In this document: positions 1-38,045 of the stretch, one piece after another | Position numbering within the stretch: position 1 is the stretch's first letter | Layout: each line of letters begins with the position of its first letter | Virus record (IMG/VR): IMGVR_UViG_3300033156_001353 | Coordinates: 1-38,045 of that record | DNA length: 38,045 bases | Strand: one strand, 5' to 3' | Source: a virus | Translations under genes and position numbers: made by a program | The notes under the pieces: model-generated | What the model was told of the DNA's origin: nothing | Seen by the model: only the letters and a program-made list of their open reading frames with translations | Databases searched by the model: none

Positions 1-114
1 AAAAATAATTATAGCCCCAGCTCTACCCACAATTCCTGCAAGTTGTCTACAAGCTTGACCCATAAGCCGAGCCTGAAGACCCATATAAGCTTCTCCTGTA
101 TCTCCCTTATATTC
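1..114. repeat. Terminal direct repeat, left copy (circular junction)
   Basis: These 114 bases are identical to 37932-38045. The recA reading frame passes through both copies in phase, so joining position 37931 to position 1 restores one intact gene. This is the usual signature of a circular or circularly permuted genome written with an overlap at its ends. A true short terminal repeat on a linear virion molecule is less likely, because it would sit inside recA. Confidence 0.9.
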
Positions 115-519
115 TGCTTTCGGAATCATAGCACTCACGGAATCTATCACAAATAGCTCCACATCTGGTAATAGATCCCGAATTATTTCAACAGCCTGCT
201 CTCCATATTCCGGACAAAAATATAAATAATCTTCATTCATCTGTCCTAAACCCAGAGTCTTTGCATAATCCGGATTGAAACTATTCTCCATATCAAGCAT
301 ACATGGTACAAGACCCGCTTTTTGAGCCTGCCTCATTGCATATATCCCCAAAGTAGTCTTTCCTGAACCTTCTTGACCATAAATCTCTATAAACCTACCT
401 GAAGGATATCCACCACCTAAAGCCCAATCAAGAAGAATTGATCCTGAGCTTAAAATATAAACAGGCCTTTGGTCTTGTCCATATTTTTTAATTATTTTTT
501 GATAAAGATTCTCAATCAT
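1..519 (-). CDS. recA: RecA/UvsX-like recombinase, N-terminal part (continues at 37931)
   Basis: Strand-exchange recombinase for phage recombination and replication restart. The ATG at 519 overlaps the SSB stop codon (ATGA) and has GGGGAT upstream. The frame runs off position 1 and continues at 37931 down to the stop at 37530, giving 306 residues in all. In the joined protein, Walker A is GQEGSGKTT at residues 48-56 and Walker B is LFVIDS near 122-127. A Met-Gly-Leu-Gln-Ala-Arg segment near 146 and a loop-2 region with NQTR follow in the second part. It is shorter than bacterial RecA (about 350) and lacks most of the C-terminal domain, as is common in phages. Its position directly after a gp32-like SSB supports a recombination role. 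Confidence 0.93.
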   Translation of the reverse strand, partial: MIENLYQKIIKKYGQDQRPVYILSSGSILLDWALGGGYPSGRFIEIYGQEGSGKTTLGIYAMRQAQKAGLVPCMLDMENSFNPDYAKTLGLGQMNEDYLYFCPEYGEQAVEIIRDLLPDVELFVIDSVSAMIPKAEYKGDTGEAYMGLQARLMGQACRQLAGIVGRAGAIIIF

Positions 520-1163
520 GCGATATCCCCAAATCCCTCTCCAAATAATGGAGTATCTTCCTCTTCTTCAGCAAACTCTTTAAAATCTCTCTGTTCTATC
601 GGAGTAAGATTAACAGATTTTGGTTTCATCACATCTACATTCAACTTTTCACCTTTTCCCAGGAAAATCAGCTTATATTTTGTCTGAAGACCCTCACCAG
701 TCCTAAAAGTCTCAAAATCAATATTTACCCCAAACTTAATAATATATTGCTCCACCTCAGAATAATACTGTTCCGATTGTTTTATAAATGCCACTATATT
801 TCGACCATATATCCATACAGGAGCAATATATCGCTTACGTAAAGGATAAGGTTTAAGCTTATTATCCTTAACCCCCTCAGCTTCCTTTTTAGCATTAGCC
901 TGACACAAAGCACATCCCTTTCCTACACAATGAACAGTAGAAAATCCTCCACCATCTCTTGAAATATGTTCCCATACAGGAATTGGCTTTACCCACTGTT
1001 CCCAAATATCATTTTTCTTAACCTTCTCTTTCATTACATCTAAGGAAAGGTCAGCAAACAGAAATCTAATCTTTATGGGATTATCTTTTGGTATAATCAA
1101 CACAGGTACATTACCCTCTTGTACTATACCATCCCTTGATTCTTGAAGACCCCAAATGCTCAT
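516..1163 (-). CDS. Single-stranded DNA-binding protein, gp32-like zinc type
   Basis: A 215-residue protein. It has a zinc-ligand cluster H78-C79-x4-C84-x2-C87 inside a basic and aromatic core, followed by an OB-fold-like stretch (RYIAPVWIYGRNIVAFI). The tail is strongly acidic (FAEEEEDTPLFGEGFGDIA). The His/Cys cluster and acidic tail are the hallmarks of T4 gp32-type SSBs, whose tail recruits replication partners. The start at 1163 has a perfect AGGAGG seven bases upstream and overlaps the purZ stop by ATGA. The gene sits between purZ and recA in the replication operon. The fold is inferred from motifs, and overall similarity to gp32 is probably low. Confidence 0.75.
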   Translation of the reverse strand: MSIWGLQESRDGIVQEGNVPVLIIPKDNPIKIRFLFADLSLDVMKEKVKKNDIWEQWVKPIPVWEHISRDGGGFSTVHCVGKGCALCQANAKKEAEGVKDNKLKPYPLRKRYIAPVWIYGRNIVAFIKQSEQYYSEVEQYIIKFGVNIDFETFRTGEGLQTKYKLIFLGKGEKLNVDVMKPKSVNLTPIEQRDFKEFAEEEEDTPLFGEGFGDIA

Positions 1164-2212
1164 TTATTGCCTCCTAATTTTTTAATAATTCCTCTATCAT
1201 AAAAATCGTACATCTTTTCACTTGTACCAACATAATCTATACCGTACCCTGTCTTTTGTTCAAATTTTTTAATCCATTCATATACCTTAGGACAGAGTAT
1301 ATCGTTATGTGATTTTTGGTTATACTCGATATAATGAGGAAAATTAAGACAAATTATATTCGGCTTATTTAACATTAACGCATATTCTATATCCCAGAAA
1401 CTAAATTCAAATACACGCCTCACACGACCCGTTACGGTAGTAACTTCAGGAGCAACATTTCCCCCACATCGTTTACTAATTTCTTCCCAGGATATCTCAT
1501 GATCACCAGTATATCCTGAATGACCACCTACTCGAATAGGATAGGTTCTCATAACTCCAATAACATTTTCAATATCAACTAAACTTAATCCCGTTTCAGA
1601 GAGTATCCCAGCCACTGTACATTCTCTACTCGTTACGTAAGGATAATATGGAGAAGTATGTACTGATAAGAGAGTACCCTGAGCACCTTCTATTAAAAGA
1701 CGCCCATCCATATTATTTATCATCCGAATAGTATCAGTAACATTAAGATGATAACATTCAAAATCATCAATAAGATTTTCCACACGAGTAACATCCGGAG
1801 ATCGCATAAGCTTTTCACATAAACTCTGACCAGCTCCCTCACCAGTAGAGCCTATAGATTTTACAAGCTCTCGCTCCGCCTCTGCATGACGCTCTTCTAC
1901 CAAAGTAGCTCTATAATCAATAAAAAGTCTGTCTCTTATACTTATACCTATGTTTTCAAGAGCCTTTATTTCTGATATAAGTACATCCATTTTTATAAAA
2001 CCACCAGCACCTATAAAAAGCTTACACTTTGGATTTACCCATCCACATGGTATCTGTCTCATTTTAAAAATTTTCCCATCATAAACTACGGTGTGACCAG
2101 CCTGAATGGATTGGACACGCATCATCCCATGATAAAATTCTGCTATATCAGCACAAACTTTTCCTTTACCTTCAGAACCGTATTGAAGTCCTATCAATAT
2201 ATCAACCTTCAT
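1160..2212 (-). CDS. purZ: PurZ, 2-aminoadenylosuccinate synthetase (Z-genome biosynthesis)
   Basis: A 350-residue member of the PurA superfamily. Phage PurZ condenses dGMP with aspartate to give the succino-precursor of 2-aminoadenine deoxynucleotide (dZMP). The P-loop reads LQYGSEGKGK. Ser13 stands where PurA has its catalytic Asp (WGDEGKGK), which is the diagnostic PurZ change. The next motif is QAGHT (His40), followed by STGEGAG near residue 123, EGAQGTLLS near 175, YPYVTS and the TGRVRR arginine motif. The guanine-specificity motif TKxD of PurA is replaced by CLNF, which fits ATP rather than GTP as phosphate donor, as reported for phage enzymes. Its length is closer to archaeal PurA (about 340) than bacterial (about 430). 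SD AGGAGC precedes the ATG. A true phage-encoded PurA is the alternative, but Ser13 argues against it. Confidence 0.9.
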   Translation of the reverse strand: MKVDILIGLQYGSEGKGKVCADIAEFYHGMMRVQSIQAGHTVVYDGKIFKMRQIPCGWVNPKCKLFIGAGGFIKMDVLISEIKALENIGISIRDRLFIDYRATLVEERHAEAERELVKSIGSTGEGAGQSLCEKLMRSPDVTRVENLIDDFECYHLNVTDTIRMINNMDGRLLIEGAQGTLLSVHTSPYYPYVTSRECTVAGILSETGLSLVDIENVIGVMRTYPIRVGGHSGYTGDHEISWEEISKRCGGNVAPEVTTVTGRVRRVFEFSFWDIEYALMLNKPNIICLNFPHYIEYNQKSHNDILCPKVYEWIKKFEQKTGYGIDYVGTSEKMYDFYDRGIIKKLGGNK

Positions 2213-2441
2213 TTTCTGCTCCTAAAAGTTTTCTTTCAGCAAAATCTTTTATACCCCTAGCTATAAGAATTTTTCCCAAAGTTATTTCAGCACATTCTTC
2301 CCTTACAACGCATTTATTACAGTCTACCCCTCTAAGAGTTAAATATTCACATACCTCACAATCAAGATTCTCTAAATAATTACTAATTTTCCGCCATTTT
2401 TTATAAGCTCGTTTTAGAAGATCTTTTAATTCCTTTTCCAT
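2202..2441 (-). CDS. Small cysteine-rich protein, first gene of the purZ operon
   Basis: A 79-residue protein that I do not recognise. The ATG at 2441 has AGGGGG five bases upstream. An upstream in-frame ATG at 2477 lies inside the promoter-like element and is rejected. The N-terminus is a basic amphipathic helix. Five cysteines follow in the pattern CEVC...CNKC...C (DCEVCEY and DCNKCVVREEC), likely a metal site. The stop overlaps the purZ start by 11 bases, so the two are probably translated together. It is the first gene after the ECF-like promoter at 2464-2490. A role linked to Z-nucleotide synthesis is possible by position only. Confidence 0.7.
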   Translation of the reverse strand: MEKELKDLLKRAYKKWRKISNYLENLDCEVCEYLTLRGVDCNKCVVREECAEITLGKILIARGIKDFAERKLLGAENEG

Positions 2442-2463
2442 CTCTTCCCCCTTCACTTTTAAA

Positions 2464-2490
2464 GACGACACACACACGTTTTATGTTTCA
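2464..2490 (-). promoter_or_regulatory. ECF-sigma-like promoter P1, upstream of the purZ operon
   Basis: On the minus strand, TGAAAC (2490-2485), a 17-base spacer and CGTC (2467-2464), then TTTAA. Two other copies with the same spacing lie at 3258-3284 and 28563-28589. The last 14 bases (TGTGTCGTCTTTAA) are identical in all three. TGAAAC-N16/17-CGT(C/A) is the known form of Firmicute ECF-sigma promoters. The -35 box overlaps the stop codon of the HTH gene at 2481-2927. The transcript would start about 15-20 bases before the SD of the gene at 2441. A conserved RNA or operator element is the alternative. Confidence 0.55.
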
Positions 2491-2927
2491 TATAAATAAG
2501 CAATCTCACGGAGCTTTCTCCATACAGTTACTGGAGAGATTCCATATTTCAAGGATAAATATCTTCTATAATCTCGACATAAATAGATTTTATTAATAAA
2601 CCACTCATATGCAATAGGACGAAGATCTACAGGAAGTCTATTAACAAAATCCATTCTACAAATTCTTTCCTCAAAATCATCTTCATATGGTATCTCATCC
2701 AAAATTACAAATCGATTAAGAATAATTAATTCATGACCACAACATTCCCGCTTATATCCATTACGCATACGCCAGGGATAGAATCGACCACACACAGGAC
2801 AAAATCTCACAAGTTTTGCCTGATTTTCAACACGTTTTGCATCAATTACATCAAGCTTAGCTTTACCATAGTGACCATATAGCCACATACTCTCTTGAAA
2901 TACTGAATTAATTTCCTCTGTAGTCAT
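2481..2927 (-). CDS. Zinc-ribbon plus HTH protein, possible transcription factor
   Basis: A 148-residue protein. Its centre has a zinc-ribbon-like cluster CPVCGRFYPW...CCGH (residues about 43-65). Its C-terminus is a helix-turn-helix of sigma-region-4 style (YRRYLSLKYGISPVTVWRKLREIAYLYE). An N-terminal helix precedes the ribbon. The combination suggests a DNA-binding regulator, possibly a divergent sigma-like factor. The ATG at 2927 follows the previous stop with SD AAGGAG. The last codons and stop (GAA ACA TAA) double as the -35 box of promoter P1. The protein at 28580 also has an HTH, ends in Glu-Thr-stop and overlaps a copy of the same promoter. The target is unknown. Confidence 0.75.
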   Translation of the reverse strand: MTTEEINSVFQESMWLYGHYGKAKLDVIDAKRVENQAKLVRFCPVCGRFYPWRMRNGYKRECCGHELIILNRFVILDEIPYEDDFEERICRMDFVNRLPVDLRPIAYEWFINKIYLCRDYRRYLSLKYGISPVTVWRKLREIAYLYET

Positions 2928-3212
2928 TTATGTCTCCTTAATCTTAATAATTGTCTTATGATCAAGGATGCTACCAATAGGTTCTCCGTCCTTATACACC
3001 ATATCATCTCCCCATTCACGATAAAATCCATTCCCAATTACCCAATACTGTTTACCATTAATTATATGCATACCAGGTTTTGCATTAGATAAATCAGGAT
3101 GTTTTGGTTTATGTCTTTTTTTAGATTTACCACAGGCAGGACAATACTTTTGATACGGTGTGAATTTAGATGGAATAAAAACATTACCACAATTTTGACA
3201 AATTTTTTCCAT
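2928..3212 (-). CDS. Small zinc-ribbon protein with PSKFTPYQKYCP motif
   Basis: A 94-residue protein. The N-terminal zinc ribbon is CQNCGNVFIPSKFTPYQKYC...C (Cys at about 5, 8, 25 and 28), followed by a basic Lys/His linker and a C-terminal GKQYWVIGNGFYREW segment. The ribbon is nearly identical to one in the protein at 3960-4358, and 29 bases of DNA (3139-3167) are identical to 4093-4121. The start lies about 13 bases after a GGGGG run, a long spacing. It is the first gene after promoter P2 and is followed directly by the HTH gene. Function unknown; nucleic-acid or protein binding through zinc is plausible. Confidence 0.75.
   Translation of the reverse strand: MEKICQNCGNVFIPSKFTPYQKYCPACGKSKKRHKPKHPDLSNAKPGMHIINGKQYWVIGNGFYREWGDDMVYKDGEPIGSILDHKTIIKIKET
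3139..3167. repeat. 29-bp exact repeat, copy A
   Basis: These 29 bases are identical to 4093-4121. Both copies encode the KFTPYQKYCP portion of a zinc ribbon in two different small genes. The identity at third codon positions points to a recent duplication or recombination between the two genes, since the flanking DNA has diverged. Confidence 0.9.
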
Positions 3213-3257
3213 TATAAATAATATTCCCCCTTTCCGTTCCCTTTTTTCAACCTTAAA

Positions 3258-3284
3258 GACGACACAAAAGCCGTTTGTGTTTCA
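3258..3284 (-). promoter_or_regulatory. ECF-sigma-like promoter P2
   Basis: On the minus strand, TGAAAC (3284-3279), a 17-base spacer and CGTC (3261-3258), followed by TTTAA. Spacing and the 14-base 3' block match P1 and P3. It lies three bases after the stop of the gene at 3287-3454 and upstream of the zinc-ribbon gene starting at 3212. In this copy and in P1 an ATG overlaps the -35 box and opens a ten-codon reading frame (MKHK...CRL). That frame lacks a start in P3, so the DNA rather than a peptide is likely what is conserved. Confidence 0.55.
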
Positions 3285-3286
3285 TT

Positions 3287-3454
3287 TTAAAATCCATTAT
3301 TGATACATACATCGGATAAAATCTTAAATAAATTATCTTTTCCCAAACGCTCTTCAATGATTTTATCAAGCTCTGGACATTCCTTCTTCATCTCTTCTAT
3401 AATTTGTTTTATATCACCTCTTGCAGAAATTAGTTTAAATTTTATCTTCTTCAT
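3287..3454 (-). CDS. Small hypothetical protein, 55 aa
   Basis: A 55-residue charged, helical protein (starts MKKIKFKLIS, ends SDVCINNGF). The ATG at 3454 lies two bases after the stop of the preceding gene (TAAAATG), so it is probably translated by coupling. No recognisable domain. The ECF-like promoter P2 begins just after its stop codon. I do not recognise it. Confidence 0.6.
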   Translation of the reverse strand: MKKIKFKLISARGDIKQIIEEMKKECPELDKIIEERLGKDNLFKILSDVCINNGF

Positions 3455-3455
3455 T

Positions 3456-3680
3456 TTAGTCTATATAATCATTTATATTAAAATCATAATCCCACATTTC
3501 TCTTTCCTGTTCCCAATCATAAGCCTCATAAATCATATCTTCTAAATCTTTATCTACCTCAAACCATTCAACGTTTTCAAGACACCATACAAGATATCCT
3601 GGATCATCTTCAAGTATTGTTTTTAATATTTCATCACAATATTTTCCAAAATTCAATCTTGTATCTAATTTATATTTCAT
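3456..3680 (-). CDS. Exodeoxyribonuclease X C-terminal-like domain protein
   Basis: A 74-residue protein from the ATG at 3680, which has a GGGGGG SD seven bases upstream; an earlier in-frame Met at 3713 lacks one. The core LNFGKYCDEILKTILEDDPG followed by YLVWCLENV resembles the FGKYKG...DPxYLxWL motif of the small domain found at the C-terminus of exonuclease X and alone in many phage genomes. The tail is acidic and rich in Trp and Tyr. The stand-alone domain is thought to bind nucleic acid or a partner; no catalytic exonuclease motif is present here. Confidence 0.6.
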   Translation of the reverse strand: MKYKLDTRLNFGKYCDEILKTILEDDPGYLVWCLENVEWFEVDKDLEDMIYEAYDWEQEREMWDYDFNINDYID

Positions 3681-3690
3681 CTTTACCCCC

Positions 3691-3894
3691 CTAAAATTTT
3701 GGTCTAACTTCAACCTCTATCTGTTCCACAAGATTACCTATTCTTTTTTCTAATACGAACCCACAATATTCCCCTTCATCATTATAAAGCCTACCTACAT
3801 AGTGAAAATTTTTATTCTGCTTAAGATATTTCTTAAAAATCTCTTTCAAATCACCCCTCTCTATAAACCTTGAAACCTTATAATAATTTACCAT
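3691..3894 (-). CDS. Small hypothetical protein, 67 aa
   Basis: A 67-residue protein beginning MVNYYKVSRF. The ATG at 3894 has a perfect AGGAGG six bases upstream. An earlier in-frame ATG at 3924 lies inside the tRNA-like element TLS1 and is rejected. It is basic in the first half and ends in a beta-type segment (GFVLEKRIGNLVEQIEVEVR). This is the first gene downstream of TLS1; the discriminator-like A of TLS1 is 12 bases before the SD. No family recognised. Confidence 0.65.
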   Translation of the reverse strand: MVNYYKVSRFIERGDLKEIFKKYLKQNKNFHYVGRLYNDEGEYCGFVLEKRIGNLVEQIEVEVRPKF

Positions 3895-3916
3895 TTCTGA
3901 CCTCCTAAAAATAATT

Positions 3917-3960
3917 TGCTCCACCAGGGAATCGAACCCTGGCTTTGCACCATGTGGAGC
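3917..3960 (-). ncRNA. tRNA-like minihelix TLS1 (acceptor stem + T arm, no anticodon arm)
   Basis: Read on the minus strand: GCTCCAC (3960-3954), a 12-base linker ATGGTGCAAAGC, CAGGG (3941-3937), T-loop TTCGATT (3936-3930), CCCTG (3929-3925), GTGGAGC (3924-3918) and a discriminator-like A (3917). The 7-bp acceptor stem and 5-bp T stem are perfect and contiguous, as in a tRNA top half. The T loop has the invariant TTC-R-A. The linker keeps a GG that could dock with it as D-loop G18G19 does. D stem and anticodon arm are absent and no CCA is encoded. The first G is also the last base of the upstream gene's TAG stop. A second element of the same design lies at 4783-4829. Confidence 0.75.
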
Positions 3961-4358
3961 TACTTTTTTAACTTTCTACACTTTGGACAAAGAATAATAT
4001 AGGGAATAAACTTTGATCTCTTCCAAATTTCTCCACATTCAGAACAAACAACCTCTTCATAATCTGGCTTTGGAGCACTTTTTATGCAATCTGGACAATA
4101 CTTTTGATACGGTGTGAATTTGGAAGGAACAAATTCCTTCCCACACCTTTGACAGGTTTTAGTCTTTTTCGTAACATCTCGAACAGTAAGTCTCTTCTCA
4201 CCAGTTACCTCATATTCACCATCCCAAACTACCTTCACAAGATTTTCATGTTTGGAGATTCTAAAAGATTTCCCATCCTGAATGCCTTCATCTCCAATAT
4301 CCCCCTTCTTCCAGCTTCTGACAAGCTGTCTAACTTTTTCAATTTTCTTTAAATCCAT
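3960..4358 (-). CDS. Double zinc-ribbon protein
   Basis: A 132-residue protein. The N-terminal 65 residues are charged and mixed alpha/beta (MDLKKIEKVRQLVRSWKKGD). They are followed by two zinc ribbons: CQRCGKEFVPSKFTPYQKYC...C and CSECGEIWKRSKFIPYIILC...C. The first is almost identical to the ribbon of the protein at 2928-3212, including a 29-bp DNA repeat. The ATG at 4358 has AGGAGG six bases upstream and overlaps the preceding gene by 20 bases. The stop codon TAG supplies the first base of TLS1. With the gene upstream it forms a two-gene unit flanked by the two tRNA-like elements. Function unknown. Confidence 0.75.
   Translation of the reverse strand: MDLKKIEKVRQLVRSWKKGDIGDEGIQDGKSFRISKHENLVKVVWDGEYEVTGEKRLTVRDVTKKTKTCQRCGKEFVPSKFTPYQKYCPDCIKSAPKPDYEEVVCSECGEIWKRSKFIPYIILCPKCRKLKK
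4093..4121. repeat. 29-bp exact repeat, copy B
   Basis: Identical to 3139-3167. It encodes the KFTPYQKYCP segment of the first zinc ribbon in the gene at 3960-4358. Confidence 0.9.
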
Positions 4359-4758
4359 TCTTAGCCTCCTTTATATATTTTTCTTTTGCCTCTTTTAATG
4401 CCCCATCTTCATTTTCACACATGTAGGAAAACTCATAAATCTTATCTCCAACTTTCACTTTATAATACCATCTATTGCCCCATACTTTCCCATCATCCCA
4501 TTTTTCTATAATTTCAGGATCAACCGTAATATATTCCTTTCTCCTTTCTTTCCATTTGAAGAGAGGAATACTGTCTATTAATTCGAAATGGAGATGTTGA
4601 TTATCTCCATCCCGGATTGTGTCTCCAAAGTACAGAAACTGTACTCTTTTCAAGACATACACATTCCGATCTTTTGCTGATTGCCAGACCTCATAACCGA
4701 GGTCTGTTTTTTCAGTTAATATATAACCCTTTAAATCTTCTCTATAAATCTTTTTCAT
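4339..4758 (-). CDS. Hypothetical protein, 139 aa
   Basis: Begins MKKIYREDLKGYILTEK. The ATG at 4758 follows an AGGGGG SD; an earlier in-frame ATG at 4818 would start inside the tRNA-like element TLS2 and is rejected. It is rich in aromatic residues (Trp, Tyr), with alternating beta strands and a lysine-rich C-terminal helix (EDGALKEAKEKYIKEAK). No signal peptide, membrane segment or known motif. It is the first gene downstream of TLS2 and overlaps the double zinc-ribbon gene by 20 bases. I do not recognise it. Confidence 0.65.
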   Translation of the reverse strand: MKKIYREDLKGYILTEKTDLGYEVWQSAKDRNVYVLKRVQFLYFGDTIRDGDNQHLHFELIDSIPLFKWKERRKEYITVDPEIIEKWDDGKVWGNRWYYKVKVGDKIYEFSYMCENEDGALKEAKEKYIKEAKNGFKEN

Positions 4759-4782
4759 CTTAAACCCCCTTAAAAAAGATTT

Positions 4783-4829
4783 TGTCCTGGTGGGGAATCG
4801 AACCCCACCGTTGGACACCAGCCCAGGAC
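4783..4829 (-). ncRNA. tRNA-like minihelix TLS2 (acceptor stem + T arm, no anticodon arm)
   Basis: Read on the minus strand: GTCCTGG (4829-4823), a 15-base linker (4822-4808, containing TGGTG as in TLS1), TGGGG (4807-4803), T-loop TTCGATT (4802-4796), CCCCA (4795-4791), CCAGGAC (4790-4784) and A (4783). The 7-bp acceptor and 5-bp T stem are perfect. The stem sequences differ from TLS1 at nearly every position while pairing is kept, which is covariation within one genome. It lies two bases after a TGA stop and about 15 bases before the SD of the next gene. A run of six T follows about eight bases later, too far for a canonical terminator. Confidence 0.75.
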
Positions 4830-4831
4830 AT

Positions 4832-5047
4832 TCACTCTCCCAAAGCCGCTAGTGCTACGAGTCTTACCTCTGGAGAGAAATCTTTATCATTAGTTATGTG
4901 AGCAAGGATCTCAACACTCGGCATATTGCCTCTTACTTTTTCAACTCTCTCCTGCATGGCCTTAACCATCTTCTTATAACCTTCTTCCCCGTACTGCTTC
5001 TTTAAAAAATTTTGAGCTTTTAAAATTTGATCAACAACTGCCATCAT
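4832..5047 (-). CDS. Small helical protein, 71 aa, first gene of the early region
   Basis: Begins MMAVVDQILKAQNFLKKQYG. The ATG at 5047 has AGGAG about seven bases upstream, so the extension to 5149, which runs through an operator palindrome, is rejected. It is predicted all-helical with a C-terminal segment FSPEVRLVALAALGE that looks like a HEAT-type helix pair. Being the first gene after the operator array, it is likely expressed early and controlled by it. It could be a small regulator or host-takeover protein; no known family. Confidence 0.65.
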   Translation of the reverse strand: MMAVVDQILKAQNFLKKQYGEEGYKKMVKAMQERVEKVRGNMPSVEILAHITNDKDFSPEVRLVALAALGE

Positions 5048-5264
5048 TTTCAATCTCCTTTCAAAAGATTTCACTAAAAAACATGCAAGTCTCATGCCAA
5101 TTTTTATCAGGATTTTCTCTCGTATCATCATGATACAAATAAAACACATATTGATTCATCCTGACACAGATATAGATTCAACAGTGTATCAAGATAATCC
5201 TGAAAGTATATATCGGAATGACACAATCGCAGATTAGAAACATCTCGAATAAGAAAATCCCCAA

Positions 5265-5293
5265 ATTATAGTATCAGGATGATACAACTTTAA
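5265..5293 (-). promoter_or_regulatory. Probable early promoter with operator in the spacer
   Basis: On the minus strand, TTAAAG (5293-5288), a 17-base spacer and a perfect TATAAT (5270-5265). The whole spacer is the operator-like palindrome 5271-5285, so a bound protein would block or contact RNA polymerase. The -35 box is weak. It would drive the genes from 5047 leftward. Position and the perfect -10 box make this the best sigma-70-type promoter I can see. Confidence 0.5.
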
Positions 5294-5297
5294 CTGT

Positions 5298-5309
5298 GAA
5301 AACGTTTTC
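5298..5309. promoter_or_regulatory. cre-like palindrome GAAAACGTTTTC
   Basis: A perfect 12-base palindrome that, with its flanks (TGAAAACGTTTTCT), fits the catabolite-responsive element bound by CcpA and other LacI-family proteins in Firmicutes. A shorter relative, GAAACGTTTTC, is at 5341-5351, 43 bases away, the same spacing as the neighbouring operators. It could be a host regulator site or part of the phage's own repeat unit. Confidence 0.35.
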
Positions 5310-5374
5310 TTTAGTATCAGGATGACACAAATTAAATCATGAAACGTTTTCCTTAATATCAGGATGATACAATC

Positions 5375-5608
5375 TCAAAAGAAAGCTAATTTTACAAGTA
5401 AAGCTATTATTACCGTATACAGTCCAAACAAAATCGTTATTTTAGCCCCAAACCCATTAAATACCTTCTGTTCTATTTTCCTAATACGTTTACTGTTATA
5501 CTCTATCTTTTCCACCAACCTCTCTTTGACCTCATCCGCAACCCTTTTCGCTATCAATTCGATATAGGCTTTCTGGTACTCGTTCATGATCGGTTCTTCC
5601 TTTGCCAT
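5375..5608 (-). CDS. Small membrane protein of the lysis module (XhlA-like)
   Basis: A 77-residue protein with a long charged coiled-coil-like helix (residues about 10-50) and one C-terminal transmembrane segment (ITILFGLYTVIIALLVKLAFF). This layout is that of haemolysin XhlA-type proteins that accompany holins. The ATG at 5608 has GGGG nearby; a second Met at residue 8 with its own AAGGAAG is also possible. It lies three bases after the holin gene. It is the last gene of the late block before the operator region. Confidence 0.65.
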   Translation of the reverse strand: MAKEEPIMNEYQKAYIELIAKRVADEVKERLVEKIEYNSKRIRKIEQKVFNGFGAKITILFGLYTVIIALLVKLAFF

Positions 5609-5611
5609 GAA

Positions 5612-6046
5612 TTACCCCTTTTTTCTAAGATTATTAACAACTTTTTCGACTCCACGGCTTGCAATATAACCGTTCAGTCCGGTTATTAACAAAACCCATA
5701 ATTGATCTGGAAATGGAAATGGAGTTAACTTTATCCCAATCCAATTCATAAAAGGTATAAAAAGATAATTCACTCCAATAATAGCCATTATTTCATACAT
5801 AAGTATAGGTCTCCAGCTTCTCTGGAGCTGATTTCCCTGCATCTCAGTTTGAATAACATTTGCCTGCATCTCAATTATTTTTGATGTAAGATCAAGATAT
5901 TTATCCAGAAGTTTTGCTCTCTGGTCAGCAGGAATATCTCCAGTAATAGCCTGCCGTATATCCTTAGCCAAATTACCTATACTATCTGCAACAGTAGCAA
6001 CAGCAGGAGCTGTAGTTCTACCAAAAAGTTTTTTAAATAATCCCAT
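5612..6046 (-). CDS. Holin, three-transmembrane GTA-holin type
   Basis: A 144-residue protein. The N-terminal 60 residues are soluble and contain an Asp/Lys-rich helix. The motif LQRSWRPILMYEIMAIIGVN opens the membrane part, with further segments at IPFMNWIGIKLTPF and LWVLLITGLNGYIASRGVE. The RSWRP motif and three-helix layout match the 3TM holin family first described in gene-transfer agents, which releases endolysin by opening the inner membrane. The start overlaps the previous stop (TGATG). Next to an endolysin-like gene and an XhlA-like gene. Confidence 0.8.
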   Translation of the reverse strand: MGLFKKLFGRTTAPAVATVADSIGNLAKDIRQAITGDIPADQRAKLLDKYLDLTSKIIEMQANVIQTEMQGNQLQRSWRPILMYEIMAIIGVNYLFIPFMNWIGIKLTPFPFPDQLWVLLITGLNGYIASRGVEKVVNNLRKKG

Positions 6047-6222
6047 CAGTCTGCTCCATTCTGAAGTTTTGCTTCTTCACGCCTTAAATATGCTCTAATA
6101 TAATCCTCACAAAGCTCTTTCAAATTGGCTATTACCAATATAAGCTTCTCTCCTTTAGACCAATTTTTATAAAGCTCTTTCGAGAGATCCTCAAATTTTA
6201 CCATAAATTGAGCTTCAGTCAT
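6046..6222 (-). CDS. Small hypothetical protein between endolysin and holin, 58 aa
   Basis: Begins MTEAQFMVKFEDLSKELYKN. The ATG overlaps the endolysin-like stop (ATGA) and its own stop overlaps the holin start (TGATG), so it is translationally coupled on both sides. Predicted helical and charged, no membrane segment. The coupling is strong evidence that it is real. No family recognised. Confidence 0.7.
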   Translation of the reverse strand: MTEAQFMVKFEDLSKELYKNWSKGEKLILVIANLKELCEDYIRAYLRREEAKLQNGAD

Positions 6223-6548
6223 ACAAACTGCCTCGCCGTATTTGGATGTACTTGTAAATGAATATGTAAACCTTGACCTATATCATGCTTAATAGCACAT
6301 TTCATAGCAGGTCTTTTATAGTCATATTTCCATGTATTATTTACAAAATCTACAAGTTCTCGATCTTCTTTTTCTCCCCTACATCTAATATCTATCCCAC
6401 GCAAAGGAAGACAACCATGTACCCCAGGATCGCCTATTCTATACATAGAAGTAATAACTTGTTCCCCAAACTTTCGATCTATCTCTCTCATAATCTCTCT
6501 AAGTTTTGGATGGACAAATTCTAATTGATCCAAATCTACTCTATGCAT
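6219..6548 (-). CDS. Endolysin-like peptidase, M15/DD-peptidase fold
   Basis: A 109-residue protein. VHGCLPLRGIDIRC (His44, Asp53) followed by HDIGQGLHIHLQVHP (His95, His97) matches the zinc ligands His...Asp...His of M15-type D,D-/L,D-peptidases and the fold shared with hedgehog-like domains. The spacing between the first His and Asp is two residues longer than the usual SxHxxGxAxD. Such enzymes cleave peptidoglycan cross-links. Its place next to the holin supports an endolysin role. It is short and lacks a cell-wall-binding domain. A virion-assembly protein with the same fold is the alternative. Confidence 0.6.
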   Translation of the reverse strand: MHRVDLDQLEFVHPKLREIMREIDRKFGEQVITSMYRIGDPGVHGCLPLRGIDIRCRGEKEDRELVDFVNNTWKYDYKRPAMKCAIKHDIGQGLHIHLQVHPNTARQFV

Positions 6549-6720
6549 TGTTTTTCTCCCTATCTTTTATTTCCCCATTCTTTATTGCTATTAATAAATC
6601 TATTACAGGATCTTTTTTACCTTCATAAATATCTAATAACATATTTGCCGTAACCTTAAGTTCTACTGAATTTAAAATATTAATTAATAGATTCTTTTGC
6701 TCCTTTGAATCGAATAGCAT
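6541..6720 (-). CDS. Small hypothetical protein, 59 aa
   Basis: Begins MLFDSKEQKNLLINILNSVE and contains a helix-rich segment ending KNGEIKDREKNNA. Its stop overlaps the endolysin-like start by 8 bases. It lies between the fibre protein and the lysis genes. The SD is AGGTTTTAGAG-like and weak. Unknown function; a similar short helical protein is often found before phage lysis genes. Confidence 0.65.
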   Translation of the reverse strand: MLFDSKEQKNLLINILNSVELKVTANMLLDIYEGKKDPVIDLLIAIKNGEIKDREKNNA

Positions 6721-6740
6721 TCTCTAAAACCTCCACCAAA

Positions 6741-7370
6741 TTAATTATCAGTTGGCATTGTTCCTCCGAGTTTAAGCGCATTGAGTTGCTCCTCAAGTTG
6801 ATTTACTTTATTTGAAAGTCTATATATTAATTCTGCCATAGCATATACAAGACTACCGAAATCTATGCCATATTTCTCGCCTTTCTTATATTTAATTTTT
6901 GTTTTTACATAATCCTTTTTTGTTTTGTCATATTTATATATTTCTTCTTCAAACTCTTTTCTATTAAGAAAAGCTGACACATCATCATGTACCTTATTAA
7001 AATCAATATGGGGGAAAACTTTTCCCGAAAGGTCGGATTTATGTACTATTCCATCTTCTCGTGGTTGTAGATTACAATAATCTAAATTTTTAATATAAGA
7101 ATGCCCAGTATCTGGATACCAATATTGAATACTTCTACTTACACCTTCAGAATAATCATATGCATACAAATATAAATCACCACCATCGGTAATACAAAAA
7201 GTAAAATTATCATTTGTATCTATATCTTTCATTACAATAAAATTATGAGGGTCGCTATTTTCTATTCTTATAATACCATTATTAACAATTAATTTATTAG
7301 TGACTATATCAATTGTACCATCATCATTTACCTGGATATAAGTATCTCCAACACCATATTTTGTAGCCAT
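6741..7370 (-). CDS. Minor tail fibre or fibre-tip protein
   Basis: A 209-residue protein. The N-terminal part is beta-rich and repetitive (TYIQVNDDGTIDIVTNKLIV, then IIRIENSDPHNF), as in fibre knob proteins. The C-terminal part has a helix (residues about 165-200, GIDFGSLVYAMAELIYRLSN then KVNQLEEQLNALK) with heptad spacing that could trimerise. It follows the 1487-residue tail protein by two bases. A role in adsorption together with that protein is inferred from position and composition; no catalytic motif is seen. Confidence 0.6.
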   Translation of the reverse strand: MATKYGVGDTYIQVNDDGTIDIVTNKLIVNNGIIRIENSDPHNFIVMKDIDTNDNFTFCITDGGDLYLYAYDYSEGVSRSIQYWYPDTGHSYIKNLDYCNLQPREDGIVHKSDLSGKVFPHIDFNKVHDDVSAFLNRKEFEEEIYKYDKTKKDYVKTKIKYKKGEKYGIDFGSLVYAMAELIYRLSNKVNQLEEQLNALKLGGTMPTDN

Positions 7371-7372
7371 CT

Positions 7373-10300
7373 TCAGACTCCGTAATTACTAGAATATTGA
7401 GTATTTGTGCCATAATCCGAAAATGCTGTAGTATTACCATGTAAAATATTACCAACAATTACATTATCATTACAATTTGCATCACCAACACTTATTCCAT
7501 ATGAATTATTAAAAGACACATTCTCTACTAAATTATTCCTATTAGAATTAGAAAGCCGTATACCATAACCACAACTTATACAAGTATTCCCTTTGATATT
7601 TGTTCCATCACTATAACTAAGCTGAATACCATATGGAGAGCAACTTGTGACCTTATTATCAGTTATATCAATATAATCACATTGATATATAAAAATTCCA
7701 TAGTATGTACATCCATCAATCTTATTCTTATTAATAGATACCTTCACTTTATTTGAAGATGCTCCAGATAATTCAATACCATATCTACAATCATCTATAA
7801 AACAATCTTTAATAACTCCCCTGAGATTATCTCCAGACAAACTTATAGAAATACCTCTTGACATATCTTCCCCATCAGTATTCCCCTTAAAAATACAATT
7901 CTCTACTATAAAATCTCCATCTGCATTCATACCAATTCCATAAGAGCCTGTTGTTCCCAAATCAGGTATATCATTAAATATACAATTTCTTACATTAAAA
8001 TTGTTGCACATATAATTCCATAATGCCCAATAATTTATATTCTCAAAAATAACATCGTAAATATATACATCATTTGAATCTCTAATATTTATTATTCCTA
8101 TTTGATTTGAATCTTCGCATTTTATCGTTAAATTATAAATTCCCACATTATCCGTATAATTACCATAAATCGCATTATCATTACAATTTCGATTAATAAT
8201 AGTTCCCTCTTTAGATTCACCCTCTATTCTAATACCTGGTTTTAGAACAATCTTCCCATCAATATTAAACGTACCATTTGAAAGTCTTATCCTACCACCA
8301 CCATATTTTTCATAAAGGTAATCAATAGCATCATTAATAATATCCTCATCACTTGAGCCTGAACAATAATAATGAGCAACATCTGTATAATCACTTGCTC
8401 CTATAATTAAAGTAGCTCCCACCATTTGCTGATTACGCATTCCCGGAGCATAAGCCTCAAACCTTGTAGAATATGTAGAATCTTTCTTCCAATTTTCAAG
8501 CTGTTCATAAAGGATTATTGAAGTTTTTTCCTCTCCAGTACTTGCATTGTATTCCCAATTGACCTCTGCAATTTCAGCCTTTGAATTTATATACTCAGAA
8601 AGCCCTGCCTGTCCCACAACCACATTAACCCATTCTCCTGGGAGCAACCAGAGCCATCCCCCAGTCATACTCATCGAATATTTATGCTTTCCACCTTTTC
8701 TTGATTTCCACCAATATTCCGCAATTTTGTCAACCTGAGAAGTAGAACAAATATAATCATTCGCAATTTCAAGATCATTTTCCCCATTTTCTCGAATATC
8801 CTTTATATCTTTAAACCAATCATGCACATAACCCTCACCACCAGTAATTTTTATTACAGGATTACCCACTATTGATACACCATAAACGTACACTGTACTA
8901 CCAGTCCCGTTATAAAGCTTGAAATATGCTCCATCAGGTCTTGTTGTGGTATCAAAAAGTGTTTGTGTAAGTGTACCGCTCGCTCTAACATTAAGCTGAG
9001 CATTTTTAATACCAACTATCTCAAGCTTTGCTCCACCATAACGATCTGAAAGCTTGTAATTTATTGTTTGTGTATAATAACGTTTTGTTCCAGGATAACT
9101 ACCATGAGATCGAGATTGTCTCGAAATACTTGCCCATGGCTGATCATATCGAGCAAAAAATTTGCTTCCGAATGTGGTAGGGTCTGGAAAATACTCTCCA
9201 TTAGCAATAGCTACTCTCATTTGCTCTCCACCATCAAACACACCACTCTTTGTTGCACTCCATAAACACCATTTGGTTTTATATTTAACAGAAGGATCAG
9301 CAGTATTCGTATTATAATATGCCCCACGAACAATTATCTTGTTATAACTTGCCTTTAAAATATCAGCCGTAAAATTATGGATGTCATCACCAGTTATATC
9401 TTCAATTGCATTTGGATCAGATTCCTGCTCATTAAAGCGACTTCTATATCGTAAAGCCCCACACCAATCAAAGCCCATAGATCTTGCCAAAGTAGCAGTA
9501 GCAATATCTCCCATATAAGTCCATACTGGATAATCAGGAAGTACCAAAGCCCAGGGATGAGTATCTGTAACTGAAACTATATCATAACCAGCCCTTTCTA
9601 TTACATCATATCTATCATTATTTTTTGGAGAGTCTGCAGAATAATAAGTCCCATTACCATCATCAGCATTTAAGATAAACCATTCATATCCCTCACCTTC
9701 AGTAAGCATAGCTCCATCAAAATAAATAGTTACAGATGCATTCTCTTCTAAGACAATCCTCAATCTATCACTTGCAGAATCAGTTATCTCATGTTCAACC
9801 TCATATCGTTTCCAACCAGAACCACCTGTATAATTACAAGATTCACTTGAAGAATTATTAAGTCCTGCAGAGTCCCTCTCTTCAATTTTTATATCTACAC
9901 TTACATTTAAAGAGCTTTTCATCCATATAGCAAATACCCACTTATCCCCGACATTAAGCTTTTTGTCTCCAGTAAATCTTATCTCTTGATATATATATCC
10001 TGAACCAGTCCAGACTCCCTCACAAGAATAAGTTCCAAATAAAGCCTCTGATGAAGATCGAGAAATTGAAACATTCCCAGAAGTAAGCCAACTATTCCCT
10101 ATAGTCGCATTCTCAAAACTTGAATTACTTGCATAATTATAAATCTTCAATGCCGTTGCAAGTTTGCCTATTTGAGTAATAAGAGAATTTGACTCATTCG
10201 ATTCATCAGCAAATTGAAGACCTTCATAATACTTAGTCTCTTCAACATAAACTTTTGACATCTCTTCTGTCATATCTTCAAATTCAATCCGAACAGTAGA

Positions 10301-11836
10301 CTTATCTCCAGGAGCACTTTCCCGCTTAAATCCATCTGCTGTTAATCTGCCAAAAAATATTGGCTCAAAACTATCCCCATAATAAACTTCCATCTCAACT
10401 GGACATCGTTTCTGAAGATATTTTTCATCTGAAGTTCCATTATATTGTTCATTCTCAGGATCAAAACTCGCATATTGATCATCAGAGAAAATTCCCTTAA
10501 CATTATTTATCGTAGCCCATCCCTTATTTGCTATTAAAAACCCAGCTCTACTCTCTTTTGTCATCTCTATACCAAGAGAATTTACTCTATGGGAAATATT
10601 ACACCGAGTCCTTCCTGTTCCATGACCATTAAAGCTCCAATAAACCTCTTCTGTTTTAATATTTCTCATGCGGTTTGAAATATCTGTTGACGTTGCAAGG
10701 TAATTCGGCCAGATCCTGAGGAAAGCTATTTCACCATCCCAATGATATGCTTCAGTTACATGACCTATAGACAATAAAGGAAAGTTAGAAGACTTTATAT
10801 CAACATTTCCACCCCAATTTGAATCCTGCAAAACCCAATTTACATAAAGACTTGATCCAGTAGATTGAGAAGTCCTAAGATCAATAATCCCGACTATATC
10901 AAGCCATTGATTAAGATTATCATAATTAGTTCCATCATCAAACTGCTGAGACCAAAGAGAGCGACCTGTTCCACCATCTATCCAATAAAGTCTTATTTTA
11001 TCTTCAGCAGATCTATAATAAAGAATTAACCTATGCGTATTATCTATCCGCCATGTAAATATTCTTGGATTCATATCAGTATCATAAGCAAAATAAGGTT
11101 TTACTCTTACCCAAAAAGTAAAATAATCTGGCATTTCAAAACAGTACTTTGGAGCAGGATCTCCTGCAAGATTTCCAAATTGTGCAACAAAACTACCTGG
11201 TTGATTCTCTTCTGTCAAAGAAATCTGATCTATCCATATGGAATCACCAGCTGGAACATCAGTCCACAATTGTATATATAACAATATCCCCGTACAATTA
11301 AGATCAACCGTAAAAGTCCCACCAACTTCCTCCCATTGATTCGATATTGATAGTTTACACAAAGTTTTATAATGCCATGCTCCGTCATAATATTGAGCAA
11401 CAATCAAGAAGGTATGATCTACATTAGCTGTATCAGTTCTCATCATGCATTTTAATGTATATGTTTTACCAGGAATAAGTCCGTGCATATCTGTATCACT
11501 ATGTGTGTCTTGGAAATATGCCTGAGCATGTCCATCTCCAGACGCTGATGTTTTTACCATCCGCCAGGAATAATTTCCCCGATAAGCCTCAGTAGAAGAC
11601 CTTGACCATGTACAATTTGAAGTAACTGGAGTAGATTCCCCTTTTACCATCGGAGCATTCGGGGAATCACAATGACCACGCTCTATTAATTGATCTAACT
11701 TGTGAAAAGACAGTCCATGTCCCGCAAGTGGTGGATAAACTTTTTGCCTAAAATCGACAAATAATTGATAATTCTTTCCACCTGCAGGCTCTCTAAGATA
11801 TGTCTTAAAATTATCATCAATAAAAAGTAAGCTCAT
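7373..11836 (-). CDS. Large multidomain tail tip/tailspike protein with C-terminal beta-helix
   Basis: 1487 residues, the longest gene. The start overlaps the tape-measure stop (ATGA). The first part resembles carbohydrate-binding jelly-roll domains (about 45-210) and a LamG-like domain (about 225-400). A tail-hub-like region follows (VEMEVYYGDSFEPIFFGRL near 490), then a second jelly-roll near 570-710 (NASFEN-type motif SSFENATIG). From about residue 1190 on, short repeats such as GIQLSYSDGTNIKGNTCISC and GIRLSNSNRNNLVEN form a right-handed parallel beta-helix of the pectate-lyase/NosD type. It probably combines baseplate hub and receptor-binding or polysaccharide-degrading functions. Catalytic residues cannot be assigned. 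Confidence 0.8.
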   Translation of the reverse strand: MSLLFIDDNFKTYLREPAGGKNYQLFVDFRQKVYPPLAGHGLSFHKLDQLIERGHCDSPNAPMVKGESTPVTSNCTWSRSSTEAYRGNYSWRMVKTSASGDGHAQAYFQDTHSDTDMHGLIPGKTYTLKCMMRTDTANVDHTFLIVAQYYDGAWHYKTLCKLSISNQWEEVGGTFTVDLNCTGILLYIQLWTDVPAGDSIWIDQISLTEENQPGSFVAQFGNLAGDPAPKYCFEMPDYFTFWVRVKPYFAYDTDMNPRIFTWRIDNTHRLILYYRSAEDKIRLYWIDGGTGRSLWSQQFDDGTNYDNLNQWLDIVGIIDLRTSQSTGSSLYVNWVLQDSNWGGNVDIKSSNFPLLSIGHVTEAYHWDGEIAFLRIWPNYLATSTDISNRMRNIKTEEVYWSFNGHGTGRTRCNISHRVNSLGIEMTKESRAGFLIANKGWATINNVKGIFSDDQYASFDPENEQYNGTSDEKYLQKRCPVEMEVYYGDSFEPIFFGRLTADGFKRESAPGDKSTVRIEFEDMTEEMSKVYVEETKYYEGLQFADESNESNSLITQIGKLATALKIYNYASNSSFENATIGNSWLTSGNVSISRSSSEALFGTYSCEGVWTGSGYIYQEIRFTGDKKLNVGDKWVFAIWMKSSLNVSVDIKIEERDSAGLNNSSSESCNYTGGSGWKRYEVEHEITDSASDRLRIVLEENASVTIYFDGAMLTEGEGYEWFILNADDGNGTYYSADSPKNNDRYDVIERAGYDIVSVTDTHPWALVLPDYPVWTYMGDIATATLARSMGFDWCGALRYRSRFNEQESDPNAIEDITGDDIHNFTADILKASYNKIIVRGAYYNTNTADPSVKYKTKWCLWSATKSGVFDGGEQMRVAIANGEYFPDPTTFGSKFFARYDQPWASISRQSRSHGSYPGTKRYYTQTINYKLSDRYGGAKLEIVGIKNAQLNVRASGTLTQTLFDTTTRPDGAYFKLYNGTGSTVYVYGVSIVGNPVIKITGGEGYVHDWFKDIKDIRENGENDLEIANDYICSTSQVDKIAEYWWKSRKGGKHKYSMSMTGGWLWLLPGEWVNVVVGQAGLSEYINSKAEIAEVNWEYNASTGEEKTSIILYEQLENWKKDSTYSTRFEAYAPGMRNQQMVGATLIIGASDYTDVAHYYCSGSSDEDIINDAIDYLYEKYGGGRIRLSNGTFNIDGKIVLKPGIRIEGESKEGTIINRNCNDNAIYGNYTDNVGIYNLTIKCEDSNQIGIINIRDSNDVYIYDVIFENINYWALWNYMCNNFNVRNCIFNDIPDLGTTGSYGIGMNADGDFIVENCIFKGNTDGEDMSRGISISLSGDNLRGVIKDCFIDDCRYGIELSGASSNKVKVSINKNKIDGCTYYGIFIYQCDYIDITDNKVTSCSPYGIQLSYSDGTNIKGNTCISCGYGIRLSNSNRNNLVENVSFNNSYGISVGDANCNDNVIVGNILHGNTTAFSDYGTNTQYSSNYGV

Positions 11837-13692
11837 ACAAATCCCTGCCTCTTTGCTTCACGAATTATTGTTTGAGTTAAATCTTTTTCAGTCATTACTG
11901 ATCCATATACATTTACCGTTATGCCCATTCCTTTAGCTTTACTTAAAGGTATTACTGCCTCTGGTTCACGCTCTCCCACTAAAGCAAGAGTAGGTCTTGT
12001 TACTATTCCGCCTTCTTGTAGCCTTGCACCAGCAAACCCACCAGCCGTATATATCATAGCCGATCCAAAAAGTAAACCAGCTGCTTTTGCATAATTCCCT
12101 GTTATTAAGGCCTGAATAGCTCTTAAAGCCATTAATTTTCCTATAGCTTTCATAGCTTCAGCCACTAATTGACCTAACATTTTTCTCATATTCTCAATAT
12201 TACCAGCCATACCCTCACCTAATGCAGACCAGAAATTACCCCAATACTCAACTCCAGTAGTTAACATATCTTTTAATTGTTCTTTAAGCTTTTCATGTTC
12301 CTCAAGAACCTTTTCAGTATTAGTCTGATAATCAATGTTCGCTGCATTAATTCGTCTTATTTGATCATAATATATAGAATAAGCATCAGTGATTTGTTTT
12401 ATCTCACCTGTAGTTTCAGTTCCCAATATCCCTTTCCCAATCTCACCATATTTTTGAGCATTCTTTAAGCCCTCTATTAAATAATCTGCATATTCACCAG
12501 TCATAAAAAATGTATTACCGAGTCCCTCAATCTCAGTTCTTAAACTCTGTATCTTCTCTTCAGTTTGCTCAGCAACAGTACCCATGTTTTCAGTTTCATA
12601 ATTTATTTGTTGAATGGATACAGAATAACTATTTGTAACAGCAGTTATCTGAGGAATATCATCTTTAAATAATCTTGACCATCTTTGATAAGTTTTAGTA
12701 GCATAATTTACCCAACTTTCACCAATATCTTTTGCTGTATTAACTACAGTATTTTTAATATCTTCTAATGCACTTTTTATTTCACCTTTGCCCCACTTTC
12801 TTGGATCAAAAACAGTCCATATAATTTTTCCAAGATTATCAAACAAACTTGCAAGAATTTTGATTTGTCCTACAAGAGTTTTAAATACATTCCAAAATAG
12901 ACCTCCAAACGTTGCTACAGTCGTAATAATACCCTGAAAAACTTTTATAATAATTCTCAGATTCTTTTCCTGCCCAATGAAATCAAGTATCCATGTCATA
13001 AATGAGCTTAATTCTCCTACAAGAACAGCCCCAAGTCGCTCCTTAATATCGCCGATTAAATTTTTAAATTGTGTTAACTGCCCCTGGAAAGTTCCCCCTA
13101 ATGCCTGAGCCATACCACCAAACTTCTGATTTATCTGTTCGGTAAGTTGTGCAAGCTTTTCACTTGGTGGAGCAGTTGCATCAAGTATAAGGCCATAACG
13201 AGATAGTGCATTAGTAGTTGAACCAAGAGTTTTACCAACAAGACTTGCAGCAGTCTCAAGATCAATTCCCATACCAGCAGCAAGATCCTGCACCAATGGA
13301 ATAGCCTGTTTTAAACCTTCTTGAGAAAGCCCAGCTAGGGATTGCAAGAGAGCAGCAGCTGATAAAGTTGCCTCATCTCCATATACTGTTACTTGTTGTA
13401 ATCCGCTTGCCAGTTTTTGCAGTTCATTAAAATATTCGGGAGTGTATTGGCCAGTATTTTTAAGTGAGGTATAGAGCTTTGTTAATGCTTCTTGCTGTTT
13501 CGAATATGCATCGGTAAGAGATTTCATACTTCTAACCATGCCATATACTGCCGCTGCAGCCGCTGCCATTTCAGCATAATAACTTTTTACAAGTTTACTT
13601 AAACCACCAATATTTTTCTTTGCAGATGCAACAGCCTGACCTGTTTGATCACGGCCTATGATCGGCACTTCAACTATTAATCTCTTAGCCAT
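11833..13692 (-). CDS. Tail tape measure protein
   Basis: A 619-residue protein that sets tail length and passes DNA through the tail. It has an Ala-rich helical N-terminus (YYAEMAAAAAAVYGMVRSMK), then long helices. Hydrophobic segments lie near 220-290 (IITTVATFGGLFWNVFKTLV) and near 530-565 (LIAG/GSAMIYTAGGFAGA), followed by the conserved ending GGIVTRPTLALVGEREPEAVIPLSK typical of siphophage tape measures. It directly follows the tail chaperone genes. At roughly 1.5 angstrom per residue it predicts a tail near 90 nm. Confidence 0.92.
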   Translation of the reverse strand: MAKRLIVEVPIIGRDQTGQAVASAKKNIGGLSKLVKSYYAEMAAAAAAVYGMVRSMKSLTDAYSKQQEALTKLYTSLKNTGQYTPEYFNELQKLASGLQQVTVYGDEATLSAAALLQSLAGLSQEGLKQAIPLVQDLAAGMGIDLETAASLVGKTLGSTTNALSRYGLILDATAPPSEKLAQLTEQINQKFGGMAQALGGTFQGQLTQFKNLIGDIKERLGAVLVGELSSFMTWILDFIGQEKNLRIIIKVFQGIITTVATFGGLFWNVFKTLVGQIKILASLFDNLGKIIWTVFDPRKWGKGEIKSALEDIKNTVVNTAKDIGESWVNYATKTYQRWSRLFKDDIPQITAVTNSYSVSIQQINYETENMGTVAEQTEEKIQSLRTEIEGLGNTFFMTGEYADYLIEGLKNAQKYGEIGKGILGTETTGEIKQITDAYSIYYDQIRRINAANIDYQTNTEKVLEEHEKLKEQLKDMLTTGVEYWGNFWSALGEGMAGNIENMRKMLGQLVAEAMKAIGKLMALRAIQALITGNYAKAAGLLFGSAMIYTAGGFAGARLQEGGIVTRPTLALVGEREPEAVIPLSKAKGMGITVNVYGSVMTEKDLTQTIIREAKRQGFV

Positions 13693-14262
13693 CTCTATAC
13701 CTCAAAAACGCTTCTTGGATTAATAAAATTCTCTCAATGTGGAGCCAGTCTTGGTCAAACAATCCGCCTGCCTGTGGTAGGATCCCTTTTTCGAAAAAGT
13801 GATAAGCTGTTAACCAGAATGCCCATTTATTACGCAAAGTCAAAATCCTCTTTCCTGTAGATGTTCTGGTCGTGTAATTATATTTAAGAGTTCTAACCAC
13901 CTCATCTATTTCCCGACATTCTTCTCTGCTAAAGGGGAATTATATTCCCTCACAGCCGTATGAATAAATTCAATAAGCTCCGGATTTCTCTTATCAAGCT
14001 CTTCTATAAGGAAACTATCCCATCCCCCAAATGGAGAGGTCTCTTTAACCACACCATACAAAAGCTCTGCATAAATAACATCTTTTAAATTCTCAACTTT
14101 TACTTTTCCAGGATCTTCACTCGATATCATCTGAGCAAGTTTCATCTTCTCACCATAAGTATAATGTCTAATCTGAATCACAACCTTCTTAGATTGATCC
14201 TTAAAAAACCGTGTTATATCCAAATCTTTTGTTTCTATCGGTAAAACATCATTAACATCCAT
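13685..14262 (-). CDS. Tail assembly chaperone GT, product of -1 frameshift
   Basis: Predicted fusion of the upstream chaperone (111 residues) with the -1 frame that stays open to 13685 (81 more residues), 192 in total. The -1 frame contains YHFFEKGILPQAGGLFDQDW and overlaps the tape-measure start by 8 bases, exactly where lambda GT lies. The short downstream frame has only a GTG at 13900 and no good SD of its own, which favours frameshifting over independent translation. Such long forms bind the tape measure during tail assembly and are absent from virions. Confidence 0.7.
13906..14262 (-). CDS. Tail assembly chaperone G
   Basis: A 118-residue protein, acidic, starting MDVNDVLPIETKDLDITRFF with GGGGG SD. 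It lies between the tail tube gene and the tape measure gene, the invariant place of the G chaperone in siphophages. The sequence YTYGEKMKLAQMI and a central helix are in line with that family. A slippery heptamer in the correct phase at 13936-13930 allows a longer form. Confidence 0.78.
   Translation of the reverse strand: MDVNDVLPIETKDLDITRFFKDQSKKVVIQIRHYTYGEKMKLAQMISSEDPGKVKVENLKDVIYAELLYGVVKETSPFGGWDSFLIEELDKRNPELIEFIHTAVREYNSPLAEKNVGK
13930..13936 (-). other. Slippery heptamer C CCT TTA for -1 frameshift
   Basis: On the minus strand CCCTTTA reads as C CCT TTA in the chaperone frame, the canonical X XXY YYZ form. Tandem slippage gives CCC TTT and then AGC AGA in the -1 frame. That frame is open from just upstream of the site (after a TAA eight codons' length before) to 13685. 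The zero-frame stop lies seven codons downstream. Confidence 0.7.
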
Positions 14263-14271
14263 ATTACCCCC

Positions 14272-15255
14272 TTAAGCCGACCACTTATTATTTCTTCCAT
14301 CTCTCAAAGTAATTTTTACAAAATTAGTTGAATCATATACAGCTTCAAAGTCAATCGTAAAAGTATGACTATCTCGACCCGTAATCTGAGGATGAGCATT
14401 AAGGTAGTGCACCTTTGGAATATCAATTGTCAGCGTATAATAATACCCCGATTCAATAGCCTCAGTTGAAGTAAAGATAAAAGTAAGCTGTCTTTGAGTA
14501 TTATCCCTATATGCATCCCGTTCAGCATCAGAATCACTTGTATATTCCACTTCCATACTACCAGTCAAACTTACAACCGTTTTATAAAGATGATTTCTAT
14601 ATGGATTTCCATCAAAAACAAACCCACCATCAGCATCAAGATGATTTGAATATTGCAAACTAAAACTTCTTACAAATGCAACTGTAGAGGAATCTATCTG
14701 TACCTCACCTGTTCCAAATACAAATGGTAATTTAGTACTCGGATCTAAATCAGCTCCTGTCTGATCATCAGTTTCAGTTTGACCAAAAAGACCAACCGTT
14801 GCCTGAAGAATAGCATCACGAGCCGCTTCAAAACTTAACGTATCTACCTTGCATCCCTTATATTGAAAAGCATTCCCACTACCACCACCACGATCTATCT
14901 CCAGCATAAAACTACCCAGATCAGTAGTAAGTCCCGCAGGAGTAAAATCATGATCATAAGCATTTGACGTATCAACTTGAGCAGGGTCAGCCTCCACTCC
15001 AAGAGCAAGATAAAGAAGCAACCCAATATTATCCGGATTTACCTCAAAAGTAAAAGAGCCATTTACATCTTGAACAGTAGAATAATACTTGTATATCGAT
15101 CTATGACTGAATACATGTTCAGATGCTATTTTCCGAAAATCACACTTTACAGACTCATTTATAAGCTCTATAAATGTATCTGGAGTCCCCCCACCACCAT
15201 AAGAAGACTCTTTTACAATTCCGGCACTACCGCCTGCTCCTACATAAAGCCCCAT
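14272..15255 (-). CDS. Major tail tube protein
   Basis: A 327-residue, beta-rich protein beginning MGLYVGAGGSAGIVKESSYG. It has the tail-tube pattern of an N-terminal arm, a segment like SFTFEVNPDNIGLLLYLALG, a central FSLQYSNHLDADGGFVFDGN region and a C-terminal strand set (SHTFTIDFEAVYD). It precedes the chaperone pair and follows the tail terminator region. A perfect AGGAGG SD lies six bases upstream, in keeping with high expression. The length is at the upper end for tube proteins, so an extra domain may be present. Confidence 0.85.
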   Translation of the reverse strand: MGLYVGAGGSAGIVKESSYGGGGTPDTFIELINESVKCDFRKIASEHVFSHRSIYKYYSTVQDVNGSFTFEVNPDNIGLLLYLALGVEADPAQVDTSNAYDHDFTPAGLTTDLGSFMLEIDRGGGSGNAFQYKGCKVDTLSFEAARDAILQATVGLFGQTETDDQTGADLDPSTKLPFVFGTGEVQIDSSTVAFVRSFSLQYSNHLDADGGFVFDGNPYRNHLYKTVVSLTGSMEVEYTSDSDAERDAYRDNTQRQLTFIFTSTEAIESGYYYTLTIDIPKVHYLNAHPQITGRDSHTFTIDFEAVYDSTNFVKITLRDGRNNKWSA

Positions 15256-15256
15256 T

Positions 15257-15421
15257 TTATACCTCCTCTAACTTTTTCTTTTTCTTTTCTTCTATAACCT
15301 CGACGAGGTCTTTAACTTCTTCATAATCCTCATCAGGCATATTTATAATTTCACCTGCTCCTCTTGAAATAACTCTATGTGCCTTAGTTTTAAAAGGAGC
15401 TTTAGTTTTTACCCTTTTCAT
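15257..15421 (-). CDS. Small basic/acidic protein, 54 aa
   Basis: Begins MKRVKTKAPFKTKAHRVISR and ends in an acid stretch followed by Lys-rich EKKKKKLEEV. It has a GGGGG SD and lies between tail terminator and tail tube. Short charged proteins at this place are seen in many siphophages, sometimes annotated as head-tail linker accessory proteins. Function unknown. Confidence 0.65.
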   Translation of the reverse strand: MKRVKTKAPFKTKAHRVISRGAGEIINMPDEDYEEVKDLVEVIEEKKKKKLEEV

Positions 15422-15433
15422 AAACTATCCCCC

Positions 15434-15877
15434 CTATGGATTTCCATAAACATAGTGGTATCTAATTAAAAATCTGTAATTAAATACTATCACATTTTGC
15501 TTCGATGTAAACATAACTTCAATTCCCACAGGTATAGTATACCAAGCATTATTTCCACGAGTACCATCGGTACATAAGGCCTTTTCTATATCATCCAGAA
15601 AATTATTTAGAACAGTTTCCCTCGATGAGGTTGCATAAATTCCACCCATAATAGTAACCAAAAGTTCAGATATTACATTCTGATTCGGTACACCGCTTGT
15701 TTCTTTATCATCAGTAGCCCAAGAAATTATCGCAAATGGATAATCAGACTTTTCAAACCTTTCAAAATCTTCAGATTCTCTCGTAACCAAACCTATGTTA
15801 TTATTATAGCCATTCGCAACCGTTATATCTGCAAGTGTAGACTCGATATTATTTAAAATATCTTCTCGCTTTCCCAT
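15434..15877 (-). CDS. Tail terminator protein
   Basis: A 147-residue protein (MGKREDILNNIESTLADITV). It has mixed alpha/beta composition with NVISELLVTIMGGIYATSSR and a terminal FNYRFLIRYHY strand, consistent with the fold of lambda gpU-type terminators that cap the tube. The order connector, closure, gp10-like, this gene, tail tube is the conserved HK97/lambda order, and is the main evidence. Confidence 0.7.
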   Translation of the reverse strand: MGKREDILNNIESTLADITVANGYNNNIGLVTRESEDFERFEKSDYPFAIISWATDDKETSGVPNQNVISELLVTIMGGIYATSSRETVLNNFLDDIEKALCTDGTRGNNAWYTIPVGIEVMFTSKQNVIVFNYRFLIRYHYVYGNP

Positions 15878-16300
15878 TTAAATCCTCTCTATAAAATCAG
15901 CCACTTCATTAGCTATAATTCTCACAGTCTCATTAAATTGAGATTCTACCGCTCTTCTTAAAAACCTTATAGGTCTTGTACCTGGATGCATAACTACTCT
16001 ACCAAACTTAGCTAAAGGTTCATCTTTAGCCACAATTTTATGTGGTCTTGTACCTTCCTCAAGGAATTTAGCTACTGCCCAATCAGACCCCACAACTGCT
16101 CGAAGTTCCTCTCTATAACTTGTAATACTTTGTCTTGTTCTACCAGTCATTACAGGTACAAGCTCTTCCGCCTTATTTTCAACTCTCTTCATAGCCTTTT
16201 CAAGTCCCCTGGCCAAAGCTTGCCTAAGACCAGTTTTAATCTTATCCAAATCATTTAGAGCATCTTTAACACCTTTGGCCTCTATTTTTATACTAATCAT
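15878..16300 (-). CDS. HK97 gp10-like head-tail joining/tail completion protein
   Basis: A 140-residue protein. The pattern of an N-terminal helix, ELVPVMTGRTRQSI, then AVAKFLEEGTRPHKI and RFLRRAVES matches the HK97 gp10 family (P.dTG.l..Si ... A..vEfGT..h). Members act at the head-tail interface. The ATG overlaps the head-closure stop by 8 bases. Confidence 0.88.
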   Translation of the reverse strand: MISIKIEAKGVKDALNDLDKIKTGLRQALARGLEKAMKRVENKAEELVPVMTGRTRQSITSYREELRAVVGSDWAVAKFLEEGTRPHKIVAKDEPLAKFGRVVMHPGTRPIRFLRRAVESQFNETVRIIANEVADFIERI

Positions 16301-16619
16301 AATCTTTGGTCTCCACTACATACAATCTCAACTCTTTATGTCTTTCATTTGGATCAAGAATTCCCGTAATTTTAAAATATCTATCTCCATATTTTACCCG
16401 CATATCTGTAGTTATCCCACGCCTATACCTCATTACTATTCTAACCTCTGCTTCACCTTCAAGTTGATGATTTTGCTCAATTTCTCTTGCACTTAAAGGC
16501 TCAATCCCAGCCCAAACTGTCCACACATCAGCCCATGATTTTGTCTTTCCACCTCTTGCATTAGTCACTTTTACTGGTTGTTGAATCGTAACCCTATGTC
16601 TAAGTCTCTTTGTCTCCAT
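16293..16619 (-). CDS. Head closure / head-tail adaptor protein
   Basis: A 108-residue protein with a small beta-barrel profile: LRHRVTIQQPVKV, WADVWTVWAGIEPLSAREI, MRVKYGDRYFKITGI and a closing LRLYVVE. This is the phage head-tail joining (SPP1 gp16/HK97 gp7) pattern. The ATG at 16619 has no SD; it overlaps the stop of a four-codon mini-ORF (TGATG). That suggests translation by termination-reinitiation. A GTG three bases earlier is also possible. Confidence 0.85.
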   Translation of the reverse strand: METKRLRHRVTIQQPVKVTNARGGKTKSWADVWTVWAGIEPLSAREIEQNHQLEGEAEVRIVMRYRRGITTDMRVKYGDRYFKITGILDPNERHKELRLYVVETKDYD

Positions 16620-16647
16620 CACTTTGATTCCATCACTTTGATTCCAT
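16619..16647 (-). other. Tandem 14-bp repeat forming two MESK* mini-ORFs
   Basis: Two exact 14-base copies (16633-16646 and 16619-16632, TGGAATCAAAGTGA on the minus strand) create two successive four-codon frames, ATG GAA TCA AAG TGA. The first ATG overlaps the connector stop (TAATG). Each mini-ORF stop overlaps the next ATG (TGATG), the last being the head-closure start. This looks like a stop-start relay replacing a missing SD. Confidence 0.6.
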
Positions 16648-17579
16648 TATCTTATAAACCATATTCTCTTAAGATCAAGCAATGCATATATTCCTAAAGG
16701 AATCTCAGCCAAAGCCCTCTCTACAGTTTGTTCTCTATGCTCATATAAGTGACCAGCCAAAAGTTTTATAGCTTGTTTAATTTCCTCTGGTACGTAAGTC
16801 CTATCATCTCCATATCCAGCAACAAACCTCACAACCACACCATTTATCGGCCTTAAAGTAGTAGATGGATAAGATTCTCCATATTTAAGACTTACTCTGC
16901 CTGGATCAGAATAGATATCTACCATATAGTAATCTGTAGAAAAAGTATTCTCTGAATCATCCATATCATAATACTTTATGTAAGTAACAGACTGTAATGG
17001 AGAAATTGGAACCAGAAATGGAGAATCTGGCCAATCATCAAGCCACCAATCCCAGGTCTGAGTAATATAAGCTCGCTTTTGATATCGTTCACAAAAACGC
17101 CTTGCTACTGTAATAAAATTCTCAAGAAGTGTATCTTCCGCACTATAAGGAGCAATTTTCAGAACAGATACTCCAAATTCACAAGCCGCACCAGCCACAG
17201 TAGCAACAGCTCGAATATAACGCTTTATTCCTGTATAAGCCTTCTCATAAACCGCATTATCATTTGACTCACTAACTTGATCAAAAGATGTTACATCATT
17301 CCAATTTGTACCATCTTCAGAATCTTGAATCTTTACATCAACCGTACCACCTGACCCACAAGTACCAGCATTTAAATATATAAGAACACTATAACCACGA
17401 ACATCTACAGAATTCCCTTCAAGACCATAATTAGCCACAGTAGAATGACTTCCAGGAGCAATACTCTGCACAAGCGTATTATTATCCATAATACTCCCAG
17501 AATCCAGCCGTAAATGGTCCTTTAACTCATCTACAGTTACAGGTTCAGATGTAGGAGCAGTTTGTAAATAAAGACCCAT
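16647..17579 (-). CDS. gp6-like head-tail connector with inserted beta domain
   Basis: A 310-residue protein. The ends match HK97 gp6-like connectors: GLYLQTAPTSEPVTVDELKD at the start, then LLENFITVARRFCERYQKRA and the terminal helix EEIKQAIKLLAGHLYEHREQ. About 110 residues (roughly 35-145) are inserted after the first helix. They are beta-rich (GTVDVKIQDSEDGTNWNDVT, YEKAYTGIKRYIRAV) and resemble free-standing phage decoration proteins. The ATG at 17579 has GAGGTG six bases upstream; a GTG at 17588 is less likely. It forms the ring under the portal. Confidence 0.85.
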   Translation of the reverse strand: MGLYLQTAPTSEPVTVDELKDHLRLDSGSIMDNNTLVQSIAPGSHSTVANYGLEGNSVDVRGYSVLIYLNAGTCGSGGTVDVKIQDSEDGTNWNDVTSFDQVSESNDNAVYEKAYTGIKRYIRAVATVAGAACEFGVSVLKIAPYSAEDTLLENFITVARRFCERYQKRAYITQTWDWWLDDWPDSPFLVPISPLQSVTYIKYYDMDDSENTFSTDYYMVDIYSDPGRVSLKYGESYPSTTLRPINGVVVRFVAGYGDDRTYVPEEIKQAIKLLAGHLYEHREQTVERALAEIPLGIYALLDLKRIWFIR

Positions 17580-17584
17580 TCCGC

Positions 17585-17980
17585 TCACCTCATATAAATT
17601 ATGACTTTTCCACCTTTACTATCTCCAGCATTAGAAATTTGTAATTCAAGTTGATCATCTATTACAACAGGTATTATAGTTGAATTTGCACCATAAGTAA
17701 TCTCAACTCCCCCAACAACAATATCAGTACTCGAATTAGAAAGATTTGTTCCCTGACCAGCTAAAATATCCACTCCATTTTCATCAAGCAAAACTGCATC
17801 ATAACCATCAGATGGTTGAGTCGCTCCAGAATCTGGAATAAATACCATTCTTGTTATCTCACCACTTAAAGTCTTACTCTTTATCCCACTAACATTACCT
17901 GAGCTATCACTCGTCCAATCAAAAGTAATCTTCTTGATTGTTCTTATTTCTTGATATGATATATCAATACTACCAGCCAT
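17585..17980 (-). CDS. Structural beta protein, probable head decoration
   Basis: A 131-residue protein (MAGSIDISYQEIRTIKKITF) composed of beta strands rich in Ser, Thr and Gly, with no charged core or catalytic motif. It lies with two similar small proteins between the capsid and the connector genes, the usual place for decoration or head-fibre proteins. SD GGGGG seven bases upstream. Function inferred from place and composition. Confidence 0.6.
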   Translation of the reverse strand: MAGSIDISYQEIRTIKKITFDWTSDSSGNVSGIKSKTLSGEITRMVFIPDSGATQPSDGYDAVLLDENGVDILAGQGTNLSNSSTDIVVGGVEITYGANSTIIPVVIDDQLELQISNAGDSKGGKVIIYMR

Positions 17981-17992
17981 ATCATCCCCCTA

Positions 17993-18433
17993 TTAAGTTT
18001 CTCTTGTCCATGTACCATTAATAGCCACCGCTATCCAATCTCCAGCAGAATTTGCAACAAGCGTTATATATTCTCCAAGTGCATCAGCCGAAACATATTT
18101 TCCATCAGCCGCAGTTATACCACTTGCATAAATAGCATCATTATCCCCTGGATCAATCCGAAGTTCCTGTGCCGCATATACAAAAAACGTAAAAGTAGTA
18201 CCCTCAGTAGGAGCAGAAGGTAAACTTATAGTTATAGCACCAGTTGCACCTTTATTGGTATGAACAGATCCACTTTCAGCTTCTGTAAGCGTATCATTTG
18301 CAGTATGATCCTCTATTACAACTTTATGACCAAATCCACCTGAATTACGTATTCTACATAACTCAGTAGCAGATAGATTTTCAAAAACAAGATCCCCATT
18401 ACTCCATTTCGTTTTAATCTTAGTAACTGGCAT
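17993..18433 (-). CDS. Structural beta protein, probable head fibre/decoration
   Basis: A 146-residue protein. VIEDHTANDTLTEAESGSVH followed by TNKGATGAITISLP and ending GDWIAVAINGTWT is the pattern of phage head-fibre and decoration proteins with a jelly-roll knob (GAxGAxTxxLP ... AGxxWxxxxxxGTW). SD GGGGG upstream of the ATG. The hairpin at 18460-18486 lies in its leader. Confidence 0.65.
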   Translation of the reverse strand: MPVTKIKTKWSNGDLVFENLSATELCRIRNSGGFGHKVVIEDHTANDTLTEAESGSVHTNKGATGAITISLPSAPTEGTTFTFFVYAAQELRIDPGDNDAIYASGITAADGKYVSADALGEYITLVANSAGDWIAVAINGTWTRET

Positions 18434-18459
18434 ATCTATACCCCCGATCTTATAATTGT

Positions 18460-18486
18460 GGGGAATGATTCAAAGGCTCATTCCCC
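18460..18486 (-). terminator. Intergenic hairpin, possible attenuator or mRNA stabiliser
   Basis: Perfect 9-bp inverted repeat GGGGAATGA/TCATTCCCC with a 9-base loop, between two decoration-type genes. On the minus strand it is followed by ACAATTATAAG rather than a T-run, so a strong intrinsic terminator is doubtful. It may tune expression downstream of the abundant capsid genes or protect the transcript end. Confidence 0.5.
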
Positions 18487-18496
18487 TAAAGCCATC

Positions 18497-18976
18497 TTAA
18501 TCAACAGCACTAAGCTGAGAAGTCTGTGGATATCTCGGAACAAGAATAGCTACAGCTCCCACAAAACAAGCAGATATAGATCCACCTGGAGCAAGTTTTA
18601 CTCTGATATAAGGATATCCACGAGTAAGTGTAGCAGGATCAACTTCAACAAGTATTACTTTATTATCATCTGTTGCCGATACCGTAATACCGCTTGTAGT
18701 TGCACTGGAAACAGCTCCCATAGAATCTGTTCCAACAGCAGAGCTTTTGCGATATTTAAATGCAACCGCAGTTGAATTACTCGGAGTAGTATCATCGCAT
18801 TCTTCAACAGTTAATGTTACTGTATCTCCAGTAATAGCCCCAAACATTACCAATATCTGAATATTATGGTATTCCTTAAATCCAATAACATCAGTATAAG
18901 TATCACTGGAAATATCTGCAGGGGCTAAAGCTGGTACAACATGAATTTCTTCACCTAAAAGCATTGGTAATCCCAT
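18497..18976 (-). CDS. Capsid-associated structural protein
   Basis: A 159-residue beta-rich protein directly after the major capsid gene, with AGGAGG six bases before the ATG. Segments EYHNIQILVMFGAITGDTVT, VEECDDTTPSNSTAVAFKYR and GYPYIRVKLAPGG match the decoration-like domain that is also inserted in the connector at 16647-17579 (KIQDSEDG, KRYIRAVATVAG). It is probably a capsid surface protein. Confidence 0.65.
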   Translation of the reverse strand: MGLPMLLGEEIHVVPALAPADISSDTYTDVIGFKEYHNIQILVMFGAITGDTVTLTVEECDDTTPSNSTAVAFKYRKSSAVGTDSMGAVSSATTSGITVSATDDNKVILVEVDPATLTRGYPYIRVKLAPGGSISACFVGAVAILVPRYPQTSQLSAVD

Positions 18977-18991
18977 TTCCTACCTCCTAAA

Positions 18992-20317
18992 TTATGATCT
19001 TGTAGCAAGAGCCACATATGGTGAAACCGTATTTGACCCCTTATATGGTGTCAAAGTACTTGACCAAATCGGCTGACCATCCACTCTATAAACAAATCTC
19101 AAAGCAGTCTCATCGTAAATAAATCGTACATGAATAGAAGATGCCGACTTCATTCCACCTTTATCTATAAGCAGATATTGTGAAAGATCAACAAAGTATA
19201 TATCTCCCTTAGTACCAAGAGTCTGACACTGTTCAATCGGAATAATAGGTCTTCCTAAAAGAGTCCCATAGGGAGCACCACTAAGCCCATTTGGTGGAAC
19301 AAACATCGGCACTCCACCAGTACCGATTACATGATGTAACTGGAAAATCTGTGGCCAGCAGTCCTGGTTAATAAGCCATACAGCCTTACTAACAGATGGA
19401 GACCACATACGACTATACATCTTCTCAATATTTTCAGCCAAAATAGTAGATGCCGTCTGACCAGTCTCCTTAGCTACAGTTACCAAAGCACCACTATTAT
19501 AAATTCCCATTGGCTCTCCAGCACCAGAACCATTTATAATTAGGTCATCCAGCTTAAATCCAAATTCCTCAGCAAATCCAGTCTTTACCCAATCCTCAAG
19601 AAAACTTACATCCTCAAGAAGTTCATCAGTTAGATAGCACAACCCAGTAAGCTTATTGAGCTTCAGCTTTAACTTTTTAAACTTTGGCTTTGATGCAGTT
19701 TTAGCCTCTGCCTCTGCAGTAGTATAAACACGAATGCCTCCCCATCGAGATCCATCAGCCCTTGAAGTTTCATCAACAGCAGGAATCTCTATACTATTGG
19801 CATTCTTAGTAAGAGTAAACTTTCGACACATAGGTACTAAAACTGCAGTTTTATGAGCAAGCTGAATAAGCTCTTGAGCATAATCTGGTTGTACCAAAAA
19901 TCCACCTTGAGAAGGAATACCTTCATTCAAACCACTTGCTCTTTCCTCTTTATCCCAAGCTGTAGTAAGTCTGGGATCAATCGTTCCAGATCTCCTACCA
20001 TCAATATTAAATTCTCCTGGTGGTGATCCAGCAAGAATTACAGCCTGGATAAATTCACCAAAAGAATTCCACTCCCCAGATGGCTTATTTAAACCTTCTG
20101 GTTTAACCGTACGCTCTTCAGGTTCTTCAAGAGATTTCTCTACCTTCTCAAGTCTCTTTTCGGCTTTAATTTCCTCAATAAGTTTCTCCATTTCATCTAA
20201 CATAGGTTGTAACTTATCAAGTTCTTCAGCAGTTAAATCACGTTCCTCAGCTTCAGCCTGAGATTTTATCTTCTCAACCTCAATCCTAAGCTCTTTTAAT
20301 CTCTCCTGTCTACCCAT
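18992..20317 (-). CDS. Major capsid protein, HK97 fold
   Basis: A 441-residue protein. The first 75 residues are a charged coiled-coil (ERLKELRIEVEKIKSQAEAE) acting as delta/scaffold domain, followed by the mature HK97 part from about residue 100. That part includes GGFLVQPDYAQELIQLAHKT, TTAEAEAKTASKPKF, LLEDVSFLEDWVKTGFAEEF, and DLIINGSGAGEPMGI. The last two segments are diagnostic of the family (N-arm/E-loop and GdGtgqPlGI). The ATG at 20317 has AGGAGG six bases upstream, overlapping the protease stop. Cleavage by the upstream protease would remove the delta domain. Confidence 0.95.
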   Translation of the reverse strand: MGRQERLKELRIEVEKIKSQAEAEERDLTAEELDKLQPMLDEMEKLIEEIKAEKRLEKVEKSLEEPEERTVKPEGLNKPSGEWNSFGEFIQAVILAGSPPGEFNIDGRRSGTIDPRLTTAWDKEERASGLNEGIPSQGGFLVQPDYAQELIQLAHKTAVLVPMCRKFTLTKNANSIEIPAVDETSRADGSRWGGIRVYTTAEAEAKTASKPKFKKLKLKLNKLTGLCYLTDELLEDVSFLEDWVKTGFAEEFGFKLDDLIINGSGAGEPMGIYNSGALVTVAKETGQTASTILAENIEKMYSRMWSPSVSKAVWLINQDCWPQIFQLHHVIGTGGVPMFVPPNGLSGAPYGTLLGRPIIPIEQCQTLGTKGDIYFVDLSQYLLIDKGGMKSASSIHVRFIYDETALRFVYRVDGQPIWSSTLTPYKGSNTVSPYVALATRS

Positions 20318-20327
20318 CACTAACCTC

Positions 20328-21635
20328 CTAAATTTCAATTTCTTTGGCTTTCAAAAGTAAATCTTGAATACGAAGAGAAGTGATCTTTATCGGCTTCTCT
20401 TCATCATCAGAGTGAGTATCCCTCGGCTCTGACACAAGATCCGAAAGCCTATCTATAGCAAACTGTATAATTTCCCGATCTTCATCGGACAAATCAAGAC
20501 CATTTATATATTTATTTAAAGCTCTTGCAAGTTTCTCAGATTCAAGACCTACCTCACTCATAATAGACCTAATTTTTACATCCGTTTGTGGATATGCGGG
20601 AAAAACAACCGGAGAAATATCAAAAAGCCTCACCTCTATAAGTTCACGTTTTCGACCATCATCAGACCAATCATCTTTAATTGTTCTAAATCCAAAAGAA
20701 TTATGAATTACATCTCCCCGTTTTATACTCACCGCAAGATCTCTCGCATAAGAAGTGTCTGGAAGCTTATTCTCAAAATACAATCCCTTATCATCTTCTT
20801 TCAAAATAAGAGTTCCGTTTCCTGTCCTTCCTAAAATAAAATTTGGATCATGGTTAAATAATGCCCTGATATCCGACTCTTTTATTGTTTTTGCAAAAGC
20901 CCCTGGTCTTATTTTCTCCCGAAACATTCCGCCTATCTCTTCACTCCACACATTAAATCGAGCCGCATAACCATAGATTATATTTTCATCTTCATCATAT
21001 CGAAATTCATCTATAACCACACACCGCCTTTCATACTCGTACAATCCCTTGTTCTCTATCTTCTTATCAATCGCTTGAAGAAGAGAATCTGCCACATTAG
21101 CAAGCTCAGTAAGTCCCTGCTGAGATGCCCTCTGTTTTATTGCTATAACAGCTTTACGCCACACTTTACCCCCCTTACCATATGGATATTTATACCGAGA
21201 AAACGTATCTTCATCATACGCATCATCATGTATTAAAAACCAAAGCCCATACTTTGCCCAATCTCCATTTACAGAATTAAGAAGCTTATGTCTATCATCC
21301 GCCGTAAAACTCCAGCTTCCACCAGTCTGTATTGCTCCAGAATTTATTAAACTCCGAGCATGAGAAACAGAACTTGAATGAATAGATTGCTTCCTTAATT
21401 CCCGTTTTCCCCCAGGCTCAAACGTACCACCTTTGTCCTTACAATAAGCCCTTGCATCGCTTTCCGACCAAACATCTACAGGAAAACGCATTGATTGAAG
21501 TTCAGACTTACCCTGCTTTATTCCATATACAAAATCAATGCATTTCCCATCATGTTTAACCTTGCATTTCTCATACGCATACTTATCGTACGTTGGTGGC
21601 TTTAACCTACAAGAATGATAATTTGGTAATGGCAT
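20328..21635 (-). CDS. HK97-family prohead protease with long N-terminal extension
   Basis: A 435-residue protein. The protease core is residues about 205-370: VVIDEFRYDEDENIIYGYAA, GAFAKTIKESDIRALFNHDP with the catalytic His in FNHDP, and the Ser in HNSFGFR. The first 200 residues (YEKCKVKHDGKCIDFVYGIK, SVSHARSLINSGAI) match an extension seen in some phage proteases and related to DNA-ejection or structural domains. It cleaves the capsid delta domain. SD GGGAGG upstream, and two bases after the portal stop. Confidence 0.9.
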   Translation of the reverse strand: MPLPNYHSCRLKPPTYDKYAYEKCKVKHDGKCIDFVYGIKQGKSELQSMRFPVDVWSESDARAYCKDKGGTFEPGGKRELRKQSIHSSSVSHARSLINSGAIQTGGSWSFTADDRHKLLNSVNGDWAKYGLWFLIHDDAYDEDTFSRYKYPYGKGGKVWRKAVIAIKQRASQQGLTELANVADSLLQAIDKKIENKGLYEYERRCVVIDEFRYDEDENIIYGYAARFNVWSEEIGGMFREKIRPGAFAKTIKESDIRALFNHDPNFILGRTGNGTLILKEDDKGLYFENKLPDTSYARDLAVSIKRGDVIHNSFGFRTIKDDWSDDGRKRELIEVRLFDISPVVFPAYPQTDVKIRSIMSEVGLESEKLARALNKYINGLDLSDEDREIIQFAIDRLSDLVSEPRDTHSDDEEKPIKITSLRIQDLLLKAKEIEI

Positions 21636-21636
21636 A

Positions 21637-23607
21637 TTAGACCTCCCCTATTATCATACAGGTACAGCCTCTATGTGCTGGTGGATGATGAATCTCATAT
21701 TTCAGCTTTAGTGCATGATCAGCACCTTCTGGTTGAAATACCATATCCGGAGTAAGAAAAGCTTGCCCAATTTCAACAACCTTTCCATCCAAAGCTCTAC
21801 AATAAGGACAATTTTCTTCATAATTTACCCACTTAATTCTCCGAACACCTGCCGCTCTATAAGATTCCCTCGTATAAGCATTAGTAGCTTGAATAGTTTC
21901 CCAAGCCGCTATAGCCGCAGGTCTTTTAATACTCCACTCCGCAAACCTCTTTTTCAAAGCTTCCATCGGATTATCTGAATTCCTCACAACTTGTCTTATC
22001 TGTCCTATTGCTGAGCCTGTATGATATGACATATTTTTATCTAAATAACATCCCGTAAAATCATCCAAATTCTGAATCTTTGTATCAGTACCCATTTCAA
22101 GAGATACATTCTCTTCAACAGCCGATGCCAAGGTTAGAAAAACTGGAGTCCACATAGATATCATATAAGCTTTATGAGTCTCGTAATATTTATCAAGCCA
22201 AGACATAAATTCACCTACATCACGATTACTCTTAGATTCTCCCAAAAACTGCTTAACCTTACGCATTATATCCTTTTCTTCTTTTTCAAGTATCTTTCGT
22301 TCAATCTTCTCAAACAATGGCTTATACGACATAGCAATACGCCTTCTACTATCAGTAATCTTAAGACTTCTCTGTTCACGAGTATTACCACTAACAGCAA
22401 TATCAGCCATATTTATCATATTAACTGGCATCCAATAAATATCACCTTCTTTCCCTTCAATCGGATTCATATTTTCAAGCGCTCGCCATTCATTAGCAGA
22501 AATTATACCATTACGCCTTGCAATATCATAAGCTTCATATCGAGCTTTAATATTACCCCTGAGAAGACCATCTATTACATGTTCCACAAAATATATTCTC
22601 CGTTCAGGTTTTGATAAAAGCTTCCACTTAATATGTTGTTCCCACCTAACCAACCAAGGTCTTATACAATCCATTACAAATTCGATCTGTTGTTCCTCAA
22701 TATTCGAAAAAGTAGCCCGTTCAAGATCCTTGATTTTATGTGGTGGAATATTAAACCACCGAGCAATCTCTGTAATCTGAAATTTCCTTGTACCCAAAAA
22801 TTGAGCATCCTCTGGTGGAATCGTTAACGGAGTATATTCCATACCTTCTTCAAGAATTATCGGTTTATGTGCATTTCCCAAACCAGAATACGTATCAGTC
22901 CACTGTTTTCGGAGATTTTCAATAGCATCTAAATCACCTATACGGCCTGGATGTTTTAATACTCCAGTAGTTATAGCACCTTGTCCAAAAAGTCTTGCAC
23001 CAAATTCCTCAGTAGCAGATGCTAACCCGAAAGTTTCCCTGGCACGAGAAATAACACTATATCCAACTCTACCATCGAAACTTAATCCCGGAATATGAAA
23101 AACCCGCTCCGCAGGAAGAACATATTCACGACCCGAAGTATCTTTATGTATATATACAAGCTTACCAGAATCATCACGTTTTGGATGCGTTCGCTCTGGA
23201 TTAAGTGGCCAAAGTGCCACAACATCTCCAGCACGATTTCGTACTATCTCTGCATATCCATTCCCCCAAAGTAATATATGCTGAGTGAGTACTTCTCTAA
23301 AAGTAAATGCTGTCATCTCTTCATTAGCTTCATCATGAAGTATTCTATATAACGGATGATTCAAATCCTTCTCCCTACCTCGATTATTACGCCTGTAAAC
23401 AAACAACGGCAAAGATGCAACAGTTTGAGAAATAATAAGTACCGCATTCCAAACAGCACTAATATTTAAAGCTAAATCACCAGAAACAATCTTTCCAGTA
23501 TAGCTATTATACCCATAAGAACCTTCAATAATCTTATCCAAATCACTTATTGAAATACCCGCTCTAAAAGCCTTTATTCCTGCACGTATCCTTTTTACCA
23601 GTTTCAC
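21637..23607 (-). CDS. Portal protein fused to MuF-like minor head domain
   Basis: 656 residues. The first 400 are an HK97-type portal: GDLALNISAVWNAVLIISQT, ASLPLFVYRR, HILLWGNGYAEIVRNRAGDV, FQITEIARWFNIPPHKI and TFSNIEEQQIEFV. Residues about 480-656 are a MuF/SPP1 gp7-like domain ending in NCPYCRALDGK ... PPAHRGCTC, a metal-binding CxxC...HxxCxC set. In most phages these are two genes. The start codon is GTG overlapping the terminase stop (GTGA). Confidence 0.9.
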   Translation of the reverse strand: MKLVKRIRAGIKAFRAGISISDLDKIIEGSYGYNSYTGKIVSGDLALNISAVWNAVLIISQTVASLPLFVYRRNNRGREKDLNHPLYRILHDEANEEMTAFTFREVLTQHILLWGNGYAEIVRNRAGDVVALWPLNPERTHPKRDDSGKLVYIHKDTSGREYVLPAERVFHIPGLSFDGRVGYSVISRARETFGLASATEEFGARLFGQGAITTGVLKHPGRIGDLDAIENLRKQWTDTYSGLGNAHKPIILEEGMEYTPLTIPPEDAQFLGTRKFQITEIARWFNIPPHKIKDLERATFSNIEEQQIEFVMDCIRPWLVRWEQHIKWKLLSKPERRIYFVEHVIDGLLRGNIKARYEAYDIARRNGIISANEWRALENMNPIEGKEGDIYWMPVNMINMADIAVSGNTREQRSLKITDSRRRIAMSYKPLFEKIERKILEKEEKDIMRKVKQFLGESKSNRDVGEFMSWLDKYYETHKAYMISMWTPVFLTLASAVEENVSLEMGTDTKIQNLDDFTGCYLDKNMSYHTGSAIGQIRQVVRNSDNPMEALKKRFAEWSIKRPAAIAAWETIQATNAYTRESYRAAGVRRIKWVNYEENCPYCRALDGKVVEIGQAFLTPDMVFQPEGADHALKLKYEIHHPPAHRGCTCMIIGEV

Positions 23608-25181
23608 AGAGCTATAAATCCCCTTTCCCTATAAATACTTTCACGTTCAGCAGAATGTCTTATTGCTCTATCAAGAGCCATTATTAAAGCCACTATTCCA
23701 TCAATACGATCTGTAGACTTTGATTTATCTGGCTTTACATTTTCCGCAGGATCAATTTTAACAGCTAAATTATCTGCCATCCAACGAAGTACAGGATCTG
23801 CACCATGCCGAATCTTTCGAGACATTACCAACCTAAGTAAATCCTTAGTAGGATTAGAAAGTGATTGAAATCCCTGACCTACAGGCACAACCGTAATACC
23901 CTCAGATTCAAGCTCCAAAGCTACCTGAGTAGCTCCCCACCTATCATATCCTATTTCACGAATATTATAAATCTCCGCATCTTTTAAAATTTCTTTAATA
24001 ATCCATTTATAATCTATGGTATTCCCTGGAGTAGCCTTCATATATCCTTCTCGTACCCATACATCATAAGGTACTTTATCACGTTTAACACGCTCCGAAA
24101 TATTATCTTCAGGAATCCAATACTTTGCAAGTACATCATATCCACCATCATCCCTGGGAAACACCTTTACAAAAGCCGTAATATCCATAGTACTTGAAAG
24201 ATCAAGTCCCCCATAACACGGCTTCCCCTTCAAACTCTTTCGATCAATTGGATCTCCACACGCATCCCAAAAATCCATCGGAATAAACCGAGTAACTTGT
24301 TTTACCCATTGATTAAGATGAAGCCTCCGAAAAGTATTCTGCCTTGCCGGAATATGTTCAACCCTGGAATAAATATCCCGGAGGTCTTCAATTGTAAAAA
24401 TATGTCCCAGAGCAGGATTTACCTTTGCCCAATTCTTCTCATCTCTCCAATCTTCATCATTTTCAAGACTATAAATTACAGGTAAAAATCTCGGATCTGA
24501 AATTATTCCATCTCTAACTTTTCTCGCATAACTTGCAACTTCCCAACAAATCGAATTCATATCATACCCCGCAGTAGTAATTGCAAACACAAGTGGTTGA
24601 GTCCTCGCAATACTCGCTCCTTCTGTAAGTACATCCCATAAATCACGAGTCTGTTGAGCATGAAGTTCATCAAAAATTACCCCATGAATATTATACCCAT
24701 GCTTAGAATACACCTCAGCAGAAAGTACCCTGTAAAACGACCCCGTTTTCTTATAAAGGATACGCCTCGTTGAAGGAAGACAATACAAGATCTTCCGAAG
24801 ATTTGGATCTTGCTGTACCATAGACAAAGCAACATTAAATACAATCGATGCTTGATCTCTGTCACAAGCCGCAGAATAAATCTCAGCACCTTGCTCACCA
24901 TCCCCTATTAAAAGATATAACGCAATTGCCGCCGCAAGCTCAGATTTTCCATTCTTTTTCGGAATTTCAACATAGCATTGCCTATAAATCCTATTCCCAT
25001 CAGCATCTACCCAACCAAAAAGCTCTTTAATAAGTTTAATCTGCCAATCGAGTAACAAAAACCGCTTTCCAGCCCACCGACCTTTAGTATGTTTAAGTAA
25101 GCTAATAAATTTAAGCACTCGATTAGCTTTATCTTCATCATACCTCTTGTATAAACTCTCTCCACTCATTGCTCTTATCAT
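23604..25181 (-). CDS. terL: Terminase large subunit
   Basis: A 525-residue packaging ATPase/nuclease. Walker A-like PKKNGKS at 75-81, Walker B GVIFDE at 167-172 followed by LHA, coupling segment FAITTAG, and an RNase H-type nuclease with GLDLSSTMDITAF near 315 and DRIDGIVALIMALDR near 495. It belongs to the HK97/P27-associated Terminase_1 group, often of cos type. The first ATG at 25181 overlaps the small subunit by 44 bases; a Met at residue 5 is a possible start. Confidence 0.96.
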   Translation of the reverse strand: MIRAMSGESLYKRYDEDKANRVLKFISLLKHTKGRWAGKRFLLLDWQIKLIKELFGWVDADGNRIYRQCYVEIPKKNGKSELAAAIALYLLIGDGEQGAEIYSAACDRDQASIVFNVALSMVQQDPNLRKILYCLPSTRRILYKKTGSFYRVLSAEVYSKHGYNIHGVIFDELHAQQTRDLWDVLTEGASIARTQPLVFAITTAGYDMNSICWEVASYARKVRDGIISDPRFLPVIYSLENDEDWRDEKNWAKVNPALGHIFTIEDLRDIYSRVEHIPARQNTFRRLHLNQWVKQVTRFIPMDFWDACGDPIDRKSLKGKPCYGGLDLSSTMDITAFVKVFPRDDGGYDVLAKYWIPEDNISERVKRDKVPYDVWVREGYMKATPGNTIDYKWIIKEILKDAEIYNIREIGYDRWGATQVALELESEGITVVPVGQGFQSLSNPTKDLLRLVMSRKIRHGADPVLRWMADNLAVKIDPAENVKPDKSKSTDRIDGIVALIMALDRAIRHSAERESIYRERGFIAL

Positions 25182-25554
25182 CTATCTTTTCAACATCGAT
25201 TCTGCTCCTGGAGCTCGGAGTCATACCAAATTCCGCATACCACATGCGGAGTTCCCTGGCTAAAGTAACCTCTGCATGAGTTCCACTCTGTTTATTTTCT
25301 GTTACACGACGCCATTTTGCATATAATTGACATAAAGCCTCAAGTGCTCCCACATCTACCTCAGTAAGTAGACCCAACTGATATAAAGCTTTAGCCAGTT
25401 CTCTCCATTTATTCTTCGCAACCTCGTCCATCCATTCTGGTGGATCTGGTAACACTGCCGCAGGTTCTGGATTTTTCGGAATCCTTCTATGGCCTCTATT
25501 ACCCTCTAAAACTTTCAATTTAGTAGGTTTCGGTTTTAATCCACCATGCATCAT
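25138..25554 (-). CDS. terS: Terminase small subunit, P27 family
   Basis: A 138-residue protein beginning MMHGGLKPKPTKLKVLEGNR. The N-terminal PKPTKLKVLEGNRGHRR...PEP, followed by PPEWMDEVAKNKWRELAKAL and LTEVDVGALEALCQLYAKW, is the P27-type TerS signature. It recognises the packaging site and loads TerL, whose gene follows. A GGGGG SD precedes the ATG-ATG start. Confidence 0.9.
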   Translation of the reverse strand: MMHGGLKPKPTKLKVLEGNRGHRRIPKNPEPAAVLPDPPEWMDEVAKNKWRELAKALYQLGLLTEVDVGALEALCQLYAKWRRVTENKQSGTHAEVTLARELRMWYAEFGMTPSSRSRIDVEKIDDKSNEWREFIQEV

Positions 25555-25578
25555 GAACCCCCTGAATATAAACTGAGA

Positions 25579-25755
25579 TCATTTCTCTGAATGTGCCCGA
25601 CCGGTCTCTTGATAATTTAAGCTAAAGCTTTGATATCCCCCTTCCCTATATTCATATTCCGTTTTTCCCTTAAAAGCTTCTACAATTCGTACCAACTCTT
25701 TAAATTCTTCCTCTGTAAGTCTAATAACTTTATCTTTAAGCTGTATCTCTATCAC
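25579..25755 (-). CDS. Small hypothetical protein between HNH and terS, 58 aa
   Basis: Starts with GTG overlapping the HNH stop (GTGA) and runs VIEIQLKDKVIRLTEEEFKE to GYQSFSLNYQETGRAHSEK. The predicted beta-hairpin plus helix is common in small phage proteins. The overlap argues for translational coupling to the HNH gene. Unknown function; its place suggests a packaging accessory. Confidence 0.6.
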   Translation of the reverse strand: MIEIQLKDKVIRLTEEEFKELVRIVEAFKGKTEYEYREGGYQSFSLNYQETGRAHSEK

Positions 25756-26102
25756 CTTCTTACTCCAGCCAACATTTCTATCATTGTTTTTCTATTATGA
25801 CATTCTTCACACAATGCCTGATGATTGTTCTCATCCCAAAAATCTCCCCCCAGGGATACAGGTACTATATGGTCTACTACAGTAGCCAATCTACCACACT
25901 TTACACAAAGAGGATGTCTCCGTAAATACCACTCTCGATACTTACGCCAATTAGATCCATATCCCCTCTTATATGCAGATTCCCTATCTCTATCTATAGA
26001 TTTCTTTATCTTTTTTTCATGGATAGGACAATAACGCTTATCTGGAGAGATTAAGTTTGGACATCCAGGATAAGAACAAGGCCTTTTTGGTTTATACGGC
26101 AA
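25752..26102 (-). CDS. HNH endonuclease of the packaging module
   Basis: A 116-residue protein with a TTG start seven bases after GAGGAG. An N-terminal zinc knuckle (C9, C14, C25, H28) is followed by the HNH core: C66-x2-C69, VVDHIVPVSLGGDFWDENNH (Asp77-His78, Asn92/93) and C98-x2-C101-H102. HNH proteins placed just before terminase genes cooperate with TerL in cleaving cos-type packaging sites in many siphophages. This predicts cos-type packaging, with the site probably nearby. Confidence 0.88.
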   Translation of the reverse strand: MPYKPKRPCSYPGCPNLISPDKRYCPIHEKKIKKSIDRDRESAYKRGYGSNWRKYREWYLRRHPLCVKCGRLATVVDHIVPVSLGGDFWDENNHQALCEECHNRKTMIEMLAGVRR

Positions 26103-26147
26103 TACTTCGCTCCTCTATCTTTCTACTAAAAAAAGACATTTCAAACC

Positions 26148-26345
26148 CTATTCCGCAATATCCAAAAAGGCCTTTATACAAACACCATTGTTATCAATAA
26201 CTTTTTCAATATTTATTAATGATTTAATTTTCTGTAAAATAATATCTTTAAGATCTTCTTCAATAGAGTTTATTAATACATTAGAATCTACTAACGCCTC
26301 AGTAATATCATCTACTGAAATATATCTTTCCACTTCAATTCTCAT
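26148..26345 (-). CDS. Small hypothetical protein, 65 aa
   Basis: Begins MRIEVERYISVDDITEALVD. Acidic, helical, with no recognisable motif. It lies at the end of the accessory cluster, before the packaging genes, and one base after the membrane-protein gene stop. Short, but intact spacing supports it. Confidence 0.6.
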   Translation of the reverse strand: MRIEVERYISVDDITEALVDSNVLINSIEEDLKDIILQKIKSLINIEKVIDNNGVCIKAFLDIAE

Positions 26346-26346
26346 T

Positions 26347-26613
26347 TTATCCCTCTAACAGCCTTTCAGCATATTGAGGAAAAGTCTCATAAAGAGTCCT
26401 AATTATACTGGAAACATCATTACTACCTCTAACGAAATAATGAATCATCAAAAATATACTCAATGCCATCATAAATAATCCTGAGTATCCTATCCAGGCT
26501 CTCTTCTTATCATTTTCGAACCACATTGTAGAAAGTAAAAAAAGAACACCACCGAAAAATATAGCCCATGCAGTTATAATCTGACCATACATTAAAATCT
26601 TCATATATTGCAT
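26347..26613 (-). CDS. Small membrane protein, two transmembrane segments
   Basis: An 88-residue protein. Membrane segments at about 9-30 (IITAWAIFFGGVLFLLSTMW) and 41-62 (IGYSGLFMMALSIFLMIHYF) are joined by a short charged loop, with a C-terminal amphipathic tail. SD GGAG; overlaps the previous gene by 13 bases. It may be a superinfection or host-membrane modifier; no family recognised. Confidence 0.65.
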   Translation of the reverse strand: MQYMKILMYGQIITAWAIFFGGVLFLLSTMWFENDKKRAWIGYSGLFMMALSIFLMIHYFVRGSNDVSSIIRTLYETFPQYAERLLEG

Positions 26614-26840
26614 TTTTCCGCTCTCCTTACCAAAACAAGATGCTGTTCTCCTACCCAGCCAACACCGTTTTCGCTATATGCATTATAATAAATTCTATAT
26701 TTCTCTCCATCAATCTTTATTATATCCTCAAACTTTTTTCTATATTTTATGCAAAATTCCGAATCAGATATAGGTTTATCATCATATCCTCTAAACGCTA
26801 CAATATCACCAATATTAAACTTATATTTCTTTTTACCCAT
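26601..26840 (-). CDS. Small beta protein, SH3-like, 79 aa
   Basis: MGKKKYKFNIGDIVAFRGYD, then a central helix and strands, ending GWVGEQHLVLVRRAEKC. The FxxGDxVxF start and VxExxLxLV ending are typical of small SH3-barrel proteins in phages. SD AGGGG; overlaps neighbours on both sides. Function unknown. Confidence 0.6.
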   Translation of the reverse strand: MGKKKYKFNIGDIVAFRGYDDKPISDSEFCIKYRKKFEDIIKIDGEKYRIYYNAYSENGVGWVGEQHLVLVRRAEKCNI

Positions 26841-27207
26841 CTATTTCCCCTACCAATTCTATTATTTTTTGTGCTTCTATCTTTGCTTCTTCTGTTAATT
26901 TCTTTTTATCCCCATCAATAATTAACTTAGCCTTCTTTATTATTTCCTTCTTCAAGTAATTTAAAGCTTTTACTATATATTTCGCCAACATTTCACTCAT
27001 ATCATCCGTACAACCACTATATCCAAAATACCCATGATAAGCATCAAATTCTATCAAAGCCTTTTTAAAACCCGAAGATTTCAATACTTCCTTAAAACGA
27101 AAATTTAAGCCTGTTTTATCCCTCTGTGAAGTAGGAATCTGATAATCTAAATCTACTTTTATATTTTCTAATCTCTTAATCTCACTCCATAATTTATCAT
27201 AGTCCAT
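26833..27207 (-). CDS. Hypothetical helical protein, 124 aa
   Basis: The ATG at 27207 (MDYDKLWSEIKRLENIKVDL) has GGGAG seven bases upstream. Two long helices flank a central aromatic region (DAYHGYFGYSGCTDDMSEML). The C-terminus is Lys-rich. It belongs to the accessory cluster of small genes downstream of promoter P3. Not recognised. Confidence 0.6.
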   Translation of the reverse strand: MDYDKLWSEIKRLENIKVDLDYQIPTSQRDKTGLNFRFKEVLKSSGFKKALIEFDAYHGYFGYSGCTDDMSEMLAKYIVKALNYLKKEIIKKAKLIIDGDKKKLTEEAKIEAQKIIELVGEIDG

Positions 27208-27223
27208 TATCTTCTCCCATAAT

Positions 27224-27640
27224 TTAAATAATACCTTTCTCACGTAATTTTATAAAATCATCTGCAGAAAATTTATCCTTCAAACTAAGCAAAGTTAAAG
27301 AGTATAATTTATCTAAAATCGACATCTCATTCTTTGATATATTAGAATCAACCTCAACATGACCTTCAGTACATATCTCATCTTCACTCAAGGAATTCTT
27401 TTCTATCTCATTTTCTAGAAAATTTATTATAAGATCTTTCATCTTTAACGTATAATTATCAATATCAAAACCAACTAAAACAAAAGTAATTAGAGTATAG
27501 ATTGTAGAATTCTTCTGATAAAGAATACTATAATTAGTAATTTGCCCAGTAAGACTATCAGTAAAATCATTAATAATGATCTTTCCTTCATATTCTGGTT
27601 TTGCAATAAAATCAAAATTATGTAACTCAATAATCTCCAT
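27224..27640 (-). CDS. Hypothetical protein, 138 aa
   Basis: The ATG at 27640 (MEIIELHNFDFIAKPEYEGK) has AGGGAG about eight bases upstream; an upstream in-frame start at 27685 lacks one. Beta-rich first half, acidic helical second half. Part of the accessory cluster. Not recognised. Confidence 0.6.
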   Translation of the reverse strand: MEIIELHNFDFIAKPEYEGKIIINDFTDSLTGQITNYSILYQKNSTIYTLITFVLVGFDIDNYTLKMKDLIINFLENEIEKNSLSEDEICTEGHVEVDSNISKNEMSILDKLYSLTLLSLKDKFSADDFIKLREKGII

Positions 27641-27857
27641 CACTCTCTCCCTTAGAATATTTTTCCCAAAATAAATCATCCTCAAAGTTTATCGTATAAT
27701 GCTTTGGTTTATTAGCCTCAGCCATAGAAAATATACCCCAGAAAGGTACATATTCTTCAAATCGTAAACATAATTTACCAGCTAAAGCTCCATTAATGAA
27801 AATTCTTAAATGTACATGAGAATCAACTCTATCTACACAAATCGTATATTTTTCCAT
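27627..27857 (-). CDS. Small hypothetical protein, 76 aa
   Basis: MEKYTICVDRVDSHVHLRIF with alternating strands, a PFWGIFSM segment and an acidic C-terminus. SD AGGGAG; the start is one base from the preceding stop, and its stop overlaps the next start by 14 bases. Not recognised. Confidence 0.6.
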   Translation of the reverse strand: MEKYTICVDRVDSHVHLRIFINGALAGKLCLRFEEYVPFWGIFSMAEANKPKHYTINFEDDLFWEKYSKGESDGDY

Positions 27858-28171
27858 TAATCTCTCCCTAATATTTCATTTCTTTCATCAAGCTTACCAG
27901 ACTCATAAAGATATCTTGCTTTAACACACCACGCCTCAACTTTTTCTTTACTTCCCCATGCATCCATAGGTAATTCATTCATAAGCCAATAAGCATAAGC
28001 AGGAAGATTACGAATATTTTCCCTATCAGCATATGCAACCGCCATCGCAAAATTATTACACAATACATAATAAAGAAAATCCCCTGGTCTAATCCCTTGT
28101 TCAAGATATCTTTCAATTGATCCTCTCATATATTCTGGAATTTCCCATTCATAATATTTATATACAGCCAT
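27857..28171 (-). CDS. Hypothetical helical protein, 104 aa, common phage type
   Basis: MAVYKYYEWEIPEYMRGSIE; all-helical, with PGDFLYYVLCNNFAMAVAYA and LPAYAYWLMNELPMDAWGS. Proteins with this IxxYxxxGxxPGdFL...NDL pattern are frequent in phage accessory regions but have no known function. SD GAGGAGG; the ATG overlaps the preceding stop by one base. Confidence 0.7.
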   Translation of the reverse strand: MAVYKYYEWEIPEYMRGSIERYLEQGIRPGDFLYYVLCNNFAMAVAYADRENIRNLPAYAYWLMNELPMDAWGSKEKVEAWCVKARYLYESGKLDERNEILGRD

Positions 28172-28266
28172 TATCTTCCTCCTCGAATTTCATCAATAAC
28201 TTTATAAATAATTATTACCACAAACATAACAAAGAGCAATATTACCGCAATATTCAACGCTTTCAT
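28171..28266 (-). CDS. Single-pass membrane micro-protein, 31 aa
   Basis: MKALNIAVILLFVMFVVIII followed by YKVIDEIRGGR. One hydrophobic helix with a basic C-terminus. The ATG overlaps the preceding stop (ATGA) with AGGAG upstream, and its stop overlaps the next ATG (TAATG). The end of the coding sequence (GAGGAGGAAG) also serves as SD of the next gene. The coupled layout supports it as a real gene. Confidence 0.6.
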   Translation of the reverse strand: MKALNIAVILLFVMFVVIIIYKVIDEIRGGR

Positions 28267-28430
28267 TTTATTCTCCTAAAACTTTGGAACAAAGAATGCA
28301 TCTTCCACCCAACATTAAGCTCTATATTTAAATCTCTTGTTCTTAAACCCCCATTAAGAAAAATTACAATAAAAAGTAAATTATTATAATACCTTTCTTC
28401 AGAAACATATTTTGGTAACTTACTTTTCAT
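28263..28430 (-). CDS. Small hypothetical protein, 55 aa
   Basis: MKSKLPKYVSEERYYNNLLF, then a short hydrophobic stretch and LRTRDLNIELNVGWKMHSLF. SD GAGAGG before the ATG at 28430. It overlaps the micro-protein genes on both sides. Not recognised. Confidence 0.55.
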   Translation of the reverse strand: MKSKLPKYVSEERYYNNLLFIVIFLNGGLRTRDLNIELNVGWKMHSLFQSFRRIK

Positions 28431-28539
28431 TTTTCCTCTCCAAAAGTCTGTATCGAATATTTTTAACCTCATACACTTTCGTTCTAAAAATATTTATTAA
28501 ATCGCATATAAAATCAATAAGGAAAGATAATATCTTCAT
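28420..28539 (-). CDS. Micro-protein, 39 aa, first gene after promoter P3
   Basis: MKILSFLIDFICDLINIFRT followed by a basic tail. Amphipathic, possibly membrane-associated. The ATG at 28539 follows GGGAAAGAG and lies about 24 bases after the ECF-like promoter P3, so the leader would be short like that of P1. Its stop overlaps the next gene by 11 bases. It is too short to classify. Confidence 0.5.
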   Translation of the reverse strand: MKILSFLIDFICDLINIFRTKVYEVKNIRYRLLERKNEK

Positions 28540-28562
28540 CTCTTTCCCTTTTCACTTTTAAA

Positions 28563-28589
28563 GACGACACAAAGCCCTCTTATGTTTCC
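28563..28589 (-). promoter_or_regulatory. ECF-sigma-like promoter P3
   Basis: On the minus strand GGAAAC (28589-28584), a 17-base spacer, CGTC (28566-28563), then TTTAA. Same length as P1 and P2 and the same 14-base 3' block. The -35 box overlaps the last codons and stop of the HTH gene at 28580, as P1 does with the gene at 2481. It would drive the accessory cluster from 28539 down, perhaps into the packaging genes. Confidence 0.55.
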
Positions 28590-28717
28590 CATTTTTCTTT
28601 CACCAGATCTCTAATCTTATTTAAATTATAAGAAACGCTCTGATGACTAATCCCTAAAATCCGAGCAATCTGTACTACTATATACCCACGCCTATACCAA
28701 TACATTACATCAGCCAT
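28580..28717 (-). CDS. Small HTH protein, sigma-region-4-like
   Basis: The C-terminal 45 residues (MADVMYWYRRGYIVVQIARI then LGISHQSVSYNLNKIRDLV) form a clear helix-turn-helix of sigma region 4/LuxR style, with the A..LGIS..SV....L motif. The ATG at 28717 has GGAG 12 bases upstream and overlaps the RuvC stop by 13 bases. A TTG at 28807 would add 30 residues (EREIAYVGEE...), which look like a natural lead-in to region 4, but overlaps RuvC more. It probably binds promoters; its own 3' end overlaps promoter P3. Confidence 0.65.
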   Translation of the reverse strand: MADVMYWYRRGYIVVQIARILGISHQSVSYNLNKIRDLVKEKWET

Positions 28718-29226
28718 TCTATTGGTAAGCTCCCTCTGTAATTTATCGAAGAAATACCGTAACTCGATTTGGCTCTCTTCACCAACATATGCAATTTCTC
28801 TTTCCAAACGAATGAATCTGGAATAATACCGCCTTTCTCGATTATAATACCCCCTAAAGTCAAAGCTATAGCAATTGCATCCGCTGTATGTCCTGTAATA
28901 TGTATACCCAGTTCCTTTAAAATACTGTTTACTTCTGATTTTGGAGCATTGCTTTTTCCTGTTAAAAATCTGCATACCATTCCCCTATATATCATAATAG
29001 CCCGAAAAGACTGTTCTATCCAACCCGTACGCTTTACCATTTCAATAATTTTCTCAGTCATAGGACGTTTACGATACGGAGTAAAATCCTCACATGCCAT
29101 CCTAAACCCTCTATATCGTTCTAACCTGGAATAACTAATAAGTGTAGTCTTATAACCTATATCATTCAATATACCAACAGCTATATAATCACTTCCTGGA
29201 TCTAAGCCTATAAGGCAATAACTCAT
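28705..29226 (-). CDS. RuvC-like Holliday junction resolvase
   Basis: A 173-residue protein with RNase H fold. GLDPGSDYIAVGI carries the first catalytic Asp (D9), E46 lies in ACEDF, and GHTADAIAIALT near 112-122 holds the C-terminal Asp (D116). It resolves branched DNA before packaging. The ATG at 29226 has AGGAG nine bases upstream. The order Cas4-like nuclease, HNH, RuvC suggests a DNA-processing cassette. Confidence 0.85.
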   Translation of the reverse strand: MSYCLIGLDPGSDYIAVGILNDIGYKTTLISYSRLERYRGFRMACEDFTPYRKRPMTEKIIEMVKRTGWIEQSFRAIMIYRGMVCRFLTGKSNAPKSEVNSILKELGIHITGHTADAIAIALTLGGIIIEKGGIIPDSFVWKEKLHMLVKRAKSSYGISSINYRGSLPIEWLM

Positions 29227-29425
29227 CGATCGGCTCTCCTTCCCTCAATCTTCTCTCAAGCTCCGCATGACAAGCTCCACATAAAGCCACATATTCAGTA
29301 GTTTCTTCTAAATCAGTAGATTTTTTCTTTAAATGGTGTATAGTAGTACATTCAGCATCACAATGCGGATTTTCACATACATAACCCGCTCTACGTAGAA
29401 TTTTCCGTTTTTGATAACCTGTCAT
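29189..29425 (-). CDS. HNH-type zinc protein
   Basis: A 78-residue protein from the ATG at 29425 (MTGYQKRKILRRAGYVCENP) with GGAG seven bases upstream; a longer frame to 29575 lies inside the Cas4-like gene. C17 and C22, TTIHHLKKKSTD with His30-His31, and C49-x2-C52-H53 outline a compact HNH fold. Probably a small endonuclease. It may nick at replication or packaging intermediates, since it is placed between Cas4-like and RuvC-like genes. Confidence 0.75.
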   Translation of the reverse strand: MTGYQKRKILRRAGYVCENPHCDAECTTIHHLKKKSTDLEETTEYVALCGACHAELERRLREGEPIDELLPYRLRSRK

Positions 29426-30140
29426 ATCTATTCTCCTGCTCCAAAGCACACTTTGTTTCATATATACACCATGTACAAGGAAACTGTCCTGGTGGAAATT
29501 CATCTGGAGGAACAATCCCCTTTTCAAGACATTTTTCCACCTGAGCAAAACGCTTAAAAGCTGATTCCCAATCAAACTCTAAATAAGGATCAATCCTAAA
29601 CTCAGTCCTATAAAAATTATCTCTACCAAAATAAAAAACCGAATAATCATTACAATCTATTTTACTAAACTCTTTATAAAAACAAATCTGCATTAAAGTC
29701 TCTGGCTTAACACCTTTATATTTTACACCATACTCTTTAGATGTAATCCCACGACCTTGAGTAGTTTTCACCTCAACCATTATCGAATCCACAATAAAGT
29801 CTACCCGACCACTAATCGGAAATTTTAATCCAGATATTTTTACTTTAAATGGCTCTTCATCCTCAACTTTTAAGCCAGCCGATTCCCAACACCTCTTAAA
29901 TAAATACTTATGTAATATCTTTCCAACCATTGTAAAAAGTATTCTTGTAGGATCAATATTCGTAGGCTTTTCACCAATCCAGTCATAATACTGCTTTCGC
30001 ATGCAACCATTTTTACCCACGAGCTTACCATCCAGCACACAATTTACATCAGTAACATAATGATTAGTTTTTGGATGTCTCTTTCGCTCTTCCCACCATA
30101 TACGCACAATACCCTCATCAAACTTATCCACTAAATTCAT
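29391..30140 (-). CDS. Cas4/RecB-like PD-(D/E)XK nuclease
   Basis: A 249-residue protein. Nuclease motifs: His77, GRVDFI (Asp114), VEVKTT (Glu123, Lys125) and QICFY (Gln151, Tyr155). Four cysteines, C46 and C222-x2-C225-x5-C231, form the iron-sulfur cluster of the Cas4/AddB type. Phage Cas4-like proteins are 5'-3' exonucleases used in recombination or replication. No other CRISPR gene or array is present. The start overlaps the preceding stop (ATGA) with AGGAG SD. Confidence 0.85.
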   Translation of the reverse strand: MNLVDKFDEGIVRIWWEERKRHPKTNHYVTDVNCVLDGKLVGKNGCMRKQYYDWIGEKPTNIDPTRILFTMVGKILHKYLFKRCWESAGLKVEDEEPFKVKISGLKFPISGRVDFIVDSIMVEVKTTQGRGITSKEYGVKYKGVKPETLMQICFYKEFSKIDCNDYSVFYFGRDNFYRTEFRIDPYLEFDWESAFKRFAQVEKCLEKGIVPPDEFPPGQFPCTWCIYETKCALEQENRYDRLSKTENST

Positions 30141-30319
30141 CTCATTCTCCTAATTTCTGAAATAAATAAATCAATCAAATTAATTACCTCTTGTATAGGT
30201 CTACCATCTTTAAGACTTCTCCGAATTTCTAGAAGATACCTCACGCATAGCTCTTTTCTTAGCTCTTTTGATAGCCCTCTTTTTTGCAATTTCTTCCTTA
30301 TGTTTCTGATAGTACTCAC
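30137..30319 (-). CDS. Small helical protein, 60 aa
   Basis: GTG start overlapping the preceding stop (GTGA) with GAGGAG eight bases upstream; its own stop overlaps the Cas4-like start (ATGA). The sequence (STIRNIRKKLQKRGLSKELR... EVINLIDLFISEIRRMR) is basic and helical. Coupling on both sides supports it, but the first 110 bases overlap another plausible frame (30210-30374), so the true start may be the internal GTG at 30244. Confidence 0.5.
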   Translation of the reverse strand: MSTIRNIRKKLQKRGLSKELRKELCVRYLLEIRRSLKDGRPIQEVINLIDLFISEIRRMR

Positions 30320-30374
30320 GGTTTTTTCTCCTCAGTTCCTCTTTGTGTTTCTGATAATATTCTTTTGTCGGCAT
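30210..30374 (-). CDS. Small charged protein with duplicated EYYQKHKEE motif
   Basis: 54 residues with EYYQKHKEELRRKNR and EYYQKHKEEIAKKR in tandem and a Lys/Arg-rich tail. Repeats of the YYQK(H/N)KE type are frequent in small phage and bacterial proteins. GGGAGG lies six bases before the ATG. It overlaps genes in two other frames (30316-30495 and 30137-30319). It may bind nucleic acid by charge. Confidence 0.5.
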   Translation of the reverse strand: MPTKEYYQKHKEELRRKNREYYQKHKEEIAKKRAIKRAKKRAMREVSSRNSEKS

Positions 30375-30495
30375 ATAAAACCTCCCATAATGATTTATAT
30401 TTAGATTTACATTTAGGACATTTCTCAATAGTACCCCTAATAAAAATAAATCTGTAACCACACTCTCGACATGTAACAAGCACTGGAGTAGACAC
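30316..30495 (-). CDS. Small zinc-ribbon protein after DnaE
   Basis: 59 residues with GTG start five bases after GGGGG and ten bases after the polymerase stop. The N-terminal half VTCRECGYRFIFIRG...CPKCKSKYKSLW is a clean CxxC...CxxC rubredoxin-like ribbon. The C-terminal 20 residues look low in structure and overlap the gene at 30374. Function unknown; several such ribbons occur in this genome. Confidence 0.6.
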   Translation of the reverse strand: MSTPVLVTCRECGYRFIFIRGTIEKCPKCKSKYKSLWEVLYADKRILSETQRGTEEKKP

Positions 30496-30505
30496 ACTTT
30501 CCCCC

Positions 30506-33295
30506 TTAAAATATTTTTACTATTATATCAGACATCTGTCTTAATACCTTTTCCGAAATCTCAACCCTACCCATAGGAACACCTTTATAAAATATATTTG
30601 GATATAAAGAATTTTTGCCCACACGTATAGGTTTATTAATCTCAATAAACATATCTTCATATCTCGTTACAAGCCTCTTTAAAACCCCTCTTTCATCAAC
30701 ATTAAATATCCCTATAGTACCATTTTTTACATTAAGTTTTCCCCATACATTGGGAAATACAGTTATAGATTTAACCCCATCCAAAAACTCCACAGTTAGA
30801 AAAGCCATCGGCAAACCATTTTTAGTAATCTTTTTATGAATATCAATAATTTCTCCAACATTTGCCCATTTATTCCACCAAATACAATCTATCTTACGCT
30901 TCCCTACATAATATCCCAAAAATTCCCTTTCATCTTCCATCGTAGGCTTTCGACCAAATACACCTATTCTATCTAATATATCTAATACCCGCTTATTAAC
31001 ACGAGCCTTTTGAATAAAATCTTCCTTATCCTTATATGGCCTATTCTTAAGTATTACTTCAACAGTCTTTTTACCAATATATTTTATACCACCTAATCCA
31101 ATATATATATGATCATCTCTTACTTCAAAACTTTCCCCAGATTTATTTATGTCTGGATATCTAATCTCTACACCTCTACGCCTACATTCACTCAATATCA
31201 AGGTTCTTTTACTGATATCTGAATTGTTTAAAAGCTCACATAAAAAGTATGCGGGATAATTGGCCGAAAAATATGCTGTCCAATAAGAAATAAGTGTATA
31301 TGCTACAGCATGACTTAAATTCCACGTATATCGACCATATTTTTCAATAATGTTCCAAAACTTTTCCCCATCTTCACAACTTGCAATAAATTTAGATTTT
31401 AAACCCTTAAGTAATTTTTTATCCTTTTTACTAATAGCTTTTCTGAGAATATCAGCTTCCCCAGTACTAAAACCAGCTACTACCCTGGCTAAAGTCATAA
31501 TATCTTCTTGAAATAACGGTAAACCCTGATGTTTAAGCTTAAGCCTCGGATGTAACTGTTCTACAGGTTCAAGCCCATGTTTCCGCCTTATATACTGCTC
31601 AGTGATTCCACTCTCTAAACAACCTGGTCTATATAAAGTATTTAAATCAACAAGCTCATCAAAAGTCTCTGGCTTAAGCCTCCGGATTATGTTAATATAA
31701 CCACTTGATTCCCATTGAAACACTCCCAAAGTATGACCTGACCTAATAAGATCAAAAGTCTTTTCATCATCAAGAGGAATATCCTCTACAGAAATACTTA
31801 ACTGCTTACACAAATTCTCTATCATCTGTAAATTATTAACACTCAATACATCAAACTTAACCCTCTTCATATATTCAAGACTATACATATCCCATGCTGT
31901 AGCTATCTTTCCTTTATATTTTCTCAAAGGTATACTATCAGCACATACTATTCCCGATGCATGAATAGATTGACCCTTCTTTACCCCCTCAAGTTTAAGA
32001 CATATACGTATAAACTCTTCATTATGTTCACGCTTAACCTGATCCAGAAAACTCTTAGTTTTGACAAGTTCAGCCAAAGTAGGAATTGGAGCTTCATTCG
32101 GTACATATTCTATAAGTTTTGTCTTTATTCCCAAAAGTTTAGATACCGTTATTAAAACATCTTTCGTACCAAATGTTTGATACGTACCTATTTTCTGAAA
32201 ATTACCATATGCGTTAAAAATATCAATAGCTTTTTCTCTCCCCTCTGGAGTAAAATCTAAATCTATATCAGGTAAAGATATTCTATCTGGATTTAAAAAT
32301 CTCTCAAAGTAAAGACCCCATTCTATCGGGTCTATTTTGGTTATTCCCAAAAGATACGATACAAGTGACCCCGACGCACTACCACGACCCCATCCTCGAA
32401 ATCCACCACGATTATCAAATTTATTGCAAACAGTAGCAACCAAAGCAAAATATGATAAAAATCCATTCTCTTTGATAACTTTAAGCTCATACTCAAGCCT
32501 TTGTCTATAACCCACTGGACACCTTCTCCGAAGACTCTCTATAAGAACCTCTTCAGAAAATTCAAATTTTGGCATAATAATTTCATCAGGAGCTATTTCA
32601 TACTCTTCCACACTATCAGCTATCTCTTCCGCAACCTTACAATCTATTTTCCTGTAAAAATATTCTCCATTCAAAGGTTTCGGATCTTTAAATTTTAATT
32701 TATACAACAAAAAATGAATTTGTTTATCCTCTTTATCTAAATAATGCGTATCTCCAGTATGTACACACCTTAACCCACGTTTTTTATATTCCCTATAAAC
32801 TGCCTCTTGTTCAGCCATTCCACATAACTGTACTTCTGGATATATCTCAACTTGATCATCCATTTTCTTATACCATTCCATATCAATACTTCCATTAAGT
32901 ACCGATTTTGCCAAATATCCACTTATACATCCAGTAAGATATATAATTCCATCACTATAAGTTTTTAAATATTCAAATGGAACAACAGGTTTTCTATAAA
33001 AATTTTGCACCGCAAGATTATTTAATCTAATCAAATTATCAAAACCACGCTTATTTTTAGCCAAAGCTACAATATGATATGTATCTCCATTGTATTCATG
33101 ATAAAACTCACATCCATGAATAGGTTTAATCCCTTGCTTCTTGCAAGCTCTATGAAATTCCACAAGTCCACCAACAGTTCCATGATCAGTAAGAGCCACA
33201 GCCTTTTCTCCATTCTGTTTTGCACGCTTTACCAAATCTTCCACTTTAACTATTGAATCTAATACTGAATAATCCGAATGATTATGTAAGTTCAT
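30506..33295 (-). CDS. dnaE: DnaE-type DNA polymerase III alpha subunit with PHP domain
   Basis: 929 residues, shorter than bacterial DnaE (about 1160). PHP domain 1-215 keeps the metal ligands seen in active PHP exonucleases: H4/H6 in LHNHSDYS, D37-H38, E63, H74, C123, D182 and H184. Polymerase palm: GRGSASGS at 303-310, PDIDLDF with Asp343 and Asp345, and KFDVL with Asp482. An OB-like segment lies near residue 820 (IIDIHKKITKNGLPMAFLTV). It is the only replicative polymerase in the window. The start overlaps the dUTPase stop (ATGA). In this genome it must copy and accept Z if the PurZ prediction holds. Confidence 0.95.
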   Translation of the reverse strand: MNLHNHSDYSVLDSIVKVEDLVKRAKQNGEKAVALTDHGTVGGLVEFHRACKKQGIKPIHGCEFYHEYNGDTYHIVALAKNKRGFDNLIRLNNLAVQNFYRKPVVPFEYLKTYSDGIIYLTGCISGYLAKSVLNGSIDMEWYKKMDDQVEIYPEVQLCGMAEQEAVYREYKKRGLRCVHTGDTHYLDKEDKQIHFLLYKLKFKDPKPLNGEYFYRKIDCKVAEEIADSVEEYEIAPDEIIMPKFEFSEEVLIESLRRRCPVGYRQRLEYELKVIKENGFLSYFALVATVCNKFDNRGGFRGWGRGSASGSLVSYLLGITKIDPIEWGLYFERFLNPDRISLPDIDLDFTPEGREKAIDIFNAYGNFQKIGTYQTFGTKDVLITVSKLLGIKTKLIEYVPNEAPIPTLAELVKTKSFLDQVKREHNEEFIRICLKLEGVKKGQSIHASGIVCADSIPLRKYKGKIATAWDMYSLEYMKRVKFDVLSVNNLQMIENLCKQLSISVEDIPLDDEKTFDLIRSGHTLGVFQWESSGYINIIRRLKPETFDELVDLNTLYRPGCLESGITEQYIRRKHGLEPVEQLHPRLKLKHQGLPLFQEDIMTLARVVAGFSTGEADILRKAISKKDKKLLKGLKSKFIASCEDGEKFWNIIEKYGRYTWNLSHAVAYTLISYWTAYFSANYPAYFLCELLNNSDISKRTLILSECRRRGVEIRYPDINKSGESFEVRDDHIYIGLGGIKYIGKKTVEVILKNRPYKDKEDFIQKARVNKRVLDILDRIGVFGRKPTMEDEREFLGYYVGKRKIDCIWWNKWANVGEIIDIHKKITKNGLPMAFLTVEFLDGVKSITVFPNVWGKLNVKNGTIGIFNVDERGVLKRLVTRYEDMFIEINKPIRVGKNSLYPNIFYKGVPMGRVEISEKVLRQMSDIIVKIF

Positions 33296-33759
33296 ATGCC
33301 AGTACTCCCAAAACCTCGTTTTCCTCTATCAGACTCCAAAAGCTTTCCCTCTTTAAATTTTACTGGGATTAAAAAATTTGGTACTATTTGACATATCCTC
33401 TCACCATCACGAATAAACACATCTTTACCTGAAATATTTCGAGCTATAGCAAAAATCTCCCCCCGATAACCATTATCAATAACCGCTATATTAACAATTA
33501 TACCCCTTTTATTGAAACTGGAGCTTCTACCAATTATTGAAAACCATATCCGATCCTTTGGAGAAATATATGTACCAGTTCTAATATCTTTAACCTCTCC
33601 AGGTTTTATCAAATGATCTCCCTTAACATACAAATCATACCCAGCATCACCTTTATAAATATTTCGAATCTCAAGCTGATGACAATTATCGCTTATGAAA
33701 AATACTTTTCTGGGATACAGAAGAAACCATTCCAAAATCTTTCCTATAATTCGACGCAT
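33292..33759 (-). CDS. dut: dUTPase
   Basis: 155 residues from the ATG at 33759 (GGGGAGG nine bases upstream). All five trimeric dUTPase motifs are present: DAGYDLYV, GRSSSF, IDNGYRGEI, GERICQIV and RGKRGFGSTG. It hydrolyses dUTP to dUMP, keeping uracil out of DNA and feeding dTMP synthesis. A short basic, hydrophobic N-terminal extension (MRRIIGKILEWFLLYPRK) precedes motif 1. It overlaps the kinase gene by 74 bases, suggesting a joint nucleotide-metabolism unit. Confidence 0.93.
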   Translation of the reverse strand: MRRIIGKILEWFLLYPRKVFFISDNCHQLEIRNIYKGDAGYDLYVKGDHLIKPGEVKDIRTGTYISPKDRIWFSIIGRSSSFNKRGIIVNIAVIDNGYRGEIFAIARNISGKDVFIRDGERICQIVPNFLIPVKFKEGKLLESDRGKRGFGSTGI

Positions 33760-34198
33760 GATACCAGACCTCCCCACCTGATTTACATTCTATAATATGT
33801 CTTCTTGACCTTAACTGATCAAGATATTGCTCAAACTGAGTAATCCTATCCATAATTACATCTAATATATCATCCTGTCTACCCCTCGATGTATGAATAG
33901 CTCTCCAGAGAATTACTTCAATAGGAACATTCAAATACAGTATTAAATCAACATACTTTTCTTGCTTTTTGTTGCGAGGAAAACCATCAATAATTGTTAA
34001 TTCAGGTAAATTCTTGACTATGTTAATAATCCGTTTATTCCACGACAAACTATATCCATATCGCCTGGCCACATCTATATTATAGCCACCAACCCGCACC
34101 ACATCTCCTGGAGAAAAATAATAAAATCCTAATCCAGACGCCACACGCTTACTAATTGTAGTTTTTCCTGAAAAAGGTTTTCCTATTATTCCTATCAT
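33686..34198 (-). CDS. Adenylate-kinase-like nucleoside monophosphate kinase
   Basis: A 170-residue P-loop kinase. GKPFSGKTT (7-15) is the P-loop, SPGDVVR the NMP-binding segment (adenylate kinase has STGDMLR), IIDGFPRNK matches the DGFPR signature, and SRGRQDD with MDRITQFEQYL is a short LID. It transfers phosphate to a nucleoside monophosphate. Beside dut, PurZ and DatZ, a natural guess is phosphorylation of dZMP. Known Z phages are thought to rely on host kinases. The start overlaps the primase-helicase stop (ATGA). Confidence 0.8.
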   Translation of the reverse strand: MIGIIGKPFSGKTTISKRVASGLGFYYFSPGDVVRVGGYNIDVARRYGYSLSWNKRIINIVKNLPELTIIDGFPRNKKQEKYVDLILYLNVPIEVILWRAIHTSRGRQDDILDVIMDRITQFEQYLDQLRSRRHIIECKSGGEVWYHASNYRKDFGMVSSVSQKSIFHKR

Positions 34199-36360
34199 AT
34201 CTCACCTATTATTTGAGAATCTCTATCAAAATTACATCTTATTAAAACGTTATCAACATTATATCGATGCTTATCAATAAAAATATTAAACTCTCCATCA
34301 CGATTACGAATTGTCATAGCTACATCAACATCAGCAATAGCTCCATATGACCCACTTGACCATTGAGCAGTAGGAACAGCCTGATTTTTAGCATATCGAC
34401 CTAATTGACTCAAAACAAGTACCGTAACCCCTAATTTATTACAAATTTGTGTTTTTATTGTTTGACTTATAATTTCTAATTGCTCCCACCGTTCTTTACG
34501 ACCCGACATTTGTATTAACTGAAAATAATCAATTACCACAAATCTAAAATCTTTTCGAGATACAAGACCAGATATTACAGCCACAATACTATGCAGACTA
34601 TATGTATTACTAACAATTACCAGATTATCTTTTATTTGACTTATTTCCCTTTTGAGAACATCTCTCTGTTCTTCAGATATTTTTCCAGCAGTTATAATTA
34701 CGCTATTTATTCCAGTTCTCATAGACAGAATCTTACTTATAATTTCTTCTGGAGTAGGCTCAAGACTTACATAGATAACATTCTCCCCCATATACATAAG
34801 ATCATTCACAAAATTACATGCCAGAGTAGTCTTCCCTTCTCCAGTATTACCTAAAACCATAATAAGCTTTCCTGGAATCCAACCTAACAAAGTGTCATTA
34901 AGAGTCTTAAATCTCGCTCCAAGAGGAATGCCTAAAAGCTTTGAATTAGTAAGTCTTTCCTCAATAGATTGAAGATATGCAGTTGCCACCTGTTTACTAT
35001 CCGTTATTTTAGCTCCGCCATCATACAGCTTATAAATCTTACTTATAAACTCTTCAAATTTACCATCATAACGAAAATCCTTATAAGCTCGCTCCGCTTC
35101 TTCAAGCCTATAAACATTAATAACCCTGGAAAGATAGGCCTTATAATTCTTAATATCTGGATCAATATAAAAATTTATTCCCATAGACTCAAGTAATTTC
35201 TGATTAACATTCTCATGTTTTATCAACAGATTAAATATCTTTCGATGCTTTTTACTATGAAAATAAGAAGGATTCAATCTACCAATAACCTCATTTCTAA
35301 TATATCCCGAAACCAAAGCATTAGAAAGTACCCGTACCTCTGCCATATAATCAGGTTTCACACCTAAAAATAAATACGGAGCAATATCATCCCCAAATTT
35401 CTCCAAAAGATATTTCCTAAAATATACCTTTTCCAGATCCGGTAAAACCCGTACTTTTTCAGCTATCTTCTTTAATTGATCTAAAGTTTTTGGCCTTGTA
35501 TCAGCATACCACACAATTGGATATTTTGGCTCATTATCAAATCTTCCTTCAAGAATAGCCTCATCGGGATCACCATGAGCAAGTTCTATATATCGTACTA
35601 TAAAATCATCTGGATAATTCCCTATCATATCTTCAAGAAATCTTCGACCAGCCAAATCTCCATCAGGTACAAAAATCACATTTTTAAGATTTCTTTGTCT
35701 AAGATCTTCCCAATACCCTGGCAACATTTTTAAACCACACATAGCCACAGCATTTAATCCATACCTACGAGCAACAAGTACATCATTCTGTCCCTCAAAA
35801 ATATATACAGGTTCATCACGCACTTTATCTACTCCCCAAAGAACATCTCTCCACTGACTTGTTTTTACAGTTAAAAAAGCCTTTTCTTTTTTAGACCTGA
35901 TATATGCCCCAAATATACCATCGATATCATAGAAAGGATATATAAGACAATCTTCAATTACCCCTAAGCCAAAATCCCGCAAATTAATTTTATCACAATC
36001 TCGTATTCCATATTCCCTCACTATATCCGATGATATTCCCCTATAACTCAAATCAGCATAAGGAAAACCCTCTATTATCCGAGTTAACAACACTTGATCA
36101 TTAGCTACCTCATAATCTATATTTCCTCCCCACGATTTATATTTCTGAATAGCCTCATATCGAGAAATATGTTCCATATTTTGAATAAACGTTATCACAT
36201 CTCCACCACGCCTACAGGAAAAACAATACCATAAATATCTTCCATCTACCAAAGATATGGAAAACGATGGTACAGTATCTTGATGAAAAGGACAGCTTAA
36301 CCACCACTCATTACCACGCTTTTGATACTGAAGACCATAACGATCCAAAACATCTAACAT
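34195..36360 (-). CDS. Bifunctional primase-helicase (T7 gp4-like)
   Basis: 721 residues. CHC2-type zinc finger at 23-49 (CPFH ... CFSC), a TOPRIM domain near 185-245 (IFEGQNDVLVARR and FVPDGDLAGRRF), a linker, and a DnaB-type helicase from about 495: VLGNTGEGKTT Walker A, FVVIDYFQLI Walker B, VLVLSQLGRYA and SSGSYGAIADVDVAM. It primes and unwinds at the fork for the DnaE-type polymerase. No separate helicase loader or primase was seen. The ATG is directly after the preceding TAG. Confidence 0.93.
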   Translation of the reverse strand: MLDVLDRYGLQYQKRGNEWWLSCPFHQDTVPSFSISLVDGRYLWYCFSCRRGGDVITFIQNMEHISRYEAIQKYKSWGGNIDYEVANDQVLLTRIIEGFPYADLSYRGISSDIVREYGIRDCDKINLRDFGLGVIEDCLIYPFYDIDGIFGAYIRSKKEKAFLTVKTSQWRDVLWGVDKVRDEPVYIFEGQNDVLVARRYGLNAVAMCGLKMLPGYWEDLRQRNLKNVIFVPDGDLAGRRFLEDMIGNYPDDFIVRYIELAHGDPDEAILEGRFDNEPKYPIVWYADTRPKTLDQLKKIAEKVRVLPDLEKVYFRKYLLEKFGDDIAPYLFLGVKPDYMAEVRVLSNALVSGYIRNEVIGRLNPSYFHSKKHRKIFNLLIKHENVNQKLLESMGINFYIDPDIKNYKAYLSRVINVYRLEEAERAYKDFRYDGKFEEFISKIYKLYDGGAKITDSKQVATAYLQSIEERLTNSKLLGIPLGARFKTLNDTLLGWIPGKLIMVLGNTGEGKTTLACNFVNDLMYMGENVIYVSLEPTPEEIISKILSMRTGINSVIITAGKISEEQRDVLKREISQIKDNLVIVSNTYSLHSIVAVISGLVSRKDFRFVVIDYFQLIQMSGRKERWEQLEIISQTIKTQICNKLGVTVLVLSQLGRYAKNQAVPTAQWSSGSYGAIADVDVAMTIRNRDGEFNIFIDKHRYNVDNVLIRCNFDRDSQIIGEI

Positions 36361-36771
36361 CTATAGCTCCATTGGTTTATTAAATCTTGGCATTCGCTTA
36401 TATACTTTATAGACCTCTGAAAGAACATCCGAATAATCTAAAGCTAACTTTAACCTATCATCATCTCTCATATTATTCAAAAGGACAAGCTCCGATACCT
36501 CATGAGGTTTACATTTCAAAGACACTTTTTCATAAACAGCCCAAAACTCATCATCAAACCGCACATCTACATTAACTTTTCTCGGTAAATATCCATTATT
36601 AATAATTTTCAAGAAATATTCCCAATCATGAACACCTTTCGGATCGAAATATTCAACAAGACTTATTATCTGTCCTGGAGTATGTTTACAAAGAACAGGT
36701 TCAAGAGTCTTATATACTTTCCAGGGATCAAAATCAAGCTTTCTACATACAAATATTAATTGCCAGGTCAT
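36361..36771 (-). CDS. Hypothetical protein upstream of the primase-helicase, 136 aa
   Basis: Begins MTWQLIFVCRKLDFDPWKVY. Helical, with GQIISLVEYFDPKGVHDWEY and KCKPHEVSELVLLNNMRDDD. It overlaps the preceding gene (ATGA) and is followed without gap by the helicase. A helicase loader or replication accessory is possible by position, but no motif supports it. Confidence 0.65.
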   Translation of the reverse strand: MTWQLIFVCRKLDFDPWKVYKTLEPVLCKHTPGQIISLVEYFDPKGVHDWEYFLKIINNGYLPRKVNVDVRFDDEFWAVYEKVSLKCKPHEVSELVLLNNMRDDDRLKLALDYSDVLSEVYKVYKRMPRFNKPMEL

Positions 36772-37094
36772 AATACAAGTTCCTTTTCCTCTGTTACGAG
36801 AGTTATTTTTCTACTTAAAGAATCATATTGAAACTTTACATCCTTAAGTAACTGTTCAAACATATCACGTTTTGACATAGCCTCTAAATCTCCCCTATTC
36901 AACCGTACATGATTTACAAGAAAAGCATATATTTCAGAAAGATAATTATACAACGCAGGATAATAACCAAGCAAATCATAATAAAGATCCTTATCAACAG
37001 GTAGCTTATAATGGAGCTTGATTAATTTAAACATCTTCTTTCTAATCTCATTAAAAGGTACACTAAGCACATTATCTACTCTTATATATTCCAT
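36768..37094 (-). CDS. Hypothetical helical protein, 108 aa
   Basis: MEYIRVDNVLSVPFNEIRKK; all-helical with DLEAMSKRDMFEQLLKDVKF at the C-terminus. It overlaps the DatZ-like gene by 13 bases and the next gene by ATGA. I looked for a MazG/MazZ motif (EExxE ... ExxD) and did not find it. Not recognised. Confidence 0.65.
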   Translation of the reverse strand: MEYIRVDNVLSVPFNEIRKKMFKLIKLHYKLPVDKDLYYDLLGYYPALYNYLSEIYAFLVNHVRLNRGDLEAMSKRDMFEQLLKDVKFQYDSLSRKITLVTEEKELVL

Positions 37095-37624
37095 TGATAT
37101 CCCTCTAAACTCGTTTTATATAATGGAATACAGTATTCAAGTCTTGACAAGAAAAACCTCTTTACATTATGATCTATATCAAAATTATAAAGCTTTGTGT
37201 AAGTATATCGCTCCACATCATATAAATGCCAATTACCACTTTTTCGCTCTTCTTCAAGATAAATCTTAAGCTCAAGAAGATCACAAAATTCCACAAGCTT
37301 CTGTATATTCTCGGAAAAGTCATTCTCTATACCAAATTCTTTATAAATATTTTCTTCTGGAACATTAAGTATAGGCTTAAAAAATGAAGGAATGTCTCCA
37401 GTTATACATTCAGGAAGATCATGAAAAAGTGCACATCGCAAAGCCTCTTCAACCGAAAGTCCCATCATCATAGCACCAAGCATTGCATAATAAGCCACAA
37501 AATATGAATGTTCAGCCACAGATATTTTATTATTTACGCACCTTGTTGAGAACCGCTTGATATATCTCAAAGATCTGTTTCTCCGATAATTTAGAGATGG
37601 ATTCATAAAACGCTTGTTTGCCAT
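37082..37624 (-). CDS. datZ: DatZ-like HD-domain dATP phosphohydrolase
   Basis: 180 residues. LRYIKRFSTRCVNNKISVAE-His39-Ser aligns without gaps to the start of YfbR/DatZ enzymes. Then comes H68-D69 in LFHDLPECITGDIP and the last metal ligand D115 in FCDLLELK. DatZ of cyanophage S-2L removes dATP so that polymerases insert Z opposite T. Together with PurZ this supports a Z genome. The ATG at 37624 has GGGGAG seven bases upstream but overlaps recA by 95 bases; a Met at 37606 or a TTG at 37570 (GGAG upstream) are alternative starts. A general dNMP phosphatase (YfbR) is the other possibility. Confidence 0.78.
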   Translation of the reverse strand: MANKRFMNPSLNYRRNRSLRYIKRFSTRCVNNKISVAEHSYFVAYYAMLGAMMMGLSVEEALRCALFHDLPECITGDIPSFFKPILNVPEENIYKEFGIENDFSENIQKLVEFCDLLELKIYLEEERKSGNWHLYDVERYTYTKLYNFDIDHNVKRFFLSRLEYCIPLYKTSLEGYQWNI

Positions 37625-38045
37625 TGAATTTCTCCCCTTCATAAATATACCATGTACCATTAATAGTTACCTCTCCACACATAATTAAAAATTCTATAAA
37701 TTCTCTATGAAGATCAATACCTTTACCATACACAAGAGGAATATCTACCTCTCTAAAAGGAAGACTAAATTTATTTTTTGTTATTTTAGCCCTTATTAAG
37801 TGACCCTCTTTATTAACCTCAATAGCTCTAACATGAATCCTTTGGGAAGAATAAAATCGTAAAGCCTTTCCACCGCTTGTAGTTTCCGGAGATCCAAAAA
37901 ATACACCTATTTTTACACGAGTCTGATTGATAAAAATAATTATAGCCCCAGCTCTACCCACAATTCCTGCAAGTTGTCTACAAGCTTGACCCATAAGCCG
38001 AGCCTGAAGACCCATATAAGCTTCTCCTGTATCTCCCTTATATTC
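37530..38045 (-). CDS. recA: RecA/UvsX-like recombinase, C-terminal part
   Basis: Continuation of the gene that starts at 519. The frame is open from 38045 (which equals position 114) to the stop at 37530 and carries LAGIVGRAGAIIIFINQTRV, the loop-2 region FFGSPETTSGGKALRFYSS, and IPLVYGKGIDLHREFI. An internal Met (38015) could be mistaken for a start; it corresponds to residue 146 of the intact protein. The C-terminal domain is reduced. The last 95 bases overlap the DatZ-like start region. Confidence 0.93.
   Translation of the reverse strand, partial: EYKGDTGEAYMGLQARLMGQACRQLAGIVGRAGAIIIFINQTRVKIGVFFGSPETTSGGKALRFYSSQRIHVRAIEVNKEGHLIRAKITKNKFSLPFREVDIPLVYGKGIDLHREFIEFLIMCGEVTINGTWYIYEGEKFNGKQAFYESISKLSEKQIFEIYQAVLNKVRK
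37932..38045. repeat. Terminal direct repeat, right copy
   Basis: Identical to positions 1-114; see the left copy. Removing it gives a circular map of 37,931 bp. Confidence 0.9.

What the first reader, a model, noticed from the sequence alone, without database searches (positions are those of the whole stretch)
1160..2212. PurZ with Ser for catalytic Asp: predicted 2-aminoadenine (Z) genome
Seen: P-loop LQYGSEGKGK with Ser13, QAGHT, TGRVRR, and loss of the TKxD guanine motif. Known: Ser for Asp is diagnostic of phage PurZ, which makes the dZMP precursor from dGMP and Asp. Inferred: this phage replaces A by Z throughout its DNA, with host PurB completing dZMP synthesis.
Basis: partly seen in the sequence, partly recalled or inferred. 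Interest (0 to 1): 0.85.

Follow-up and report, generated by a model that had tools for sequence, protein, structure and literature searches.

The report
Z-DNA phage with unexpected DNA polymerase
This complete phage genome carries the kind of enzyme that starts making 2-aminoadenine, a substitute for the letter A in DNA, but pairs it with a type of DNA-copying enzyme not described in the papers we could read on such phages, changed just where the extra amino group would sit.

Summary
Observation confirmed: window 1160-2212, minus strand, encodes a 350-aa PurZ-type protein with Ser13 for PurA's Asp. It falls outside PurA (100/99). But Ser is not diagnostic: bacterial chromosomes carry Ser-type relatives beside a true purA. 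The protein sits in a third clade, neither classical PurZ nor PurZ0, and misses NCBIfam's PurZ cut-off. The neighbourhood is better evidence. The genome is complete (114-bp terminal repeat). Its cassette, PurZ-SSB-RecA-DatZ-x-x-DnaG/B-NMP kinase-dUTPase-DnaE, is kept in distant relatives. No MazZ or PolA was found; the only replicase detected is DnaE (C-family), whereas published Z-phages use PolA or PrimPol. PurZ-linked DnaEs form one clade (phage 140 apart) in which Phe756 (E. coli numbering) is Trp; the matching PolC Phe contacts the incoming base and gates the N2 pocket. A scan of IMG/VR for this motif alone found 10 contigs, 9 with PurZ; the tenth is cut. A cultured relative, Bacillus phage vB_BpsS-140 (PurZ, kinase, Dut, DnaE with Phe), resisted DraI despite 21 sites, though EcoRI cut it. 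A Z genome is likely but unmeasured. Roles of Trp, kinase and dUTPase are inferred.

The parts
1160..2212 (-). purZ-type gene, 350 aa; Ser13 codon 2174-2176, Gln37 2102-2104, Thr258 1439-1441, His293 1334-1336
516..1163 (-). SSB-like protein following purZ (215 aa); named by eye and by its place, no Pfam/NCBIfam/PHROG match; relatives sit at the same place in sister phages
1..519 (-). recA, N-terminal part; continues in the C-terminal part at the other end of the window
37530..38045 (-). recA, C-terminal part
1..114 (.). direct terminal repeat, copy 1 (exact, 114 bp): contig is circularly complete
37932..38045 (.). direct terminal repeat, copy 2
37082..37660 (-). DatZ-like HD phosphohydrolase (YfbR family), candidate dATP remover
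36768..37094 (-). conserved cassette protein of unknown function (108 aa)
36361..36771 (-). conserved cassette protein of unknown function (136 aa)
34195..36360 (-). primase-helicase fusion (DnaG zinc ribbon/Toprim + DnaB)
33686..34198 (-). adenylate-kinase-family NMP kinase (170 aa); Gln79 of DGFPRxxxQ kept
33292..33777 (-). trimeric-type dUTPase (Dut/DutZ family); real start probably Met7 of this ORF (about 33759), by comparison with relatives
30506..33295 (-). DnaE-type (C-family) DNA polymerase III alpha, 929 aa; Asp343/345/482 at the catalytic positions; Trp658 codon 31322-31324 replaces the conserved Phe of YGFNKSH

Best explanation
The window is the complete 38-kb genome of a tailed phage that most likely replaces adenine by 2-aminoadenine (Z) in its DNA. 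Inferred scheme: PurZ condenses dGMP with aspartate to the succino-precursor of dZMP; a host PurB-type lyase finishes dZMP; the phage's adenylate-kinase-family enzyme phosphorylates dZMP (or dNMPs generally); the dUTPase-family protein takes the place of the missing MazZ and makes dGMP from dGTP; the DatZ-like HD enzyme removes dATP; and a phage DnaE-type (C-family) replicase with Phe-to-Trp at the residue beside the N2 of the incoming purine copies the genome with dZTP. Shown here: gene content, order, conservation, phylogeny, residue changes, absence of detectable PolA and MazZ. Inferred: every activity, and the base itself.
For: PurZ-type phylogeny and pocket residues; predicted fold pLDDT 92, best PDB matches P. 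horikoshii PurA, phiVC8 PurZ with dGMP, PurZ0 and S-2L PurZ. Complete genome with no PolA hit and no DUF550/MazZ hit (S-2L and SH-Ab controls positive). Cassette order conserved in L009, L010, L012/L013 (identical DnaE), L091 and L346, and in reduced form in L025, L035, L023, L300 and Bacillus phage 140. Among 50 PurZ-bearing records DnaE occurs in 9 and PolA in 27 at E<=0.001, both only in one 395-kb record. DnaE-Trp scan made without reference to PurZ: 10 contigs, 9 with PurZ, the tenth cut on the side where PurZ would lie. E. faecium PolC F1276, same spacing F-x3-H-x3-Y, touches the incoming base and gates the N2 pocket (PMC12592400 passages). Phage 140 DNA was the only one not cut by DraI (PMC6483233 passages) although its genome has 21 DraI sites, as expected from its composition.
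Against: No nucleoside was measured. NCBIfam's PurZ cut-off is not reached. Ser-type relatives are common in cellular chromosomes. The window keeps PurA's Gly-Arg (TGR, R263) and has Gln37 for the pocket Asn. Two members of its PurZ clade, L011 (268-kb contig) and L015 (56-kb contig), show no DnaE, PolA, DatZ or kinase hit. All Trp-DnaEs form one clade, so the Trp-PurZ link may be one event, and the PurZ phages 140 and L300 keep Phe. Phage 140 DNA was cut by EcoRI (24 sites), and it has no DatZ hit. The kinase family is also found in 41 of 42 viral loci with no PurZ in the DNA held.
Confidence: 0.7

Rival explanations
1. Z genome, but the DnaE does not discriminate: as in S-2L, pool control (DatZ removing dATP) alone sets Z; the Trp is a neutral lineage mark.
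For: S-2L PrimPol and Klenow do not discriminate A from Z (PMC8342488 passages); DatZ-like hits in the 5 DnaE-bearing records of the window's PurZ clade (4 distinct phages, since L012 and L013 share a DnaE); the Trp change has one origin on the DnaE tree; phages 140 and L300 carry PurZ with Phe.
Against: L025 and L035 have Trp but no DatZ hit; the change falls on an otherwise constant residue (9 of 9 rows without PurZ that have letters there; 76 of the 78 IMG/VR DnaEs whose motif was found have Phe).
Confidence: 0.4
2. The Ser-type enzyme makes a Z-type nucleotide for something other than genomic replacement, or acts on another substrate, like the uncharacterised cellular Ser-type proteins; the genome has normal adenine.
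For: Cellular Ser-type proteins in genomes with a true purA; NCBIfam cut-off missed; DraI data concern only a distant relative, which EcoRI did cut.
Against: Phage PurZ and PurZ0, both characterised, lie in the same Ser-type group; DatZ-like gene and replication genes co-conserved with PurZ; 9 of 10 motif-selected DnaE contigs carry PurZ.
Confidence: 0.15
3. Partial or mixed replacement: both dA and dZ are in the genome.
For: EcoRI digestion of phage 140 together with DraI resistance; no DatZ hit in 140.
Against: DatZ-like gene present in the window; EcoRI may tolerate Z (a paper states near-complete resistance to adenine-targeting enzymes in general for S-2L; enzyme-by-enzyme data not seen).
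Confidence: 0.2
4. The kinase is an ordinary phage dNMP/AMP kinase and has no special role for dZMP.
For: 41 of 42 IMG/VR kinase relatives have no PurZ in the DNA held; best folds are adenylate and UMP/CMP kinases.
Against: Of 50,697 phage records only Bacillus phage 140, also PurZ-positive, matches the window kinase at E<=0.01; kept beside dut, after dnaG/B, in L009, L010, L012, L091, L345, L346, L300 and 140; Gln79, the adenine-reading Gln of adenylate kinase (recalled), is invariant.
Confidence: 0.5

Closest known systems
phiVC8 / S-2L PurZ (2-aminoadenylosuccinate synthetase)
   Same: Ser for Asp, Thr258 (S-2L T273), Gln178, Val228, loss of the guanine-reading Asp; fold
   Different: separate clade; Gln37 for Asn, His293 for Gln/Asn, Gly262-Arg263 kept, PurA/PurZ0-like C-terminal part; 36% identity to phiVC8 and 31% to S-2L PurZ
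PurZ0 (Gordonia/Arthrobacter phages, 7VF6)
   Same: Ser; dut gene in the same genome
   Different: PurZ0 has the Asp (ALTMLD) and is another clade; PurZ0 phages were reported with DutZ/DmtZ and PolA-type DpoZ (PMC12884076); the window has a DatZ-like gene and DnaE
S-2L Z-cluster (purZ, mazZ, datZ)
   Same: PurZ and DatZ-like proteins
   Different: no MazZ hit; Dut and NMP kinase present; DnaE instead of PrimPol
DpoZ (PolA-type Z-specific polymerases)
   Same: linked to PurZ
   Different: unrelated family: C-family DnaE, no PolA hit
Bacillus phage vB_BpsS-140 (MH884512)
   Same: PurZ, RecA, DnaG/B, adk-like kinase, dut, DnaE in the same order
   Different: no DatZ hit, DnaE split in two ORFs and with Phe, extra sigma factors and thyX; PurZ groups near the base of classical PurZ
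Adenylate kinase
   Same: fold, P-loop, DGFPRxxxQ, R-x-R-x-D-D-like lid motif
   Different: short lid; only 21-36% identity to the phage relatives aligned here; substrate unknown

Membership tests
PurZ (Ser-type, dGMP-using) | Ser in place of PurA catalytic Asp | tested here: met
   Ser13; not exclusive to phages
PurZ (Ser-type, dGMP-using) | outside PurA in a tree | tested here: met
   100/99 (2 PurA rows); SH-aLRT 100 (11 PurA rows, quick tree)
PurZ (Ser-type, dGMP-using) | inside the classical PurZ or the PurZ0 clade | tested here: not met
   own clade of 6 rows (100/99), sister to PurZ only weakly (91/47)
PurZ (Ser-type, dGMP-using) | dGMP base pocket Y, G, S, N, A, T, Q, V of S-2L | tested here: inconclusive
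   7 of 8 positions match S-2L, Asn49 is Gln37
PurZ (Ser-type, dGMP-using) | PurZ-unique substrate residues S23, T273, Q308 | tested here: inconclusive
   S and T met, Q308 is His293 (N in phiVC8)
PurZ (Ser-type, dGMP-using) | NCBIfam NF038379 cut-off 300 bits | tested here: not met
   236 bits
PurZ (Ser-type, dGMP-using) | uses dGMP, Asp and (d)ATP | not testable with these tools
   needs purified enzyme
DatZ | YfbR/HD family with H-HD-D | tested here: met
   PHROG dATP triphosphohydrolase E 1.3e-11, but an unknown-function PHROG scores slightly better
DatZ | hydrolyses dATP to dA | not testable with these tools
   could also be a YfbR-type nucleotidase
MazZ / DUF550 | gene present | tested here: not met
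   no hit in the complete genome (controls S-2L and SH-Ab positive; phiVC8 was not hit either, which shows limited reach)
DpoZ (PolA) | PF00476 present | tested here: not met
C-family DnaE polymerase | PHP, palm (three Asp), fingers domains | tested here: met
DutZ (dATP/dGTP-acting Dut) | hydrolyses dGTP and dATP | not testable with these tools
   family membership only
Z-DNA phage | dZ replaces dA in virion DNA | not testable with these tools
   only indirect: DraI resistance of phage 140

The most novel reading that the evidence does not exclude
A third type of Z-DNA replication system: a C-family (DnaE) replicase that selects dZTP through an aromatic swap (Phe to Trp) at the residue contacting N2 of the incoming purine, fed by a phage-encoded dZMP kinase and a dUTPase turned dGTP hydrolase, built around a third, separate PurZ clade in phages probably of Bacillota.
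Probability: 0.33. Interest if true: 0.85.

Novelty: new variant of a known kind. Interest (0 to 1): 0.7.

Why it matters
In the papers I could read, every Z-DNA phage polymerase is PolA-type or, in S-2L, a PrimPol ('all of them but S-2L have a PolA', PMC8342488; PMC12884076 discusses only PolA-type DpoZ). A C-family replicase linked to PurZ would show that the replicase class of bacteria themselves can be retuned to a changed base, and names one residue to test. It also warns that Ser-for-Asp alone must not be used to call Z genomes, because cellular Ser-type relatives are widespread. A cultured relative with most of the same gene set is in a public collection (vB_BpsS-140, DSM 29700), so the base can be measured directly.

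Tried and rejected
Single-sequence scans of IMG/VR with the window PurZ and DnaE found nothing; alignments were used instead. 'Kinase is exclusive to Z-phages' was tested and rejected: of 42 IMG/VR kinase loci only L300 has a PurZ-like piece in the DNA held. 'Trp is needed for any DnaE Z-phage' was rejected: 140 and L300 have Phe. A search for DnaE columns shared by PurZ phages gave six columns for the seven distinct Trp-type rows; 140 shares the letter at one of them only (Asn at E. coli 788). The Asp/Asn motif alone was rejected as a PurZ/PurZ0 clade marker: within the window clade it is His, Asp or Asn. Restriction data on Z-DNA enzyme by enzyme were sought and not found, so EcoRI cutting of phage 140 stays unexplained.

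The tree dropped 10 likely near-copies; the tree used 44 phage and 30 of the 80 genome loci, picked by hand, plus 11 PurA. That the nine comparison phages of the DnaE tree lack PurZ was checked (0 of 9, with 140 as positive control).

Full report
OBSERVATION. The protein is on the minus strand, 1160..2212, 350 aa, with a good ribosome-binding site. It belongs to the adenylosuccinate synthetase family (Pfam E 8e-50). Its best NCBIfam model is PurZ (236 bits), but under that model's cut-off of 300; archaeal-type PurA follows at 226.

IS IT PurA OR PurZ? In a tree of 80 rows (careful method) all Ser-type proteins stand apart from P. horikoshii and E. coli PurA (100/99). The window is in a clade of six (window, L009, L010, L011, L012, L015; 100/99), distinct from classical PurZ (31 rows, with Bacillus phage 140 near its base; 100/99) and from PurZ0 (18 rows; 100/100); its sister place to PurZ is weak (91/47). 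With 11 PurA and 30 genome-derived Ser-type proteins the split from PurA stays (SH-aLRT 100), but the order among Ser-type clades is not resolved (quick tree).

Ser is not diagnostic. A scan of GTDB genomes with the clade's patterns (one of which demands the Ser) gave 270 relatives; in the best 80 every protein whose loop was covered has Ser. Of 13 of these genomes searched whole, 9 have a full-length PurA match besides the Ser-type protein; the other 4, all MAGs, show only the Ser-type one. L091, in a Clostridia MAG, has the complete phage cassette.

Residues. Against the S-2L structure paper (PMC8342488, sections 7 and 8 read): of eight base-pocket positions seven match S-2L; Asn49 is Gln37. 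Of three PurZ-unique substrate residues Ser and Thr match; Gln308 (Asn in phiVC8, Asp in PurZ0) is His293. At that position the window's own relatives have Asp (L009, L010, L012, L015) or Asn (L011), so the ATP/GTP donor choice may have switched more than once. The window keeps Gly262-Arg263, as in PurA. The model (pLDDT 92.1) matches P. horikoshii PurA, phiVC8 PurZ with dGMP, PurZ0 and S-2L PurZ best; fold does not tell PurA from PurZ.

COMPLETE GENOME. The two ends share an exact 114-bp repeat inside recA. Absences therefore count. Read round the circle on the minus strand: PurZ, SSB-like, RecA, DatZ-like, two unknowns, DnaG-DnaB, NMP kinase, dUTPase, DnaE. The same order is found in L009, L010, L012/L013 (identical DnaE) and, among sequences found later, L091 (one unknown not matched) and L346. 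L025, L035 and L023 show no kinase or DatZ match in the DNA compared; 140 and L300 have the kinase, Dut and a DnaE split into two overlapping ORFs. Two members of the window's PurZ clade, L011 (268-kb contig) and L015 (56-kb contig), show none of DnaE, PolA, DatZ or kinase (L011 has Dut).

WHICH POLYMERASE? Of 50 PurZ-bearing records searched whole: DnaE (PF07733) in 9, PolA (PF00476) in 27 (26 over cut-off), both only in the 395-kb record of L064. The kinase family is over cut-off in 8 of 50, six of them PurZ+DnaE records; DatZ-like in 18 of 50; Dut in 25 of 50. The window, L009, L010, L012 and L013 have DnaE, kinase, DatZ and Dut; 140 all but DatZ. DUF550/MazZ: 0 of the 13 DnaE-type records, against S-2L and SH-Ab over cut-off, Bm1 weak, phiVC8 not found. 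The 2021 S-2L paper says all Z-phages but S-2L have PolA (passage). The 2026 survey (parts 1-5 of 7 read) reports PolA-type DpoZ in two groups and does not contain 'polymerase III', 'kinase' or 'BpsS'. Library searches for a PurZ phage with a C-family polymerase found none; the 2021 Science papers and the PurZ0 paper were not read (recalled only). The 2019 paper on phage 140 lists its DNA polymerase III subunits and adenylate kinase; 'adenylosuccinate' does not occur in it (passages).

THE Phe-to-Trp CHANGE. In a DnaE tree of 19 rows the eight PurZ-linked DnaEs (two identical) other than 140's form one clade (100/99); the nine comparison phages have no PF00709 protein (0 of 9; 140 positive). 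Comparing the seven distinct PurZ-linked DnaEs with ten others (nine phages and E. coli), six columns are constant and unique; one is E. coli Phe756 in Y-G-F-N-K-S-H, which is Trp in all seven and Phe in all nine others with letters there; 140 has Phe. Of 80 IMG/VR DnaE relatives, 2 have Trp and both carry PurZ; 76 have Phe and no PurZ in the DNA held; 2 lack a readable motif. I then scanned IMG/VR for the DNA pattern of Y[TS]WNxxH[AS]xxYT without reference to PurZ: 10 contigs. Five were already known PurZ records; the five new ones all have DnaE and four have PurZ; in the fifth the DnaE lies in the first kilobases of the contig, so the region where PurZ would lie is missing. Some of these are near-copies (74-100% identity among four). 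E. faecium PolC F1276 has the same spacing to His and Tyr (F1276, H1280, Y1284 against F756, H760, Y764); that residue makes an edge-to-face contact with the nucleobase, gates the pocket for N2-substituents and helps place incoming nucleotides (PMC12592400 passages); B. subtilis polC F1264S, which I take to be the same position, is a mutator (PMC5627055 passage). Z differs from A only by the 2-amino group, the same edge. The match of position and chemistry is striking but may rest on one evolutionary event, and 140 and L300 show that PurZ phages with Phe exist.

KINASE AND Dut. The kinase model (pLDDT 85) and profile match adenylate kinases and UMP/CMP kinases; DGFPRxxxQ is nearly constant and the Gln invariant. 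Only phage 140 of 50,697 phage records matches it, but 41 of 42 IMG/VR relatives have no PurZ in the DNA held. That Dut replaces MazZ is inferred from the absence of MazZ and from reported dGTP/dATP activity of PurZ0-phage Dut proteins (PMC12884076).

CULTURED RELATIVE. vB_BpsS-140 has PurZ, kinase, Dut and DnaE. Its virion DNA was reported as the only one not cut by DraI, while EcoRI cut all phages (PMC6483233 passages; the supplementary table was not seen). Its genome has 21 DraI sites (21.1 expected) and 24 EcoRI sites; PstI (4) and BamHI (3) sites exist although the text implies no cutting. This fits a modified A:T base, but EcoRI cutting must be explained, and no base was measured.

VERDICT. 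Observation confirmed; interpretation partly supported. Some Z in the DNA is likely (about 0.8), the DnaE as its replicase probable (the only replicase detected), the Trp and kinase roles open.

Noticed in passing
L101, L123, L151, L161, L162 (about 10001-11040): Bacterial chromosomes carry Ser-type PurA-like proteins besides a true purA; one form of about 540 aa has an N-terminal P-loop kinase-like part fused and a similar small gene after it (seen by eye in L161 and L162). Function unknown to me.
   Followed up: partly
L002:31811-35418 and L300:13491-16987: In Bacillus phage 140 and in L300 the DnaE is split at the same kind of place into two overlapping ORFs (PHP part and polymerase part), so the split looks real and not a sequencing error.
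   Followed up: partly
window 1-114 and 37932-38045: Exact 114-bp terminal repeat within recA: the record is a complete, circularly closed assembly.
   Followed up: yes
window 36361-37094: Two small proteins with no Pfam or PHROG match are kept in the cassette; the 108-aa one also in L025, L035, L023 and L300.
   Followed up: no
L011, L018, L041 (contigs of 268, 250 and 312 kb): Large IMG/VR contigs with Ser-type PurZ-like genes but no DnaE or PolA match; they may be large phages with another polymerase or cellular DNA.
   Followed up: no
window 33292-34198: The dut ORF as called overlaps the kinase gene by 92 bases; relatives suggest a start at its seventh codon.
   Followed up: partly
L090:6675-7382; L002:16585-17373 and 31141-31818: Phage 140 also has thyX and two sigma-factor genes; no such family was hit above cut-off among the window proteins scanned.
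   Followed up: no

Follow-up and report, generated by a model that had tools for sequence, protein, structure and literature searches.

tRNA-like minihelices without an anticodon arm at gene boundaries of phages and haloarchaea are candidate minimal t-elements

The elbow of a tRNA, formed where the T loop meets two guanosines of the D loop, is the reference point from which RNase P and RNase Z measure. In mascRNA and menRNA only this elbow is retained, and both RNAs are processed by RNase P and then by RNase Z (PMC11693755), and bacterial RNase P RNA cleaves model hairpins that contain only an acceptor stem and a T arm at the canonical site (PMC11143913). In Haloferax cells, RNase P and tRNase Z cut tRNA-like elements (PMC4946936). 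Two mitochondrial systems are described in PMC8003010: the t-elements of plants, which are tRNA-like structures at gene boundaries that set mRNA ends through tRNA-processing nucleases (Forner et al. 2007 and Hanic-Joyce et al. 1990, as cited there), and the punctuation of animal mitochondrial mRNAs by tRNAs (Ojala et al. 1981, as cited there).

The minihelices described here resemble plant t-elements in being tRNA-like structures located at gene boundaries. Unlike plant t-elements, they occur in viruses and prokaryotes, are smaller and uniform in size (38–50 nt), lack an anticodon arm, are often repeated within a genome and are placed at the stop codon, and their cleavage is predicted. They share with the tRNAs of mitochondrial punctuation the form of structured tRNA units in sense orientation between ORFs, but they have no anticodon and are non-decoding, so that their sole use would lie in punctuation or in some non-coding role. 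mascRNA and menRNA likewise combine an acceptor stem with a T arm and a pair of guanosines at the elbow, but carry an anticodon-like stem and lie at the 3′ end of nuclear long non-coding RNAs rather than between cistrons. The tRNA-like domain of tmRNA consists of an acceptor stem, a T arm and a D loop without a D stem; unlike tmRNA, the minihelices have no mRNA-like domain, tag reading frame or CCA. RNase P model substrates such as AT1 (PMC11143913) and the Haloferax t-elements (PMC4946936) are likewise top-half or tRNA-like and were accepted by the enzymes in those studies, but they are laboratory constructs, whereas the minihelices are natural and under selection. In function, the t-elements of plant mitochondria come closest. 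A search of the full-text literature, with preprints outside its scope, returned no account of intergenic minihelices lacking an anticodon in phages or prokaryotes; in our reading, they have gone unannotated because they are too short for tRNA finders.

Two minihelices in the window

The DNA analysed here (the window) is the 38,045-nt IMG/VR virus record IMGVR_UViG_3300033156_001353, a tailed-phage record with PurZ (1160–2212), DNA polymerase, dATPase-like, terminase, portal and capsid genes. On its minus strand we found a 43-nt tRNA top-half minihelix, TLS1 (3918–3960), with a discriminator A at 3917. Its 7-bp acceptor stem is formed by GCTCCAC (3960–3954) and GTGGAGC (3924–3918), its 12-nt linker (ATGGTGCAAAGC; 3953–3942) contains UGG at 3952–3950, and its 5-bp T stem (CAGGG, 3941–3937; CCCTG, 3929–3925) closes the T loop TTCGATT (UUCGAUU in RNA; 3936–3930). 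All 12 pairs are Watson–Crick. An earlier note on this DNA had described these perfect stems, the consensus T loop, the GG-containing linker and the lack of a D stem and an anticodon arm, all of which we confirmed by reading the minus strand. It had also placed the beginning of the element on the last base of an upstream stop codon, and the first base of TLS1 (3960) is indeed the G of the TAG (3962–3960) that ends the gene for a 132-amino-acid double zinc-ribbon protein (ORF 4358–3960, minus strand). The distance from the end of TLS1 to the following Shine–Dalgarno (SD) sequence, given as 12 bases in that note, needs correction: AGGAGG lies at 3906–3901 and the gap measures 11 nt, or 10 nt when A3917, the discriminator, is taken as part of the element. 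The gene 3′ of TLS1 (3691–3894, minus strand) starts at ATG 3894, and its product, which begins MVNYYKVSRF, gave no family match.

A second minihelix, TLS2 (4784–4829, minus strand), has the stems GTCCTGG/CCAGGAC and TGGGG/CCCCA, a 15-nt linker (GCTGGTGTCCAACGG) and a T loop identical to that of TLS1. It is an independent copy, with stems unrelated to those of TLS1. TLS2 lies 2 nt past the stop of the gene at 4832–5149 (minus strand) and 25 nt ahead of ATG 4758, which is preceded by AAGGGGG and opens a gene (4339–4758, minus strand) whose product begins MKKIYRED and gave no family match. All genes around the two minihelices are on the minus strand. When folded alone, TLS1 RNA formed a 12-bp hairpin (z −2.0), and folding of TLS2 RNA alone allowed, in addition, a small hairpin in the linker that resembles a D arm. 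In 400 dinucleotide shuffles of the window, perfect elements numbered 0.02 on average, compared with the 2 copies observed, and none of these shuffles yielded an element equalling TLS1 or TLS2 in strength. TLS1 scored 50.2 and 50.9 bits with covariance models R1 and R2, respectively, both of which had TLS1 in their training set; TLS2 scored 31.8 bits with R1, which was built from eight sequences with TLS2 left out.

The window copies did not fall into a known RNA family. ARAGORN called no tRNA and no tmRNA in the window, Rfam at gathering cutoffs gave no match there, and blastn of the TLS region against annotated phages was also negative. Both copies have the 7-bp acceptor stem, 5-bp T stem and 7-nt T loop (TTCRANN) that are hallmarks of a tRNA, and lack its anticodon arm and D stem; the score with the tRNA family (RF00005) was 20.5 bits against a cutoff of 29. 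The top Rfam family for both was mascRNA/menRNA (RF01684), with 26.2 and 25.8 bits against a cutoff of 42.5, and the compact stem that replaces the anticodon arm in that family is absent from the window copies, which have a linker of 12–15 nt. This linker, like the negative ARAGORN result, argues against a tmRNA with its mRNA-like domain and tag peptide, and the U tract that directly follows the stem of an intrinsic terminator is missing. What the copies share with t-elements is a tRNA-like fold at a gene boundary in sense orientation, with pairing kept by selection.

The window had two further features. The PurZ-like gene, the phage DNA polymerase gene and a dATP triphosphohydrolase-like gene (listed at 1160–2212, 30506–33295 and 37082–37660) suggest that the genome of this phage contains 2-aminoadenine (Z). 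Additionally, the neighbouring zinc-ribbon genes at 2928–3212 and 3960–4358 share the motif KFTPYQKYCP, and the same pair of genes is present in the distant phage L002 described below.

Distribution and covariation of the class

Viral and prokaryotic genome collections were searched with DNA patterns for the linker UGGUG and the T arm, in which only the two inner base pairs of the T stem were imposed, leaving acceptor and outer T-stem pairing free. ARAGORN was used to mask the many matches that proved to be 3′ halves of genuine tRNAs. Of the 227 T arms remaining outside its tRNA calls, 24 had perfect acceptor pairing at the tRNA register, compared with about 1–6 of 227 at offsets of at least two bases; the 16 found at a one-base offset came from neighbouring registers of longer stems. 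Model R1 recovered TLS2 plus many unrelated loci. Minihelices were present in C. difficile phage phiC2 (53,681–53,723, a gap without annotation), in HF1-group haloviruses, in the lysogeny modules of Lactobacillaceae prophages and in numerous metagenomic phages. They can be repeated, with about ten minihelices alternating with genes at locus L348 and six copies at L298. The first C. difficile element (L350, 2818–2856) was dropped as evidence, as it has many G–U pairs and may use another acceptor pairing.

The class reaches beyond phages to chromosomal operons of haloarchaea. On haloarchaeal chromosomes (L396–L400), up to two minihelices per locus separate consecutive genes that encode secreted proteins; these proteins carry a YFSDTET motif and, from our reading of their sequences, look TasA/SipW-like. 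Matches at E ≤ 1e-5 were found in 8 of 26 genomes of that haloarchaeal family and in 9 of 121 Lactobacillaceae genomes. In Lentilactobacillus senioris, one minihelix (L214, 4162–4204) comes after a chromosomal gene, for an oxidoreductase, that does not resemble a phage gene, and two more copies lie within 17 kb. None of nine well-known phages (lambda, SPbeta, SPO1, T4, P22, LP65, phiKZ, phiC31 and P1) had a match at E ≤ 0.05, which is both a control for specificity and a limit on generality. Searches of annotated phages, near ones for L055 and L061 and distant ones for L178 and L186, also gave no match. At locus L315 (7380–8917), about twelve mini-tRNA-like units are arrayed in tandem at intervals of roughly 120 nt, not obviously between genes, and many of them are preceded by a hairpin with the loop TTGTGAAA. 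This array and that at L336 are not clearly intergenic punctuation, and other roles are possible for them.

The zinc-ribbon protein, used as a query, led to a single distant relative of the window phage (L002; 30% identity). PurZ, the single-strand-binding gene and the two zinc-ribbon genes are common to L002 and the window, in synteny. The L002 minihelix (AGCCTAT...GTAGGTT) lies at the junction of a stop and an SD sequence: its first base overlaps the stop of the preceding gene, and it ends 36 nt before the zinc-ribbon ATG; its stems are entirely different from those of the window copies, whereas the architecture is alike. Scanning for PurZ gave no locus when the query was just the window protein and five loci when it was a two-row alignment; of these, only L351, which is the same contig as L002, had a minihelix, and this phage group yielded no other. 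Two other PurZ phages carry a longer tRNA-like structure with a matching acceptor stem and T arm at the junction of an SSB-like gene and the DNA polymerase gene (L353, 4080–4165; L355, 2470–2555); these were not called by ARAGORN and were not counted as minihelices. The fragments from terminase relatives, few of which span the matching region, contained no minihelix.

The earlier note had proposed a covariance search in relatives as a check, and this search located the element in unrelated viruses with its pairing maintained through compensatory changes. In 78 aligned copies, 93.4% of cells were paired, compared with 53.3% after shuffling and 43–55% with the partners slid; the covariation score was 0.953 versus 0.184, and changes on both sides were seen at 11 of 12 pairs. 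Because this alignment was fitted to the structure and its innermost acceptor pair, the seventh, is weak and frequently missing across the class, orthologues provide a cleaner test. The element of halovirus HF2 at 4375–4414 lies in the gap between two genes that are conserved in 41 halovirus records. Its acceptor strands, GCTCCG/CGGAGC, correspond to GCTCTG/CAGAGC in Serpecor1, a compensatory double change, and to GCCCCG/CGGGGC in HRTV-24, a separate compensatory double change, with the T arm unchanged among the three. Between C. difficile loci, outer T-stem pairs and acceptor pairs change together.

The HF1-group viruses have other tRNA-like features. In HF2, each of two minihelices (within 2905–2978 and 4375–4446) is followed by a second hairpin and then by a shared sequence, GTGACACCGATG, at the start of the next gene. 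HF2 also has an annotated intergenic hammerhead ribozyme and encodes an RtcB RNA ligase (10292–10359 and 37516–38880), and the cutting and joining of RNA may be a theme of this virus. An aberrant tRNA-Pro upstream of terL in HF1-group viruses is flagged in PMC7230728 as needing further study, in passages that make no mention of the minihelices. The HF2 tRNA-Pro, annotated on the plus strand (74632–74701; 24632–24701 of L357), also folds on the coding strand of terL, as a longer tRNA-like structure that begins 4 nt past a stop and ends shortly before the terL start. From its sequence, this fold looks like a longer punctuation element.

Placement, 3′ context and a proposed role in mRNA processing

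We examined placement in 141 non-identical candidates relative to same-strand ORFs of at least 60 codons. In 53 of them the first base falls in the interval from −5 to +25 nt around the stop of such an ORF, whereas random positions drawn from the same contigs do so in 5.9% of cases, and the next start preceded by an SD sequence is mostly 22–50 nt past the 3′ end of the minihelix. For the other 88, no stop falls inside this interval, which means that the candidate set holds false positives or minihelices with other uses. Among the 53 stop-associated copies, the linker contains UGG in 48 and the loop is UUCGAUU in 40, and none encodes CCA (NCCA). One of the two positions that follow the discriminator (74 and 75) is a U in 44 of the 53, compared with a background of 41% (P = 6e-10), and in 29 of 35 when one copy is taken per contig (P = 2e-7). 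In Bacillus subtilis, such a U activates RNase Z about 200-fold on CCA-less tRNAs (PMC10100781). TLS1 and TLS2 have A at positions 74–75 (AAATTA and AAAATC) and thus lack the U that favours RNase Z; AAAT or AAAAT follows their acceptor stems, and then a short U run. As far as can be read from sequence, the 3′ context of the class fits RNase Z, the window copies excepted.

We think it probable that TLS1 and TLS2 work in cis within polycistronic phage mRNA, as minimal t-elements that serve RNase P and RNase Z as cleavage sites. As elbow-only substrates are cut by these enzymes, the simplest reading is that each minihelix would be excised from a polycistronic transcript. Host RNase P would cut on the 5′ side, at or beside the upstream stop codon, and RNase Z past the discriminator base. 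The upstream mRNA would then end at its own stop codon, the downstream gene would gain a leader of about 20–25 nt with its own SD sequence, and an RNA of about 43 nt would be set free, which would allow neighbouring genes separate stabilities and levels. With the stop overlapping the minihelix, a terminating ribosome would sit on the 5′ acceptor strand, and we speculate that cleavage might depend on translation. The structure, its covariation, the GG/UGG linker, the intergenic position, the lack of CCA and the class-wide U74/75 are observed features, from which we infer cleavage by the two enzymes and an effect on expression. The proposal of mRNA punctuation in the earlier note is thus borne out in part: the position between a stop and the next ribosome-binding site and the conserved pairing agree with it, but the window copies are without U74/75. 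A cut at the stop codon would also leave the 3′ end of the upstream mRNA unprotected, which counts against a t-element, as do the Rfam scores under the cutoffs, the frequent absence of the seventh acceptor pair, the 88 candidates away from a stop and the nine phages with no match.

Most other explanations fit poorly with the conserved elbow, the 3′ context and the strict placement on the sense strand. One of these is a role in trans, in which a processed and perhaps CCA-tailed minihelix would be a decoy for enzymes that act on tRNA, such as defence or toxin proteins that recognize the acceptor or the elbow. Many viruses have a well-formed elbow mimic, and some phages have many copies, including the L315 array, but an RNA acting in trans would need neither the strict same-strand placement after a stop and before an SD sequence nor one copy per gene junction, as in L348. 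CCA is not encoded, and cellular operons also have minihelices, and we regard this role as unlikely. We likewise give little weight to an uncut 3′ structure, which would shield the upstream mRNA from exonucleases or insulate translation of the neighbouring gene with no RNase P or RNase Z step. The stable 12-bp stem directly after stops would suit such a function; a plain hairpin, however, would need neither the T loop TTCGATT (40/53) nor the UGG linker (48/53), and the partition into 7 and 5 bp and the U74/75 bias would be superfluous as well.

The conserved T loop and UGG would also be left unexplained by a transcription attenuator or terminator, which a run of five to six U residues located 6 nt past both window copies might indicate. 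This run does not directly follow the stem, a terminator scan called neither copy, and among the 53 stop-associated minihelices only these two have a U5 run within 14 nt, making this explanation very improbable. Equally far-fetched, in our view, is descent from tRNA genes, through either deletion of the anticodon arm or capture of attachment-site fragments. The sequence is tRNA-like, prophages integrate at tRNA genes, and attP-type tRNA fragments and deleted tRNAs are reported for HF1-group viruses in PMC7230728. Attachment fragments, however, lack the 5′ acceptor strand, whereas here both strands covary, and the copies have unrelated stems and are sited at gene junctions. Decay would not keep pairing, and the compensatory changes already contradict it.

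Dozens of like shapes at gene boundaries suggest, on sequence grounds, an overlooked form of mRNA cutting by the tRNA-processing enzymes of the cell. The covariance model can be used to annotate minihelices, and the cleavage model predicts nucleotide-exact transcript ends in culturable systems, namely halovirus HF2, phage phiC2 and Lactobacillaceae prophages. If it is true, the minihelix would offer a natural processing part of about 43 nt for synthetic operons. If the minihelices are cut, many viruses would use two essential host enzymes on their polycistronic transcripts, and the same device would operate in some archaeal operons.

Follow-up and report, generated by a model that had tools for sequence, protein, structure and literature searches.

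Several known systems cut RNA at gene junctions, and some of them use tRNA-like folds to do so. Mitochondrial tRNAs and t-elements are cutting signals in polycistronic RNA, RNase P and RNase Z excise mascRNA from its longer precursor, and the RNase III sites of the T7 early mRNA and phage Pistol and hammerhead ribozymes provide RNA-level cutting at gene junctions. Here we describe two tRNA-like minihelices, TLS1 and TLS2, in a phage record from IMG/VR (38,045 bases, the whole stretch of DNA analysed, hereafter the window), together with relatives in other phages. Like these elements, mascRNA and menRNA (MALAT1 and MEN-beta 3' ends) combine an acceptor stem, a tiny D-arm with GGUGG and a T-arm, but they are eukaryotic, keep a longer anticodon-side remnant, lie at a transcript 3' end and occur in single copy. 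Mitochondrial punctuation also places tRNAs or tRNA-like folds between genes, but it is organellar and uses mostly full tRNAs, whereas the present class belongs to phages with bacterial hosts and has no anticodon. RNase III sites and the Pistol and hammerhead ribozymes differ in both cutter and fold. The tRNA-like domain of tmRNA shares an acceptor and T arm, a reduced D-arm and the lack of an anticodon arm; unlike tmRNA, the class has no tag reading frame and no pseudoknots, and is far shorter. Among phage RNAs, RNase P cuts the non-tRNA substrates phi80 M3 RNA, P1/P7 C4 RNA and T4 gene 32 mRNA (PMC11143913), in line with what we propose below; these RNAs are not described as a conserved intergenic class of T-arm/D-arm minihelices, and by that description stand apart. 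No published description of the phage class was found in the open-access literature.

Two minihelices in one operon of the window

A first-pass annotation, made from sequence, had described TLS2 as a 7-bp acceptor, a 5-bp T stem with a TTCGATT loop, TGGTG in the linker and an A discriminator, built like TLS1 and lying between a stop codon and a Shine-Dalgarno sequence (SD). All of these parts were recovered. Read on the minus strand from 4829 to 4783, TLS2 is GTCCTGG gctggtgtccaacgg TGGGG ttcgatt CCCCA CCAGGAC A, in which the acceptor (7/7) and T stem (5/5) give 12 Watson-Crick pairs; there is no anticodon arm, and a 15-nt linker replaces the D and anticodon arms of a tRNA. The features of the locus are as follows.

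4783..4829, minus strand: TLS2, whole element, 47 nt, with a discriminator-like A at 4783 (sequence, pairing, RNAfold, shuffles)
4823..4829, minus strand: TLS2 acceptor 5' strand GTCCTGG, pairing 7/7 with 4784-4790
4815..4822, minus strand: TLS2 predicted mini D-arm G-C-UGGU-G-U (RNAfold; 46/46 relatives have a standard pair at the homologous flanking position)
4791..4807, minus strand: TLS2 T arm TGGGG-TTCGATT-CCCCA (pairing)
4784..4790, minus strand: TLS2 acceptor 3' strand CCAGGAC (pairing)
3917..3960, minus strand: TLS1, sister element, GCTCCAC atggtgcaaagc CAGGG ttcgatt CCCTG GTGGAGC A (sequence, pairing, RNAfold)
4832..4834, minus strand: TGA stop of the upstream ORF 4832-5047, ending 2 nt before TLS2 (sequence, ORF)
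4756..4769, minus strand: SD GGGGG (4769-4765) and ATG (4758-4756) of the downstream gene 4339-4758 (sequence, ORF)
3960..4758, minus strand: two-gene unit, gene 4339-4758 plus zinc-ribbon gene 3960-4358, with TLS2 on one side and TLS1 on the other (ORFs, domains)

RNAfold gave TLS2 a folding energy of -25.3 kcal/mol (z -3.3) and added a feature absent from the earlier description, a mini-hairpin in the linker (GGGC UGGU GUCC, loop UGGU). The TGGTG of the linker lies within the predicted mini D-arm C-UGGU-G, which can be extended to the longer hairpin in competition with the last two acceptor pairs. When TLS2 was folded in a 131-nt context, the minimum free energy structure no longer had the full 7-bp acceptor; the T arm remained, as did most acceptor pairs, and competing pairings appeared. 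TLS1, read from 3960 to 3917, follows the same plan. The earlier statement that almost all paired bases differ between the two copies was too strong, as 7 of the 12 pairs differ and 5 are identical; it holds in so far as all 7 differing pairs are changed on both sides with pairing kept.

Both elements lie in a minus-strand operon of small genes located between a holin and a PurA-like gene. TLS2 is separated from the plausible SD GGGGG by 13 nt. The acceptor of TLS1 takes its base 1 from the final G of the upstream TAG stop (3962-3960), and an SD (AGGAGG) follows at 3906-3901. The 5' boundary reads U-1/G1 in TLS2 and A-1/G1 in TLS1, so that both have the purine at +1 and the A or U at -1 of RNase P substrates, and TLS2 has the 12-bp acceptor/T stack and T-loop of such substrates. 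Neither has a 3' RCCA (TLS2 continues A-AAA and TLS1 A-AAT).

The window holds two elements where 150 dinucleotide shuffles gave a mean of 0.027, an element being defined by a TTCRANN loop, a linker that contains GG, and 12 perfect pairs; when the loop was restricted to TTCGATT, none of the 150 shuffles of the window contained an element. A chance hairpin is excluded by these shuffles. An intrinsic terminator would account for the T-rich runs (TCTTTTTT, TTATTTTT) that lie a few nt beyond both TLS1 and TLS2, but the runs are not adjacent to the stem, they lie beside the SD of the next gene, and most relatives have none. We reject the terminator on this anatomy, and give the two ideas, terminator or chance hairpin, a negligible probability.

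No Rfam family reached its gathering score for the window elements. Among 4227 families the best for both TLS1 and TLS2 was mascRNA-menRNA (RF01684), with 26.2 and 25.8 bits; these scores are below the gathering cut-off of 42.5, and membership was rejected. In 7 other element-bearing loci no mascRNA likeness was found at E<0.5, in a search space ~50 times larger. The acceptor stem and the T arm with its TTCRA loop are traits shared with tRNA (RF00005), but a full tRNA was rejected: there is no anticodon arm or full D-arm, ARAGORN found 0, and against RF00005 TLS1 scored 20.5 bits versus 29 and TLS2 was not listed. A tmRNA was likewise rejected, as ARAGORN reported none and there is no tag reading frame; cyano_tmRNA gave only a 17-nt match at 10 bits.

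A 12-bp helix and a reduced D-arm in other phages

IMG/VR was scanned with the pattern TGGTG-N(3-18)-GGTTCGATTCC, which has no requirement for an acceptor stem. At least 120 contigs matched, and further scans enlarged the set. After removal of tRNAs and duplicates, 153 seeds remained among the matches listed, and 118 of these had a T stem. An acceptor-plus-T helix of 11–13 bp was present in 72 of the 118 T-stem seeds among the matches listed, versus 7.4 expected when the 3' strand was swapped between seeds. Contiguous helix length was bimodal among the seeds listed, with helices of at least 14 bp in few. Since exact 12-bp helices split as 7+5, 6+6 or 5+7 in similar counts (among the matches listed), it is total helix length, not stem identity, that is conserved. 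The conserved quantity is 12 bp, the length of the tRNA acceptor/T stack, which RNase P measures in pre-tRNA.

The pair flanking C-UGGU-G was never part of any search pattern. Among the matches listed it was a standard pair in 46/46 elements, versus 20.4 expected from the columns, and six pair types were represented; C-UGGU-G is a reduced D-arm that presents GG to the T-loop. Pair statistics were counted from the T-loop outwards because MAFFT misaligns the 5' acceptor strand across linkers of unequal length. T-stem pairs were 100% standard (alignment A1), and covariation scored jointly over the T stem and mini D-arm was 0.74, compared with 0.13 in shuffled alignments. Base 1 was a purine in 47/57 elements and base -1 an A or T in 46/57, both counts being inflated by related phages. 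Acceptor sequence differs widely from one element to another, as does the base that follows the 12-bp helix; this disfavours an aminoacylation mimic of fixed identity. An encoded CCA is rare. A strict pattern matched only five times in genomes of bacteria and archaea totalling 257 Gb.

Elements were also positioned non-randomly with respect to genes. Among the matches listed, the stop of a frame of at least 40 codons fell between 60 nt upstream of the element and 10 nt inside it in 54/70 cases, versus 18–29 at control sites shifted by 200–400 nt, and a stop together with a downstream SD-start was found for 17/70 elements versus 1–2 at shifted sites. With a crude gene caller, 29/53 elements were intergenic compared with 13% of random points, and both neighbouring genes were co-directional in 20 of the 29. 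The first-pass annotation had concluded from the two window copies that selection acts on the structure; this conclusion is supported, far more by the 12-bp ruler in unrelated phages, the 46/46 D-arm pairs, the covariation and the stop-codon enrichment than by the two copies themselves. The reading of TLS2 as a tRNA-like minihelix under structural selection is therefore well supported.

The same evidence bears on the alternative raised by the first-pass annotation against its own reading, namely a decayed att site or tRNA remnant. We considered it as a tRNA gene in decay or as an attP that corresponds to the 3' end of a tRNA of the host. Att sites often lie in tRNA genes, and the T-arm and acceptor resemble bacterial tRNA 3' halves. 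A tRNA-like attP is carried by HF2 (PMC8707807). In the window, however, two copies with different stems have both acceptor strands complete and fully paired, and no integrase was found among the proteins scanned (a subset of ORFs); elsewhere, compensated stems recur between genes in many independent phages. This origin is disfavoured, and we regard it as very improbable.

In marine T7-like phages, unannotated elements precede the capsid gene. The one in Synechococcus phage S-RIP1, at ~44254, lies immediately 5' of the major capsid gene and has an extra hairpin at the position of the anticodon arm. Related marine contigs keep the element with compensatory changes and have the upstream stop, TGA or TAA, inside the acceptor strand. 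The same scan found no such element in phage T7. The cyanophages P-SSP10 and S-RIP2 have related folds with a longer linker, as does P-SSP7 with one mismatch.

L128:35300 and 35994, L127:39632, L131:630: related longer-linker cyanophage folds

In about one third of cases the detected stop overlaps the 5' strand of the element, as in TLS1 and in cyanophage elements with AAGTGA or AAGTAA. A terminating ribosome would then unfold the element, as might be expected of an uncut cis structure that protects the downstream mRNA, blocks exonucleases, or couples or uncouples translation of the neighbours. The fold is also very stable, and another hairpin no more than 5 nt beyond the element was found in 19/75 cases, versus ~6 in shuffles, with one shifted control also giving 19 and no such hairpin at TLS1 or TLS2. 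As it is absent from the window and matched by a shifted control, this hairpin was left out of the class claim. A plain stabiliser needs no canonical T-loop, no D-arm GG and no exact 12-bp total, and we give a structure that acts uncut a rather low probability. At two other loci (L037:10599-10653 and L084:2348-2401), a Glutamine-II (downstream-peptide) riboswitch lies on the same strand slightly upstream of the mini-tRNA.

Candidate cleavage at gene junctions and non-coding arrays

The features kept in the class are those read by RNase P, RNase Z and other enzymes that act on the tRNA top half. The mechanism that we consider most likely, at roughly even chances of being right, is cutting in cis by host RNase P, perhaps with RNase Z, which would punctuate the operon. 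TLS2 would mimic a tRNA top half within a phage polycistronic mRNA: its acceptor and T stems would stack to 12 bp and carry a canonical T-loop, on which the GG of the vestigial D-arm could dock as in the tRNA elbow. Host RNase P would read the 12-bp stack and T-loop and cut before G1 (4830/4829), with a possible second cut by host RNase Z behind the discriminator (4783/4782). Cleavage would part the upstream cistron from the downstream cistron, with a new 5' end 13 nt ahead of the SD after the RNase Z cut, or one minihelix further ahead with RNase P alone. TLS1 would act likewise one unit downstream, so that the pair would release a two-gene mRNA, and the unit 3960-4758 is the predicted processed product. 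The benefit might be independent stability or expression of adjacent genes. The fold, the covariation, the helix length, the position and the recurrence in unrelated phages are observed; we infer the enzymes, the cleavage and the benefit, and commit to RNase P cutting in cis on the strength of the retained enzyme-read features, the trend at bases 1 and -1, the mascRNA score and a parallel with ribozymes.

This parallel comes from two unrelated phages in which a gene has a self-cleaving ribozyme on one side and an element on the other, all on one strand. In contig L172 a Pistol ribozyme (3983-4047) is followed by a gene (4062-4427), the element (from 4439) and another gene; in contig L091 a hammerhead (1234-1158) is followed by a gene (1086-856), the element (813-770) and another gene. 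In both, the element fills the type of slot that a known RNA cutter fills one gene upstream. These were the only self-cleaving ribozymes found in ~440 kb of element-bearing loci. Conversely, an independent set of contigs picked by a hammerhead pattern held 7 strict elements in 1126 kb (control 1), compared with one in a neutral sample of 982 kb of phage contigs, an association that is post hoc and based on small numbers.

Several observations argue against punctuation. A cut before base 1 would remove an upstream stop that overlaps the 5' strand and leave a non-stop mRNA, so that these overlaps do not fit. Few elements encode a CCA, and the base that follows the helix is unconstrained; a 3' RCCA is helpful, not essential, for RNase P (PMC11143913). 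In the longer context, the TLS2 acceptor is predicted to compete with other pairings, and the mascRNA likeness of the window copies was unseen in the 7 other element-bearing loci searched. Finally, the largely non-coding arrays of two phages are unexplained by mRNA punctuation. In the record of L187 (L268:6274-7654), about a dozen divergent minihelices occupy ~1.2 kb with no substantial coding gene between them; several have the T-loop TGCAAAT instead of TTCGATT, and many are followed by a second hairpin. In L121, several minihelices are interleaved with true tRNA genes in a stretch without ORFs of at least 60 aa. Both cases suggest that at least some elements act as products in trans.

The excised 45-nt RNA may accordingly be a product in its own right, a mini-tRNA serving in trans as, for example, an enzyme substrate or a decoy, with the CCA-adding enzyme, toxins or defence factors that act on tRNA 3' ends, RNase P or T-loop modifying enzymes as possible targets. 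Such proteins read the same features that the class conserves, which adds to the case made by the two arrays. However, most elements, including TLS1 and TLS2, stand singly between genes and at stop codons, a placement unneeded in trans, and neither the acceptor sequence nor the following base is conserved. We consider action in trans unlikely, while giving it some weight. A further set of about ten tRNA-like folds was seen at L019:700-9300; several have a D-arm (AGC-TTGGTA-GCA) without an anticodon arm, and in most cases a conserved GCTGGCATC-like motif lies between the fold and the next gene.

With the relatives occupying the same gene-gap position in many unrelated phages, phages may borrow host tRNA-cutting enzymes for use on their own messages. 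Returning to cis cutting, we tentatively propose, at a little under even confidence, a widespread and unnamed phage class of anticodon-less mini-tRNAs that pass polycistronic mRNAs to the host enzymes of tRNA maturation to be cut, serve at gene junctions in much the way that self-cleaving ribozymes do, and have in some phages expanded into non-coding arrays whose products are mini-tRNAs. As a kind of tRNA-like processing signal, the class has a real chance of deserving a family of its own. If the elements are cut as proposed, bacterial viruses would have evolved the trick of mitochondria and MALAT1, namely the use of RNase P and RNase Z to cut mRNA, and the elements would be naturally occurring minimal substrates of RNase P whose 12-bp ruler can be counted. 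Phage annotation would also gain an RNA family missed by tRNA finders and Rfam, including in marine cyanophages with deposited genomes.

The window phage and its operon

A RecA/UvsX-like gene is apparently split across both ends of the window (1-519 and 37530-38015), so the record probably represents a nearly complete, circularly permuted genome. Its terminase is nearest to those of phages of Clostridia, and protein scans of viral contigs with the neighbour gene, the PurA-like protein and the holin found no close relatives. The window encodes a PurA-like protein of the adenylosuccinate synthetase family (1160-2212), a YfbR/HD-phosphohydrolase (37082-37660) and a DNA polymerase of the PHROG 405 family (30506-33295); from these three genes it is possibly a 2-aminoadenine (Z-DNA) phage. 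Upstream of the TLS2 operon, at 5211-5396, tandem repeats with a 43-nt period and near-palindromic GTATCAGGATGATAC cores look like operators or iterons. Within the operon that carries TLS1 and TLS2, two 45-nt copies that are 76% identical (AAAGACGACACA...GTTTCAT) lie at gene junctions (2452-2496 and 3246-3290), and a zinc-ribbon segment with the motif PSKFTPYQKYCPxC is duplicated in two operon genes (3139-3206 and 4093-4160) with 84% DNA identity.
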